64,000 bases of DNA, from positions 1,399,166 through 1,463,165 of the forward strand of contig KV748214.1 in assembly GCA_001692895.1 (NCBI GenBank). The letters run 5' to 3'. This document shows positions 1 to 64,000 of the stretch, piece after piece; the stretch's first letter is position 1, and each line of letters starts with the position of its first letter. The translations under genes were made by a program, and so were the position numbers. This DNA comes from Cenococcum geophilum 1.58. Lineage: Eukaryota; Ascomycota; Dothideomycetes; Gloniales; Gloniaceae. Below the pieces are notes generated by a model that ran no database searches, was not told where the DNA came from, and worked only from the letters and a program-made list of their open reading frames with translations.

Positions 1-1260
1 CACAGAATAATCTTAACACACTTAATTAGCAATTTAGCATAAGCTAATAACTTATTTTTATTATTTTTTTAGGCCACTCTAACCTATAGGCCATTGTATA
101 ACTATGAATTCAATACCGCCGCTAACAAACGCCTGGTAATTAGGTGCACAGTATACTGCTATCCTAGGAGGAAAAGGTACGCTCGTCTTCCTATCTAAAA
201 CTTGCGAAAGGGAGGACCCCTACAAAACCCTAGCAGAGATAAGTAACTGCTTATTCTTGCCAGTTAACTATCCTCCCTAAATAGAATCTCTTAGCCTTAC
301 TATAGCGCCAAATTTTAGTGCCTAGTGTATTATTAGCACTAAATACTAGATGTTTTTGCTAAAGAATACTTATATCTATAATCTAACTCCCTACTTTGTT
401 ACACAAGCCGCTAATCTTTTGTTCTAACCTGGTGCTAATATACTAGTTAAAGTATCTTAACTTAGGAGCCGGTTTGTATTCTCTATTACTTAAAAGCCAT
501 TTTTTTAGACTTCTTATTATGCCTTCCACCTCTTTACTAATTACTACGCTGTCTAGGTGTTTCCTTATTAGGGATTAAGCGGTCCGATATGAATTGCGTA
601 GAATTATAATAGATGCTTTAGATCTATACTAGGGTAAATATGCCTAGACAGAGCGGTTTCTTAGTAGTAGCCTCGGTGGATGGGTAATAAAACCTTATAA
701 ATATACCTCTTTTATAGAGCTAGGACTAGACCCAAGATATGGACAAAAAAGTCATTACCGCTAATAAAGGCGTTTCGGGCAGTTATTTAGAGGGGCGTTT
801 TAGGCAGTATTTTTAGTAGGGTATAGCTTACCACGTAACTTATTTTCCCAACCTTAAAACCATTAAGCTACTATTTAGCCCACATTTTCCTACAGGCATA
901 CTCATGGCATTTTTTTCTTAACAAAACCCTCACCGCTAACACGTTAATCGCGATACTTACTTCTATTATACCCCAATTTAAATTAATACTCCCGTTAATC
1001 CTTTAAAGCACACGCCTGTAGTACCCTCTTTCCGCTTTTAATAATGCGGTCGCCCTTTTACTCCTAACTAATAGCCCAGTCTTCGTTACGCATAAAGCTA
1101 TAAATATACTATAACTTTCCTAGCTAGACCAAATATGCCACCTAAAACCCTCTCCACTAATATACCGTAAGAGGTTACCAGTATTAGATTCGCGTCTATA
1201 TTCGCTCTTACCTCCAGAAACTATTATATTATTAGCCTATAGCCTCTAAATACAAATTAA
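1..1260. other. AT-rich RIP-degraded DNA, no gene recognised
   Basis: Every frame is broken by frequent TAA/TAG codons and TpA is very common, as expected after RIP. Around 560-930 a plus-strand frame keeps coding-like stretches between stops, so a former gene may lie here, but I recognise no family. Confidence 0.6.
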
Positions 1261-1261
1261 T

Positions 1262-1505
1262 CTTATCTTCTTACCCTTAACCTAGACTTGGTCCCTTAGA
1301 TACAGGCATTTACTAGTCTTTATAATTATAGGACATAGATTAGCCCCTAAGCACGCCGCAATTAAACGCGCCCTAAGCCATCTACTATGCACTAGAGGCT
1401 ACGTCTTAGGTAACTATTATAATATAAAAGGTCCGCTAAGAACCCCGTATCCTTTAGCCTTTGCGCTATAACTAATACCTTAAAATACTAGCAACAGCAG
1501 CTACT
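1262..1505 (+). repeat. Direct repeat, copy 1
   Basis: This stretch recurs in the same orientation at about 2290-2535. Shared landmarks include the words 'aacctagactt', 'gccctaagccatctactatg' and 'taactattataatataaaag'. Mismatches are mostly C/T and G/A transitions. Two direct copies about 1 kb apart could be LTRs of a small non-autonomous retroelement or a simple duplication. I found no clear primer-binding site or target duplication, so the class stays open. Confidence 0.65.
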
Positions 1506-2289
1506 AACTTCTTTATTTAGTAGCTATACTTAAGGTACGCCTAAACGTATATATTCTATCTTTGCTAGTATATATTATAAAGCAAATAACCAATATGGCG
1601 TTTATGTGCCGTTAAGTCCCTAAAGACGGAGAGAACGTTTCTAAGGCAGATAAGGCTTCTTTATATAAATTTAAAGAGTTTTCAGAGCTAGAGCTAGGAG
1701 AAGTTAAAGTGAGGCTATTATCTGTATAATTACTAAGCAAAATTAACGAAGTTATAGGTTATTAAGACAATTGGTGTTTATTTTACGCCATACTCTAAGC
1801 GCAGAAATTATATAACTTAATATTCAGACTATCTCCGCGGGACCAGTAACTATAGTACTGAGATCTTAGCACAATTTAAGCATAATAGACGCCCGGTCCG
1901 GTATAAAAGTTAGTCTAATTGTATTCTGCATATATAGGATGGAGAATTAACTCTAGATAATTTAGGGAAGCGTATAATAAAGCTTAACCAAGATTTTATA
2001 AAAGTGCATCTTAATGCGGCTTCGACTGGTATAGGGGTAGGTTTTAGAATCTTGACAGCTAGGTACTTCTATAGGCCTAAAGCTGCGGCGGCGGTTGCGG
2101 CTTTGTGTGCTTATTTATACCGTTTTATATACTTAGGAGACCTAAAGCTCTAAATAGTGGCTGGCCTCAAATCTTAAGGACTAAGTATTTAGATTAGCAA
2201 GTTATTTTACTATTCTGTCCTAGTACTTACTAAGAATTAATCTTAGTCTTCCCTAGAATATAACATCTATAAACGAAGTTAATTACCTA
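1506..2289. other. DNA between direct repeats
   Basis: AT-rich sequence between the two direct-repeat copies. A plus-strand stretch near 1900-2110 remains fairly free of stops, but no protein family is recognisable. Confidence 0.5.
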
Positions 2290-2535
2290 TTCTTGTCCTT
2301 AACCTAGACTTAATACCTTAGATGTAGGCGTTTACTAGTCTTTGTTATTACAGGACGTATATATATAGGTTGGCCCCCAAGCACGCCGTAAATAAGTGCG
2401 CCCTAAGCCATCTACTATGTACCAGAGACAGCGTTTTAGGTAACTATTATAATATAAAAGGTCCACTAAGAACTCCGTTATCTACCTAAAGCCTTCGCGC
2501 TATAACCTATACCTCGAAATACCAGCAACAGCACT
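2290..2535 (+). repeat. Direct repeat, copy 2
   Basis: Second copy of the repeat at 1262-1505, same orientation, roughly 1030 bp downstream, separated from copy 1 mainly by transition differences typical of RIP. Confidence 0.65.
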
Positions 2536-5500
2536 AGTGACTACGCGCTAATCTTAATAATTTATAGGTTTCTTTTCCAATTAATATTTTTCGAAGGTTA
2601 ATCTTTGTAGGAAACTATAATTGTCTTACTTCTATTAGTATAGCTACGTTAAATTTATAGAGATTAAATATATGTTTCCTAATATTTACTATAGCTATAC
2701 ACCGCTAATATTTTACAGCAATAGCCAAGGCTTAATTTTACGTAGTTAGCCTAGTTTACATAACTTATGCCAACGAACTCGTTAATGGCTACTATTATAC
2801 TGTTTACTTAGCTAAGGCAAATAGTAAGATTTTACTTAGCTCTAGGAGTATAGGCTGTACTAGGTCGGTTAAGGGCGTATATTACGGCAACGGTAGGTAG
2901 GGGGCAAAAGAGGATATATATAATTTACTCTTAACGCTAGCTGAAAATATTTCTATAGTTGCGGCAACCTCCCTAAATAAGCCAGCTAAGGCTTAATCCT
3001 TACTAGAAATAACCTTCTAGCGCCTAGTAATCTCCGTAAATATATATATAGCTTATTAATAATTCCTAGCTTTAGGATTTACTCCAAGAGAAGCGTTATT
3101 GACGGTATGCCACCTTTATATTATCTAGTAATCCGCCTAATTACTAGTCCTCTTCACGCGCAGCGTCTAGTACAGCGTAAATACGTGGTGCGATTGATGC
3201 AATGCACTATATAGTATTAGCTTAACATAATTTTTTATCTACCCTTATCCCGTGGGTTGCATTAGATAACCAGCTTACCCTACTATATAAGCCACCAATC
3301 TAATATAGCTAACATTACCCTATAACCCCGCTTATAATCATACTATCTAATCTAGAGCTTAGTGGAAAGCCTATATCTATAGGCTTTAGGCGTAATATAG
3401 AGTCTTACAGCATATATATGCCGCAAGCCACTACCTAAGGATAATGTAGTTATAAAAAATTTGTTAGAAAACTTGGCCTTTTTAGGCTCCTAATGGAATA
3501 TTGAGTTGGGTCAAATATATATCTGCTAAGTTTATGCGTCCTTACGTAAAATTAGGTATTTAAACTGCCCCAAGCTCCTAGTTCACTTAAATTACCAGCC
3601 TTTACTTTACTAAGATATTACAATGGATATTAAACCGGATATAAATAATTCGCCCACCAATAACTTAAGCGCTCGGTTACCTACTTTAACGCTAATCACT
3701 AAGAAGCGTGTTAAGGACCAATCTTATAACTAAAAGTAAGCTAAGGGCAACGAGGATACTTAAGTAAGCCGTCTATAGGGATTATGTAGTATAGACTAAT
3801 AAGGCAATTGGAAGGAAACCTTAAAATTACTAGAGCGCCCCCTTATCTCGACTCTGCTATAGATTGAAAATATAGTATTTATACCAATATTTACTTAACA
3901 AAAACCGATAGATAGGATAGGTTTTACCCCGACAAAACTACTAGTGTCAATTGTGGCTATCGCCATATCAGTAGCTACGCATCTGCGTAGGAGGGGTCTT
4001 ACATCTATAGATAAGATAAAGGCTCTCCATAATAAGATAGAGGCTCTTCTTAATAAGATAAAGAAGTCTACTAGGGATTGCCTTACTAGAATAGATGCTA
4101 ATCCGGACGTCTATATACCAGAAACTGTATAAAAGCTTTAGTTAGTAATCTATATAAGGGAGAAGATCGAGATTAAGGGACGTTATGGGATATTTTAGAC
4201 TTTCTTTATTCATAGTAGGCGATTAGAACATTACATAATTAGTATTAGTTTAGATTTACTAAGCAACTACCTTCCTGTTTTTAACTATTCGATTTCTTTA
4301 GTAGATTGGCATTAATATTACGCTGGCGTAAAGTTCCTAGATAATAAGGAGTGCGATTATAAACAGCTTTACTAACTAATGTACTATAGGTGTCCGAGGA
4401 TTTAGCGGACAGGGTATATAGCTGCCCTAACTGTCTAAGTGAGGTTTTTAAGAGAATGGGGTAGTAAAATTCCACAGAACCTGACATTCATTAACTTAAT
4501 TATTGTTTTTAATCATATTATGCTTGATAGAAAAGATTATATTAGATATAATGTTGCAATTATCTATAAAGCGAAGCCTTGATTATTAGGCTTAATATCT
4601 AGGCTTCACTGTTGCCTTTTTAGACAGCTGCTACTCCTATATAGTGGCCTACTGGATTTAAAGTAGTGTATTAGAGTAGATTCGGGGCCGAATCTACTCT
4701 ACTCTAGCCTAAATAAACCACTAGCATACTAGGGCCATACCCTTACGCAACTCTATTACGTAAATCCTATAAAATAGTAAGACAGTATAAATAAAAACCG
4801 AGGCTGCGATAAATTGTAACCTTTGAAGCTTTCTGTCCTCTAGGGGTTATCGGTTAGATAGGTTGACTAGGGTGAAATCTGTGTCTCCGGCTAGGTCTGT
4901 TCCCTACCCTACTCTAACCTTAATATCTATTCCTATTATACCCTTAGTAATATAGACCTACGCTAATTTTGGTATTGCTACCACTTGCCTCTTAAAAATG
5001 TTGCGCTATTGTCTTTCCTATAGTGTATCTTGGTTATACTATAAATAGAAGGTTCCTAAAAAAGGTACCCTACTTAAAATAGGTATCCTAAGACTAGTTT
5101 TAGGGCCCTAAATCACATCCTATTAAAACCTATATTGTTTTTATACTAAGCTAACTAGCCTTATATTACTTGGTTTAAATAAATAAATATATCTTTTATT
5201 TGTTTTTTTGCGGATTGTAGAGGTATAAACTAAAATGGCTCTAATATAATTGAGCAATATTAAACGCGGAAAGTGGAGGAACAAGTGCTAGGAGCAATTA
5301 TTAAAATATATAGGTAAGACCGAACAAGCTCTATTTAATTATAACTAACGCTTCTATAGGGAGCAAGTTAGAAATTATAATAGAGCCGTTATAAGTCCGT
5401 CTTATTCCTGGCCTAGACGATCCTTATATTTAAAGAGTGCTACTAGAAAAGGAGGAACTATTCTTAAGAATTTTTTTAAAAAATATAAGCGATAATTTTA

Positions 5501-7195
5501 TTGGTGCTTATAAGGAATTATATAAAGGAGTTGGCATAACGTTTAAGGCTGTATAGGTTATAGCTACTATAAAGATAAACTCTATAAAAGCGCAAGGCGT
5601 TATAATATCGGTAAATGTATACAAGATATCTTAAATTATTAGGTTTCCTAACTTCTTATAGACGCTAAACTACCTAAAGGTTAGCTTTAGTGCAAAAATT
5701 AATAAGCTATAAACGGAAAATGCTAGGTTAGCTTAAGAGTTAAGTAAATTAAGAGATGAGATATCTATAGAGATAGAGCTTAGGTAGTAGGCAGAGGAAG
5801 AAGTAAGTTGGCTTAGGAATACTAACCAGCAACTTTAATGGGAGGCTTAGGATAGCGTAATAAAGTATATTTAAGGGCTTAATTTAATCGGGCTCCTATT
5901 AGAGGAGTTAAAGACCTAAGCGCCTCTAGGAGGTTGCGAGGTCTTTTGTTAAGTTAAATCCCCAATCTAAGCTAGTAATTTAGATAGTTGAAAAATTTAA
6001 GTATATAAAATTCGCTATAAGAACAAGAGATATTTAGAAGGTTATAAGAGCGAGTGAGCGAGTAAGCATATAAAGTGGGAATAAAAGAGTATAGGATAAA
6101 AAGCGTTCTTTTCTCCGTCCTAGTTACACTAAGTATAGGAACTGCTTTAAAAATATAACAAGTAATTAGGCGTTAGGCTTCGCGCTCTAACTTAAGAAAG
6201 AGATATATCCTTAACTTTAGACTAGTAAGTAGTTATAATTTACGAAGATTCCTAGCTATTAACGCTTTACTTAAGTAAGTACTTCCTAGGGCTTAACGAC
6301 CTAAGTAAAACTCTTTCCTCGGAACTGCCGTTATTATATAATAACACTAATGACTCGCTACCTAAATTGATATTATTATGTAGACGTATGGTAATGTTTA
6401 GGAATACGCCGTCTACGTCATTCCTGCTATTAAGCATTAAGTATTGCGGTAGGGGTTCTTAGGTTAAGGCACTTAATTCCATTAGTTATTGTTTGTAGGC
6501 CCAATTAAAAACCTAATAAGAAAAATAATAGATGTAAGTTTTTAAACGGTTCTGGAGCATAGGTTAAGACCTAGTAAAGGCTATAGCCCGTAATAGGCGT
6601 TTGATAATAATGAAAATGCATATACTAATAATTAGAGATGTTGTTAGTTAATAAGGAGACGAGATAGTATAATATATACATATTTCTAGTATAGATTTTG
6701 TAAAATTATCTAATAATATTAATTTATAAAAAAAATAGAAAGGGCCTAATTCTAGGCCCCCGTTACATCGCCATAGGTTAGCTATTTTTATATCACTTAG
6801 GACTATTTTTAGGACTAGAAGTTCTTGTATAAGTATTAGAAGAATTTATATAGGAACTGGCCTATTTCTATTTCAATATAACTAGTTTTAAAGCATTCTC
6901 TTAAAGTTTATTATCCTCTTATTATGGTAAAGGGAGGAATATAACTAAAGCGAGGTGTCTTAGTTACCTTTATACTTGCCGCTATCTATTATATAGTTCT
7001 AGCGCTGTAGGTACTATATAAGGAAAGCAACATAAAGGCGGGTATTATAACCTTAAGTATAAGATATTACTCTCTATCCGGATTTTTACGAGTGGCTTTA
7101 ACTAATAGGTTCTTAAATTTAGTTTAATTTTACTATTAAACCTCTAGATAATCCTTTCGTTATACTACGCGCCCTTTTAGAGCGAGATATCCTTT
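2536..7195. other. AT-rich RIP-degraded DNA, no gene recognised
   Basis: No intact gene is supported. Plus-strand frames at about 2575-2990 and 3930-4130 keep short coding-like runs with TAG/TAA where Gln or Trp would fit, so decayed genes are likely, but no domain is recognisable. A 62-codon open stretch at 3944-4132 has heptad-like Leu/Ile spacing and no upstream support. I see no RNA gene. Confidence 0.5.
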
Positions 7196-7199
7196 AATC

Positions 7200-7870
7200 T
7201 TTTTAGACCGAAGTTATAAGTGTTGCTAATAGCGTTGCGACGGCCATCTCTAGTGCTATCAGCTAAGTGCAAAGCGCCGTAAACGCTGCCGCTACAGCCA
7301 TTCCTAAAGCTATTGAGGAATTAATTCCTAAAAATTGCTTACTAGGTACGAAATAATTCTGTGTCGGATTTACTTATAATATGACATATGATGACTTGCC
7401 ATTAACTCTCTCTAATATAGTGCTAGAAGAGGTTAAAAGCTTTCTTAGAGACTAACTTAATGACCTTTAATCTCTAGAAGGGATTTTAACGAAAGTCACT
7501 TCTATATATATCTAGGACTGCTTAATTATAGGGCTGGTTTTGATGCTTATCTTAGCTACTATATTCTTCTATTTAATATTTAGCCGCTTATTTTATATCG
7601 CGGCTATTCTTCTAAGGCTTAGCGTTCGATTAAGGGTAGTAATTTATTTAGTATTAGGTATGGTATGTTATATCCCTTTCTTTATACCTGCTGTTGTTTT
7701 GTATATTTTCTAGTTAAAGACTAAGAAACTATTATCCGAGATTGAGATAGAGAAAGGTAAGGTAAGTAGATTATATTTAGGAGCTCTCTACTATACTATT
7801 GTGATAACACTGCTGACTACTCTTATACTAGCTGTTATTTAAAAATATATTATAAGAACGAAGGATAGGC
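7200..7870 (+). pseudogene. RIPed pseudogene of a multi-span membrane protein
   Basis: One plus-strand frame reads for about 220 codons with roughly half a dozen stops, nearly all TAG/TAA where CAG, CAA or TGG would fit. An Ala/Ser/Val-rich amphipathic stretch comes first, then a Cys-containing segment, then at least three hydrophobic segments, one reading GLVLMLILATIFFYLIFSRL. The layout is that of an integral membrane protein with a soluble N-terminal part. I do not recognise the family. Seen: frame continuity, stop identities and hydrophobicity. Inferred: former gene killed by RIP. Confidence 0.55.
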
Positions 7871-9632
7871 AATAGAGGCGGAAATTAGGGGTGCTAAAGG
7901 TCATATTTAGAGATTGTGATAGCTATTTATAAAAAAACACTTTAATTAAGAACTAGGAGTATAACCGGTAAAAAAAAAGGGCGCTTTATAGGGATGTTTT
8001 GTCGTAATATATTAGAAGGCCGTGTTAGGAAGGTCTAATTACTAACGGCGTGAGTTAGCGGAAGCATAAATTTTCTTAAATAGCTTAGAATGTACGCAGT
8101 TCTTTATAGCGTTTGGTTTTAGGTTAGTTAGCACTTTATTTAAATATATATAAATAATTAGCAGCATCTAAGTCCCTTATAGTTAGAACTGAGCATAAGC
8201 GGCGAAAATGTAATGCCTTAACCGCGTAATACCTTTTTAGGGATCTCGGACGTTTAAATAAGAACTAGTATAACGTTACTTTAGCTATCGGCATTTATAA
8301 TTACCGTCATCTTATATATAGTAGCTAATATAGCTAAGCGTCCTAATTGGGTTACTCTATGGGCATTAATAGGCCACGTAAGCTAGATAAGACCGCGGAA
8401 CCAATATAGCTAAAGATATTTCCCTATTGCTATTTATATTAAGGGGACCATATTTGGCCCCCTTAATATCCCTAAAATGCTTCTCTATTTTAAGATATAT
8501 TTTATAGCCACGCTTAAAATTAGTTGTCCTTCCTATTATTTAATCCCTATATCCTATCTATAAATAGATGCTTAAATGATAATTAAGCGAGTATAAAAGG
8601 ACGTCCGTTTTTAACTCATTAGTAATTATATAAAATCCGCCCCCCCCCCTAAAAAAAAAATACGCGAAACCGAGATTTACTACCTTTTATCCTATAACGT
8701 ATTTACAATCCTAGCAATATATCCCTTACGAACTTTTAGCTCCGCTCTCCTTCTCGGCGTTATCTCTTAACTTGTCTCCTTATCCCCCATTACCCCAACC
8801 CTTGCACGGCGTTAAGACACCGTCTTTAGCTTCTATCTCCTAGATTGCTTTAATCTTAGCTTTAAGGGCAATATATTTAGCGCTACGTGCTTATTGGTTA
8901 ATGCTGAGCCTATACCCTTAAGCGTAAATCTAGATTAATATATTATAAATGCTATAGGGAATATGGGGTATTTATTTAAGTAAGTCTCCAATCCACTACT
9001 TAAGGGGAAAGGAGGGAAGAAGTAAAGTAGAAATATGTGCTAATATGGGGCAGTGGCGGTGCCTTTAGCTCCTGTTTAGACTATACCTTAAACAGCAATA
9101 CGTTGGAATTAACTTACAATTATGCAATAGGTGCTCCCAATACGTTTAAAAAGTCTACTATTAATCTTAGTAAGTAGAAGTATAAAATGTCCGTATACTC
9201 TACAAAACTAATAGAGAAGATAAATAGTATAACGGAAGAAAACGGAAACGGCGTATTTATATATAATAACGGAAGGGTCAATTGCCGAGCTCCTAGTGCT
9301 GCTTGAATTTAAGATTATAAGCATATTATAGACATAAAGGCATAGCGTATATAGTCTAGGCGAACGACTTCTAATAAGTCGAAGATTTTACTTACTGTTT
9401 TAATTGCCTCCTCCTCCTAAGTATTATTTAAGACTATATCCTACCTTATAACCGTAGTCTATTAATTATATTGATTAACATAATATATATTTCGCGAAAT
9501 AAAATCTACTGTTCTCTTCCGAGGCTAATGGAAAGAGGTAACTTAATAAGGATCTAAGTCGCGTATACGTGTTTAAGTAGAGCGGTAATATTTAGGAGAT
9601 TGGTACTAACTATCTATAAGAGGGCAAAGCTT
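7871..9632. other. AT-rich intergenic DNA
   Basis: No gene recognised. Contains a poly-C/poly-A tract at about 8641-8660 and scattered short open stretches on both strands without family resemblance. Confidence 0.5.
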
Positions 9633-10071
9633 AAAAAGCTATTACTGTCCCTCCCTATATGCCGAGACACCCTCCGTGCCGAGATATATAAGGGGTACTT
9701 TAACTTGCGCGCTATAGCAGATATAATGCTAATGATAACTTCCCACCATTGTAATAAGGCTTTAAGGCTTAGATAAGACCCTAATATAAGTATTGTAAGT
9801 AGTAAGAGCTTAATAGTGGTACTGTAGTAAAGGGACATTGTTACGCTATAAAAGGAGGCTCGCTGCGAATTAGGCGCGAAGGCGACGATACAAACGTAAT
9901 TTATAGGTAGGAGGGGCCCCAAATGTTTAAAGGTAGCCACAGCATACGACTTGTATAGAATTATAGTAAAGCTCGACGTATACACAGAGTTATAGTTGCT
10001 TAAAGTCAAAGTACCACTTATATTTTCCGGTACGGTGGGTTTTCCGCGACCCAGGGATAGACGCTATACTT
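9633..10071. mobile_element. MITE-like element with about 65-bp terminal inverted repeats
   Basis: The left end (about 9635-9705) and the reverse complement of the right end (about 10000-10070) match: both read roughly tccctccct, then two imperfect 'gccgagac/gcggaaac' blocks, then 'aaggggtactttaactt'. The interior of about 300 bp holds a block ('aaaggaggctc..gcgaaggcgac') found again at 32.6 kb and 44.5 kb and inverted near 14.4 kb. There is no transposase. An open stretch on the minus strand inside it is a by-product of the repeat, not a gene. Confidence 0.7.
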
Positions 10072-12071
10072 TACTATCCTCCTTCGGAGTAGTATAGGTA
10101 ACTTACACCTAGGCTAGATAAACTAGCTAATTAAGATTAATTTACTAATAGTGATGCTGCTCCTTATATTACGAAATTTCTCCCGCTTAAGGGAGTCCAT
10201 TATTAGTTATTTAAAGCTTAGGGAAATACCTAAAGCCTTTTTAAGCACAACTACCATATTTATAAGCGAAATTTAGTGGCCTGTTTTGGGTATAAAGGAG
10301 GGGGAGAAGAATTTAGTCTAACTATTACCTAATGTTTAGAGATCTAGTATAGGAATAATTTTAATGGTCGCCAGAACCAAGGACTATAATTGGGTTCTAT
10401 GCGGACCTAAAACTAGTCTACTTATTAGTTGGTATAGTGTTTAAACCCATAGAGCCCGTTTCTAGGTCCCCTATTTTTAGCTATTAGGGGTAAGGGTGGC
10501 GTGGCTAGGTATAAATACATTGTTCTTTTTAATTAGTCTCTTTAAGTTCTAGCCCTGTTTTAGAGTTCACGTACAGAATATTCCTAGCCTTTTAAAAGAA
10601 AGCAATTTAAATATATAAAACCATGTTCTAGAGTCTAGAGTAGGTCGAGCCCTATAATATAGAAGTGTATTCTAAATAGAAAGTAGGTATAATATTCTTA
10701 TAAGAGGACAAAAAGCTTCTAAATACTTATCTTTTAAACCTCTAAAAGGCGGGGGAGTTACGGGTATAGTAATCGCCGGTACTGTGTTTATTATTATACT
10801 GCTTGCTCTTTATATATATTTACATTATTAGAAGCGCGCCATACATAATAGAAGCCTTAAAGTTAGTCCTGGTATAGTTTTGCAGCAAGCCTAGTAACGG
10901 ACAGCTCATCTATAGATATTATTAGTTAGTAGTGAAATATTAATCCTATATACATTCTTACCTGCTATAAATATGCAGTTGTCCCTAATTTAAGAAAAAA
11001 AGTTATTAAGCCCTAGATGTATATATACACCTCTATTAAACTAAATCAGATTTCCTTACTACTATCTTACTACTATCTTTAAGACTAGAACCTAATGTCT
11101 TACTACCCCACTATTTACAATTGTATGTCTTATTAAATGTCTTATTGAATGTCTTATTACCTATTTCTATTACCAATTACTAACTCTTAAATCTTGAGCG
11201 GACGGCTTATAGTCGTATCCACACTATTTTTGTAAAGATTACTATATTGCTATAAACTTATAGGGAGCGTGCCGGCAGCCCGCTTAGGTAGCCCCCTTAT
11301 ATAAAAAGACTAACTATACTACAGATAGATTAGGCTAAGGGGCGCCGATTTATGCAAAGATAAGTCACTAGAATATTTAATAAGCCTTTAAACTTTTATT
11401 ATATATATTACGGCACTGTTATAAACCCTAGTTAGGGGCTCGGCCGAGCCTTAGCGCCATATATATAGACGTGTCCTTTTATTAGCGACTTAGTTAATTA
11501 AGGTACGAGCACGGCAAAAGGGACGCGCAAGCCTATATAAATAGTAGTCTATAAACGAGGATCTAAAGCTAGAGAAAGGAAAGGAGAAGAAGAGCAGCGT
11601 TGGCTAAAGTAGGGTTCTTTTATGCGGTCCTCTAGTCACGTAACTATAAAGTTCTACCAATTTCTACTAGTGCCGTAATACCTTTCCTCGACCTTCTTCC
11701 AGACCTCATCTTAGAATTCTCATTTACTACCTATTAATAGATTCTATTTTTTTAACTGAGCCTTTATAATATACTAACTAAAACACCTTAGAATAATAAA
11801 AATATTTTATAACAAATTATAAGTTTCCTTAGTGATGGCATAAGAAAGTGCTATTAACTTTAACGTAACGATTAAACAAACCGAGCCTTGCTATTTATGC
11901 TCTTTACAAAACCGTGGCTAATAAGTAAGAAGAAAGTTTTATATTTATTATACACCTATATAGCGAGAATCTTACTACTTTACCTGTTCTATAGTTTAAA
12001 TATTAAAATATTAGAAAAACAAAAAAACCTAAACTTCGTATAATGATATAATAAGACCTTTCTACTTTCTT
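10072..12071. other. AT-rich region with a possible single-span membrane-protein remnant
   Basis: Mostly uninterpretable RIPed sequence. At about 10745-10835 (+) one frame gives GGG-VTGIVIAGTVFIIILLALYIYL followed by a stop and basic residues. This resembles the Gly-rich linker plus single membrane span of many fungal cell-surface proteins. The rest of such a gene cannot be traced, so it is noted here and not called as a gene. Confidence 0.4.
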
Positions 12072-13110
12072 TTAGGAAGGTAATATAATAACCGGCCCTA
12101 CTATTGTTGCAAGAGTCAGATCATTGATATTATCAGGCTGCTGTACTGTTACTACGGCGAAAGTTACTCTATTTATTTCTTGTGGCATATAAGCGGTCCC
12201 CCTCCCAAGGGTGGTGATATTTAGAGGTATATATACTAGCACGTTAAGCTAATTAACCCATCTAATGAAAAGTTGCTTGCCTTCTTCAGCAATAAATGGC
12301 ATTTGCATTAGATCCTACGTAAACTTACTCTCTAATAGTCTATTAGTGCTGTTACTAAATACTCCGCCAGTTAATTATATAATAGTTAGTCTTGGTAAAA
12401 TAGGCAATAAGACTTCAACCGGGCAAGATCTAGGAACGATAAATAAAAGAGCAAGATTATACGCCTATATATCGCTAATCCCGGTGTTAAATGGAGCCGG
12501 ATTAGGTACTTCGTCCTAGATATGACGAAAGAATGCATTATAGCGGAATTTAACAGTAAGTATTAATAATACCAATCTTAAAAGCAGAGGATTAGTAACT
12601 GCAAGTCGTTTAGTAAGTCTAATAGTGGCTCTAATACTTACTAAGGTTATAAGATAGGTAAGTCTAAAGAACCCCTTAGTCAAATTTATTAGGAAGGAGT
12701 AATTATAAGGAGAAATTAATGGTATGTTATAGGCCTTAAGTAAGTTTGTAAGGCTTTTAAGGTAGACCTCTTCTTACTATAAGAGTGTTAGGTAATATTT
12801 CTAGACTTTAAAGTAGTAGTATACTTACAGCAGCAATCTTACTAATAACATCAATAGCATTATTAGGATATTCATTTGTTCCCTACTTTATAATTTCCGT
12901 TAAGCCAGTATTAAAAAAGGACGCCTCTAAATTTTCAAGGAAGTGCGCTAATTGAAGTTCTTTAATCGCACCCGCAGATATTATAGTTAGTACTCCACTG
13001 TTCAGCGGACCACTACCTATTATAGCTGTAGTATTGGAATAAAGGGGCGCCGCGGTAGCAAAGCTTCCTAGAGCGATAGAAGTCATATAAAGGAGAGCAT
13101 TAATATCCAT
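12072..13110 (-). pseudogene. RIPed pseudogene of a secreted ferritin-like domain protein
   Basis: The minus-strand frame begins at 13110 with a clear signal peptide (MDINALLYMTSIALGSFATA). The ferritin-like helix signature ELQLAHFLENLEASFFNTGL follows. A GTAAGT-type intron is readable near 12770-12830, after which a Glu-Glu-Val helix continues. The frame persists to TAA at 12072 with scattered in-frame TAA/TAG, nearly all at Gln or Trp positions. Known family: fungal extracellular ferritin-like proteins (Rds1/desiccation-related type), about 300-400 aa, function poorly defined. The gene is dead but nearly full length. It lies divergent from the deoxyribosyltransferase-like pseudogene. Confidence 0.75.
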
Positions 13111-13511
13111 AAAAGGGTATATAGTTACGGTCGAAATAACTATAGAGTGTAATTTACAACTCCAAAACCTACTAGATTTATAGGATATATAGTAAGAGAT
13201 CCCTTTACTATTTCTAATTTCTATTTTAACCTTAAATTTTAAGTTATAGGGGTCTGCTTTAGGGCACCCCAAGGAGTTATTTATAGTAGGGTCCCTATTT
13301 TAGGACCCTTAAATTGTCTTAAGCAGCTTAGCAAAGTACATCGCCTCAATATAATAGTTATTAATGGGGGTAATACCTTATATTAAATTGTGTTTAACAG
13401 ACACTTCATTACCTATCGCTTTATTATGCTAACTAATCTCTTATTTTACCTATTCCAAGGATTGGGTTTCGTTTATCCATTAGTCACTAATATTGCGTAA
13501 TTATAAGCACG

Positions 13512-13996
13512 TTGTCAGCTAACTCGGAAACTGCTATATACACGATTTGCAAGCCACTAGCCCGTCTGCCTATTTGTAGTAAGTCTATTTACCTTACTAG
13601 CAGCATTAATATAGGTTCTGCTACTAACTGGCAAGCCAAGGTAACGTCATCCCTCTTACATCTTCCTATTACTTTTTTTAATCCGCGCCGTAATGACTAA
13701 TATAAAGATTGGATGTAGGAAATTTCTAATTTATAGTTCCGCGAGCATGTTAAATGGAAGCTTGATTATTTGGACCGCGCTAACGTTATCGCAATATTCT
13801 TTAATAAGAATAGCATATCGCCAATTAGCCTTCTTAAGCTTGGTCTATATACTCTTAGTTACAAAATGGTCGTTTACTACCCTAAAGGTTACTAGAGACG
13901 CGGTAATATGCAGATTATTTATAATAGGTTCGGTATCTAGCTCGTAGAGAATTTAGAAGAGTTTATTAAAGAGACTAGAAAGATATTAGAGATCTA
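13512..13996 (+). pseudogene. RIPed pseudogene, nucleoside 2-deoxyribosyltransferase-like
   Basis: A single plus-strand frame runs from about 13512 to TAA at 13996. It shows the family order: SIYLTSSINIGSATNWQ, then ITFFNPRRND, then LDYLDRANVIAIFFNKNSIS followed by PISLLKLGLYTL, then a basic R-G-N segment. This matches the fungal/bacterial nucleoside 2-deoxyribosyltransferase-like fold (Pfam Nuc_deoxyrib_tr_2 type), which cleaves N-glycosidic bonds of nucleosides or related nucleotides. The five in-frame stops all fit Trp or Gln codons converted by RIP, and catalytic-region Asp/Glu codons appear as Asn/Lys. The start is uncertain. I saw no intron. Confidence 0.75.
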
Positions 13997-14202
13997 ACTA
14001 AATATACTACTAGAGATATCCTTAGTTTTATAATAATTAGGATAGCAATAATAAGATAGATTAGATTTATTTGTTAGCTTAATATATTTAGTATCTTTTC
14101 TAACCTCTAAAGCTTATTTAATCTAATTGCGGTATTTATTCATCACAAATACCCAATACTTAAGGATTTGTAAAGAAGAGGCCTGGTAGAACGTAGTAAC
14201 AT
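13997..14202. other. AT-rich spacer
   Basis: Short AT-rich stretch between the pseudogene and the next repeat. Nothing recognisable. Confidence 0.5.
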
Positions 14203-14880
14203 CCCTCCCTACAGGTTGAGAAACCCACTAGGCCGAGAAAATAGAGGGGTACTTTAACTTTAAACAACTTAAAATCTGTATACATATTAATATTCACTAT
14301 AACTCTATATTAGTTATATACTATAGCTATTTCTAAACATCTAGAACTTATTCAATCTAAAAATTACAATGTGTATTATTGCCTTCGCGCTTAATTTGTA
14401 GAGAGCCTTATATTAGAGCGAAACCCAGTTTCTTCCTAACAGCACTATTATTAAGCTCTTACCACTCTAAAATACTTATAAAACGATATTATCCGAGCCT
14501 TAGAACCTTACTACAATAGTATAAAGTTATCCTCAGCCTTATGTCTACTGTGGCGTATAAATTTATACAAGGTCGCCACCCCGGTCGCTACTTCTAATTA
14601 AAGAAGTTTCCAATCCTAGCTAGTGTAAGACAACCCCGCACGTTATACATAATTATTACCACGTAATTTACAGATATTATCCGGTAAGCTAAGCCTGTAG
14701 CTACTAGGCCTATAGCTATGCGGACGCTTAGAGCAGTTAGCAAAATAGCGCTAGTTTAGTGGACGAGTAATAACCACTAGATATATCTTAAAGTAACATC
14801 TACTTATTACAACTCTATCCTTACTTTGTTTATATATAATATGCGCAACCCCTAGAGTAAGATAACACAGCAATAATACT
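14203..14880 (-). repeat. Dispersed TIR repeat copy, reverse orientation
   Basis: Begins with the same terminal sequence as the 9.6-kb MITE ('aacatccctccctacagg..' to 'ggggtactttaactt') and carries the shared internal block in reverse. It then continues collinearly with 32806-33230: both contain 'ttataagctcttaccactc', 'gcaaggtcgccac' versus 'acaaggtcgccac', and a 'cgtaattta' block. It is one of several copies of a composite repeat (see 32143-33240 and 44041-44730). No coding capacity. Confidence 0.65.
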
Positions 14881-14888
14881 TATCTTAA

Positions 14889-15021
14889 TATATCTTCGCC
14901 ACCGGTGCCCTCTATGGCACTCTTACCGCTTTTACGGGCTTGACTTTACTTATCTGCGCCACCTTATCCTTTAGCACTAATAAACTTGCCTCTACTTCTT
15001 CCTCTGGCGCAGGACTCTTAC
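14889..15021 (-). pseudogene. C-terminus of pogo/Fot1-like transposase, split off by the Copia insertion
   Basis: The minus-strand frame continues the transposase that runs from 22349 to 20849. Removing the Copia element and one CTTAC copy joins ...GKRGRKRK (20849-20900) to SPAPEEEVEASLLVLKDKV here without a frame break. The Lys/Arg-rich then Glu/Lys-rich tail is typical of the C-terminus of this transposase family. See the main entry at 20849-22349. Confidence 0.75.
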
Positions 15022-15151
15022 TATTAAGATTTGTTAAGAATCGACCTTCTGGTATTATAAAGAGGCTAGGTACCTAGCCTCCCTAATATTATATTATATA
15101 GCCACTAGCTCTCTAAGATTGGAGGGAAATAATATAAATCACTTTTTAACA
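15022..15151 (+). repeat. Copia 5' LTR (130 bp)
   Basis: Starts TATTAAG (a TG start with G to A) and ends TTTTAACA. Aligns without gaps to 20719-20848. Preceded by CTTAC, which recurs directly after the 3' LTR. Confidence 0.92.
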
Positions 15152-15889
15152 GGTTATAAGCCCGGATTATATAAATAAGCCAAGTCTTATAGTACCTTAT
15201 AATTAAATATATAATCCACTAAAAATATATTCTAGAGGAACTTTATAGTCTTATAGCTGTCTTCCGCTACGCACCTTTGTAATATATATATATATTACCA
15301 AAAACCTAATATTATAAGAAATACGGTAAAAAGGAGGCCTGGAAGAACTCCTTATAAAAAGGCTAGGCGCTAAGACGCTAAAACCCAACCTCTTAAATTC
15401 TTTAAAAATCGTTAAACCCCTATACCAGCCTTCTAGTTATAGGACAACCGTGCTTCCAAACCCAAGATAACTATATAATCCAGTCAAAAACCACTATAAC
15501 AGTAAAGAAACCAACTCCTTAACGTTTACGCCAAAGACCCAGAAGACCGGTTTTATACCAATTAAGACCTTAACCCTTATAACCAGCACGGTTCCACCGC
15601 TTCCTTAATACCTTCCTTTACCCCTATATAGTTAAGGACATTAGCAAAGACAACACCTATATCTTTACAGAAGACTTTAAGGATTAAGACTTCAACCCTA
15701 GCACTATACCCGTCTACTCTAGTGATTTAGATAACTCTTTAATATCTAATAGTACACTCTCTGTAGCCAGTTTAAACGAACTCTTCGGCCTTAAGGTTTA
15801 AACTCCTCCTTAATTACCTTCTAAGACCTCTACTATATCTATCCCACTAGATACACCAGAGGATTCTAAAACTATATACAAATCTATTA

Positions 15890-17010
15890 AATTTAAAGGG
15901 TTGGAAATACTAAACCCCTCTAGCTCTACTACTAAGGACTCTAACCCTCTACCTAAAGCTTTAGCGGAACTACCTAAACCTCCTAAACCTACTATCGCTT
16001 ACACCTTACCTCTACCTTTACTATTACCTTTACCTATCTCCCCCAAACATCCTAAACCTCCTCCTAGGCCTTAACGACTAAACCTATCCCTAATAAGCCT
16101 AAGAAACCTCTACCAGTCTTACTAAAGACACCTACAGTTAAGGCAAAGATAAATTTCACTGCTAAAAAAGGAACTAGAGGGCTAGATAAGATAAAGAAGC
16201 TGAAATCTACTATAGGATAAATAGAGTTTATTAAACAGATACGCCTCTACTTATTAATAAACGGGTATAAAGACCTACTTAAACGGAACGCAAAAAGACC
16301 AGAATAAGGGGCCCTATTAGAGACAGTATATAAAACCAAGTTAGATACCTAGCTTAATAAACAGGAATAAGCATATAGTATCATCCAAAGCAGACTCGGT
16401 TACAACGCCATGAGGGAAGTTAAAGAAATCGAAAATATAGATAAAATCCTTACTAAGCTATAAAAACGCTTTCGTCTAATAGGAAGTGCAGTCTACTAAT
16501 ATCTTAAAAGACGGTACTAGGAAGTTACCCTAGATACCTATAAGGGGGTAATAAGCTATGCGGAAAAGCTATAAGAAGTACGAACAGAGATTATAGAGCT
16601 CGACCCTAACTACACAATTAGTGAAATCTCCCTAGTTAACAAATTCCTAATAGGACTCGGCCTAGACTACAACATATTCCTAACCTCCTTCCACTAAAAA
16701 CACTCCCTTCTACCAGAACGAAATGAAAAGAATAAGATTATAAAAGCAGCTGTAATATTTAATAAAGCTATATAAGCGGCAGAAAGGGAAGAACAGAACA
16801 TAAGAGGACGGGAAGACAATAAGACTGCCCTACTAGCAATCCCTTAAAATACCCAAAACACAAAAAGTTGCACACACTGCCATAAGCTCTATTATATAAA
16901 GGACGAGTGTTAGAGACTATACCTAAACTTCAAAAGAAAATACCATAAGGAAAAGTATTAGGAAAGGAAAAGGAAATAAAGTAACTCCTATAATAAGGAG
17001 AACAAGAGAC
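15890..17010 (+). pseudogene. Copia gag remnant
   Basis: The plus-strand reading starts with a Pro/Lys-rich segment (about 15890-16075), then a helical capsid-like region with many TAA/TAG codons. It ends with a zinc knuckle at 16869-16911 reading CTHCHKLYYIKDEC, where the usual His has become Tyr (CAT to TAT) and the following Trp a TAG stop. Gag would package the element RNA. It cannot be produced from this copy. Confidence 0.8.
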
Positions 17011-17099
17011 CTAAGGGTAGGAACGATAAACCTATAAAAGAAAACGAAAACGAACTAATAGCAGGTCTAAGCTACGCTATATTAGATAGCATAGAAGCC

Positions 17100-20000
17100 G
17101 TTCACCTTATAGCAGCCGATATAGACATAAACCTCACGGCGACCTTCTTCCTCAACTCCGGCTGCTCCCACCACTCTGGCTACCGGAAAGAAGACTTTAT
17201 AGAACTATAAAGCTACGCCGGCAGACTACTAAGGGGCTTTATAGAAGCGCGGGCAATATTAAAAGCGATTAGGATAATAAAACTATCCTACCTTATTAAT
17301 AACAAAAACGTAGACCTCTACCTATACGATACTCTCTACGTCTTAGAAGGGGGTGTTAATCTAATCTCTATATTAAAGCTATGGGCAAAAGGAGTAAAAA
17401 TAAGTTTTAATGATAACGATATAATTATTATTATAAAGAAAACAAAATTTAAAGCATCCTTACTCTATGGCCTATACGCATTTAATATCTAATAATTAAA
17501 ACCACCCCTAGGACTAACCGCCTATATAATTACTACCGTATAGCATAAAATTTAGCACGAAAGAATGGGCTACCTAGGGGAGTAAAATCTACAAAGACTT
17601 AAAACAATATCAACCGGAATAGACCCCCCTCTAGATAACTACGTATGCATTTTATGCGTCCAAGGACGAATAAAAGAAAAACCATATAAAAGGAAGTTCA
17701 AACCAGGAACTTACCCACTTAAATTTATCCACACTAATATCGCTAGCCCTTTCCCCGTTATAGGCTACGACTAAAGCCAATACTAGGTTACGTTTCTTAA
17801 TAACTATACGCAAATAGCTAAAGCTTACCCCATTACTAAGAAAAGCGAGTTCTTCCGCTATTTTCAACATTTTATAAAAAAGTACTCCCGACTAGAACGC
17901 CGTTATTAACACGTTAGACTTAACTAGGGAGGAGAAAACCGTTTAGATAAATTCCATATCTTCTACGCAGACAGAGGAATTAATATTAAAGTTATAGCCA
18001 TAGAGCAGCACTAACAGAATAAAGCCGCTAAACGCTTAAACAAAATCCTTATAGATAAACTCTACCCTACGCTGCTAAAAGCAAATCTATATAAGAAATG
18101 GTGGCCAGAAATACTTATCTCTGTTATAAAAATCCATAACCGCAGCCCTAGCGCTTATATTAGTAAAACACCTTATAAAGCCTAGTATAGTAAGGAGCCA
18201 GACTTATCCTTTATCTAAGTACTAGGATATAACTGCTTAGTACTAAAACCTAAAAAGAAACGGCGAAAACTTGCTAATATAAAAACAATGCCGTACAAAC
18301 TCCTCGGCTTTAAAGGAGTCAGAACTACCGTATCCTAACCAAAAATAGCACAATCACTTACTCCGTAAATGTTATATTTATAGAAAACAGACCTTATCTA
18401 GGCGCCCCGAGTACTAAAGGGGAGACACAAAAACGGTTAAATAAGCGACTAGCTAAAGACCCTATAGGTCCTAGTAGGGCTCCCAAATAACTAAGAGTGT
18501 CTCACATAAAAGATTTATACCCTACTAGTAGGGAAGATGGAAATCTAGTAGATAATAAGTCACTAGCCTAGCTATAGAACCTCGAATCCTCCAAAACCTT
18601 TAAAGGGGAAAACACTAGTAAGACATCACCTAAAAGGGAAACATTACCCAAAAGGGAGGGCGGCGTAAGCCCCTTAAATGGCAATAAAACGCCGGAAAGA
18701 AACGACGAAATAGACCCACAAAATACGGGTAAATCGTCAAACCAAACTAACACCGACCCTAACAGTAGGGAACCACCGTCCAAAATAGAGAACGTACACT
18801 CAGTACCTGGCGAGACACTTTAAAGCCACCCTAAGCTATAAATATCAATAAGAGCAACCAAAGGCCAATACTTAGAGGACTTAATAAGGAGGTACATATT
18901 CGTTACAGCGCTTTTAGAAGCGGCAAAAGCCGTAACGGAACCTTTTAAACTAAAAACACTGCCACAAGCTAGGGCTGATATATCTTAAAAATAATGGCTT
19001 ATAGCCATAAAGGACGAATATAAGTCCCTACTTGACAATATTACGTGGATCCTAGTCGACCCCCCTCTAAATAGACGGGTCTTATAAGGGAAATGGGTCT
19101 ACAAACTTAAAAGAGGACTAAATGGTGAAATACTACGGTATAAAGCCCGCTGGGTTGTACGCGGATTTAAATAATAAGAAGGCGTCGACTATAACGAGAT
19201 ATTTATATCAGTAGTTAAACCAATAAGCTATAAGATAATCTTCGCCATTACCGCTGCCCTTAACCTTAAAATCGAACAAATAGACGTTAAGACAGCCTTC
19301 CTGTATAGAGCAATTGATAAAAAAATATACATTAAGCAACCAACGGGGCTAGAAGATAGGATAAAAAGAGTCTACTAACTAAATAAGGCACTTTACGGAC
19401 TTAAACAATCACCATAAATCTAGTATTGTACTCTTGCCCTCTTCCTAAAAGGCCTAGGCTTCTTACCCCTCTCATTTAACCTCGGCGTATTTGTAAAAGG
19501 TCACATTTACCTAGTAGTCTACGTAGACGACCTACTAATAGTAGGCCCCAATAAAAGCGAAATATAAAAGATTAAAGACGCCCTTAGTAAACGCTTCCAG
19601 ATGACCGACCTAGGGCCTTATACCTACTACCTAAGAATGTTAGTACGCAGAGACCAACTAACCCGCTCCCTTTGGCTTCACCAAAAGGGGTATATTGAAA
19701 AAGTACTACGAGAATTTAGTATATGGGAGTGTAAACCAGTTATAACCCCTATAGATACTAATAAACTAAAACCCTCTAAGGAAGGCTTTATAGCTATAAA
19801 AACGGACCGGAACTAATACGCTAGGGCAATCGGGTCATTAATGTACACCATACTAGGGACTAGACCAGATATTGTATATGCGGTGTTAGTCTGTAGCCGC
19901 TACATGACCAACCCGGGAGAACCCTATATTAAAGCCGTAAAACGAATTTTCCAATACCTTCGAGGTACTATTAACCTAGAACTAAACTTCTCTGGTCCCT

Positions 20001-20470
20001 TAGAAGAACTAGTTAAATATACCAACTTAAACTAGGCGGAAGACATCGCGACTAAACGCTCTACCGCAGGCTATATCTTTAATATTGGAAGCGGAGCAAT
20101 CAGCTAGTCATTAAAAAGGCAACTAGTCGTGGCATTATCCTCCTATAAGGTAGAATATATAGGAGAAACACAAGCCACTAAGGAAGCCATCTAGCTTAGG
20201 AACCTTCTAGCGGAGCTACTTAAGTCAGAAGAGCTAATAGCGACTATTATTTACGGAGACAACTAAGGCGCTATAGCCCTAGCTAAGAACCCCTAGTTCC
20301 ACTCCAGAATAAAGCATATTGCAATTTAACACTACTACGTGCGGAAAAGATAGGCTAAAGGAGACGTAGACCTATAATATATCCCCACTAAAAAATAGGT
20401 AGTAGATAGGCTCACCAAAGCCCTACTAAAAGACAAATTCGTCGATTTTAGGAACGCGTTAGGGTTAAGG
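17100..20470 (+). pseudogene. Copia pol remnant (protease, integrase, RT, RNase H)
   Basis: Protease: LNSGCSHH near 17151, with the catalytic Asp now Asn. GAG-pre-integrase: HERMGY at about 17556, His to Tyr. The integrase core follows to about 18200. Reverse transcriptase spans about 19000-19570 with the intact active-site box VYVDDLLIVG at 19517-19546. The RT connection (19601-19816) is open. RNase H runs from about 20030, with VVALSSYKVEYIGETQATKE. In-frame stops and shifts occur throughout, so this is an inactive Copia polyprotein. Known family order and motifs make the assignment secure. Confidence 0.9.
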
Positions 20471-20718
20471 ACGCACGAATCTTAAGAAGTCGCATGGATA
20501 AATAATAACGGTCAAGAAAAGGATGCAGAACTAGATCTATTTTGTAACTTTATAAAGGCACTCTTTCCCTTTTTTTCTAAGAGTTTTTTAAGGTTTAATA
20601 AGGCCTAAAGGAAGTCTTATTATTTATCTAAATCCGCATAAGGATTAAGTGGGAGCTATATTTACGCCGCTAGTTTAAGTAGGAGCTATTGACCTACCCT
20701 AATCAGTTTGAGTGGGAG

Positions 20719-20848
20719 TGTTAAGATTTGTTAAGAATTGACCTTCTGGTATTATAGGGAGGCTAGATACCTAGCCTCCCCAATATTATATTATATAGCC
20801 ACTAGCTCTCTAAGATTAGAGGGAGATAATATAAATTACTTTTTAATA
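20719..20848 (+). repeat. Copia 3' LTR (130 bp)
   Basis: Starts TGTTAAG and ends TTTTAATA, followed by CTTAC at 20849-20853. Ten transitions and no indels relative to the 5' LTR. Confidence 0.92.
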
Positions 20849-22349
20849 CTTACGCTTACGACCGCGTTTTCCCTTACTTATGGTAGCTTTGTCTTTTACT
20901 TTATACCTCGCTTATGCCTCCTTAAGGTCCTTATAGCTTATTACTTTCGCCTTTCCTAAGACTATTAACCTAGTTAATTGGCGAACTCTTACTTCGCTGT
21001 TTGTTTTTAATAGGAATCGGTTTTAATCCTAAAGAAGGGCATATTAGATAGAGGATATCTTAGCCATACTTACGAGCTTTTATACGTGCCTTTACAGACA
21101 CTGTTTGCTTATCTTATTAAGCGCATAAGTATCCTATTAGATTAGGTTTTGCAATAATATAAGCGCCTTTATTATCACTAGCGATACAGGCATAGTAGGT
21201 ATTTATAGTACTTCTTCTTGCAGATAAGGGCCTATGTTATTGGCTTTTGGAACAGTAAGTTTAGCTAGGGGTTTCTATACTCCTCTAAGCACTCTCTCTA
21301 AGTTAAACGGAAATAAACTAGTTACGGCCCACCTAGCCATAATATTCCTCTTAGTTAATACCTTGTCCCGTATAGGCTTATATAGAGAAGTGAAATACTC
21401 CTTACCAACTATATCTACACTACTTCAATTTAGTCGTTTAACCTAGTCGCGATAGGCTGTCTTTAGGGGTCCGAAGACACTAACGTTATAGGGCTAGAGC
21501 TTATGGGAGGTGTAAAAGGGGAGACGACATAAAATAATATAGTTTTTAAAGCAAAACTCTAAGATTTTAAGGGTTTTGTAGGTCCCGAAGCCGTTATATA
21601 TAAGGACCCGTGGTTTCCCGTTCGCCAGTTCCTTAGTTTAAAGATTAAAAATATGCTTAAGCCACTCTAAGCTAATCTTTAAGTCATTATATCCATTTTT
21701 AGAATGTCCGTAATACCATCTAGGGGTTAGGTACGTAGTCTAGTTGCTTTAGTAAGTTAAAGCGGGCCAGATTATAAGAGGTAGCAGCGACCTACTATTA
21801 CCGCTAACACACTCAATAACGGTTACCGTTATTCGCTTAATACTTACACCTCTATAGTCTTATATATCATCCTTACCTATAAGGACTTTAACGGAGCCAA
21901 GCATACTTAGCAAGACTCCCGTCTTATCCATATTATATATATTTTCCGGCCAAATAGCTAGATCCTATAGTACTTTACCAATTACTTCAAACCACTCTAT
22001 AACCTTATTATATATATATATATCGTGGCGCTTCCAGTCTATAGCCTTGACTCGCCTCGCTTTAAGTTCCAGATAGCGTTTCTTAAAGGCTTAGGGCTAG
22101 TTCTTACCTAGAGGCTTAATTAGGTTATCTATAGATTAATAATAGGCGACACTAAAGGCTAGCGAATAAATAAACTTAATTCGCACAGGGTGCCCAAGAT
22201 TAGACATTAGTAATAAAAATCTTATAATGGCTTTCTCTTCCTCTAGGGTAAGGTATTGCTAGCTTTAGGCTAATTCCTCTCTTAAGCGTCGTCTTTAATC
22301 ACGATAGTAAAGTATAGAGAGGGGAACATCGCCCCATTCTGCTAATGTA
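20849..22349 (-). pseudogene. pogo/Fot1-like DDE transposase, RIPed and split by Copia
   Basis: The minus-strand frame starts near 22349. It passes an HTH region (YLTLEEEKAIIRFLLLMSNL, LKARRVKAIDWKRHD) and enters the DDE_1 catalytic core: YNMDKTGVLLSMLGSVKVL, then GKPRVLIYNGFGTYKTLKIL (catalytic Asp to Asn, His to Tyr), then LPFYTSHKL. It ends in the basic stretch GKRGRKRK, where the Copia element interrupts it. The remaining C-terminus is at 14889-15021. Multiple TAG/TAA stops make it dead. I could not locate its TIRs with confidence. Confidence 0.85.
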
Positions 22350-22789
22350 GTATATATCCTAGGTATATCTAAAGGGAGACCTTACACTAGCACCTAGCTG
22401 GCTCGGTCTATATCTACAATAGTAGTAATAGGAGAAGGATAAGAGACGGTATAGGACAGCTGGCACAATAGGAACGTATATAGCCCGGCTGCCAAAAATA
22501 GCTAGCATATAACTGTACATGGATACTTCTAGAAGAGCGCCATAGACTAAGCCACTTAGCATTGTATAGAATATAGTATATCCGGCTAAGTATCTAAAGC
22601 CCTATTATATAAGCGCATCGAACTCTCTTACCAAGACGCAATGTAGATTCCTTCGCGCAGATAAATCCAAAATGCGTACTTTATTGGCCAAGTGCCTTTA
22701 TAAGGCGGATAAGATGTCTTAGCACAAGAATCCGGTGTGCTTACATATGTTATAGTTATTATATTTTTCACTATGCCGAATAGGATTAC
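22350..22789. other. AT-rich spacer
   Basis: No gene recognised. Open minus-strand runs at 22359-22562 have no family resemblance. The element ends of the pogo copy may lie here but were not identified. Confidence 0.5.
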
Positions 22790-22975
22790 AAGTTTCTATA
22801 GCTGTGCGAAGTCTTAGCAAGCGCGCCAACCTTAGCCCCGCAGGCTGGCGATCAAACTCAACTTTGGCCATGCTCTAGTTAACCAACTCACCTCTTACAG
22901 AATTCGCCATCTCACAAGGGTGTAGCCGGAGCGGGTCGGCCGCCCTCCCTACTTGTAGTGGCGACATTTTATGCT
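22790..22975 (-). repeat. Dispersed repeat copy bounding the gene island (left)
   Basis: The reverse complement matches 32143-32330. Both contain a 'tagggaggg(c/t)ggccgacccgct' block, 'acacccttgtgag', 'tggcgaattctgta' and a following 'gcatgg' block. Base composition changes from RIP-type AT-rich to gene-like within a few hundred bases after this copy. Related fragments occur at 35735, 44041 and 55795. Confidence 0.75.
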
Positions 22976-23104
22976 AATTTATATATAATTTTCGTTAGAT
23001 ATTACTTATAAGCATGCTTATGCAGTTATGTACTTATTCTATAATATATCTAAGCTAAGGGTAAGAAGTATCCCTTGAAAGATATGAAGATACTATTAAA
23101 TATT

Positions 23105-23110
23105 TTTATT
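23105..23110 (-). terminator. Poly(A) signal AATAAA for the HeLo effector
   Basis: AATAAA on the minus strand, about 60 nt after the effector stop codon at 23170-23172, at the usual distance and in AT-rich sequence. Confidence 0.55.
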
Positions 23111-23169
23111 CAACCTCTGAAGATCCCTAATAATATAGATTTTAGTTTGCGCCTATAGACAGATGACGA

Positions 23170-23964
23170 TTAGCTGCCTTTCCCAAAGGTAAACCCGCTA
23201 ATCGAGCCAGAGTTGTAGCCTAGCTGGAAGCCAGTGTTATTGCTGCCCGAAAACATAACGTTTTGTGACCCTTGTGTATCATTAGCGGCTTTAGCAAGAG
23301 CCCCTTCTAAAGCCTTATCCTGCTCGGCAGCGATCTCTTGTAGTACCGAAATGCCTTCGTTAGCACCGACCGTGGACACCTCTGTCTCGCAGAGTTGTTG
23401 CTGGAGTGCGCGACTGGCTGGAAAGAGCTCTACGAGGTCGTTGACTAGTTCGATGACATCCTCAATTAGCCTTCTGAAGCGTTTCTCCTCATACAATGCC
23501 CATTTTGCCTTTTGCCGCAAACCAGTTCGATTTTGTCGCTCGATTGAGAGTTGCCGCATTGTGTTATGGAGATCTGCAATTGCAGGTTCGAGATCCGTTT
23601 GCGGATTGCATATTGCAAGGCTGTCATCATCGGCCTTTATCCGACTCTTGTACTTGTCTGAAATACCTTCAGCTTCCCCAAACAAGTCGAGAATCTGACC
23701 AAGTAAAGCGTCGGCCTGGTCGATGTTTTGACGCGAACCAAAGCAATCTTGCAGTGACTGCACATCTTGTATGTTGTCGTTTAATCCCAGAGAACAGCCC
23801 CACCGAGACAGACGTAGTCTTGCATTGTCAAGCTTGAGCTGACTCGTCTGGAAGTTCTTTCCAAAGTTACGGCCAAGCTGAATGAATTCGAAGCACTCCA
23901 CAGTGTTGTTAAAGAGTCCGGCAAGAGCGATGACACTAGCGGCAAGGCCAGCAGCTTCTGCCAT
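23170..23964 (-). CDS. HeLo-domain cell-death effector with C-terminal sigma prion motif (HET-S-like)
   Basis: An intact single-exon gene of 264 aa. Residues 1-225 form a HeLo domain: a short hydrophobic N-terminal helix, then GLFNNTVECFEFIQLGRNFG and LDNARLRLSRWG, which is the sequence style of the Podospora HET-S N-terminal domain. In that family the HeLo domain is a four-to-five-helix bundle that on activation exposes its N-terminal helix and permeabilises the plasma membrane. Residues 242-260 (NNTGFQLGYNSGSISGFTF) form a sigma-type amyloid motif with alternating N/G/Q/G/N/G/I positions, as in the N-termini encoded at 24252 and 27549. I chose the ATG at 23964 because homology begins there; 17 upstream codons are open but atypical. 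Base composition is normal and there are no RIP stops. It would kill the cell when templated by a sigma-bearing NLR. Confidence 0.9.
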   Translation of the reverse strand: MAEAAGLAASVIALAGLFNNTVECFEFIQLGRNFGKNFQTSQLKLDNARLRLSRWGCSLGLNDNIQDVQSLQDCFGSRQNIDQADALLGQILDLFGEAEGISDKYKSRIKADDDSLAICNPQTDLEPAIADLHNTMRQLSIERQNRTGLRQKAKWALYEEKRFRRLIEDVIELVNDLVELFPASRALQQQLCETEVSTVGANEGISVLQEIAAEQDKALEGALAKAANDTQGSQNVMFSGSNNTGFQLGYNSGSISGFTFGKGS

Positions 23965-24251
23965 ACCTTCTGATTGGAATAGGTGTGAGGATGGGAAGCG
24001 TAGGCGGCAAGGCAAAGTGTGGAAGAGTAATGAATACAGTCCTCGGTAAGACTAAATGCTCCTGAACCTCAGCTCTTGAGCTTGCTGTCAGGCGTTAGAG
24101 GGTGAACAGATTGCTTGCAATAGATGTCAGGCTGAACTCTAGCCGCGCGGGGTCCAAGCATGCAAAGCTATAAATAGCCTGGCGAGGAACAGTCCTTGTT
24201 ATGAACCTGGATTTCTAGTCCACGGCGAGCGACAAATTGCGCAAACTCGAT
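23965..24251. promoter_or_regulatory. Divergent promoter between the effector and the sigma stub
   Basis: The 287-bp gap separates the start codons of the minus-strand effector and the plus-strand sigma gene. Such head-to-head placement is known for het-S and its NLR partner nwd2 in Podospora. Sequence is GC-normal. Shared regulation is inferred from the layout only. Confidence 0.55.
24169..24177 (+). promoter_or_regulatory. TATA box of the sigma stub gene
   Basis: TATAAATAG lies 75 bp upstream of the ATG at 24252, inside an otherwise GC-normal intergenic stretch, in the correct orientation and at a plausible distance. Confidence 0.6.
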
Positions 24252-24461
24252 ATGGCCTGTCCTACCATCACGTCCACGTTCACGAGCTCGGGTAACCAAG
24301 GACTGCAAGTCGGGCATAACCCCGACAACATCGAGGCCCACTTCCACCCGGCCGGTAAGTCGCTATTGCTGCCAGTCTATCTAGGGTACAGTAACGCTAA
24401 CAATATGTCAATGAATATAGTGCCCATAGTTAGAATAGTGCTGTTTCGTAAAAGTGTTTAA
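24252..24461 (+). CDS. Short sigma-motif protein; truncated NLR N-terminus
   Basis: Starts MACPTITSTFTSS and continues GNQGLQVGHNPDNIEAHF, a sigma amyloid motif (N15-x-G17-x-Q19-x-G21-x-N23-x-D25-x-I27; the usual last Gly is Asp). A perfect donor GTAAGT begins at 24355. CTAAC lies in the intron and an AG sits at 24419-24420. Splicing joins 24252-24354 to 24421-24461 and gives 47 aa. The 66-nt intron is also open, so the unspliced form gives 69 aa with the same C-terminus. No NACHT follows. It is best read as the surviving first exon of a sigma-NLR divergent from the effector, its body lost. It could still produce a free amyloid peptide. Confidence 0.65.
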   Translation: MACPTITSTFTSSGNQGLQVGHNPDNIEAHFHPAGKSLLLPVYLGYSNANNMSMNIVPIVRIVLFRKSV

Positions 24462-24650
24462 AGCGTTGGTCATGCGATCAAGCCAGTCGTGCGATCAAGC
24501 TGGTCTTGCGACGAAGCTATCAAGCTGGTCGTTCGACGAAGCCGCAGTGTTGCCTTGACAAGGCATTCGCTCTGCAATTGGGCGCTTCACTGGCGGTACC
24601 ATGACTGGAATACAGGCAGTTGGTAATCATGGCTCTACACCCAATTATAG
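24462..24650. other. Spacer with short degenerate repeats
   Basis: Between the stub stop and the pogo element. It opens with a run of 'gcgatcaagc(c/t)(a/g)gtc' and 'gcgacgaagc' units (24474-24545), then GC-normal sequence with no recognised gene. Confidence 0.6.
24474..24545 (+). repeat. Short tandem repeat, about 15-18 bp units
   Basis: Several imperfect copies of 'tgcgatcaagctggtc' and 'gcgacgaagct' in succession directly after the sigma stub. Confidence 0.65.
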
Positions 24651-24837
24651 TATGTAACGTAGCTTATGGGTTTTTGACGGTTTTGAACATCAAAACTACA
24701 GTAATGCCTCAAAATGCTCAATTACAGGCATTTCCCCAAAAAAAGGCATCATGCAGCATTATCTACAATATTAATAAAATGAAGCTTTAGTTTCACATAA
24801 TCAAGGCTCTATCGCGACATTTTATAGTGGTTGTATT

Positions 24838-25385
24838 GGAAGCTCTACTCGAACGTTGCCCATATCCATGCCAACGTCCTCATCTGACGCCTCACTGTCG
24901 CTTGAATTGCTCTGCTCGCCGTCCTCTGCCTCTACCTGCGTATTAACCTCTTCATCTACCTTTTTTGCAGCTGCTATTAAAGCCTTTAAGTGAGCCGTTG
25001 CTGCCTCAAATGTAATTGTAGATGCCTTTGCCGTTGATTGCGCAGCGATCGCAAGTGCTTTAGCTGACGCAGCTTGATCCTCTGCCTTCCTAAATTCCTC
25101 TCGTGCCTCAGCTGTCTTCTTCGCTATCCTAGATGCAGTCTCTAAAGCTTTCTGTGCCTTCTTTGACGCCAGCAGCGCTGCTCGAAACTGCCGCTGGTGT
25201 TGCTCTGCCTTCCTCTTAGCCTCTAATGCGACAGTCCGAGCCTCCTTCCGTGCCTTAACCTGTTTCCTTATATAGTATTACTGCCTCCTGCCGCTTAATT
25301 TTAGATTGCTTCCTTTGTTCCTTGGCGTTCTTTTTAGCTTCCTCTATAGCCTCTCTAGCAGCAACAATTGCCTTCATAAGCAGAA
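24838..25385 (-). pseudogene. C-terminal coiled-coil tail of pogo-type transposase
   Basis: The minus strand reads a long Ala/Glu/Lys/Arg helix (KAIVAAREAIEEAKKNAKEQ and, after a frame change near 25255, ARTVALEAKRKAEQHQRQF) ending in an acidic Ser/Asp/Glu-rich segment and a TAA near 24838. Such charged helical tails are usual after the DDE domain of pogo/Fot1 transposases. The DDE core that should precede it is missing. Confidence 0.65.
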
Positions 25386-25514
25386 AAGCCGGCATTTGCA
25401 AGGTATATACACTGTCGCACGGCCGCAGATTCCGCAGGGGGTAGTAGTCGTTGCAGGTGAGTATGCGCGACTTTGTGAGATTTATGTTTGCCGTTGAGTC
25501 GCCTGCGCAATGTA

Positions 25515-26937
25515 AGAGTATGGTGCAAAAAAGGTGCATAGAGGCGAAAAATTCGCTTATTTTTTCCAAGTCATTTTGCGGTAAAACTAATCATGCCTGC
25601 GTACTGTGTATACTGCCACCTACGACCGCCTAAAAAATCCAAAACATTACCACCGCGTTAACTTCTTCAAGCTTTAACACGCGACAATGAGCTCCCCGGC
25701 CCGTGGGCCGGCTCCAAAGAGCTATTTTAGGACCCCTACGCGTGTACGGGTCCGATCATACAGCAATGCGGGTCTTTTACAACCTCAAATCGTTAAAAAG
25801 ATGAATACTGAGCACGGCGTGTTAATATCTCAATCAGCAGTCAGTCGCATCGTTACATCTAAACGCAATCGCCGCTATAAAGCACCTGGACGCAATTATA
25901 AGCTCTTGGAATGAGCTGTCCGCTACGTAACATAACTAATTTGACAGGGCTAGTACGGTAGACGCATGACTTACGCACGATTAATTAAGCAACTAGATCT
26001 TAAAGCCTTACGGTATACCCTTAGCCGCGCACTCCAAAGGCACGGCTACTATCGCTGTATAGCCTGTCGACGTCCCTTTATCAGCAATAAACAGCAACAA
26101 AAGCGCCTTAATTAGGCCTAACGTTACGTTACTTGGTCAATTAACGCGTGGGTAACAGTGATATGGTTAGACGAATGCAGCTTTATCACCGGCGAGTAAG
26201 GAAGGCTATATATTACAAGAAGGACCGGCGAGAAGACTTATCCTAATTATATACAATCAGTATTTCGCTTAGGGAGGACGTCTTTTATAGTATAGGGAGC
26301 GATTGGTTAGAGGTGGAAGTCCAAGCTTGTGTTTTTGGAGAGACGACATAGCAAGAAAGGGATTAATAGCAGAGATTACGCAGAGCAGGTCCTTAAAGTA
26401 AGTATTTGTTCTCTGCTATTTTAAACCTCTACTAACCTAAAAAAAGGCAGTAGTTGGCCCATTCCTTAAAGATATGGAACCCGATACTATATTTATGGAA
26501 GATAGTACGCCGGTTTACAAGGGGGCAGCAAAGGCAGTTCGTAAAAGGCTTGGTATTAAAGGATTTAGTAACAATTGGCCTCTAAGCTCACCAGATCTAA
26601 ATCCTATTAAGAAGGTCTAGTTGTGGATAAAGGCATAGATTGCACAGATAGAGCCCTTTCCAACGTCGCTTAAGGAGCTTAAGCAGGTAGTTTAGGACCT
26701 TTGGGACGAGCTAGATCTATGCTAGGCACTTAAATATATTAAGAATATGCAGGAGAAGTGCAAGGAAGTTATTAAATGTCAAGGATTGGCGACAAAATAT
26801 TGATTGTTTAGAGTTTTGGTATAGTGTTAAGCCTTGGGACTACTTTGTACGTAGGCGTGATTGAAAATGCACGCAAAATGACTTAGAAAAAATAAGCGAA
26901 TTTTTCGCCTCTATGCACCTTTTTTGCACCATACTCT
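25515..26937 (+). mobile_element. Tc1-like transposon nested in the pogo element
   Basis: A 1423-bp element flanked by TA (25513-25514 and 26938-26939). The terminal inverted repeats are about 66 bp, starting agagtatggtgcaaaaaagg, with about one mismatch visible. Near-identical TIRs point to a recent insertion. It carries a RIP-damaged transposase on the plus strand. Confidence 0.9.
25687..26803 (+). pseudogene. Tc1-like DDE transposase, inactivated
   Basis: The ATG at 25687 opens 75 clean codons with a paired HTH (IVKKMNTEHGVLISQSAVSR). In-frame stops start at 25912. The catalytic motifs remain legible: WLDECSF (first Asp), MEDSTPVYKG (second Asp), and SSPDLNPIKKVW, where the third acidic residue of the usual N-P-I-E is Lys. 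An intron with GTAAGT at 26398 and an acceptor near 26446-26450 separates the first and second motifs. The frame ends at TGA 26801-26803. Substitutions and stops fit RIP. Transposition in cis is not possible. Confidence 0.85.
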
Positions 26938-27226
26938 TATTTGGGTCAACGCCGTAAGACTTTGCAGCATCTTCCCGGCTTTTATAGAGGCCATTCTTGA
27001 AGCCAGTAATTTCTAACTTAATCCTCTGGTCCGCATCAGGTTTGCGAGTCTAGTAGGGCATAGTGACGTTAATGGTAAATTTCTTAAATATAGATCAAGC
27101 ATTATTGAGGAATTAATTGTTTTGATTCTTGGGGCGGCAGTATAAGTCGCTAAACTTAAATAGGCAAGCGGTAAGAAAAACCGTCAAAAACCCCCCAACC
27201 GTCAAAAACCCATAAGCTACGTTAGT

Positions 27227-27548
27227 TATACCAATAGCTCAGATTTAAATCATGACTGCTGATGCTCTTCGTCCTACAGACAGCCAGAGGAAAATGCTGT
27301 TCCTTTATTTGTTTATTTCGGTGAGCTGAACCAGCCACGCTGGCCACGCTGGCCACGCTGGCCACGCTGGCCACGCTAGCCACGGCTGGCCACGTTGGTC
27401 ACGGCTGGCCACGCTGGTCACGCAGCAAGTCACCAGGTCATGTATTTATCAATAGTTGTTATGGCTTTGGGGCTCGCAAGTCAGATCAATCGTTGATATA
27501 CATTTTTTCTTGATCACGGGGAGTCGGTGGCCCATTGACATCGAAAAC
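27227..27548. promoter_or_regulatory. NLR upstream region with a CCACGCTGG minisatellite
   Basis: About 320 bp between the pogo element and the NLR start. It contains the 9-10-bp tandem repeat at 27338-27426. No TATA box as good as that at 24169 is visible. Promoter function is inferred from position. Confidence 0.45.
27338..27426 (+). repeat. Minisatellite, 9-10 bp unit (ccacgctgg)
   Basis: About nine units of 'ccacgctgg' and variants ('ccacggctgg', 'tcacgctgg') in tandem, ending about 120 bp upstream of the NLR start codon. Confidence 0.85.
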
Positions 27549-30500
27549 ATGGCCCAGAATTTGTCCAGCTATTTCAAAAATACTACTAACTATGGCCTCG
27601 AGGTAGGCATCAACCTCGGTAACATTAACCTCGGTACATCACCTGTTTGTTCCTGCCCAAAGAAAAGCTCACTGACGCTCCCAAGCGACTGATAAAGAAG
27701 ACTACACTACTCGCCATGACCAAATCAAGCGAGATCGGGAACTGGGGACCTGTGACTGGATTCTGGAAAGGGACGAGCTTAAGGAATGGGATCGAGAGGA
27801 AGTGAGGACTTCTGTTCTCTGGATCCATGGCCAGGGTTGGTGTTCCTTGGACTGGATTGGTGGGTGCTTGGGTTAACCACGCAGTAGTTGGTTGCGGCAA
27901 GACAACCCTCGTGTGAGTGATGCTGCTATGCTAATGCCCTCAGGCCAGTTAAAAGGCTAATCCCATCTGCGGTGTAGGTCCCGAATCATCGATGAGCTTC
28001 ATAAGCGGGAAGAGATCCATCTGCTCTATTTCTACATCAGCGCGACCGATCTTCTACTCAAGGACCGAAAAACTCTCCTGCGGACATTTGCGAAACAAAT
28101 CATCCGTCGCAACCATGAAGCGGTGCAAACTCCGACCCAAATCACCAAAGACCATCAGTTTGAAAGCGAGATTCAAGCGTCTCTGTTCCGTTATCTTCGG
28201 CACGAGGCCAAGTCTTCTGTGTACATCGTCGTCGATGCTGTGGACGAATATGACCGGAACAATCGCGACTGGCTGATTGACACCCTCATCGGGGAATACC
28301 AGCCAGATTCCAGTCTCTCCCGTTTTAAGATTCTCATCAGTTCTCGTGATACGATTGGCATTAAAAAAATCAGGACGGTTGACAAGCAGACTAAAGTTCA
28401 CACCATCGAGATCGGGCTCAGGGATAACGTCGATGATATCCGATATTTCGTGCGGAGTAAACTCGAGAAATTGCGCATTGAAAACCCTCTATACGACGTG
28501 AATTGGCAGGAAGAGGTCCTGGAAAATCTAACCGAACATGCGAATGGAATGTCAGTAGCCCTTCGCTTTGTGTTTCTTCATTTCGCTCTTCGACCGTACA
28601 TGTTAAAATATGCTATACTAAATTTAGACCAGGTTCCTGTGGGTTTCTTTACAGATGAAAATGATCACTGAGACGGCGCCCATTAATATCCTTAATTATG
28701 TCAATGGACTCGCTCTGCCGAAGGGAATGCAGGACGTCTACAAGGATATCATGGAAAAATTCTCCAAAGCCCCAAACGAGCGAATAATTGCCAGAAAGAC
28801 CTTGACCTTGCTCATCCACGCGACAAGACCAATTGCAGTGGACGCCTTGCTGGAGGCTGTCGCCATGGACACAACCAAGAATGGACTCGACACGGACTTC
28901 TTAGATGGATTGAAGCGCAGTCCAAAAGAAATCATTCGCATCTGCAGATATCTCGTGGTGATGGACGAGGACCCGCGTGTCTTTCGATTCACCCATTCCT
29001 CCGTTTACGAATACCTAACGACTGGCGATCAACCGCACCAACGTCTTGCATTGGAGAAGACCAGTGATCATGCCCTTCTGGCAGAGATCTGTTTGTCATA
29101 TCTATGCTGCGACAGGTTTTCGGAAGGGCCACGGAGTTATCTTGCTCTTTACGATCCTAGTCCTCTCAAGACATGCCTGGGCGATAATCCGTTGCTGGAG
29201 TTTGCCTCTACCCAGTGGGCTTGTCACACCCGGTCAAGTATGAGCGAATCTCTGAACCGCCTGCTTGAATTGTGCCAGAAAGTACAAAATATGCTGCTCG
29301 CCTTTCAGGTGTTCCTGTTCAGCCGTCACGTGGTCATGGCCACTGGTGTTCGTTCCACACATATAATCAGTTACTTTGGCTTGTTTGACTTCCTCGATGT
29401 CTTGGATCGCGAAGGTCTTTTGGAAAAGGATGCTCAGGCCGGGAATGGGTTCACGGCAATGCATTGGGCCATCGACGGCCAACAAGGGAGTGTCCTAGAC
29501 ACGGTGAAGAAACTGATCACATATAAAGCAGACATCAACGCCCAAGATGATAAAGGTCGCACCCCTCTGTACCATGCCGCACACCAAGAAGATCTAGATG
29601 TGGTCACAGAGCTTCTGCAGACGAAGAATGTGAAGGTCGACTGCCACAGAAAGGCGTTAGGAACTGCGTTGATAGTGGCCTCGTACAAGGGCCATGCAGA
29701 CATTGTCAGGAAGCTTATTAAAGCGCGAGCAGACGCTACAATCATGAGCGATTTTGGAACGGCGTTACATGCGGCAGCCTCACAGGGATCTAAGGAGTGC
29801 GTTTCTATAATCCTGGAGAGTAAATCAGCTGGATCATTAGATGTAGTTGGACCACATATCGGCACGCCTCTTCATGAGGCAGCCTTTTATGGTCAACACG
29901 AAATCGTGCAAATGCTTCTCGAAAATAGGTTTGACGTCAAAAAGATGAGCAGAGACTACGGAAACCCTTTGCAAGCCGCATCAGCTGGATGTTTTCAGGG
30001 TATGGACTCGACTGATTTCAAGGAGATCTTCCGGATCCTCTTTCAGTTTAATGTGGACGTCAACGCTCAAGGGGGCAGATTTACAACGGCTCTACATGTT
30101 GCTGCTCAATACGGCCATCTGGACTTGGCTGAGATGCTGATCAATAAGGGAGCGAATGTTGACATCAAGGGGCCCAATGGAACCGCATTCCAGGAGGCAG
30201 GGCGAGGAAGACATACGGACATCATGGATCTCCTCGCCAAATGCGGGGCAAGTACAGCACCTGAGCCGTCAGATCATGCCTCCGAAGCTGATAGTAGAAA
30301 TAACTATGCCAGTGGACGAGACACAGTCCGTCGCCCAAAAGGTCTTTTTAGAATCTTCGAACCTCCTCTGTGGATGTTTAGGAATGCATTGAAAGCCAAT
30401 GAAGAGAAACGAATGGAGATCTTCTTTTCGTCTTACACGTGCGGTATTGAGCATGCGATCAAGATGCACCAGGACGGTTTCCTTGAGATGCTGGTTTCTG

Positions 30501-31522
30501 TTGGCGAGCAGGTTTTCAAAGATGTAATCTCCCTCACGACTCCCCGAGATGATTCACAAGCCGGCGAGTCTGTCATGGATACGCATTCGTCCATCAATGT
30601 TCTCAGGAGTCTGACCCAGGCCCTGCTGGATATCTTTATCCGCATCTTCAACAAGGTGAGGAGGTCTCAAGCCAGCAAGAAAGTTAAGACCAGACGAAAA
30701 GTTTCCAGGGTAGCTAGATTACGAACGGACGCTTTTCCTTTCTATAGCACCAACCCTGCCTTTAAAACCCTGGATCGCCTTACGCAGATGGCAGTGTCCA
30801 TCCTGGCTTACGCGATGGAGAGGGAGAATGTGGCGGCGGTCGAGCTGATATCGAAGACCTGGACGGAAGCCCTGTACAAGGTACAGGACGATCTCGGCGA
30901 TGAGATGCTCAGGGTTCTCATTGACGCTCGTGCCAAGGAATTACAGGCTTGCCTTGCCGAGAACAAAATGGAAGCAGCGAAACGCCTGGCTAGAGTCGGG
31001 GTTCAATTATTGGCCACGGCAGTTGGTCAGGGCGCACATTACAAGCCCTTAGTCCATAGCCTTGCACGGCTCTGGACTTTCGCCATGAGAGATGTCGACA
31101 GGTTGGGTGAGGACACAAGGGATGACTGCTTGAGTCAGTTGCTCGGAACGGTTATCCAAGACTTTGAAGTTGGTCTCAGAAAGGGCGATGATGCAAAGAT
31201 CGAGCAATTCACCCAAGCCACCATTGAGGTTTTCGGGCAGATAATAACCGAGGGCCTCGACGGCCTGTTTGATGTGATGGCCAGAATATGTGTAACAATG
31301 TGGAATGCGGTAATCATGTACCACAAAGAGCAACTTATTAATGGGGTTCTGGAGGGCAGAGCAGAAGAGCTTGTCAGACTCGGAGAGTTCGCCGGGGTCG
31401 ACATGAGGATTTTTCACGCAGGATATAGCTTTGAGACTGAGGGAGTGACACAGAAGCTGTCAGATATCATTATCAAAGTGCTACAGTCGGCCCTCGCCAG
31501 CAATCGCAGGGATTTTTCTTGA
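27549..31522 (+). CDS. NLR: sigma amyloid motif - NACHT - ankyrin repeats
   Basis: Modelled as join(27549-27633, 27686-27835, 27888-27912, 27978-28550, 28633-31522), 1240 aa. All introns are GT-AG (52, 52, 65, 82 nt), and frame is kept throughout. Residues 14-28 (NYGLEVGINLGNINL) are a sigma prion motif. NACHT: Walker A GQVGCGKT at 77-84, Walker B VVDAVDE at about 171-177, sensor ILISSRD at 205-211. FLWV-type helices follow near 279. Ankyrin repeats span about 547-817 (for example GTPLHEAAFYGQHEIVQMLL, TTALHVAAQYGHLDLAEMLI). The tail is a helical region of unknown family. Expected role: ligand binding by the repeats triggers oligomerisation, and the sigma motif then nucleates the HeLo effector encoded at 23170-23964. 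The ATG at 27549 was chosen because it directly precedes the motif. A probable one-base frameshift at the T-run 31513-31517 sets the present stop. Confidence 0.87.
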
Positions 31523-31592
31523 GTTTGTGAAAGAGCAAAAGGTGGAGTTTATGTCTGCGTTGACGACAGCCTATTCGAAAGAGCAGGATTAG
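31523..31592 (+). pseudogene. Out-of-frame continuation of the NLR C-terminus
   Basis: Skipping one T of the five-T run at 31513-31517 lets the NLR frame continue for 23 more codons of the same charged helical character (LEFVKEQKVEFMSALTTAYS) to a TAG at 31590-31592. Either the present stop is a real frameshift or the extra T is a sequencing error. This is inferred from composition, not from comparison with a homologue. Confidence 0.5.
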
Positions 31593-31595
31593 ACC

Positions 31596-31845
31596 ATGGG
31601 TTATGTCTTCAATGCCGCTGCCAGTATTATCGTAGCTGCAAAGGAGAAGGAGTATCTGGAACTTCTAGAGATCCTGTACCGAGCGGCGCTGCAGACGCTT
31701 AAGGGCCATACCGACTCTGTCAGCGCCGTAGCCTTCTTGCCGGATGTCAAGTCGGTGGCGTCGGCATCGGCGTCATGATAAGACAGTCCGGCTCTGGGAC
31801 GCAGAGTCAAAAGACTGAGAAGAAACGGCCGAAACGGAGCGCGTG
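31596..31845 (+). pseudogene. Broken WD40 repeat fragment
   Basis: The frame from 31596 gives a helix, then LQTLKGHTDSVSAVAFLPDV and VASAS, the first three strands of a WD40 repeat of the highly repetitive fungal HET/NWD type. A TGA falls at 31778. Two bases later in register, the continuation KTVRLWDAESKD is readable, so about two G bases appear to be missing from the Trp-Asp codons. One repeat only. It could be a leftover of a neighbouring WD40-bearing NLR or the end of a once longer or fused NLR here. Confidence 0.7.
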
Positions 31846-32142
31846 GCGAATAGAGACCACTTCTGCCTCTCTTTGGGGAGTCTTCTAGAAAATTTAAACA
31901 CCCCCTTTCCCCAAGTGGAAATGCGAAGTAACCACACCTTTAGGTGGGTTTCCATTTAGGATCCCTTTGCCTTTGTAGATAGTATGCATCGGCCAAAGAG
32001 GCCTAAAAATGGTGCAGATCGCAGGGATCTACGCGAGGTAGATCACCTGAAAGGTACTTATGACACCTTCACGTGACCATAAAAAGCTGTGATTGCACAC
32101 TTCTAACAGTATAGTTACCAGGTGGCAGTTCAACTTTAGTTC
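31846..32142. other. Island right margin, no gene
   Basis: GC-normal sequence grading into the flanking repeat. No gene or domain recognised. Confidence 0.5.
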
Positions 32143-32805
32143 AGGTGGCACACCGCCACCGCTAGCAGGGAGGGTGGCCGACCCGCTCTGGCTACACCCT
32201 TGTGAGGTGGCGAATTCTGTAGCCGTTTTCAGAGAGTTGAGTTGGTTGACCAGACGCATGGCTAAGGTTAAGTTAGATCGCAAGGCTGCGGGCCCACTTG
32301 CCAAGACTCCGTACAGCCACAGGCTTGGACTTGCTTGATTGACGTAAGTAAATTACTTCCTAGATATCACGTGGAATGTGCGGGGTCGTTTTACACTAGC
32401 CGGAATTAGTAATCGCTTTAATTAGAGGTAGTAACCCGCGTGGCGACCTTACATAAATTTGCGTACCATAGTAGACACAAGGCTAATAATGACTTCCTAA
32501 CATCGTAACGAAGTTCTCAGGCTCGGATAAGACCCTGTTATAAGTTTTATAAGTAGTAAGAGCTTAATAGTGGTGCTATAGTAAAGGGACATTATTACGC
32601 TCTAAAAGGAGGCTCTCTGCAAATAAGGCGCGAAGGCGACAATGCGAGCGTAATTTATAGATATAAAGGGTCTCGAATATTACAGAGTAGCTATATATAA
32701 CTATAGTAAAGCATAATGTGTGCGCAGAGTTATAGTTACTTAAAGTCAAAGTACCCCTTATATTTTCCGGTACGGTGGGTTTTCCGCGACGCAAGGACGG
32801 ACGTT
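32143..32805 (+). repeat. Composite dispersed repeat, right island border, left arm of a palindrome
   Basis: Starts with the 'cgccaccgctagcagggagg' block (inverted copy at 22.9 kb) and ends with the MITE terminus (..cggtgggttttccgcgac..ggacgtt). In between it carries the 'aaaggaggctctctgc..gcgaaggcgac' block. Collinear with 44041-44730. From about 32340 it also forms an imperfect palindrome with 32806-33230. Confidence 0.75.
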
Positions 32806-33240
32806 ACTTTAACTTTAAGCAACCCGGTTTCTTCGCACACGTTAATAGTTACTATAGTTCTATAGTTATAAATTATATACTATAGCTATTTATAAACATC
32901 CAAGACCTCCCACCTAAAAATTACGTTTGTATTGTTACCTTCACGCTTAAGTTATAAAGAACCTTCTTTTCGCGCATAACAGTGTTCCTTCACTGTAGCA
33001 CTACTTATAAGCTCTTACCACTCACAATACTTATAGAGAGGTGTTATCCGAACCTAAGAGCCTTATAATAGCGCGGTAAGTCATTACCAGCCTTGTGTCC
33101 GCTGTGGCGCCTAAATTCATGCAAGGTCGCCACGCTAATCGGTACCTCGGCTAGTGCTAAACAGCCCCACACGTCCCACGTAATCATCGCGGTATAATTT
33201 ACTTATAGTGGCTAACAGATCTATGGCTATATAGAGCCTT
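32806..33240 (-). repeat. Right arm of the palindromic repeat
   Basis: Reverse-complement match to 32340-32800: 'gcaaggtcgccacg' versus 'cgtggcgaccttac', 'agccccacacg' versus 'cgtggaatgtgcggggt', and 'ctcttaccactc' versus the 'agagcttaatagtgg' region. It lacks the terminal block of the other arm, so the centre (near 32808) joins an intact end to a truncated one. Collinear with 14250-14700. Confidence 0.7.
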
Positions 33241-33789
33241 TCCTCTATTATAGACACTTAGGATATATAAAAATCCGACTCTAGAATAAAGTATATATTA
33301 CTACCTTAGCATATCTAGAGGCAGCAACACAGCTTAACTTAGAGTCTTAACGTTAAGCAATTATCTTAACAACAATTCATTAATTAGCCTCAAATCCATT
33401 AATCTTTATAATTAAGATGTGCTATTATATTAATCAATCGTTTTACTACAAAAATTGCAGAGCTCTGCCTCGTTATATTTAAGACGTTTAAAAATAGAAT
33501 AAGTGCAAAAAGGCTAAAGAAAACGGGTATTATTGCCCTAATGCTTCTCTAGCTAAAGACCTAAGCGGGAATATAATTATAACTAGGTCCTCTAAACAAC
33601 CTAGCGACTGCCCAGAATATCCGCCTCCAACCGTCCAGGTAAGTTAGGGGAAGATATTGGCTACGGATATTACTGATATATATTATTAAAGTAATCTCTA
33701 GCGCTTTATCTAGCCTATAAATGGAATCAGAGAAACAATGGTTAGAAAGAAAGGAAACAAAATTAATTAGCGGCTAAAAAGAGTGTGGA
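33241..33789. other. AT-rich RIP-degraded DNA
   Basis: No gene recognised. It may include the C-terminal end of the kinase pseudogene that follows on the minus strand. Confidence 0.5.
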
Positions 33790-34575
33790 AACAGTATATG
33801 CGTGGCTCTTTAATAGTAGCGACTATTTAAATAGTTAGCTTTTGCAGCTTAGCTAAAGAATTAAACGTACCCTCTAATTTCACATCTTAAAGGGCTTCTT
33901 CTGTAGTTGCATAGCGCTACATCCAATATTCTATAATCGTGTTCCTAAAGACAAAGACAGATTCTAGATCAGGATAGCGACCCTTAGAGAAAGCAGTAGA
34001 TATTTTATGGTCGGGTAGATCCTTATATAGCTTTAAGCCAGTTATTATCTTATAAGTAGTAGAGCTAAGGGCAAAAAGCTCGGTCTTCGTTAAGATATCT
34101 TCGCTAGGAAGTTTATAACTAGTCTTATAACAAACAAGTAGTAGATAGTCATCAATGGCCGATCCGGCGAAATCACCCAGCTACACATCAAGATTATCAT
34201 TAAGGAAAATATTATTACACAATATATCGCCATAGAACACGCTTCTTAAATAGATAAACCGCACAGTATTAAAAAGTTATTTAACCTAACAAAGCCTAAG
34301 AGAAAGTAGAACCTATTTCTATCTTATAATATATTGCCTAATAGATATCTGGCTCATAAACTACAAGATAATAGTATTTTCTAAGACGCCAAAATATTAA
34401 ATAATGCCGCTGTGGTCGCGACCAAGACGCTAATAGATAAGCTTCTCCCGTTCTAAGAAGTGCGATTCCGACGGCCCGAAGAACTTAACGACGGCATTAA
34501 GACGCGCGACAATCGCCATAATACCTGCGCCAACTAGATCCTTAACATCTAAACTAAGTGGCCATTATATAATAG
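33790..34575 (-). pseudogene. RIPed fungal protein-kinase-like pseudogene
   Basis: The minus-strand frame from about 34575 reads VGAGIMAIVARLNAVVKFFG, then (after frame damage) the catalytic-loop equivalent VFYGDILCNNIFLNDNLDV, then LGDFAGSAIDD (metal-binding-loop equivalent) and ELFALSSTTYKIITGLKLY. The expected His of the catalytic loop is Tyr (CAT to TAT) and the residue after DNLDV is a stop. The order and spacing fit a small eukaryotic-type kinase common in fungal accessory regions. It is non-functional as it stands. Confidence 0.75.
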
Positions 34576-35409
34576 ACTCCTACATCTTCCTCTACAATGT
34601 CCCTAATAGAATTAACTAGTAATTACTCGGAAAGATAATATAGCGCCTAGTACAATTAACTTAAAGAAGAGGAAATAAGGTCGGTTGGAGAGGAGGTGTA
34701 AGGTCGGTATAAAAGGAGTAGTTAAAGGCAAGGCGTAGTAGGGGGTACTAAGATAAGAATAATAATCTTTAAAAGGAAAGGTTATGCTTAGTGTCTTCTT
34801 TTTATAAGCCACTAATTAGCGAAGCTATGTATTAAGAGGAAGCACCTAACTTTATAGTGAAGCGCAGATAGCGGATAGAAATGGAGTTGTATTAAGAGGA
34901 CGGGTTAAAGGCGTTAAGAGGTAAATAAGGAGCGAGTATAGGCGGGCAGAAGGGCGCAGCGCGAGGGGTTTAGGGAAGTAACGCCGGTAATAATACGAAT
35001 ACCGGCCCCAACGTAGAGGGTAAGGCTCGTTAACGTTCCCGGTCTGCGAGCAGACGTATACTACTATAGACACAATCAACAGTGCTATTAGTCGCTAATA
35101 GAGTTGGAGAGCAGTGGTAGAGGTAAGATGGTTAAGGTAATGGCCTAAAAATATAGCTGTGTGTCTGCGGTTAGGCGTATAAAGGGGTGTTAATGCGGTC
35201 TATTAAATGCTGCATGCTGCAAGCCGCTTGTATTTCGTCGCACGCGTTCAAGAGTCGCAGGCGGGTACAAAAGGATAGTACGCGTTATAGAACACTCTGC
35301 ATTAGCTATAATGGCCATCGCCACTAGAATGCGTACTAGCGCGATTAAAAAGGTCCATGCGCAGCCATAGGCTAGGTAATAACATGCGGAATATACGGGA
35401 AAGTTCCGC
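34576..35409. other. AT-rich region, no gene recognised
   Basis: Several 60-75-codon open runs on the minus strand (34612-34812, 34852-35079, 35190-35411) have no initiation context, domain or conservation clue. I do not call them. Confidence 0.5.
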
Positions 35410-35800
35410 ACCAGCTGGGACTAATTATTACAGCATAATTTACTTACAGTAGCTGCCACGCCTATGGCTGTGTAAAGTCTTGGTAAGCGCGCCAGCCTTA
35501 GCCTTATAGCCTTATAATTTAACCTCTAACCACTAACTTAAACTCTATAAAGATACCTACGGAATTCGCCACCTTATATATGTATATATGTATATATATA
35601 TATTCTATTATAGCCATATACTATTTAGAATATAAGCCGTTACAGAGCGCTAACTAAATACTTCCTGCTATTAATATGCTTGCTCTAGTTTAGAAGCCAA
35701 CTATAAGAACTATATATCTATTACCTAACACCTCGCCACCTTATAAGGGTAGGGCTGGTATAGGTCAGCCATTCTCCTTACTAGCGGTGGTAATATAATG
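35410..35800 (-). repeat. Dispersed composite repeat fragments, reverse orientation
   Basis: Contains the 'ataatttacttacagtagctgccacg' block shared with 33.2 kb, 'gtaagcgcgccagccttag' shared with 22.8 kb, and at 35735-35800 the 'tcgccaccttataagggtag..gtggt' terminal block seen at 44.04 kb. Also includes a TATATATG microsatellite (35575-35605). Confidence 0.6.
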
Positions 35801-35989
35801 TACTATTGTTCTAACCGCTGCTTTAACTTATAAGTATACTTACGCATCTTACCCTAACTATAACACTAAACTATAACTATAAAACCTATTAAAAAGTAGT
35901 GGATAAAGGTCTAAATATACCTTAGAAGAGTCTAAAAGAAAGAGGGATTATAGGTTAAGTTAAGTTTAAGTTAGCTATTAGTTCTGCCT

Positions 35990-38900
35990 ACTAATATATA
36001 AGATTCCGTTCTAATATAAGTTAAGAAGAATAATTAACCCTTAAGACTTTCTTTTTCACTACTATTATATACTCTAGTAGTAACACCGCCTTTTTAACCT
36101 ATCCGTCTGCTTTATATGCTACCGCGAGTATATACTATAACGCCAGTTAATTAGGGTAGTCTTCCGCCAGCACCTTCTCGCCTACTACGACTATGTACTC
36201 TAGTAGTAACACCGCCTTCTTAACCTATCCGTCTGCTTAATATACTCCCGCGAGTTTGTACTACAACGCCAGTCAAGAAAGGTAGTCTTCTGCTAGCACC
36301 TTCTCGCCCACTACGACTACGTGCTCTAGCAGCGACACCGCCTTCTTAACCTATCCGTCTGCTCCATATGCTACCGCAAGTTCGTACTACGACGCTAGTT
36401 AAGAGGGGTGGTCTTCTGCCAGCACCTTCTTACCTACTATAACTACGTGCTTTAGCAGCGATACCGCCTTCTTAATCTGTCCGTCTGCTCTATATACTAC
36501 CGCGAGTATATACTATAACGCCAGTTAATTAGGGTGGTCTTCCGCTAGCACCTTTTCTTTTACTATAACTATATGCTCTAGTAGCGACACTACCTTCTTA
36601 ACCTATCCGTCTACTTAATATACTCTTGCAAATCCGTACTATAACGCTAGTTAATTAGGGTAGTCTTTTACCAGCACCTTCTTGCCTACTATAACTATAT
36701 ACTTTAGTAGTAACACCACCTTCTTAACCTATCCGTCTACTCTATATACTCCTATAAGTTTATATTATAACGCTAGTTAAAAGGGGTAGTCTTCCACTAG
36801 CACCTTCTTGCCTACTGCGACTATGTGCTCTAGTAGCGACACTACCTTTTTAACCTATCCGTCTGCTTAATATACTCCTATAAGTCCATACTGCGACGCT
36901 AGTTAATTAGGGTAGTCTTCCGCTAGCACCTTCTTACGCACTACGACTATGTACTCTAGTAGTAATACCGCCTTTTTAACCTGTCCATCTGCTCTATATA
37001 CTACTATAAGTGCGTACTATAACGCTAGTTAATTAGGGTGGTTTTCTGCTAGCACCTTCTCGCCTATTATAACTACGTGCTCTAGTAGTAATACTACCTT
37101 CTTAACCTATTCGTCTGCTTAATATACTTCTATAAGTTCGTACTATAACGCTAGTTAATTAGGGTAGTCTTCCGCCAGCACCTTCTCTTTTACTGTAACT
37201 ATATGCTCTAGTAGTAACACTGCTTTCTTAACCTGTTCGTCTACTTTATATACTCCCGCGAGTTTATACTACGACGCTAGTTAAAAGAAGTGGTCTTCCG
37301 CTAGCACCTTCTCGCCCACTATGACTACGTGCTCTAGTAGCAACACCACCTTTTTAACCCATCCGTCTGCTCTATATACTCCTACGAGTTTATACTATAA
37401 CGCCAGTTAAAAGGGGTAGTCTTCCGCCAACACCTTCTTGCTTACTACAACTACGTACTCTAGCAGCGATACCGCCTTCTTAACCTGTCCGTCTGCTCTA
37501 TATACTCCTATAAGTTCGTACTACAACACCAATTAAAAGGGGTGGTCTTCCGCTAGCACCTTCTCGCCCACTGCGACTACGTACTCTAGTAGTAATACCG
37601 CCTTCTTAACCTATCCATCTGCTCTATATACTCCCGCGAGTTTATACTATAACGCCAGTTAATTAGGGTAGTTTTCCGCTAGTACTTTCTCGCCTACTAT
37701 AACTATGTACTCCTATAGAGATACCGCCTTTTTAACCTACCTGTCTACTTAATATGCTCCCATAAGTTCGTGCTACGACGCCAGTTAAAAGGGGTAGTCT
37801 TCCGCTAGTACCTTCTCGCCTATTACGACTACGTGCTTTAGCAGCGATACCGCCTTCTTAACCTGTCTGTTTGCTCTATATACTACCACAAGTGCGTACT
37901 ATAACGCCAGTTAATTAGGGTAGTCTTCCGCTAGCACCTTCTCGCGCACTACGACTACGTGCTTTAGCAGCAACACCGCCTTCTTAACCCATCCGTCCGC
38001 TCTATATACTCCTACAAGTTTATACTATAACGCTAGTTAATTAAAGTGGTCTTCCGCCAGCACCTTTTTACCTACTACAACTACGTACTCCAGTAGCGAC
38101 ACCGCCTTATTAATCTACCTATTTCTATTATAGGCAATACCTAGTAGATGCTCTACTAACAGTCTGTTTCTATACCTCCTATTAAAAGTCTTCTACTATA
38201 TCCCCACAATATGCTTTATTAGCTCTATAGCCGCCTTTAACTTCTCGTTAAGATAATAGCTCTATACCTAAAGGTAATATAGCGGCACTAAAGAGCTTTC
38301 TAGCTAAGTTAGATTTAACCTAACTTTCTAAAATACTGCTTTAAGAAGGCTATTAAGCCGTGCGTCATTTTATATCTAAACTAGCATTTAGCTACAGCTC
38401 CATACTAGCGCCATTACGTCTTTTTACCTACTGTATAATATATTACTGTTAGTCTTCTTATCTACCTATAATTGGACATATACTTAGACAGTATGCTCTA
38501 CTTATACGCGCTTTAGTAATCTACGCGTAGCGAGCGTAATAATACTGCCCGCCGTTAGCTAACTAGCTTCCCTAGCCTCCTTACTTTAGCAGTTTCTTAC
38601 CTATACGTATATTAGCGGATATATAGATAGTCTACTTGCGCTATCTTGCTCCGTCCTTATAATTAGCAATAGTAAAGATAGTAGATAGATTACTTTGTTG
38701 AGATAGTACGTATCCTATATATTATCTTTCGCGCCAATAAATGCAGATAACTATAATATATGCTATTCGTTAAAAACGTTAAGCCTAGTCTTATTGCCTA
38801 TTATATCTATAACACTATAGAGTTACAAGACATCTTATACCGATATGTCGCTAAGTCTAAGTTTAATAATAGCTACGCTAGCGCTCGCCTGCTATAAGCC

Positions 38901-39800
38901 TCTTTATATACTCTTAAATATACTCTTAGGAAGGAAGGTGTAGTTTAGTATAGATAAAACCCTAAGTAAGTCTAGTGTGTATACTAATAGGACCACTGCG
39001 GAAGCTTTAAATATTATATACACGTACTAGTATTATAATTATACTTGCCCCAAACTAAACTCTAGAAGCCTCTTTTACTACTATTTAAACGCCTTAGGAT
39101 AATCTTCTAGCTTATAATAACCCCTTACTATATATATACCGGCCTAGATAAGTGCTAATATATATAACCACAGCAGATATACTATATCTCCTATAACTTC
39201 TACCTACGCCTACTATTACTCTTATAGGATACGCGCTGCTTTAAGAAGAAGTTTACTATAGTTAGCTAGGCTAAGATCTAGAAGTACCTCCTATTTAACT
39301 ATGCTAAATTACCTATATTTTGCGCATCGCGAGGTTATAAGTATAGTTCCCTATATACTAGAGGGGAGATACGCGTTATAGTTAAAGGTTAAGTTATTAG
39401 CGTTGTCTAAGATAAGCAGGTAGCGCTTTTTAGTATTAGCCAGCTGTCTATATACCTCTTTAACGCTATTAACCCTCTACCTAAGCATTTCTGTAATAAT
39501 AGTAAAGTTAGACTTTACTATATTTAGGCTACTAATATTAACCTAAAACACCGCCTAGAACCTAGTAAAACTGTTAGCTTTACTAGTAATAAAAAGGGAG
39601 CGCTTACTCTTATTATATCTTATTTGCAATCTTTAAGTAAACCTTACTCTTCTCTAACCCCCTAAGCCTAGTAATAGTAAAGACTCCGTCTTATTAGGAG
39701 TCCCCTTATATAGCATCCTTAATACGGGTAAGAAGCTCTATACGCCCGGTAAAGAAAGTATTAGGCTAGCGGAGGACTTTCTAATAGATGTTCTATATGC
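35990..39800 (-). pseudogene. RIPed NB-ARC-TPR NLR, left copy
   Basis: The minus strand carries an NB-ARC region (P-loop area near 39650, then the same helices as the right copy) followed by tandem 42-residue TPR units of the type 'ALQYELAGVYxADGxVKKAV..LLEYVVVVGEKVLAEDYP'. Stops are very common. The arm ends at 40255, before any N-terminal effector domain, so this copy is truncated at its 5' end as well as RIPed. Known family: fungal NB-ARC-TPR STAND proteins used in non-self recognition. Confidence 0.8.
36030..38115 (-). repeat. TPR-coding tandem array, 126 bp x 17
   Basis: The landmark 'ttaacctatccgtctgc' (or a close variant) recurs every 126 bp from 36094 to about 38110, giving 17 units of exactly 42 codons. 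On the minus strand each unit encodes one TPR repeat. Exact codon periodicity shows that the repeat expanded while coding. The inverted copy at 43.6 kb has only about two units. Confidence 0.9.
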
Positions 39801-40255
39801 CATTATCCTAATCTAGAGGAGGAGACTCTCTATTTATAAAGTTTAAAGTATTATAGCCGCTATATAGCGTTAGTCCTTAGAGGGAATTTATAGCTTATAC
39901 TAGCGTATAGGAGTAGAATAAGGGGCTGGCCCCGCTTATAGCGGGGTATTAGCCTAATAGGTATTAGGTACGATCCTAGTAGGAGCCTAATAGCGGGCAT
40001 ACCCGTAATGGGGATTATAATATAGATATAGTCTATAGCAATTTTGCGACCTAGTATAAAAGATATAGAGGAATGCAGAGGATGCGCCTAAGGGAGGCTT
40101 AGCCTATAGTGCGCAGCCTTATTACCAACCTCTAGCTGCGGCTAACTATAGCCGTATTACCGCGCTAGGCCTCCTATTAGTGGGCAGGCAGCTATATAAT
40201 AAGAGCGCGGTTGCTGCTCTAGGCGCTTATCTAGTGCGCTATATTATAGAATTGT

Positions 40256-40639
40256 AACTACTACGCCTACCTACTTCCTTAACTAAGCTCTTTTACAATG
40301 TTCCTTAAAAAGTTCTTTAGGAATTCTACGGTAAGCACTAATGTCGATAAGACTGGGGTTTTATTAAACTCACTCCAGCCTAATAGGTAAGCAGCCGACT
40401 ATAAAGCTTTAAATGTTACTTACACTTCTAGGCATTTTACCTACGGCCCTCTTAAAATAAAGGTCCTTATAAACCCCCCCAATTCTTCCGTTAAGTACGT
40501 TACTTATAAATGTAGCTCCTACCGTAAGTATATAAGAGACTAACCTATAATAAGTATTGTGTTTATATATAGCTTGACAGGAAACTATAAAACTATATAG
40601 ACGCACTCTAATAGGATATATTGGCCTTAAGACCTTTTA
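40256..40639. other. Spacer of the inverted duplication, 5' part
   Basis: AT-rich and not matched by the other arm. It may hold the damaged N-terminus of the hydrolase domain that follows, but I could not align it. Confidence 0.45.
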
Positions 40640-43600
40640 CCGCAAGCATTGCCTACTATATAAATTATAACGTTCGGATATAATATAAACGTTATCCATA
40701 TATGGGATACGGTAAGCAGCAATGGACTCTACAATTATAGCAAGTTACTAGAGTTTTAACTTAGTCGCATACGTAAACGGGGATCTTGTAATCTAATTCT
40801 GTTTGTTGCGCATAGCCTTAGTAGGTTAGTCTATAAGCAGGCGCTTTTACGGAGCGATGCGTTAAGAGAGGTATATAGCATAATTAACAACACAGGAGGA
40901 ATTATATTTATGGGTATACCCTATTATAGATCAAGCCTAGTAAGCTAGGGATCCTTCTTAACGACATTCTCTAGCAATTTTAGAGCAATAAATAGAGAGA
41001 TTGTCGCAACTTTTAACCGGGGGGCTATAGATCTGCGAAGAATTGGAAAGGAATTCTAGCAAATACTGCTCCAATTAGATATTAATATATAGATAATATG
41101 TTTCTATAAAGAGCTATAGATGCCTATAGTAGGCAAGATTGTTAAGAGCGAATTAGCTATTTTACGGGGCTATAAGAGTTGTAGTATTAATGCTGATTAT
41201 AGGAATATGACGAAATTCGCGGGCGATGCAGATAATGGTTTTATACTAGTTCGGGCAACGCTAGATAGTTAGATAGAAAGCTTATAGGTAGACGTTAATA
41301 GTATAAGACTAGTAGAGGCTGATAAGAGGCTAATAACCGCATCGCCGGGCTTTCGAAATTATGGGTCGGTTTTGGTAAAGAATATATTGTAAGACCTATA
41401 GATAGGCGGGGGAATGAATACCTGGAACTTCAGTTAGCTAGGAAGGTAGATTTAATCAATACGAAATAAACTTATATTATAACGCAGCGCACTAAACAAG
41501 CGCCTAGAGTAGCAACCGCGCTCTTATTATATAGCTGCCTACCTACTAGTAGGAGGCCTAGCGCGGTAATGCGGCTATAGTTAGCCGCAGCTAGAGGTCG
41601 GCAATAAGGCTGCGCACTATAGGCCAAGCCTCCCTTAGGCGCATCCTCTGCATTCCTCCGTATCTTTTATACTGGGTCGCGAAATTGCTATAGACTATAT
41701 CTATATCACAATCCCTATTACGGGTATACCCGCTATTAGGCTCTCACTAGGATTGTGCCTAATACCTATTAAGCTAACACCCCGCTATAAGCAGGGCTAG
41801 CCCCTTATTCTACTCCTACGCGCTAGTATAAGCTATAAATTCCCTCTAAGGACTAACGCTATATAGCGGCTATAATACTTTAAACTTCGTAAATAGAGTC
41901 TCCTTCTCTAGATTAGGATAATGGCATATAAAACGTCTATTAGAAAGTCCTCCGCCGGCCTAATATCCTCTTTACTAGGCGTATAGAGCTTCTTACCCGT
42001 ATTAAGGATGCTATATAAGGGAACTCCTAGTAAAATAGAGTCTTCGCTATTACCGGGCTTAGGGGGTTAGGGAAGAGTAAGGTTTGCCTAAAGATTGTAA
42101 ATAAAATGCGATAAGAGTAAGTGCTCCCTTTTTATTACTAGTAAAGCTAATAATTTTACTAGGTTCTGGGCGGTGTTCTAGGTTAATATTAGCAGCCTAG
42201 ATATAGTAAAGTCTAACTTTACTATTATTACAGAAATGCTTGGGTAGAGGGTTAATAGTATTAAAGAGGTATATAGACAGCTGGCTAATACCAAAAAGCG
42301 CTGCCTACTTATCTTAGATAACGCTAACGACCTAACCTTTAACTATAACGCGTATCTCCCCTTTAGTATATAGGGAACTATACTTATAACCTCGCGATGC
42401 GCAGAATGTAGGTAATTTAGTATAGTTAAATAGGAGGCACTCTTAGATCTTAGCCTAGCCAACTATAGCGAACTTCTTCTTAAAGTAGCGCGTATCCTAT
42501 AAGAGCAATGGTAGGTATAGGCAGAAGTTATAGGAGATATAGTATGTCTACTGCGGTTGTATACGTTAGTACTTATCTAGGCCGGTACATATATAGTAAG
42601 GGGTTATTGCAAGCTAGAAGATTATCCTAAGGCGTTTAAACAGTAGCGAAAGAGGCTTCTAGAGTTCAGTCTGGGGTAAGCATAATCGCAGTACTAGTAT
42701 ATGTATGCGATATTTAAAGCTTCCGCAGCGGTCCTGTTAGTATACACACTAGACTTGCTTAGGGTTTTATCTATACTAAACTATACCTTTCTTCCTAAGA
42801 GCATATTTAAGAGTGTATAGAGAGGCTCGCGGTAGGCAAGCACTAGCGTAGCTATTATTAAACTTAGACTTGGCGATATATCGGCATAGGATGTCTTATA
42901 ACTCTATAGCGTTATAGATATAACAGGTAATAAGACCGGGCTTGACGTTCTTAACAAATGGCACGTATTATAGTTACCTATATTTGTTAGCGCGAAAGAT
43001 AATATATAGGATATATACCATCTTAATAAAGCAATCTATCTACTATTTTTACTATTGCTAATTATAAGGACGGAGTAAGACGGCGTGAGTAGACTATCTA
43101 TATATCTACTAGTGCATATATAGGTAAGAGACCGCTAAAGTAAGGAGGCTAGGGAAGCTAGTTAGCTAGTGGTGGGCAGTGTTATTACACTTACTATGTG
43201 TAGATCACTAGGGCGCGTATAAGTAGAGTATACTGTTTAGGTATATGTCTAATTATAGGTAGATAAGAAGACTAACAGTAATATATTATGCGGTAGGTAA
43301 AGAGATATAATAGCGCTAGTGTAGAGCTATAGCTAGATGCTAGTTTAGATGCGAGATAATATACGGCTTAATGGCCTTCTTAAAGCGGTATTTTAGGAAG
43401 TTGGGTTAAATCTAACTCGGCTAGAAGGCTTTTTAGTACCGCTATATTACCTTTAGGCATAGAGCTATTATCTTAATAGGAAGTTAAAGGCGGCTATAGA
43501 GCTAATAGAGCGTATTATAGGGATATAGTAGAAGACTTTTAATAGGAGGTATAGAAACAGACTGTCAGCAGAGTATCTACTAAGTATTGCCTATAATGGA

Positions 43601-43890
43601 AATAGGCAGATTAATAAGGCGGTGTCGCTGCTAGAGTATATAGTCGTAGTAGGCGAGAAGGTGTTGGCGGAAGACCACCTCTTTTGACTGGCGTTATAGT
43701 ATAAACTTACGGGAGTATATAGAGCAGATAGACGGGTTAAGAAGGCGGTGTCGCTGCTAGAGTATGTAGTGGTAGTAAAAGAGAAAGTCTTAAGGGTTGA
43801 TTATCCTTCTTGACTTGTATTAGAACGGAATCTTATATATTAGTAGGCAGAACTAATAGCTAACTTAAGCTTAACTTAACCTACAATCCC
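40640..43890 (+). pseudogene. RIPed NLR: SesB-like alpha/beta-hydrolase - NB-ARC - TPR, right copy
   Basis: A SesB-like lipase domain comes first (40640-41320): FVAHSLSRLVYKQALLRSD, where the nucleophile-elbow Gly-Gly has become Ser-Arg, then GIIFMGIPYYRSSL and ATFNRGAIDLRRIGKEF. NB-ARC follows from about 42050: the Walker A frame reads GLRGLGKS, then a 46-nt intron (42117-42162), then FWAVF, RCLLILDNANDL (Walker B) and GTILITSR. TPR repeats lie at about 43300-43820, two clear units of the 126-bp type. Dozens of stops, mostly TAG/TAA at Gln/Trp positions. A roughly 500-bp non-coding stretch (41440-41930) separates the hydrolase and NB-ARC parts. Known role of the family: non-self recognition and immune-like responses in fungi. 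Confidence 0.82.
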
Positions 43891-44110
43891 TCTTTCTTCT
43901 AGATTCTTTTAAGGTAATTTAGACCTTTATCCGCTACTTTCTAATAGGTTTTATAGTTATAGTTTAGTATTATAGTTAGGGTAAGATGCGTAAGTATACT
44001 TATAAGTTAAAGCAGCGGTTAGAATAATAGTGGTATATTATATCGCCACCGCTAGTAGGGAGGATAGCCGACCCGCACTAGCCCTACCCTTATACAGTGG
44101 CGATTTTTAT
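41476..44110 (+). repeat. Right arm of the giant inverted duplication
   Basis: Inverted copy of 35735-40255, shorter by about 1.9 kb because of the contracted TPR array. The two arms are separated by a 1.2-kb spacer holding the hydrolase domain. Confidence 0.85.
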
Positions 44111-44730
44111 AGGCAATTCTACTGTAAGTTAGAAAGCTAAGTTAGTGACTAGAGGTATAGCTAAGTTTAGTTAGGTTATAGGACTATAGGGCTGAAATCG
44201 GCCCGTATATTAGGCTTTATATAGTTATAGGCTAATAGGCTAAGCTTTTAATCGATCGATCTGAGTAAATTATACATGCTAGTTACGTAAGACGCGCTAG
44301 ATCGTATCGTACTAGCCTAATTAATAATTACTTCTATTGCAGGTACTAATATAAGTGGCGACCTTATATAAATCTTTATATAATAGCAGCCACAACGCTA
44401 ATAATAGCTTTTAAACATTATAGTAAAGTTTATAGGCTTAGATAGAACTATTTTATAAGTTTTAGTAGTAGCAAGGGCGTGATAATAGTGCTGTAGCGGG
44501 AGAAGTCTATTTTGTGATAAAGGAGGCTCTCTACAAATCAGGTGCGGTAATAATGACATAATGGTAATTTTTAGGTGCGAAGGTGCCTGCGTGTTTAGGA
44601 CCACTTATAGTATATGTGTAATGTGAAAATATAATAAACACTAAAGTGTGTGCATAGTTTGAGTGGTGTAAAGTTAAAGTACCCCCTATTTTTCTCGGCG
44701 CGGGGGGTTTCTCGACCTGTAGGGATAGAC
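44041..44730 (+). repeat. Dispersed composite repeat copy
   Basis: Collinear with 32143-32805: 'cgccaccgctagtagggagg' at the start, 'gtggcgaccttatataaatc', 'aaaggaggctctctac', and the terminal 'aaagtaccccctatttttct..gggtttctcgac..agggatagacgtt'. It overlaps the outer end of the inverted duplication, so the repeat flanks the NLR copies as well as the gene island. Confidence 0.7.
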
Positions 44731-47700
44731 GTTAGAGCCTAAAGGGGGGGATTATAAGATAGAAGCAGTAAATACGACCCCTTTATTGGATAAGCGATGA
44801 TACCCTAGCTCTGCAAGGCTGCTAGGGCTAAATTCGGGTCCTTAGGATAAATATAGACTTATTTACTTAGTAGTAGGGCTAATAAGGTAAGCGAAATCTA
44901 ATATTAGTTAATAAGCGATATTAATAAGCTGATTGTATTCCTTAATAAACACTTTGTCCTATATTCGGCTTAATTAAAGAGTACTAGCGTACCTGTTAAG
45001 TGTTTATAAAGGTAATATCGTAGCCTAAATTATTATATAAGTAAACAAACTTATTCTCCGTAATACTTAGATATTGTTATAGCGGCTATCTACCAAGCAT
45101 AAGTGTTAGAGCGCAACGCTTTACCTAAATAGGAAGGGGCGGGAGGATTGGCGCTCATTGTATTGGTTATATATAGCACTAGTAATACCGTATATATGTT
45201 GGCAAAAGGATCTATTATATACGCTGCCGTTAAAGTATAAGTTAAAAACGAGGGTAAGTGACGTACGGGATTGAAAGTGAAATGGTAAGGGCAGGCAGCG
45301 TAGTAAGAAGAGGGCAAAGCACGCAACTAAGGTAAGTAGTAAGATGGGGGTGCATGACAAGGAACTAGGCGATAGGAAATAATTAGCGATCTATATTATA
45401 ATAGTAATGGTAATGTAAATCTAAATAGGGTAAATATGGAGGAGACGGAAGATAGGAGGATTAGAGGTGTAGTATTGGTAGGTAAAAGGTTAATTTTTAA
45501 TAGCTAAGATATAGATATTAAAAAACTGGTCCATTTTACTTATTCTAAACACCAACGTATTACTCTTATATTTCTCTCACTTCGTAACAATCTACTAGGT
45601 TAGGTTACTTTAGTCTTAGGCACAGAAGTAGTGACTACTACTTTATAATTATGGATAAATTGCTAATAAGGAAATTTTAACCTCTTAACGGTACCTATAA
45701 TAAGAAAAAAGAAAGCGAGATCTAATATTAACTCTAAATACTAATTAGACGCACCCTCTTATAAGCGGCTCTTATAATTACGCTGGCTAATATCCTAGTT
45801 CGAGGAGCCTTACTTTATTATTTAAGTAGCCACGTATAAGGTCCTATAGACAATCTCGTAGCTTATTGCTTCCTAATACTATAAACGGTTAGCAGCTTAA
45901 GGGTGGTATAAGGTAGGAAATCTTATCTATAACTAGCATTTCTCCTTACTTCTCTGCCTTATCTTATACCCTTTTAATATATTTTCCTGCCCTCTCTTCT
46001 TAGAGAATTATCTCCAGGTTTACAGAGCCTTTATATACTATAGCACGTTTGCTAAATAGTACCCTACCCTTCCCCCCTAATCTAATATAGATTGAGATAC
46101 CGAGGATCTATTTTAAGTTAGCGTAAGCTATAACAATAATATTATTTAAGCTACTAACATAACTATTATCCAAGGTGTTGTTAGTTAGAGCATTATTAAA
46201 TAAAGACTACACTGCGATTCTAATGTCTATATATTATAAGATTCGAATTTATAAACTATGATTTGGGGCTTACTAATAGTCTCTAATTACTATACTAAAT
46301 GGACTTGCCGGGTGCGAGTCTTGTAAGCATTATACCTATATATTAGCTAAGTAAGATAAGGCAACTGCGCGGCTATATTGAAACCGCTTGCTATTATAAG
46401 AACAGTCTTATAATCGCCTACTAGTGCGTTAATCCTATATAGCCTACTAAACAGAGCTAGATAGGGCGGTCCGCCATAATAGGTCTTGCTGTAATATAGT
46501 AATCTCTAGGTTAAGCCTCTATAAGGCTCTATAAACAGATCTAAAGAATTCTATTCCCCTTCCGACTAGGACGTTATAGTGAAAGGATAAGTTTGTAGAA
46601 AGGACTAAAAACTTACTCCTAGAATCTACAGACCTATATACTACCCTACTTTAATTCTTAATAGTTAAGATAAACTTAGACGTATTTTGATAATATTATT
46701 AATATAACTAATATAAGCTTGAGAATAGCCGGAGCCTATAGCCCTATTTTAGTAAATAAGGAATCTAGACTGTAGAAGAAGGGTTAAAAGGAATATTATT
46801 GTAAAGATATAGACATATAGCTAAGGAGGGAGCGGCTTTGATATTAAGTGCCGCTAAATAGAATAAGTAGAAAGGATTGCTAATACTTAGTATATGCGGA
46901 TAAATATTTCGTATAATAGCTTATAAAGAAAAGGATAAAAAAGTAGGAGAAGAAAGCATAGTAATAATCCCCCCTATGCAGTGTTAGATACGGTTAGTAA
47001 GGTATTAGTCCTATAAAAAGGGGGAAGAGGGGATAAAGCTTATAATAACTCCCTATATATTCTCCGCTATATGTAAAGGGAAAGAGTTTCGGCTAGCCAT
47101 TACTGTAAAAACGTAAAAGAGTAGAAGGATAAACGATATTATCTTAACTAAGTGATGAACTCGTTAGTATATATTTAGAGAAACCCTAAGTATATCTATA
47201 AGAAAGTTAAGATAAGGACTAGCGAAAAGTGGGATTATATTAATTAACGAGAGATTTGCAGCTTGTAAACCGGCAATTTAAATATCCTGGACTTTAAAGC
47301 CGATATAAAACGCATTTACCGTAATATAAAATAACTGTAAAAGGATATTGGCCTAACTCTATAGACCTAAATATTGATGGTGGCGGATTAGCTATAGATA
47401 GGTAAGATATTGAGATACTAGAAGAGAAGTGGTTTTTAAAAATAACTATATATAGGGACGGAAGTGAACGAGGATAAGAAAAGTAAAGATGCCACCTGTG
47501 GCTATAGTATACACTTAGGTGATTTCCATAATAATACGGACTATTATTTAAGGGCGGACGAAAAGGAATCAGCGAAGTATGGTAAAAATTAGCGGAAAAC
47601 TTGTTGATTTAAGGGATGCCTAAAGATCCGTTAAAGATAAAAATAAAAAGGGACTAGAATTGGAAACCTAGTAAGAGGTCTAGAACTAGGAACCTGATAA

Positions 47701-47940
47701 TAGACCTAGTAATAGAATCCTAGTCACTAGCTAGAATTGAGTGAAAATATTACTACTTTATTAGCTATTAATACAGGTAATCTAGTAAAATTTCTAAGTA
47801 TGCTCGCGAGATGGAAAACGTTTAAGAAGAGCTACCTATTTTAGTGGATACTTGTAACCTATACGCGCCCTAATAGTAGTAAAAGATACTAATCCTGTAA
47901 GCACTTCTTTTTGCTAAGGAAGTTGCAATAACAGATACTA
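44731..47940. other. AT-rich RIP-degraded DNA, no gene recognised
   Basis: Long stretches with coding-like composition but dense stops on both strands. At 46.26-46.56 kb (+) there is a Cys-containing run resembling a decayed zinc-cluster region, too weak to name. Open runs on the minus strand near 45.1-45.36 kb overlap each other in different frames and look like chance. Confidence 0.45.
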
Positions 47941-47949
47941 GAGAATATT

Positions 47950-49750
47950 AGTAGATAATAGTACGGGAAATAAAGCTCTAACATACCTTTATTAACTTAA
48001 TAACCGAAGTAGTAAAGGTTGTCTTAAAGAGGAATCTAGCGGCGTTAGAGTTGGGCGGCTAATGACGCAGGTTATCTACGCTAATAGCTCGCTCCTCTTT
48101 GACGTATCCCTGTATTAGTTCTATAATAATATTACTTAGCGCTCTAATATCTCTAGGTTTAGCGTTTTGTAATAGGCGGGTATGGTAATATTCTTAATAT
48201 GCTGTAATATTTTGTTAGTAAAGGCGGTTTTAAAACTAAGCTAATTACTAACCGATTTTCATATCTCTATATGGATAAATGAGTATATTTAAATAACTTA
48301 GCGAACTATACTCTAATTCTTTCGTTACAAGGTACGTAAGCCCGTTAAGTATCTACTATAGTTAGTACCCTACTTAGTTATTACGCTATTAGGTTTTTAC
48401 CTATCTAAGTATTACAGCTAAGTAAATTTTATTAAAGAGAGGATTGCCAGCGACGTAGTATAGAGAGTAGGCTATAAACTTAAAAATAATATAGGAAGTC
48501 TTATTAAATCTAAAAACCTTAAGAGCAGAGACAAAGTTAGCGCATTATATCTGTTAAAACTTATAGAGCTTTTCTTTAATATTAGGTCCTAAAAAACTCC
48601 GCACTATAATAAGATTTAATAGGGGATCTTTCCGCTTACTTCTTACTATAACGACATTAGACGGGAGATATCTCCTCTTAGCCACCGCGACCTAATCTTT
48701 AATACTAAGTCGTAGCTAATAGGTCTTCTTATAGATCCTTTATAGAGATCTATGTTTTGTTCTTACGTATTTATATACCCTAACCCCAGATTTAATAGCT
48801 TTAGGGAGTTTAAAACGCTGTAGGCTAGTTTTAGGATCTACATTATCCCTATTTAGGGAGTAGAGTCTTTTCCTAGCCGAAGCATTGCGATTATAAGGGG
48901 TATTACCTTCTATAAGTCGATTAAGGAAGCTAGTTTAGGAACGTGTTATAAGTCCTTCTAGTGTTTCCAAATCGATCTATATATAGCGTTTTTTGGGCAT
49001 AAAGATTATCCTAAGCGGTATATAATAATAGAAAAGTCTGTTTTCCGATATTATTATTAGCTAGAGAATAGGTGCGAAGGACGGATTTATGCCTCTTATA
49101 ATTTGCTAAAGGAAAAGAGCGATAAATATAATAGGGGTCCGGAATTAGACCCCTAGGTTTCTATTTAAGGCATAGAAGGAACTTATAGCGGGTAACAGAT
49201 TTAGAATAGTGAGTTCCTCTAATAGGAGCGAAGACTCGCGACGGAGAGGAGCATTAGTTAAAGAGGCGCGGCTAGCATTAAGATTAAGTTGCCGCACTTT
49301 CTATTTAAAGGTTTGAGGGAGCTAGTAATGATAATATTAAGAGACTTAAGAAGTTCGGGAGAAGAATAATTGCCGTTAATTATTCCTGTTAATCTATTAA
49401 GAGGCAGCTATTAAATCTACGTAATGGCTACCTAGAGCTAGATTTTCCGGCCGATTTCTGTTTAGAACGGAAGATACTAAGTTATAGCAGCCGCAGAAGT
49501 CCTTCCTCCGGAAGAGCTTAACTATAAAAGAGAGTACTAAAGCAGCTCTAGATACTATAAGGTAAAGGTTTTATCTACAGGCGTTTTAAATTACTAATTA
49601 TATTCTGTACGAAACCTCTACTATCTTAATTATATTAGATTATAGATTTTATATTATACTTATGTTTTGCGTTTAGAGGCGCTTTATAAACTTCTTCTTA
49701 AGGCTATATTAATAAAAGTACCGCGTTTAAATCTATAGTAATGAGATATA
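47950..49750 (+). pseudogene. RIPed pseudogene of unknown family
   Basis: Plus-strand reading stays coding-like for about 600 codons with stops at expected Gln/Trp sites. Clear pieces include FIKERIASDVVQRVGYKL (with stops removed only conceptually), SYVFIYPNPRFNSFREFKTL and LYIAFFGHKDYPKRYIIIEK. Tyr, Phe and Lys are enriched, as RIP would produce. I do not recognise the family. It lies just upstream of the tandem array and the DUF3723-like pseudogene and may be part of the same repeat or an independent gene. Confidence 0.5.
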
Positions 49751-49859
49751 TTAGGCGTGGTGGAAAGAAGGTAAAATAGGTAAGACTTAGACTAGTTATA
49801 ACCTTCCGCAGACTATTATTCTCCAGATATAACCGTTTATTAGACTAGTTGCTAAACGT
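49751..49859. other. Short spacer
   Basis: AT-rich sequence leading into the tandem array. Confidence 0.4.
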
Positions 49860-50945
49860 AACTACTTTAGACGTAGCTATTCTAGATATAGCTATTAGAC
49901 GTGGCGTTTTTACTCTTTAGATGTGACTATTTTCTAGATATAGTTCTCCTATTTAGCGCTGCCAAGAGGACCGATTATTTTAGGCTAATTGGGCATCCAA
50001 TAATATAGACGTGGTTTCCTATTTAGCGCTGCTAAGAGGACCGGTTATTTTGGGCCAATTAGGCATCTAATAATTCTCTAGACATGGCTGTTCTTTAGAC
50101 GTGGTATTAAGAGGACCGGTTATTTTAGGCCAATTAGATATCCGACCTTTAGACATAGCTGTCTTTAGACGTAGTATTAAGAGGACTAGTTATTTTAGGC
50201 CAATTAAACATCCGATTTTTAGACGTAGCTGTTCTCTAAACGTGGTATCCTATTTAGCGCTACTAAGAGGACCGGTTATTTTGGGCTAATTAGACATCCG
50301 ATCTCCAGACGTGGCTATTCTCTAGACGTGGTGTCCTATTTGGCGCTGCTAAAAGGACCGGTCATTTTGGGCCAATTGGATATCCGATCTCTAGACATAG
50401 CTATTCTCCAGACATGGTGTCCTATTTGGCGCTACTAAGAGGACCAGTCATTTTAGGCTAATTGGACATCCGACCTCTAGACATAGCTATTCTCTAAACG
50501 TGGTATTAAGAGGACTAGTTATTTTAGGCTAATTAGATATCTAATCTCCAGATATAGCTATTCTCTAGATATAGTGTCCTATTTAGCGCTGCTAAGAGGA
50601 CTAGTTATTTTGGGCCAATTAAATATCTAATCTTTAGACGTGGCTATTCTCTAGACGTGGTGTCCTATTTGGCGCTACTAAGAGGACCAGTCATTTTAGG
50701 CCAATTAGATATCCGATCTTTAGACGTGGCCGTTCTCTAGATATAATATCCTATTTAACGCTACTAAAAGGACTGATCATTTTGGGCCAATTACATAGCT
50801 ATTTTTAAGACGTGGCTATTCTCTAGCGTAGTTCTCCTATTTAGCGCTGCTAAGAGGACCGATTATTTTAGGCCAATTAGGTATCTAATAATTCTCTAAA
50901 TATAACTATTCTCTAGACATAGCTGTTCTCTAGACGTGACTAGGA
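49860..50945 (+). repeat. Tandem array, about 100-bp units
   Basis: Roughly ten degenerate copies of a unit containing 'gtcctatttagcgctgctaa', 'gaggaccggttattttgggc', 'caattagacatccgatctct' and 'agacgtggctattctctag', some units shortened by loss of the 'tcctatttagcgctgct' part. Copies differ mainly by transitions. A short open frame through it (50101-50289) only reflects the repeat. Confidence 0.88.
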
Positions 50946-51125
50946 TCCCCTAATTACGGTTAGCTAAAAATAGAGGGTCCCAGAATTGGGTTTTAAGGAT
51001 AATATTTAAAGCGTAGCTAAAAACTTATGCTAGTTATAATAAATAACCTATTCTCCCGTAGCAAATATTATCAAATAGGCCATATAGATATATAAAACGC
51101 ACGATTTCTTAAGCATAAACGAAGA
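50946..51125. other. Spacer
   Basis: AT-rich, nothing recognised. Confidence 0.4.
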
Positions 51126-54100
51126 TTTATAGTGGAGAGGAGGATTAAGTATAGAGGTACTGTTAGTGTTAATCTTAAAGTACTGCATTTTATATGCGAA
51201 AAGGACAAGGCAAATATAGTAAGACTCAAGAATTTCTTCTAGAAGAATGGTTGCGATCGCCTAGATATTTAAAATTATCTTCCTACCGTTATCGATTAGA
51301 AGCAGCTTAACGCTGCTATTTAACTTTTAGAAACTTTTGCCGAGGCGCTAATAGGTTATCTACGTGATAATTATATAAAGCTAAACTTTCCTTCTAATTT
51401 CCGTTTGGAATGTCTCTATAGCCTATACTGGGTTCAAGCAGCTACGGAGTTCCTTCCTCTAGGAGATAAGCGCTGGATTATAGATCTATATCTTATAGGT
51501 AGGAAATTCCCGTTTTATATGCGCAGTAGGCTCTAACTCCGATTATATCTAGACATTAACCATAAACTAAAGACGACTATAATCGAAGAGTACTCTTATA
51601 AGAAGAAGCCTAACGATAGTAAAATCTATTATAAAATTCGCTAGTACCAATTGTTAGGGAATGCGTACTTTAAGGAACGATAGTAGGCTCGTTTGGCCGC
51701 TATATTTAACTAGAAAAAGCAAAATCTAAAGCGTATATTAAATCGCCCAGAATATAGAGCGGTATTTAACTTATAACTAGATATTCCTAGGCTTAGAGGA
51801 GGCATAAGACTAGGCACTATATATATATAGCTTAATATAGGATGCGATAAGGTAAGGATTTATATCTAGGCGCTATAAGTTACTAACAATATTTAAATAG
51901 CCAATTCTCTGTTATTTTAATTACATTAGGTATATCTAGTCTAAGATCTTTAATAGTAACAGACGGGCAATATAGAAGGTGGATAGACCTACCATAATAG
52001 TATTAGAGCTTACTGTTTTTAGAGCATGTAGCGTAGATGCCAGAGCTTTATATAGCTAGTTACGGCGCGGCTAGATCTTCGGTAATTTTAATAAATAAGA
52101 TCGTAAAGTTATATAGAGTGAAGTGCTCTCTATCTCCACCGACCGCTTAATCCCTTCTTTCTTTAGTTTTTTTAAGGATCTTAATTACCTATAAGGCCCG
52201 GCTAACTACGTGAAACGACTGATACCGCTATTAGGTGAGGACTCCTTATCCTATACTTTATAGTAAATGTTCTCTAATATAAACCAGCGGACCAATTAAT
52301 GTATAATCTAAGAGTCCGAATCTAGGTTCGTATTTAGGCCAAAAAGTCTTATAAATTAAGTAGACCTCGGACGCCAATAGATATAGATAGGTACTATACG
52401 CGATTTCCTTAAGATCCTGGCGCAGCGTAAAAAGGCGAAGGATAATTTATTAGTAAAGCCAACTAATAGTCTAAGCAAGACTGCCCTATATAAGTTTGCC
52501 GCTCTTACCTACTAATTAGGCTTTAAGTCCGACTAGATCCACAGTTTAATTTAGCGGTCTGCTAACAGGGAGATCGCCTATATAGCTTTACGAGAAGCTA
52601 GGAAACCAGGCCGCTAGCAATACAATCCTATTACCTTTAAGGGCTTTATAGAGTAAATAGTGGATTTCTTTTCTACCGCTTAAGAGATAATAGAGGAGGA
52701 AACGAGAGCTATAGTTAATGCTAATTATTCTAATAGGTTACCGAAGAGATATAGGATTCTAAAAACTCACGATCACGAATAAGATAAGCTTTTACTATTT
52801 CTAGATAAGCTACACACTAATAGGGTACAAGCCGATAAGATAACGTCATTCTTTATCCAAAGATCCGTATACCTCGCCTTTTTTAAAAAGCCAAACCGTA
52901 CTAATATTAATAGTAGCATAACTTATAGGCAAGCACAGATCCCTAAATAGGTAATACTTAAGCGAGAGAGGCTTAAGCGAGAGAGGCTTAAGCGAGAGAG
53001 GCTTAAGCGGGAGAGGCTTAAGTAGGAGAGGCAATAGCAGGCTAAATAAGAGACGCTTAACCAGGAGAGGCTTAAACATAAAAGGCTTAAATAAGAGAGG
53101 ATAGAGCAGGAGAGGCTTAAATAAAAAAGGATAGAGTAGGAGAGGCTTAAATAGGAGAGGCTTAAGCAGGAGAGGCTTAAATAGGAGAGGCTTAAGTAGG
53201 AGAGGCTTAAGCAGGAGAGACTTAAGCAGGAGAGGTTAAAATAGGAGAGGCTTAAGTAGAAGAGGCTTAAGTAGAAGAGACTTAAGTAGGAGAGGTTAAA
53301 ACAAAAGAGGCTTAAGCAGGAGAGGCTTAAGCAGGAGAGGCTTAAGTAGTAGAAAAGGCTTAAGTAGGAGAGCTTAAGCAGGAAAGGCTTAAGTAGAGAG
53401 GCTTAAGCAGGAGAGGCTTAAGCAGGAGAGGCTTAAGCAGAAGAGGCTTAAGCAGAAGAGGCTAAGCAGGAAAGGCTTAAGCAGGAAAGGCTTAAGCAAA
53501 AAAGCTTAAGCAGAGAGGCTTAAGTAGGAGAGGCTTAAGTAGGAAAGCTTAAGCAAAAGAGCTTAAGCAGGAGAGGCTTAAGTAGGAGAGGCTTAAGTAG
53601 AAGAGGCTTAAGCAGGAAAGGCTTAAACAGAAAAGGCTTAAGCAGAAGAGGCTTAAGCAGGAAAGGCTTAAGCAGGAGAGGCTTAAGTAGGAAAGGCTTA
53701 AGTAGGAGAGGCTTAAGCAGGAGAGGCTTAAGCAGAAGAGGCTAGAATAGAAGAGGATAGAGTAGGAGAGGCTAGAACAAGAGAGGATAGAGCAGAAGAG
53801 GCTTAAAGAGGAGAGGCAGCGGTAGGCTAAGTAAGAGAGGCTTACGCTTAAGCAAGAAAGATAGATATAGGAGATATAAGCAAGGAAAGAAGAAAAGACC
53901 GTAAGGGAAGAGTAAGAGAGACTAGCAAAAGGACAGAAGCCTTTATTAATAGCGGAGCAGGACCAAAGACAAATTACCTAAATTAACCTAGACAAACTTA
54001 TAGAACTAATAGGCTAAGAACTAGTAGAAGAAGATTAGGCATTAAAGACTGCACCCTAAAACGACTATTAAATACGGCAAGACTAAATAGAAGTTAGTGA

Positions 54101-54440
54101 AAACACCTATACTGCGCGGGATAATACAGATTCCGCAGTAATAAATGCCGCTAACTTAACTTCTGCTTCTAACTAGAGGACAAAGACCCAGAAAATTTAA
54201 ATAGACTTTAAGATTATAGAACGCGGCACTTAGAGTTTAGCACATAGCCTCCTAGTTAATCCCTCTAAGCCATTAAAGGTAAGGCAAGTAGCGGTAGAGT
54301 ATATAAGAAAGAGGGGAAGGATAAAGATATATAATACGAATAAATATATACTAAGCCCTTAAATATATTTTAAGGACGTTATTGCTAATAGGATAAACAC
54401 TATACTTTTAATTCCGGAATCGGAGAGGGATACTATTGAC
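51126..54440 (+). pseudogene. RIPed DUF3723-like pseudogene with internal repeat expansion
   Basis: The plus-strand frame carries segments typical of a large fungal family that I recall as DUF3723: EFLLEEWLRSPRYLKLSSYR, then WVQAATEFLPLGDKRWIIDL-type text, then RLIPSFFSFFKDLNYL, then YKFAALTYQLGF followed by IHSLIQRSANREIAYIALRE and ARKPGR. About 300 codons of a basic KQERL-type repeat follow (52955-53860), then a C-terminal segment up to about 54440 with PLKVRQVAVEYIRKRG. Stops are mainly TAG/TAA at Gln and Trp sites. Function of the family is unknown. The family name is from memory and the least certain part. Confidence 0.65.
52955..53860 (+). repeat. 15-bp tandem repeat encoding a charged helix
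   Basis: About 60 copies of 'caggagaggcttaag' (Q-E-R-L-K) and close variants. Early units keep the 15-bp register; later units (from about 53350) lose one to several bases, so frame is lost repeatedly. The unit matches a five-residue helical repeat, suggesting expansion within a coding sequence followed by decay. Confidence 0.9.
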
Positions 54441-56404
54441 CTTTCCCTTATATCGGGATGACTTACAATTCACTCTTAGCGGTAGCTGTGACCAGTTCAG
54501 AATATATATAGACTTTTTGCTCTTTAAGATACTATATTTTAGTGGAAGATAAGGGTCTAATAGACCTTTCTTTATTAAAGAGAAGGTTTTCATTATAAGG
54601 ACGGACGAGGTTTATGCCAGTGATATCAATAGTTAGGACTCTTTAGATTGAATTGGTTCGGTTTAACCAAAATCTTAAGAGTAACCGGTTCGTCGGTTTG
54701 ATTAACTTAATTTAGATCGGTTATTAGGCATTTTAATAAACTAGTTATCTAATAAAACTAAATAGCTCTGGCTATAATATAAACACAAGCCTCTACACGA
54801 GCCTCTGCTATAGCCTTACCCTAAGAGGATAAGCGCCATAACCTAAATAAGGCTAGCTTCTGCCAAGGCTAAAAAAATACGCTAAAATACGTAAATAAAC
54901 ACTTTTAACGTCCCTCTCTGTGTGCCGGAAAACCCTACATACCGGAAACCCACTAGTGCTTTTTATTATAACAAAGTTAACAACAATTAAGAGGCGTAAA
55001 TAATCTCGGAATAAAGATATTAAATCCTAAGCTTTATCTAAACTATATATCTTCTATAGAAAACTCCTACTTAGCCTATAATACTACAATTCACCATAGG
55101 CATATACACTAGCGTCACTTCGGACAGCCTTAGATCTACTAGAAAGTTAATATATTCCGTCTAAAAACTTATTAAGCTATAAATAGATATAGAAAGATTC
55201 TATACTAAGCGAAGTATTTAAATATTTAAGCTTATTGCGCTTTAATGGCGACCTAATGCCTTATTAAGCAGGGGTTAATAAACAAAAGCCTTACTTCCTA
55301 ACTATATAGTAAATCCAGAAGCGGGATAGCCGTATTGCCCTACAACCCCTATAGTACTACAAAGGTGCTAGGGCTAATATTTTACTCACCGCCCGGCCGG
55401 TAGAATTATCGGGCAGAATTATCGCATTATCTACAATCAATTTTGGTGTGTTTTTTTATAAAATCCTTTATTAATTTAGTGAACTTCCCTTTTACATCTA
55501 TAACAGCTTGCATACTATCTAGCATACTATAAAAATAGACGCGTTCTGTGGAGAAGTATAAATAGAGAGTTTTGGTGTTCGCAGGACCCTTACTAAGGCG
55601 GTAAGCAAAATATTAGCCCTGGTACCTTTATAAGTATAGCCTTTACCTTAATAGTTTAGCTTTAAGCGGAACACCCCTATAGCCTTAAGCTCGTATACTC
55701 TAGAGCCTAGTTTTCGCTACTTATGGCTTAGTCTTTCTAGTTAACAATTTTCTTCCTACACTCCCATTAAATTCAGTACATCTTAATAAGGGTCTAGTCG
55801 GTGCGGCTTAGCCACCCTCCCTACTAGCGGGGGCGAGTTTAAGGTATTTTTACGCTTTAATCACCTGCTATAAATACCGCTAATTATGCTGCTGCTAAAC
55901 CCGTCCTATGCTATATAAGTGAAAGTACGGGCGTTAGTAGATAATAAACCCCGCAGCCAAGCGTATAGCAAAACTACTTTTACCTCAGCAAGCTTAGACG
56001 TAATTCTATTAGTGCGGATTTTTAATCAGTCCGTAAGCTAATTAACTACATTTATACAAAACCACCGAAATTACATCTAAGCGAGTTTCGTAGCACTTGT
56101 AGACGGCGTCAGCGATATTCGCGTTACGGAGGTTACGGATATTGAAATAGCTTAACACTAACATTTTATATTACTTCCTAAAGTTGATTGATTATATAAC
56201 AGAACTTAGGCTTTTAGACTATATCATTTTTATTACTTAGGTATTTTTAGGTCTTATAATCATTTTCGTTAAAAAAAAAACCGCGTTATTAACGATATTA
56301 GAGCTCTATAACTATACTAAACGCTAGCTAATATATATAAAACCCATATAGATTTATAATAGCCACCCTAGGGAACCTTAGGTAGTTATTGTTTAGGTAG
56401 GCCG
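54441..56404. other. AT-rich region with repeat-end fragments
   Basis: No gene. At 54895-54960 there is a terminal-repeat copy ('aacgtccctctctgtgtgccggaaaaccc..'). At 55795-55855 lies a fragment of the 'gccaccctccctactagcgg' block. At 55970-56140 a stretch matches 62430-62570 in reverse orientation ('aagcttagacgtaattc', 'gtgcggattttt'). Confidence 0.5.
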
Positions 56405-56955
56405 TACAGAGGCTTTGTATATAAAAGCTTTATATAAAGCTCTACGTACGGAGGCTCTATATAAAGCTCTATATAAAGCTCTACACAAAGCTTTGCGTAC
56501 AGAGGCTCTGCATAAAGCTTTATATAAAGCTCTACATAAAGCTTTTATATAGAGCCTTTATAGTAGAGCTGTTATACACAAAACTGTTATACGCAGAGCC
56601 GTTATGCAGAGCCTCTATATATAGAGCTTTATATAGAGCCTTAGTACATAAAGCTTTATACGGAGCTTCGTATAAAGCTTTGTATAGAGCTTCGTGTAAA
56701 GCTTTATATAGAGCTTTATACAGAGCTTCGTGCAGAGCTTTATATAGAGCCTCCGTACGCAGAGCTTTGTGCAGATCCTCTATATATAGAGCTTTTTACA
56801 GAGCCCCCATACGCAGAGCTTTATATAAAGCCCCTATACGCAAAGCTTTATACAGAGCTTTATACAGAGCCTCCGTATATAGAGCTTTGTATAGAGCTTT
56901 ATACAGAGCCTCTATATATAAAGCTTTGTGCGGAGCTTAGTGCAAAGCTTTATAC
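56405..56955 (+). repeat. Low-complexity tandem array, about 12-bp unit
   Basis: Degenerate copies of 'agctttatacag' and 'agctttatataa' for about 550 bp. It creates an 86-codon open run of Arg-Ala-Leu-Tyr repeats on the plus strand, which I attribute to the repeat period and not to a gene. Confidence 0.85.
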
Positions 56956-57349
56956 AGACCCTAAGTAGGCGAATCGCCTATTTAGCGACGCTTTCTGCTA
57001 GATATTGTGGAGGCGCATGGAGTAGATATACTTATCAATTGTAGAGCTGCTTCTGCAGATTAATTTGACGGTATTTCTAAGATGATAGCTGTTATAGGGG
57101 TGTAGATTAATTCCGTTAAAGAAGGTAACTACTCTACATATAAAACAAGTCGGCTCGCCTAAGAAACCTTACGAAAGTCTCTTAGACCGTAGAATTAACT
57201 TTTTAATAAAAAAGGTTAGCGATATCCGCTTGCGGATATACGTATATCCGCTAATTAATTCTATAGTCTAAGCTTACTAAGGTAAAAACTACTTAGACTT
57301 AGTAGTTTTAGCAGTAAGCTTTACCTAGAATAGTAAAGCACCATGCTTA
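56956..57349. other. AT-rich spacer
   Basis: No gene. Includes a small perfect-looking inverted repeat, 'tatccgcttgcggata', at about 57213-57232. Confidence 0.4.
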
Positions 57350-58875
57350 GACAGCTACATATGTATATATATATGTTCTATTATAGCCATACACCGTCTA
57401 ACTTGGGTATAGGCCGTTACTAAGCGCTAATTAGAGTACACTGATACGAATTATACTGGCTCTAATTTAGTAGCTAACTATAAGAGCTATTTCTCCTTCC
57501 TTTAACGCTGTAATCAATATAGGAAATAAAGGAAAGTAATACAATACCGCTAAAATATAGCAAGTTAGAGTACCATTTTGCTCTATCTTAGTTTGATAGT
57601 GGTTTTTCTAGATCTTAATATAATCTCCTATAAGCCTAAATAAACGAAAACTGCGTATACGGTTCGTGCCCCGCTAATCCTATATAGGAGGATAATGATC
57701 ATATTTAAAGATATAGCTCGTATTATACAATCCGATAAGGTCTGCGATAGTATATAAAAGTTATATAAGACTAGTATTGGGGGGATTTCGTATAGAGTGA
57801 TATAGGTGCTAGTTATAAAGGGGGCTTGACTTGTTTTAGAATCGGTGTTTTAGGTCGTATATAAAGAGGACAGGCGACGATATATATAGTGGGCGGCGCC
57901 GTAATGGAGTAGTCGCTAGTACTGGCGGGGAGGCTCTAGAAGTACGCAGTGTAATTATTAGTACTGGCGGTATAGAGGCTAAAGATTAATAAGGCTTTAA
58001 TGGCGGTGATAGTAACATTAGGTAAGGGCGAGACGCAACGGCGGCGTATAAGGGATGGATAGGAGAAACTAGGCGAGGAGAGGAGGGTAACGGCTAAGTA
58101 GGTAAATCGGTTGAGGTAAGAGGGGGAGGAGTGGCAGTAGCGTATTCTAATAGGCGTTCTTAAAGCGGGCTCGTAGAGGGTAGTAATAGTAGCGATAATA
58201 TCTCTGGGGTTCGGGAACGAGGGTAGCTATTTAGTATATAGATTTTAGAAACATTATTAATTATATCAAATATTATATCTACTAGAAGGCAATCCCCCTC
58301 GTAAGAGTCAAGGAGGTTATCATTACTCCATTCTCCTAAAGTGACTATCTATTATACGCTTATTACTTTATTACAGATATGACAAAAGCAAGTATCTTTC
58401 CCAGATTTCGTGGAGTAGGAAAAGCCGCATATCGCTAGCTGCTATAGAGGTAGATCTATATATATCCATGTTAACGGATAGTTTTCTAGACGTCTTGTAA
58501 GGTATCGAGATAATGCAGAGGTATTAGACGGTGGTCGTGACGCGCTTCGCGATCGTTGGGACGCGTCAGAACGCGACAGTAAGTTACTTCGGCTAAGGAG
58601 GCGCTCCTCAAGGATATAGGCGGATATAGGCAGGTTATAGGATGGAATTTCGACATATATATACGCTCTTTATCTCTTAGGTTTATATACTCTCTCTTTA
58701 TTTCCTATATTGATTACAGCGTCAAAAGACAGAGAAATAGCCCTTATAGTTAGCTACTAAATTAGAGTAGGTATAATTTGTATTAGTTTACTCTAGTTAG
58801 CGCTTAGTAACGGCCTATACCCTAGACAGTATATAGCCATAATAGATTATATATATATATATATATACGTACGTA
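57350..58875. mobile_element. Foldback-type element with about 190-bp terminal inverted repeats
   Basis: 57350-57560 and the reverse complement of 58690-58875 match: '(tata)n', 'tctattatagccatacac', 'ggccgttactaagcgctaa', 'agtagctaactataag', 'ctgtaatcaatataggaaat'. Interior of about 1.1 kb, with no recognisable transposase. A single further copy of the end lies at 35575-35720. The class is uncertain: long-TIR DNA element or inverted duplication. Confidence 0.7.
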
Positions 58876-58989
58876 AGAATATAGTGTGCTACTGTAGCCT
58901 AATTTATAATGTTCTATAAAGCATCTTATATAGATCGCCCTAGCTCTAACTAAGTACCTATACTATAGATAGATGGAGCCTATATATAG
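58876..58989. other. Spacer
   Basis: AT-rich, nothing recognised. Confidence 0.4.
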
Positions 58990-59560
58990 ACTATGCCTTA
59001 TAATTTGACATTAAATCTATACATGCATCGGTTACTCCGTTAGATTTTCTAGTCGTTTATACAACTTATACGTTAAGCTCCTGTCTCACTACGTAGTCAC
59101 TCTAAATTAGCCCAACTCCAACCCTTTTATACTCGCTATCTACACTAATCGGCCTAATAACTAATATATAGTACTCCTTAACATCTAATCTATCCACATC
59201 CTTTTTAGACTTCTTCCCGGCGACAATATATCGTTCCTTACAAGGATCCTCGCCCTCCTCAACATCATACTATATCCATCCTCTTTTCTTTCTGCCGAAA
59301 TCCAAGACGGTATAATATTTCCTATCTAGTCCCATTATACAATCCCAAAACCCCCCTATATTAGTAATTAATACTAGTCCACGCTCCTTAAGCCGGATTT
59401 TATTAATCCAATTAACTGTACTAAAAGGGATGTCTATAAACTAAATACCTCTATTATATACTATCTATGACCATAATAGCATATGCCGGGTTTTGTACCC
59501 AATTAGCTCCATCTTATTATCAAATGCCTGCCATAGGAGATTCCTATAAAGGTACCGCTA
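58990..59560 (-). pseudogene. RIPed C-terminus of a HET-domain gene
   Basis: The minus-strand frame reads an Ile/Tyr-rich segment, GLDRKYYTVLDFGRKKRGWI, a Glu/Asp-rich stretch, KKSKKDVDRLDVKEYYILVI and then VDSEYKRVGVGLI to SDYVVRQELNV. This is the recurrent C-terminal ending of many heterokaryon-incompatibility (HET, PF06985) proteins. The N-terminal HET domain itself is not recognisable upstream, so this is a 3' fragment or a too-degraded full gene. A few TAG stops at Gln/Trp sites. Confidence 0.7.
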
Positions 59561-60294
59561 AAAGATACCGTAACTGCTTTAATACTTTAAAGCGCCTACA
59601 CTACGGGCCTCTAACCTAGATATTGTAATAAATCTATCGGTTTTCTTTAAAAGGTTATGCTTTAAGTAGTCCTTAAAAAGAAAGTAAATTAATTCTATAG
59701 TATGTTTATAGCCTAATTAGAGGAGCCGGTTTGGGAAATTTGGATTAAATATAAAGAACTTCCTTTAAAATAGGTTAAGGAGCAAAATACACAAGTTAGG
59801 AAGATGTTGGTCTATTAGATATTATTAAGCTCTTACTTTTTTAGTCTAGTAAGGTTTTCGCAGTAAATCCCTTTACTACATTCCTAGTATATCTAATTGG
59901 CATTGAAATAAATAGTTCGTTGTAACAAAATCCTTTCTTGCATTACCTATGCTCGCGTATTAAGCCAAGCCTTTAATTAACCACCGGTGCTTTTTATTCA
60001 GCTTATATAGCACTATATTAACCCTCTTACGCGTACTTAAGCTTCTGACGTACTAGGTCGGCTAGTTAGGGTCAATAGTGCGTCATTTTCTCATTAAAGA
60101 GGTTGCGTCGGCCTAGTTCGGGGTAGGACTTCACTGCTTACAACATCTTAACGCAGAAGCCGAATTTGTTAATTTCAGCGACCCCATCTTATTCATAAAG
60201 GTTAATTGGCGTTCTTGCAACTTATTAGGGTATAATTTGATTATAGTGAAGCAGCACGTACTTAGGGAAAAGTTTGGATATTTATATAGTAGAG
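59561..60294. other. AT-rich region, no gene recognised
   Basis: May hold the degraded N-terminal part of the HET-like gene. No domain is readable. Confidence 0.45.
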
Positions 60295-62372
60295 CAAGTT
60301 CGTAGCTCAAACTATCCCTTCGTCCGCTAAGACATTTGCAGGCGCTAGTATAGGGGTCTTACTTAGCTAGCGAAGCATAAAATTATATACCTTTGCATAT
60401 AAATTTATTAGTAAGGTATATCGTTTTACTAACACTGTGTCCAGGCGTTTCCTATTAAAATACGCGCTTATACAATGGATAATTCTTCTAGCCTACCTTC
60501 TAGCCCGCCTACGCAACTTACGAGGCAAAAGGCTCAATTCCTTAAGGATATACTCCTTAAATTAGGACTACTTACCGACGTTTCTTATAAGCCTTTTAAA
60601 TGCGAGCCTCAACAGATAGCAAAAGTACTCCTTCCTACTTCCTTTCCTTCAAAACCACACCCATTCGACTACTTCAGCTTATTCTTTACTCGCGATCTCT
60701 TTTAAACAATTACCACAAATACTAATCAATATGCGAGTAAGCAAAGGCTATATATCACAGCGGAAAGGGCATAAGAATGGACGGATCTGCTTATAGAGGA
60801 ATTACACGTATTTCTGGGCGCTGTTATATATATAGGAGTTTATAATAAGCCTTAAGTTAAAATGTACTGGAATTCAGACTTTAATAAAGGTCCTTTACAC
60901 TCAATTACAAGCTATATTTCGCGTATCCGCTTTAAGCAAATCAAGCGGTATTGTTATATTTTATGTCCTAAAAGTGATAAGTGGAATAGGTATCACTTAC
61001 CTTCTAATAAAGTCTGGTGGTATAAATTAGAACCTCTTACTTCGTCCATTTAAGCCTCTTATCAACGGTATTACTCGCCTTCTTCTAAAGTAAGTATTGA
61101 CGAAATCATAGTACGGTGCTTTGGTCGGTACATCTCTCTTTCTTCCTTCTCTTACCCCGCTACCCCGCTAATTATTATAGATCCTTATATACGTACAAGA
61201 TTCCCAAGAAACCTATTAAATAAGGGTATAAGATCTACGGAATTACGGACCACGGATATATATATAATTGGATATAGAGCTTAAGGGAGAAGGGGTTGCA
61301 AAATATGGTTCTTTACCCAACCCTTACGAATACCAGCTGTCTCGTACGCAACCTTACGCTTTCGCTTCCACGCCGGTATATTACCATATATATAGACAAT
61401 TATTTCACCTCAGTACCCTTATTTTCAGAACTACGAGCTTGCAAATTCGGTATAGTAGGTACTACGCGTCCACACAAGCAGTTTCCTACTAAATCGTCAA
61501 CAATAAAGAATCGATTCGCTAAGAAGCTTCTATGGAATACCCTTCTCGCAATAGTGGTTTAGGATATACTTTGCTTAGCTTAGCAGGATAATAATATCGT
61601 ACTAGGTTTAAGTAATATCCATACTATAAATAAGATAGAGGACTTTCGGGCAAAGGAGAGGAGAGGAGACATCCTGCAAAGACGTCTATAAATGGACAAA
61701 TCGTTCGCGATATATTTGGGGACTTATTAGTAAAGGAGCTTCAGATTTCTTGCTTTATTAATAATTATAATCAATATATAGGAGGTATAGATCTTGCAAA
61801 TCAATTTAGGGAGGGATACGAAACTTATAAGCCCACCTTTAGGAATTAGTAGCCCTTGTTTTACTAGCTAATCGATATAGCTTATATAAATGGTTATAGG
61901 CTTTATCGATTGCATACAGTATAGGAACGTCCTCTTACGTACTTGCAATTCAGAATCGAGCTTTATTATAACCTTTTAGGGTATTCTAAGAAGGCAAAGC
62001 TACAGGGCTTACAAGTAGGGTTAGGGGGTAAGAGGGTATTTAATCCTAAGCTTTAGCATTTACACTACTGGGAAAAGCGTCTAAAAAGAGGCACTTACGC
62101 GTAGTGTTTATACCAATTAAAGTATAAGAGGGTCCTAGGAAAAGGAGTAAATGGTATACTAAAACGCTTATAGGGTGGGTGTGTATTTTGTAATATACTG
62201 CTCTATAAAGAGGGGGAGTGCTAGGAGCGATTTTATTCAAATAATATACCTTACTAATAAATTTATATGCAAAGGTATGTAATTTTATGCTTCGCTAGCT
62301 AAGTAAGACCCCTATACTAGCGCCTGGCAATGTCTTAGCGGACAGAGGGATAGATTTACGAGCTAACCAAAA
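60295..62372 (+). mobile_element. piggyBac-like DNA transposon, RIPed
   Basis: The ends are inverted repeats of about 130 bp: 60325-60430 against the reverse complement of 62240-62345, sharing 'gtccgctaagacatt', 'gcgctagtataggggtctta', 'cttagctagcgaagcataaa' and 'acctttgcatataaattta'. Encodes a piggyBac-type transposase on the plus strand. The TTAA target site expected for this class is not clear at the margins. Confidence 0.85.
60475..62230 (+). pseudogene. piggyBac-like transposase (DDE_Tnp_1_7) remnant
   Basis: The ATG at 60475 opens 76 codons (N-terminal Ser/Pro region, then FFTRDLF). After a stop the family landmarks follow: VFLGAVIYIGVYNKP, RFKQIKRYCYILCPKSDKW, VWWYKLEPL, VSIDEIIVRCFGR (catalytic Asp region), YIDNYFTSVPLFSELRACKF (second catalytic region) in a shifted frame, and IGGIDLANQFREGYETYKPT. 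Stops and frameshifts make it inactive. Known role: cut-and-paste transposition. Confidence 0.87.
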
Positions 62373-62844
62373 TGGTTTAGCGCGTCTTAGCGCACGTGAA
62401 TTTCCTAAAGTCTGAGGAAACTAAGGTAGCGAAACAGCCTCAGACGTGATTTCGGTAGAGTATAACAAATGTAGTTAGTTAGCTTGCGGGCCAATTGAAA
62501 ATCCGCACTAACGGAATCACGTCTAAGCTTGCTAAGGTAAGCGTCTAAGCTTACTAAGGTAAGTAGGCAGTAGTTGATTAAACTGCCCCACTTTCATAAA
62601 TCCTAATTATCGCATCAACTATAGCATTAAAGTGCAACTAAAGTCAAAACCTATCAGCCTGGGAGTCAACATATCATTATCTCTATTAGTTATAGCTAAA
62701 CTTGTTCCAATAGGTTAAGATACATAAGAGGATAGATTGTTTAAGGTAGGTATTAATAGTAACTAGACAATATTACTTTAGCTAATAGTATAGGTATAAA
62801 ATGTAAATGTTCCTAGAGTATATTTTAGATATTTTACTAATATA
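62373..62844. other. AT-rich spacer with an inverted-repeat partner of 56.0 kb
   Basis: 62430-62570 matches 55970-56140 in reverse orientation. It also contains a short direct repeat 'gtctaagcttgctaaggtaa'. No gene. Confidence 0.5.
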
Positions 62845-64000
62845 CTTAGTTATAGGAAGTAAGTTGACCTACAAATACCGACATGTATAGCTGCTGCTAA
62901 CTTTGTCCTATTTGTTAGTATAGCGAGTAAGTAAACCCGCGAATACTAATATATATAGCTGCTGCTAACCTTATCCTATTTATTGGTGTAGTTTGTAAGT
63001 AGACCTACGAATACCGGCATATATAGCTGTTGCTAACCTTATTCTGTTTATTAGTGTAGCCCGTAAGTAGACCTACGAATACCAATATATATAGCTACTG
63101 CTAACCTTATCCTATTTATTGGTGTAGCTTATAAATAGACCTGCGAATACTAATATATATAGCTGCTGTTAACCTTATCTTATTTATTAGTGTAGGAAGT
63201 AAGTAGACCTATAAATACCAACATATATAGCTGCTGCTAACCTTGTCCTATTTATTAGTGTAGCTTATAAGTAGACCTACAAATACCGATATGTGTAGCT
63301 GCTGCTAACCTTATCCTGTTTGTTAGTATAGGAAGTAAATAGACTTGCGAATACCGATATATATAGCTGCTGTTAACTTTGTCCTATTTGTTAGTGTAGC
63401 GAGTAAGTAAACCTACAAATACCAATATATATAGCTGCTGCTAACCTTATCCTATTTATTAGTGTAGTTTATAAGTAGACCTGCGAATACCAATATATAT
63501 AGCTGCTACTAACCTTATCCTGTTTATTAGTGTAGCTTATAAGTAGACTTGCAAATACCAATATATATAACTACTGTTAACTTTATCCTATTTATTAGTA
63601 TAGGAAGTAAGTAGACCTACGAATACTAATATATATAGCTGCTGCTAACCTTATCCTGTTTGTTAGTATAGGTCGTAAGTAGACTTGCGAATACTAATAT
63701 ATATAGCTGCTGCTAACCTTATCCTATTTATTGGTGTTAGCCTATAAGTCGACCTGCGAATACTAATATATATAGCTGCTGCTAACCTTATCCTGTTTGT
63801 TAGTGTAGCATATAAGTAGACTTATGAATACCGATATATATAGCTGCTGCTAACCTTATCCTATTTGTTAGTGTAGCTTATAAGTAGACCTACGAATACC
63901 GACATATATGGTTGTTACTAACTTTATCCTGTTTATTGGTGTAGGAAGTAAGTAGACCTACAAATACTAACATATATAGCTGCTGCTAACCTTGTCCTAT
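62845..64000 (+). repeat. 68-bp tandem array, runs off the window
   Basis: The landmark 'agctgctgctaacc' recurs every 68 bp (62889, 62957, 63025, 63093 and on), about 17 units to the window end. The unit contains 'gtagacctacgaatacc', 'atatatagctgctgctaacc' and 'cttatcctatttattagtgt'. Copies differ by scattered transitions. Confidence 0.9.

Follow-up and report, generated by a model that had tools for sequence, protein, structure and literature searches.

A putative PP-amyloid effector/receptor locus in Cenococcum geophilum, with probable traces of receptor replacement

The question raised by a short gene-bearing region of the Cenococcum geophilum genome was whether three similar peptide motifs, one at the C-terminus of a HeLo effector, one on a small exon and one at the N-terminus of an NLR, belong to a single signalling system for regulated cell death, and to which motif class. 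The window, i.e. the whole stretch of DNA analysed, comprises 64,000 nucleotides (C39:1399166-1463165) of the 177.2-Mb genome in 162 contigs; a published account gives 178 Mb with 81% repeats for this species (PMC5023957). The window was mostly AT-rich with RIP-like dinucleotide ratios, and the locus formed an island at ca. 22 to 32 kb with a GC content of 0.43-0.51. TpA/ApT was 1.6 in both flanks of the locus versus 0.79 (effector gene) and 0.54 (NLR), neither gene body being RIP-like. Inverted repeats (I3) flanking the locus were considered as ends of a mobile cassette and rejected, because the left copy is a dispersed repeat with at least 40 genomic matches (all 40 scored of 148 candidates). 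The locus contained the following features:

23170..23964, minus strand: HeLo-PP effector gene, 264 aa, single exon, with PF14479 and PF17046 matches and 393 homologues
23191..23253, minus strand: PP amyloid motif of the effector, FSGSNNTGFQLGYNSGSISGF, assigned from sequence and published consensus
23965..24251: 287-bp spacer between the divergent start codons of the effector and the 24252 exon, presumably a shared promoter
24252..24354, plus strand: orphan PP exon, probably a relic of a receptor exon 1, with a GTAAGT donor at 24355
24655..27224: transposon of 2570 bp, bounded by perfect 28-bp terminal inverted repeats that begin with TA
25513..26939: second transposon, inside the first, with 68-bp terminal inverted repeats, 99% complementary
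27549..27633, plus strand: NLR exon 1 with a PP-like motif, NYGLEVGINLGNI, in which E stands for the central Q (PF17046 16.2 bits)
27686-27835, 27888-27912 and 27978-28550, plus strand: NLR exons 2-4, NACHT-type ATPase (NPHP3_N; splice model)
28633..31522, plus strand: NLR exon 5 with a winged-helix-like stretch, ankyrin repeats and a C-terminal region (Pfam, relatives)

By sequence, all three motifs are of the PP type, which is RHIM-related, and not sigma motifs as the preliminary description had called them; the NLR copy is PP-like only. The published PP consensus is FxGx(x)NxGLQLxGxNxGxL with the core NxGxQxGxN (PMC3321046, PMC9815663). The effector string FSGSNNTGFQLGYNSGSI and NQGLQVGHN of the 24252 exon fit this core, and NYGLEVGIN of the NLR fits it except for the Q to E change, so that the strict core is absent there. 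The two N-terminal peptides, at 24252 and 27549 (both plus strand), were present as first quoted, and each scored 16.2 bits with PF17046 (cut-off 23.2), equal to an E-value of ca. 0.01 for the whole Pfam library; the NLR motif is named PP-like because of the replaced Q and this sub-threshold score. PF17046 bears the Pfam name Ses_B, but is given as “PP (misnamed SesB)” in PMC12261475, and PMC8086366 separates “PP (Pfam Ses_B)” from NACHT_sigma. The sigma motif consists of three-fold repeats of GxGxQFNxx and GGTQNINT over ca. 40 aa (PMC3321046, PMC5485727). The Pfam search of the window returned no match at E≤1 to sigma (PF17106) or to the HET-s motif (PF11558/HRAM, two 21-aa repeats at the effector C-terminus), in a listing from which HMMER filters remove most matches above ca. 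0.1. Sigma strings were absent from the tail of the window effector, and among the 120 listed effector tails, including that of the window, the simplified strings G.G.QF and GG.QN occurred in one and none, respectively. Of the HeLo and sigma profiles expected in the preliminary description, HeLo was thus matched and sigma was not, another amyloid motif standing in its place.

A degenerate DNA pattern for NxG[LF][QE]xGxN gave 13 matches in the 177-Mb genome (four with the reversed pattern as control), eight of which were near-copies of one repeat, and three of the five non-repeat matches lay within 4.4 kb of one another at this locus, which exceeds what chance would give. When a PP profile built from the effector relatives was searched against the window, the effector (E 3.5e-13) and the 24252 exon (E 2.3e-6) were recovered, and the NLR motif scored at noise level (E 0.56 among 1805 window ORFs, the best reversed-window control having E 0.93).

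The effector gene, already placed correctly in the preliminary description with its C-terminal motif, is an uninterrupted ORF with a HeLo domain at ca. residues 6-200 and a PP tail at ca. residues 238-258. In the Pfam search it matched HeLo PF14479 with 176.5 bits (cut-off 23.2, profile positions 1-197 of 205), and PF17046 at its C-terminus with 28.4 bits (cut-off 23.2, residues 230-257). Of 1625 candidates, 393 proteins were homologues at E≤0.001, the best 120 of which, including the window's own, were listed. The exact core NxGxQxGxN was found within the last 60 residues of 99 of the 119 other listed homologues; 19 of the remaining 20 deviate at one of the five fixed motif positions, and P0042, judged by eye, at two. 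In an alignment of 22 sequences N243, G245, N251 and G253 were invariant and Q247 nearly so. One database entry, P0008, was 99% identical over 75% of the effector. Among the matches listed, the closest named relatives include Lophium, Delitschia and Mytilinidion, genera that are placed near Cenococcum.

The nearest solved structures by sequence were the HET-s/HET-S HeLo domains 2wvn (E 3.9e-36) and 2wvo (E 1.1e-35), which are assigned to HET-s or HET-S here by our own reading of residue 33. In alignment with these, residue 33 of the effector is N and not the P of the inactive HET-s type, HET-S having H at this site. None of the 97 readable effectors among the 120 listed, including the window's, carried P at this position (23 were unreadable). 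Pore formation by HeLo is abolished by a substitution at this site (PMC5485727). The effector was 69% identical to a paralogue on C41, with dN 0.198 and dS 1.63 by NG86, and dN 0.214 and dS 1.03 by YN00; since synonymous sites are near saturation, only the low dN/dS, from ca. 0.12 (NG86) to 0.21 (YN00), is usable. On this ratio the effector appears to be under purifying selection. The AlphaFold model had a pLDDT of 40, too low to read a four-helix fold from it, and a viral-contig scan for the effector context gave no match.

The NLR comprises five exons separated by GT-AG introns of 52, 52, 65 and 82 nt, encoding 1240 aa in an intact frame. Its splice sites were chosen by us from reading frame and homology; the acceptor of intron 1 is AAG, which is not the commonest splice acceptor. 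Its earlier designation as a NACHT-ankyrin NLR was borne out: NPHP3_N (PF24883) exceeded its cut-off, with scores of 27.2 and 52.9 bits on two ORF pieces, the Walker motifs A and B (GQVGCGKT and IVVDAVDE) were intact, and exon 5 matched Ank PF00023 with 134.4 bits. The NACHT model PF05729 (14.9 bits, cut-off 26.7) and GPIID_WHD (20.2 bits, exon 5) stayed below their cut-offs. The C-terminal region also occurs in relatives, as the alignments extend into it. The gene is single-copy, the next best genomic match of its large exon being 32% identical (48 of 374 candidates scored), and database entry P0121 was 99.7% identical over the NLR.

Homologues of the NLR numbered 47 at E≤0.001 among 7996 candidates scored, and the N-termini of 19 of these were inspected. 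Seven of the eight nearer relatives tested further (P0122, P0124, P0125, P0126, P0127, P0130 and P0131) carried a PP-like N-terminus with central Q; P0123 was the one without a PP-like string. Entries P0121, P0128 and P0129 seemingly begin inside the gene, P0132-P0137 (29-32% identity to the NLR) had a different short N-terminus, P0138 a PNP_UDP domain ahead of the NACHT part, and in P0139 the N-terminus was long and of yet another type. With the PP profile, reversed NLR N-termini scored close to forward ones; as the PP motif is pseudo-palindromic, reversal was judged a poor control and shuffles were used instead. In 1000 shuffles each, the PP score was matched by none for the window NLR (its own first 60 residues), P0122, P0124, P0127, P0130 and P0131, by one for P0125, by 11 for P0126 and by 29 for P0123. 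In view of these results and the seven motif-bearing relatives, a PP-like N-terminus seems to characterise this family of NLRs, in which, among the eight motif-bearing NLRs including the window's, only the window copy has a central E. Against it stand the noise-level score of the window NLR with the effector-based profile and the similar scores of forward and reversed N-termini.

The remaining motif, on the 24252 exon, was compared with the rest of the genome. Its 35 residues matched two places at E≤1, the exon itself and a segment of C41, where the following pair was found:

C41:1429227-1430018, plus strand: paralogous HeLo-PP effector, head-to-head with a PP receptor
C41:1428849-1428947, minus strand: PP exon 1 of that receptor, followed by NB-ARC-like and TPR ORFs

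The two exons were 58% identical (19/33 aa, E 1.6e-6), with dN 0.24 and dS 0.79 over 33 codons (NG86), too short a length to judge selection. They end at the same donor, and the nucleotide alignment covers the whole exon and extends just beyond it. The orientation towards the effector is alike, and the start codons are separated by 279 bp on C41 and by 287 bp in the window. The C41 receptor ORFs scored 15.6 bits with NB-ARC PF00931 (cut-off 23.5, hence NB-ARC-like) and 238 bits with TPR_10, and together with the PP exon they presumably form one spliced gene. A query with the C41 NB-ARC ORF listed 91 matches, none of which was within the window, and the 295-bp (24252-exon side) and 324-bp stretches flanking the transposon were both single-copy; the apparent absence of a receptor body rests on these two results. 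The 24252 exon is therefore read as the probable remnant, exon 1, of a PP receptor of the NB-ARC-like/TPR type that was lost from the locus. Where three separate genes and a second receptor N-terminus had been proposed, effector and NLR stand as genes, and the second N-terminus is a lone exon. Two working receptors at the locus were considered and rejected, as no receptor body was found after this exon. The Pfam search of both transposons between relic exon and NLR returned no transposase family; with the transposon discounted, the start codons of effector and NLR are 1017 bp apart.

Further PP loci of the genome were read for their receptors. The first, C10, includes this feature:

L035:4343-4957: C10 hydrolase-like ORF ending in a PP motif (PF17046 28 bits)

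Behind it come a further PP match (5371-5544, E 1.4e-4) and a TPR-repeat ORF (165 bits). C46 carries hydrolase-like ORFs, then a PP match with E 3.7e-5 and an NB-ARC-like/TPR ORF (18.6 bits, below cut-off, and 147 bits), all consecutive on one strand and perhaps one fused gene. The ORFs of C46 and C10 are termed hydrolase-like by our reading, and their Pfam search returned no hydrolase family. On C11, a truncated or split HeLo ORF of 98 residues (HeLo profile positions 1-64 of 205) faces a TPR ORF that shares 53% identity with the NB-ARC ORF of C41, and a PP match between the two is weak (E 0.022); this is apparently a third effector/receptor pair of the C41 kind in a decayed state. Since the receptors of C41, C10, C46 and, weakly, C11 are NB-ARC-like/TPR, the NACHT-ankyrin receptor of the window is the exception among the PP loci read.

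Placement of the motifs on the effector C-terminus and the NLR N-terminus, an amyloid-signalling arrangement already recognised in the preliminary description, was upheld; the motif-bearing NLR adjoins the motif-bearing effector, albeit with a PP-like and not a strict PP motif. In local alignments the motif identities were 7/19 for effector and NLR, 8/18 for effector and orphan exon, 10/22 for orphan exon and NLR, and 11/19 for effector and receptor of C41. Motif identity within PP clusters has been reported as 32-48%, with cross-seeding at 36% (PMC7885112), and the first two values fall inside this range, which makes a partnership possible by identity. For sigma motifs, likeness is described as higher within a cluster than between clusters (PMC3321046). 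The NLR motif aligned with the same score, 41, to the effectors of the window and of C41, and thus did not point to co-evolution of the two local genes. On adjacency and on the genomic rarity of the PP-like motif, the balance tips towards a partnership of effector and NLR, the main doubt being the Q to E change.

The same change speaks for a reading we hold to be rather unlikely, in which the effector pairs with another receptor, e.g. that of C41, while the NACHT-ankyrin NLR adjoins it by chance and signals elsewhere. With the window effector, the motif of the C41 receptor reaches a score of 59 versus 41 for the local NLR, the latter has lost the central Q, and non-adjacent genes have been suspected to signal together (PMC9815663); yet with only five non-repeat matches of a PP-like string in the genome, the NLR would, without the transposon, lie ca. 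1 kb from a PP effector.

We favour, as the likely explanation, a PP-amyloid effector/receptor locus for regulated cell death, probably after receptor replacement. The ancestral layout would be that of C41, a HeLo-PP effector head-to-head with a PP receptor containing NB-ARC-like and TPR parts. The body of that receptor would have been lost and its exon 1 left behind at 24252, and a NACHT-ankyrin receptor of another family, with a PP-like exon of its own, would now stand ca. 1 kb off when the transposon is discounted. With the receptor body lost and this NLR nearby, the effector would probably have changed its receptor. In the present system, the ankyrin part of the NLR would sense a ligand, upon which the NACHT domain would oligomerise; the PP-like N-termini so assembled would stack into a small amyloid, and this seed would convert the PP tail of the HeLo effector, whose N-terminal helix would then enter the plasma membrane and kill the cell. 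In this scheme we infer expression, amyloid formation, templating from NLR to effector, killing and the order in which the events took place. Obtained directly were the genes and their domains, the class of the motifs, the exon homology, the PP-like N-termini of most near relatives tested and the low effector dN/dS.

Two further readings appear unlikely. The locus may be a dying remnant with no operating pathway, for which the relic exon, the nested transposons, the RIP-like AT-rich surroundings and the Q to E change would speak; set against this, the frames of effector and NLR are intact, their TpA/ApT values (0.79 and 0.54) differ from the 1.6 of the flanks, and the near-identical database entries P0008 and P0121, possibly from other strains, exist. 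Likewise, receptor exchange may still be in progress, the effector having outlived its NB-ARC-TPR receptor and been adopted by the unrelated NACHT-ankyrin receptor with its own PP-like motif, in which case the orphan exon would be an alternative first exon of the new receptor or a free PP peptide tuning the seeding. That the 24252 exon is in use, either as an alternative first exon of the NLR, giving it a PP motif with Q under the shared promoter, or as a 69-aa PP-only peptide seeding or blocking the effector, is quite improbable. Its motif is intact with the central Q kept (E 2.3e-6), read-through of the donor gives the 69-aa ORF, and phase 1 is shared by the donor (24355) and the acceptor of NLR exon 2 (27686), so that the joined frame is kept; but phase agreement by itself has a 1-in-3 chance, the intron would be 3331 nt long owing to the transposon, and the NLR already has its own exon 1. 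A sigma-motif locus of the Nectria ses type, suggested by an ankyrin NLR adjoining an effector as in het-eN/sesA/sesB (PMC3321046), is refuted on motif class and extremely improbable, as PF17106 had no match at E≤1, the effector domain is HeLo and not SesA, the motif is a single copy of ca. 20 aa that fits PP, and the sigma strings were found in 1/120 (G.G.QF) and 0/120 (GG.QN) of the listed effector tails.

The kind of system preferred here is already known, since HeLo-PP/NLR pairs were published in 2012, when Arthroderma otae and A. gypseum were found to have a HeLo-PP gene adjoining an NB-ARC-TPR NLR (PMC3321046). A HeLo domain with a non-HET-s motif beside an NLR was thus on record, and the combination stressed in the preliminary description, HeLo with a sigma motif and an ankyrin NLR, is less notable than stated there. 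The Arthroderma pairs have the plan of the C41 pair, with PP at the effector C-terminus and at the N-terminus of the adjacent NLR; unlike these, the window has a NACHT-ankyrin receptor and a probable NB-ARC-TPR-type relic. The hellp/pnt1 system of Podospora anserina and hellp/sbp/pnt1 of Chaetomium globosum likewise carry PP on effector C-terminus and NLR N-terminus, and prion templating was shown in them (PMC7885112), whereas their effector is HeLo-like (HELL), PNT1 is NB-ARC-TPR, and the window is known from sequence alone. A HeLo domain and a NACHT NLR are shared with het-S/nwd2 of P. anserina, but the window has one PP copy instead of the two-repeat HET-s fold, and ankyrin instead of WD repeats. 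The het-eN/sesA/sesB cluster of Nectria haematococca also has an ankyrin-bearing NACHT receptor adjoining the effector, there with the sigma motif and SesA/SesB effectors.

The near NLR relatives, 33-48% identical, come from Orbilia, Arthrobotrys, Drechslerella, Trichoderma, Aspergillus wentii and Arachnomyces (P0122-P0127, P0130, P0131), and the central Q in seven of these eight stands against E in the window. PP has been counted in 296 NLR sequences (PMC9815663), and 44% of the amyloid-motif NLRs in Sordariales are T-NACHT (PMC12258605); a NACHT receptor with an amyloid motif is therefore nothing new in itself. In the open-access literature searched, no report was found of a NACHT-ankyrin receptor with PP standing next to a HeLo-PP gene or of a relic receptor exon of the 24252 kind. 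The locus is best read as a known kind of system with an unusual history, in which the effector stayed and its receptor was probably exchanged for one of another family.

With its motif reassigned from sigma to PP, the system moves to the RHIM/necroptosis-related branch of amyloid signalling. Together with its intact C41 counterpart, the window locus forms a matched pair for assessing how much PP divergence, including the Q to E change, is tolerated by templating. If the exchange is real, short amyloid motifs would make fungal immune receptors modular, with a new sensor acquired without protein fusion; the motifs would act as an interchangeable plug, by which receptors may be swapped under one effector.

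Two copies of a dispersed repeat, inverted relative to each other, flank the gene island that holds the HeLo-PP effector and the NACHT-ankyrin receptor (ca. 22–32 kb). They lie at positions 22800-22965 and 32154-32270 of the window, and the left copy was found at no fewer than 40 places (≥40) in the genome. Directly 3′ of the receptor gene, a short ORF containing a WD40-like segment was located at 31593-31778 (+ strand; 24.9 bits in the Pfam profile search, below the cut-off of 27), which is perhaps the relic of another NLR. The C-terminal region of the receptor beyond the ankyrin repeats (30300-31522, + strand) could be aligned in relatives of this NLR from distant fungal classes, and returned no Pfam family above the cut-off in the profile search.

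As in the receptor N-terminus, the central Q of the PP motif was replaced by E (GFELANN) in P0042, a homologue of the window effector.

Elsewhere in the genome, a short HeLo ORF on contig C11 (L067, C11:910500-914500) faces a TPR ORF belonging to the receptor type seen in the intact C41 pair; the two make up a third pair, which is apparently decayed. On C46 (L034, C46:410500-420400), hydrolase-like ORFs, a PP motif and an NB-ARC-like/TPR ORF lie in line on one strand, and possibly represent a single fused gene. Finally, a PP tail disrupted by two stop codons was identified on C8 (C8:1526844-1526954, i.e. L036:4845-4955). This tail, which shares 62% identity with that of the window effector and is surrounded by AT-rich DNA, is likely a RIP-decayed copy of the effector.
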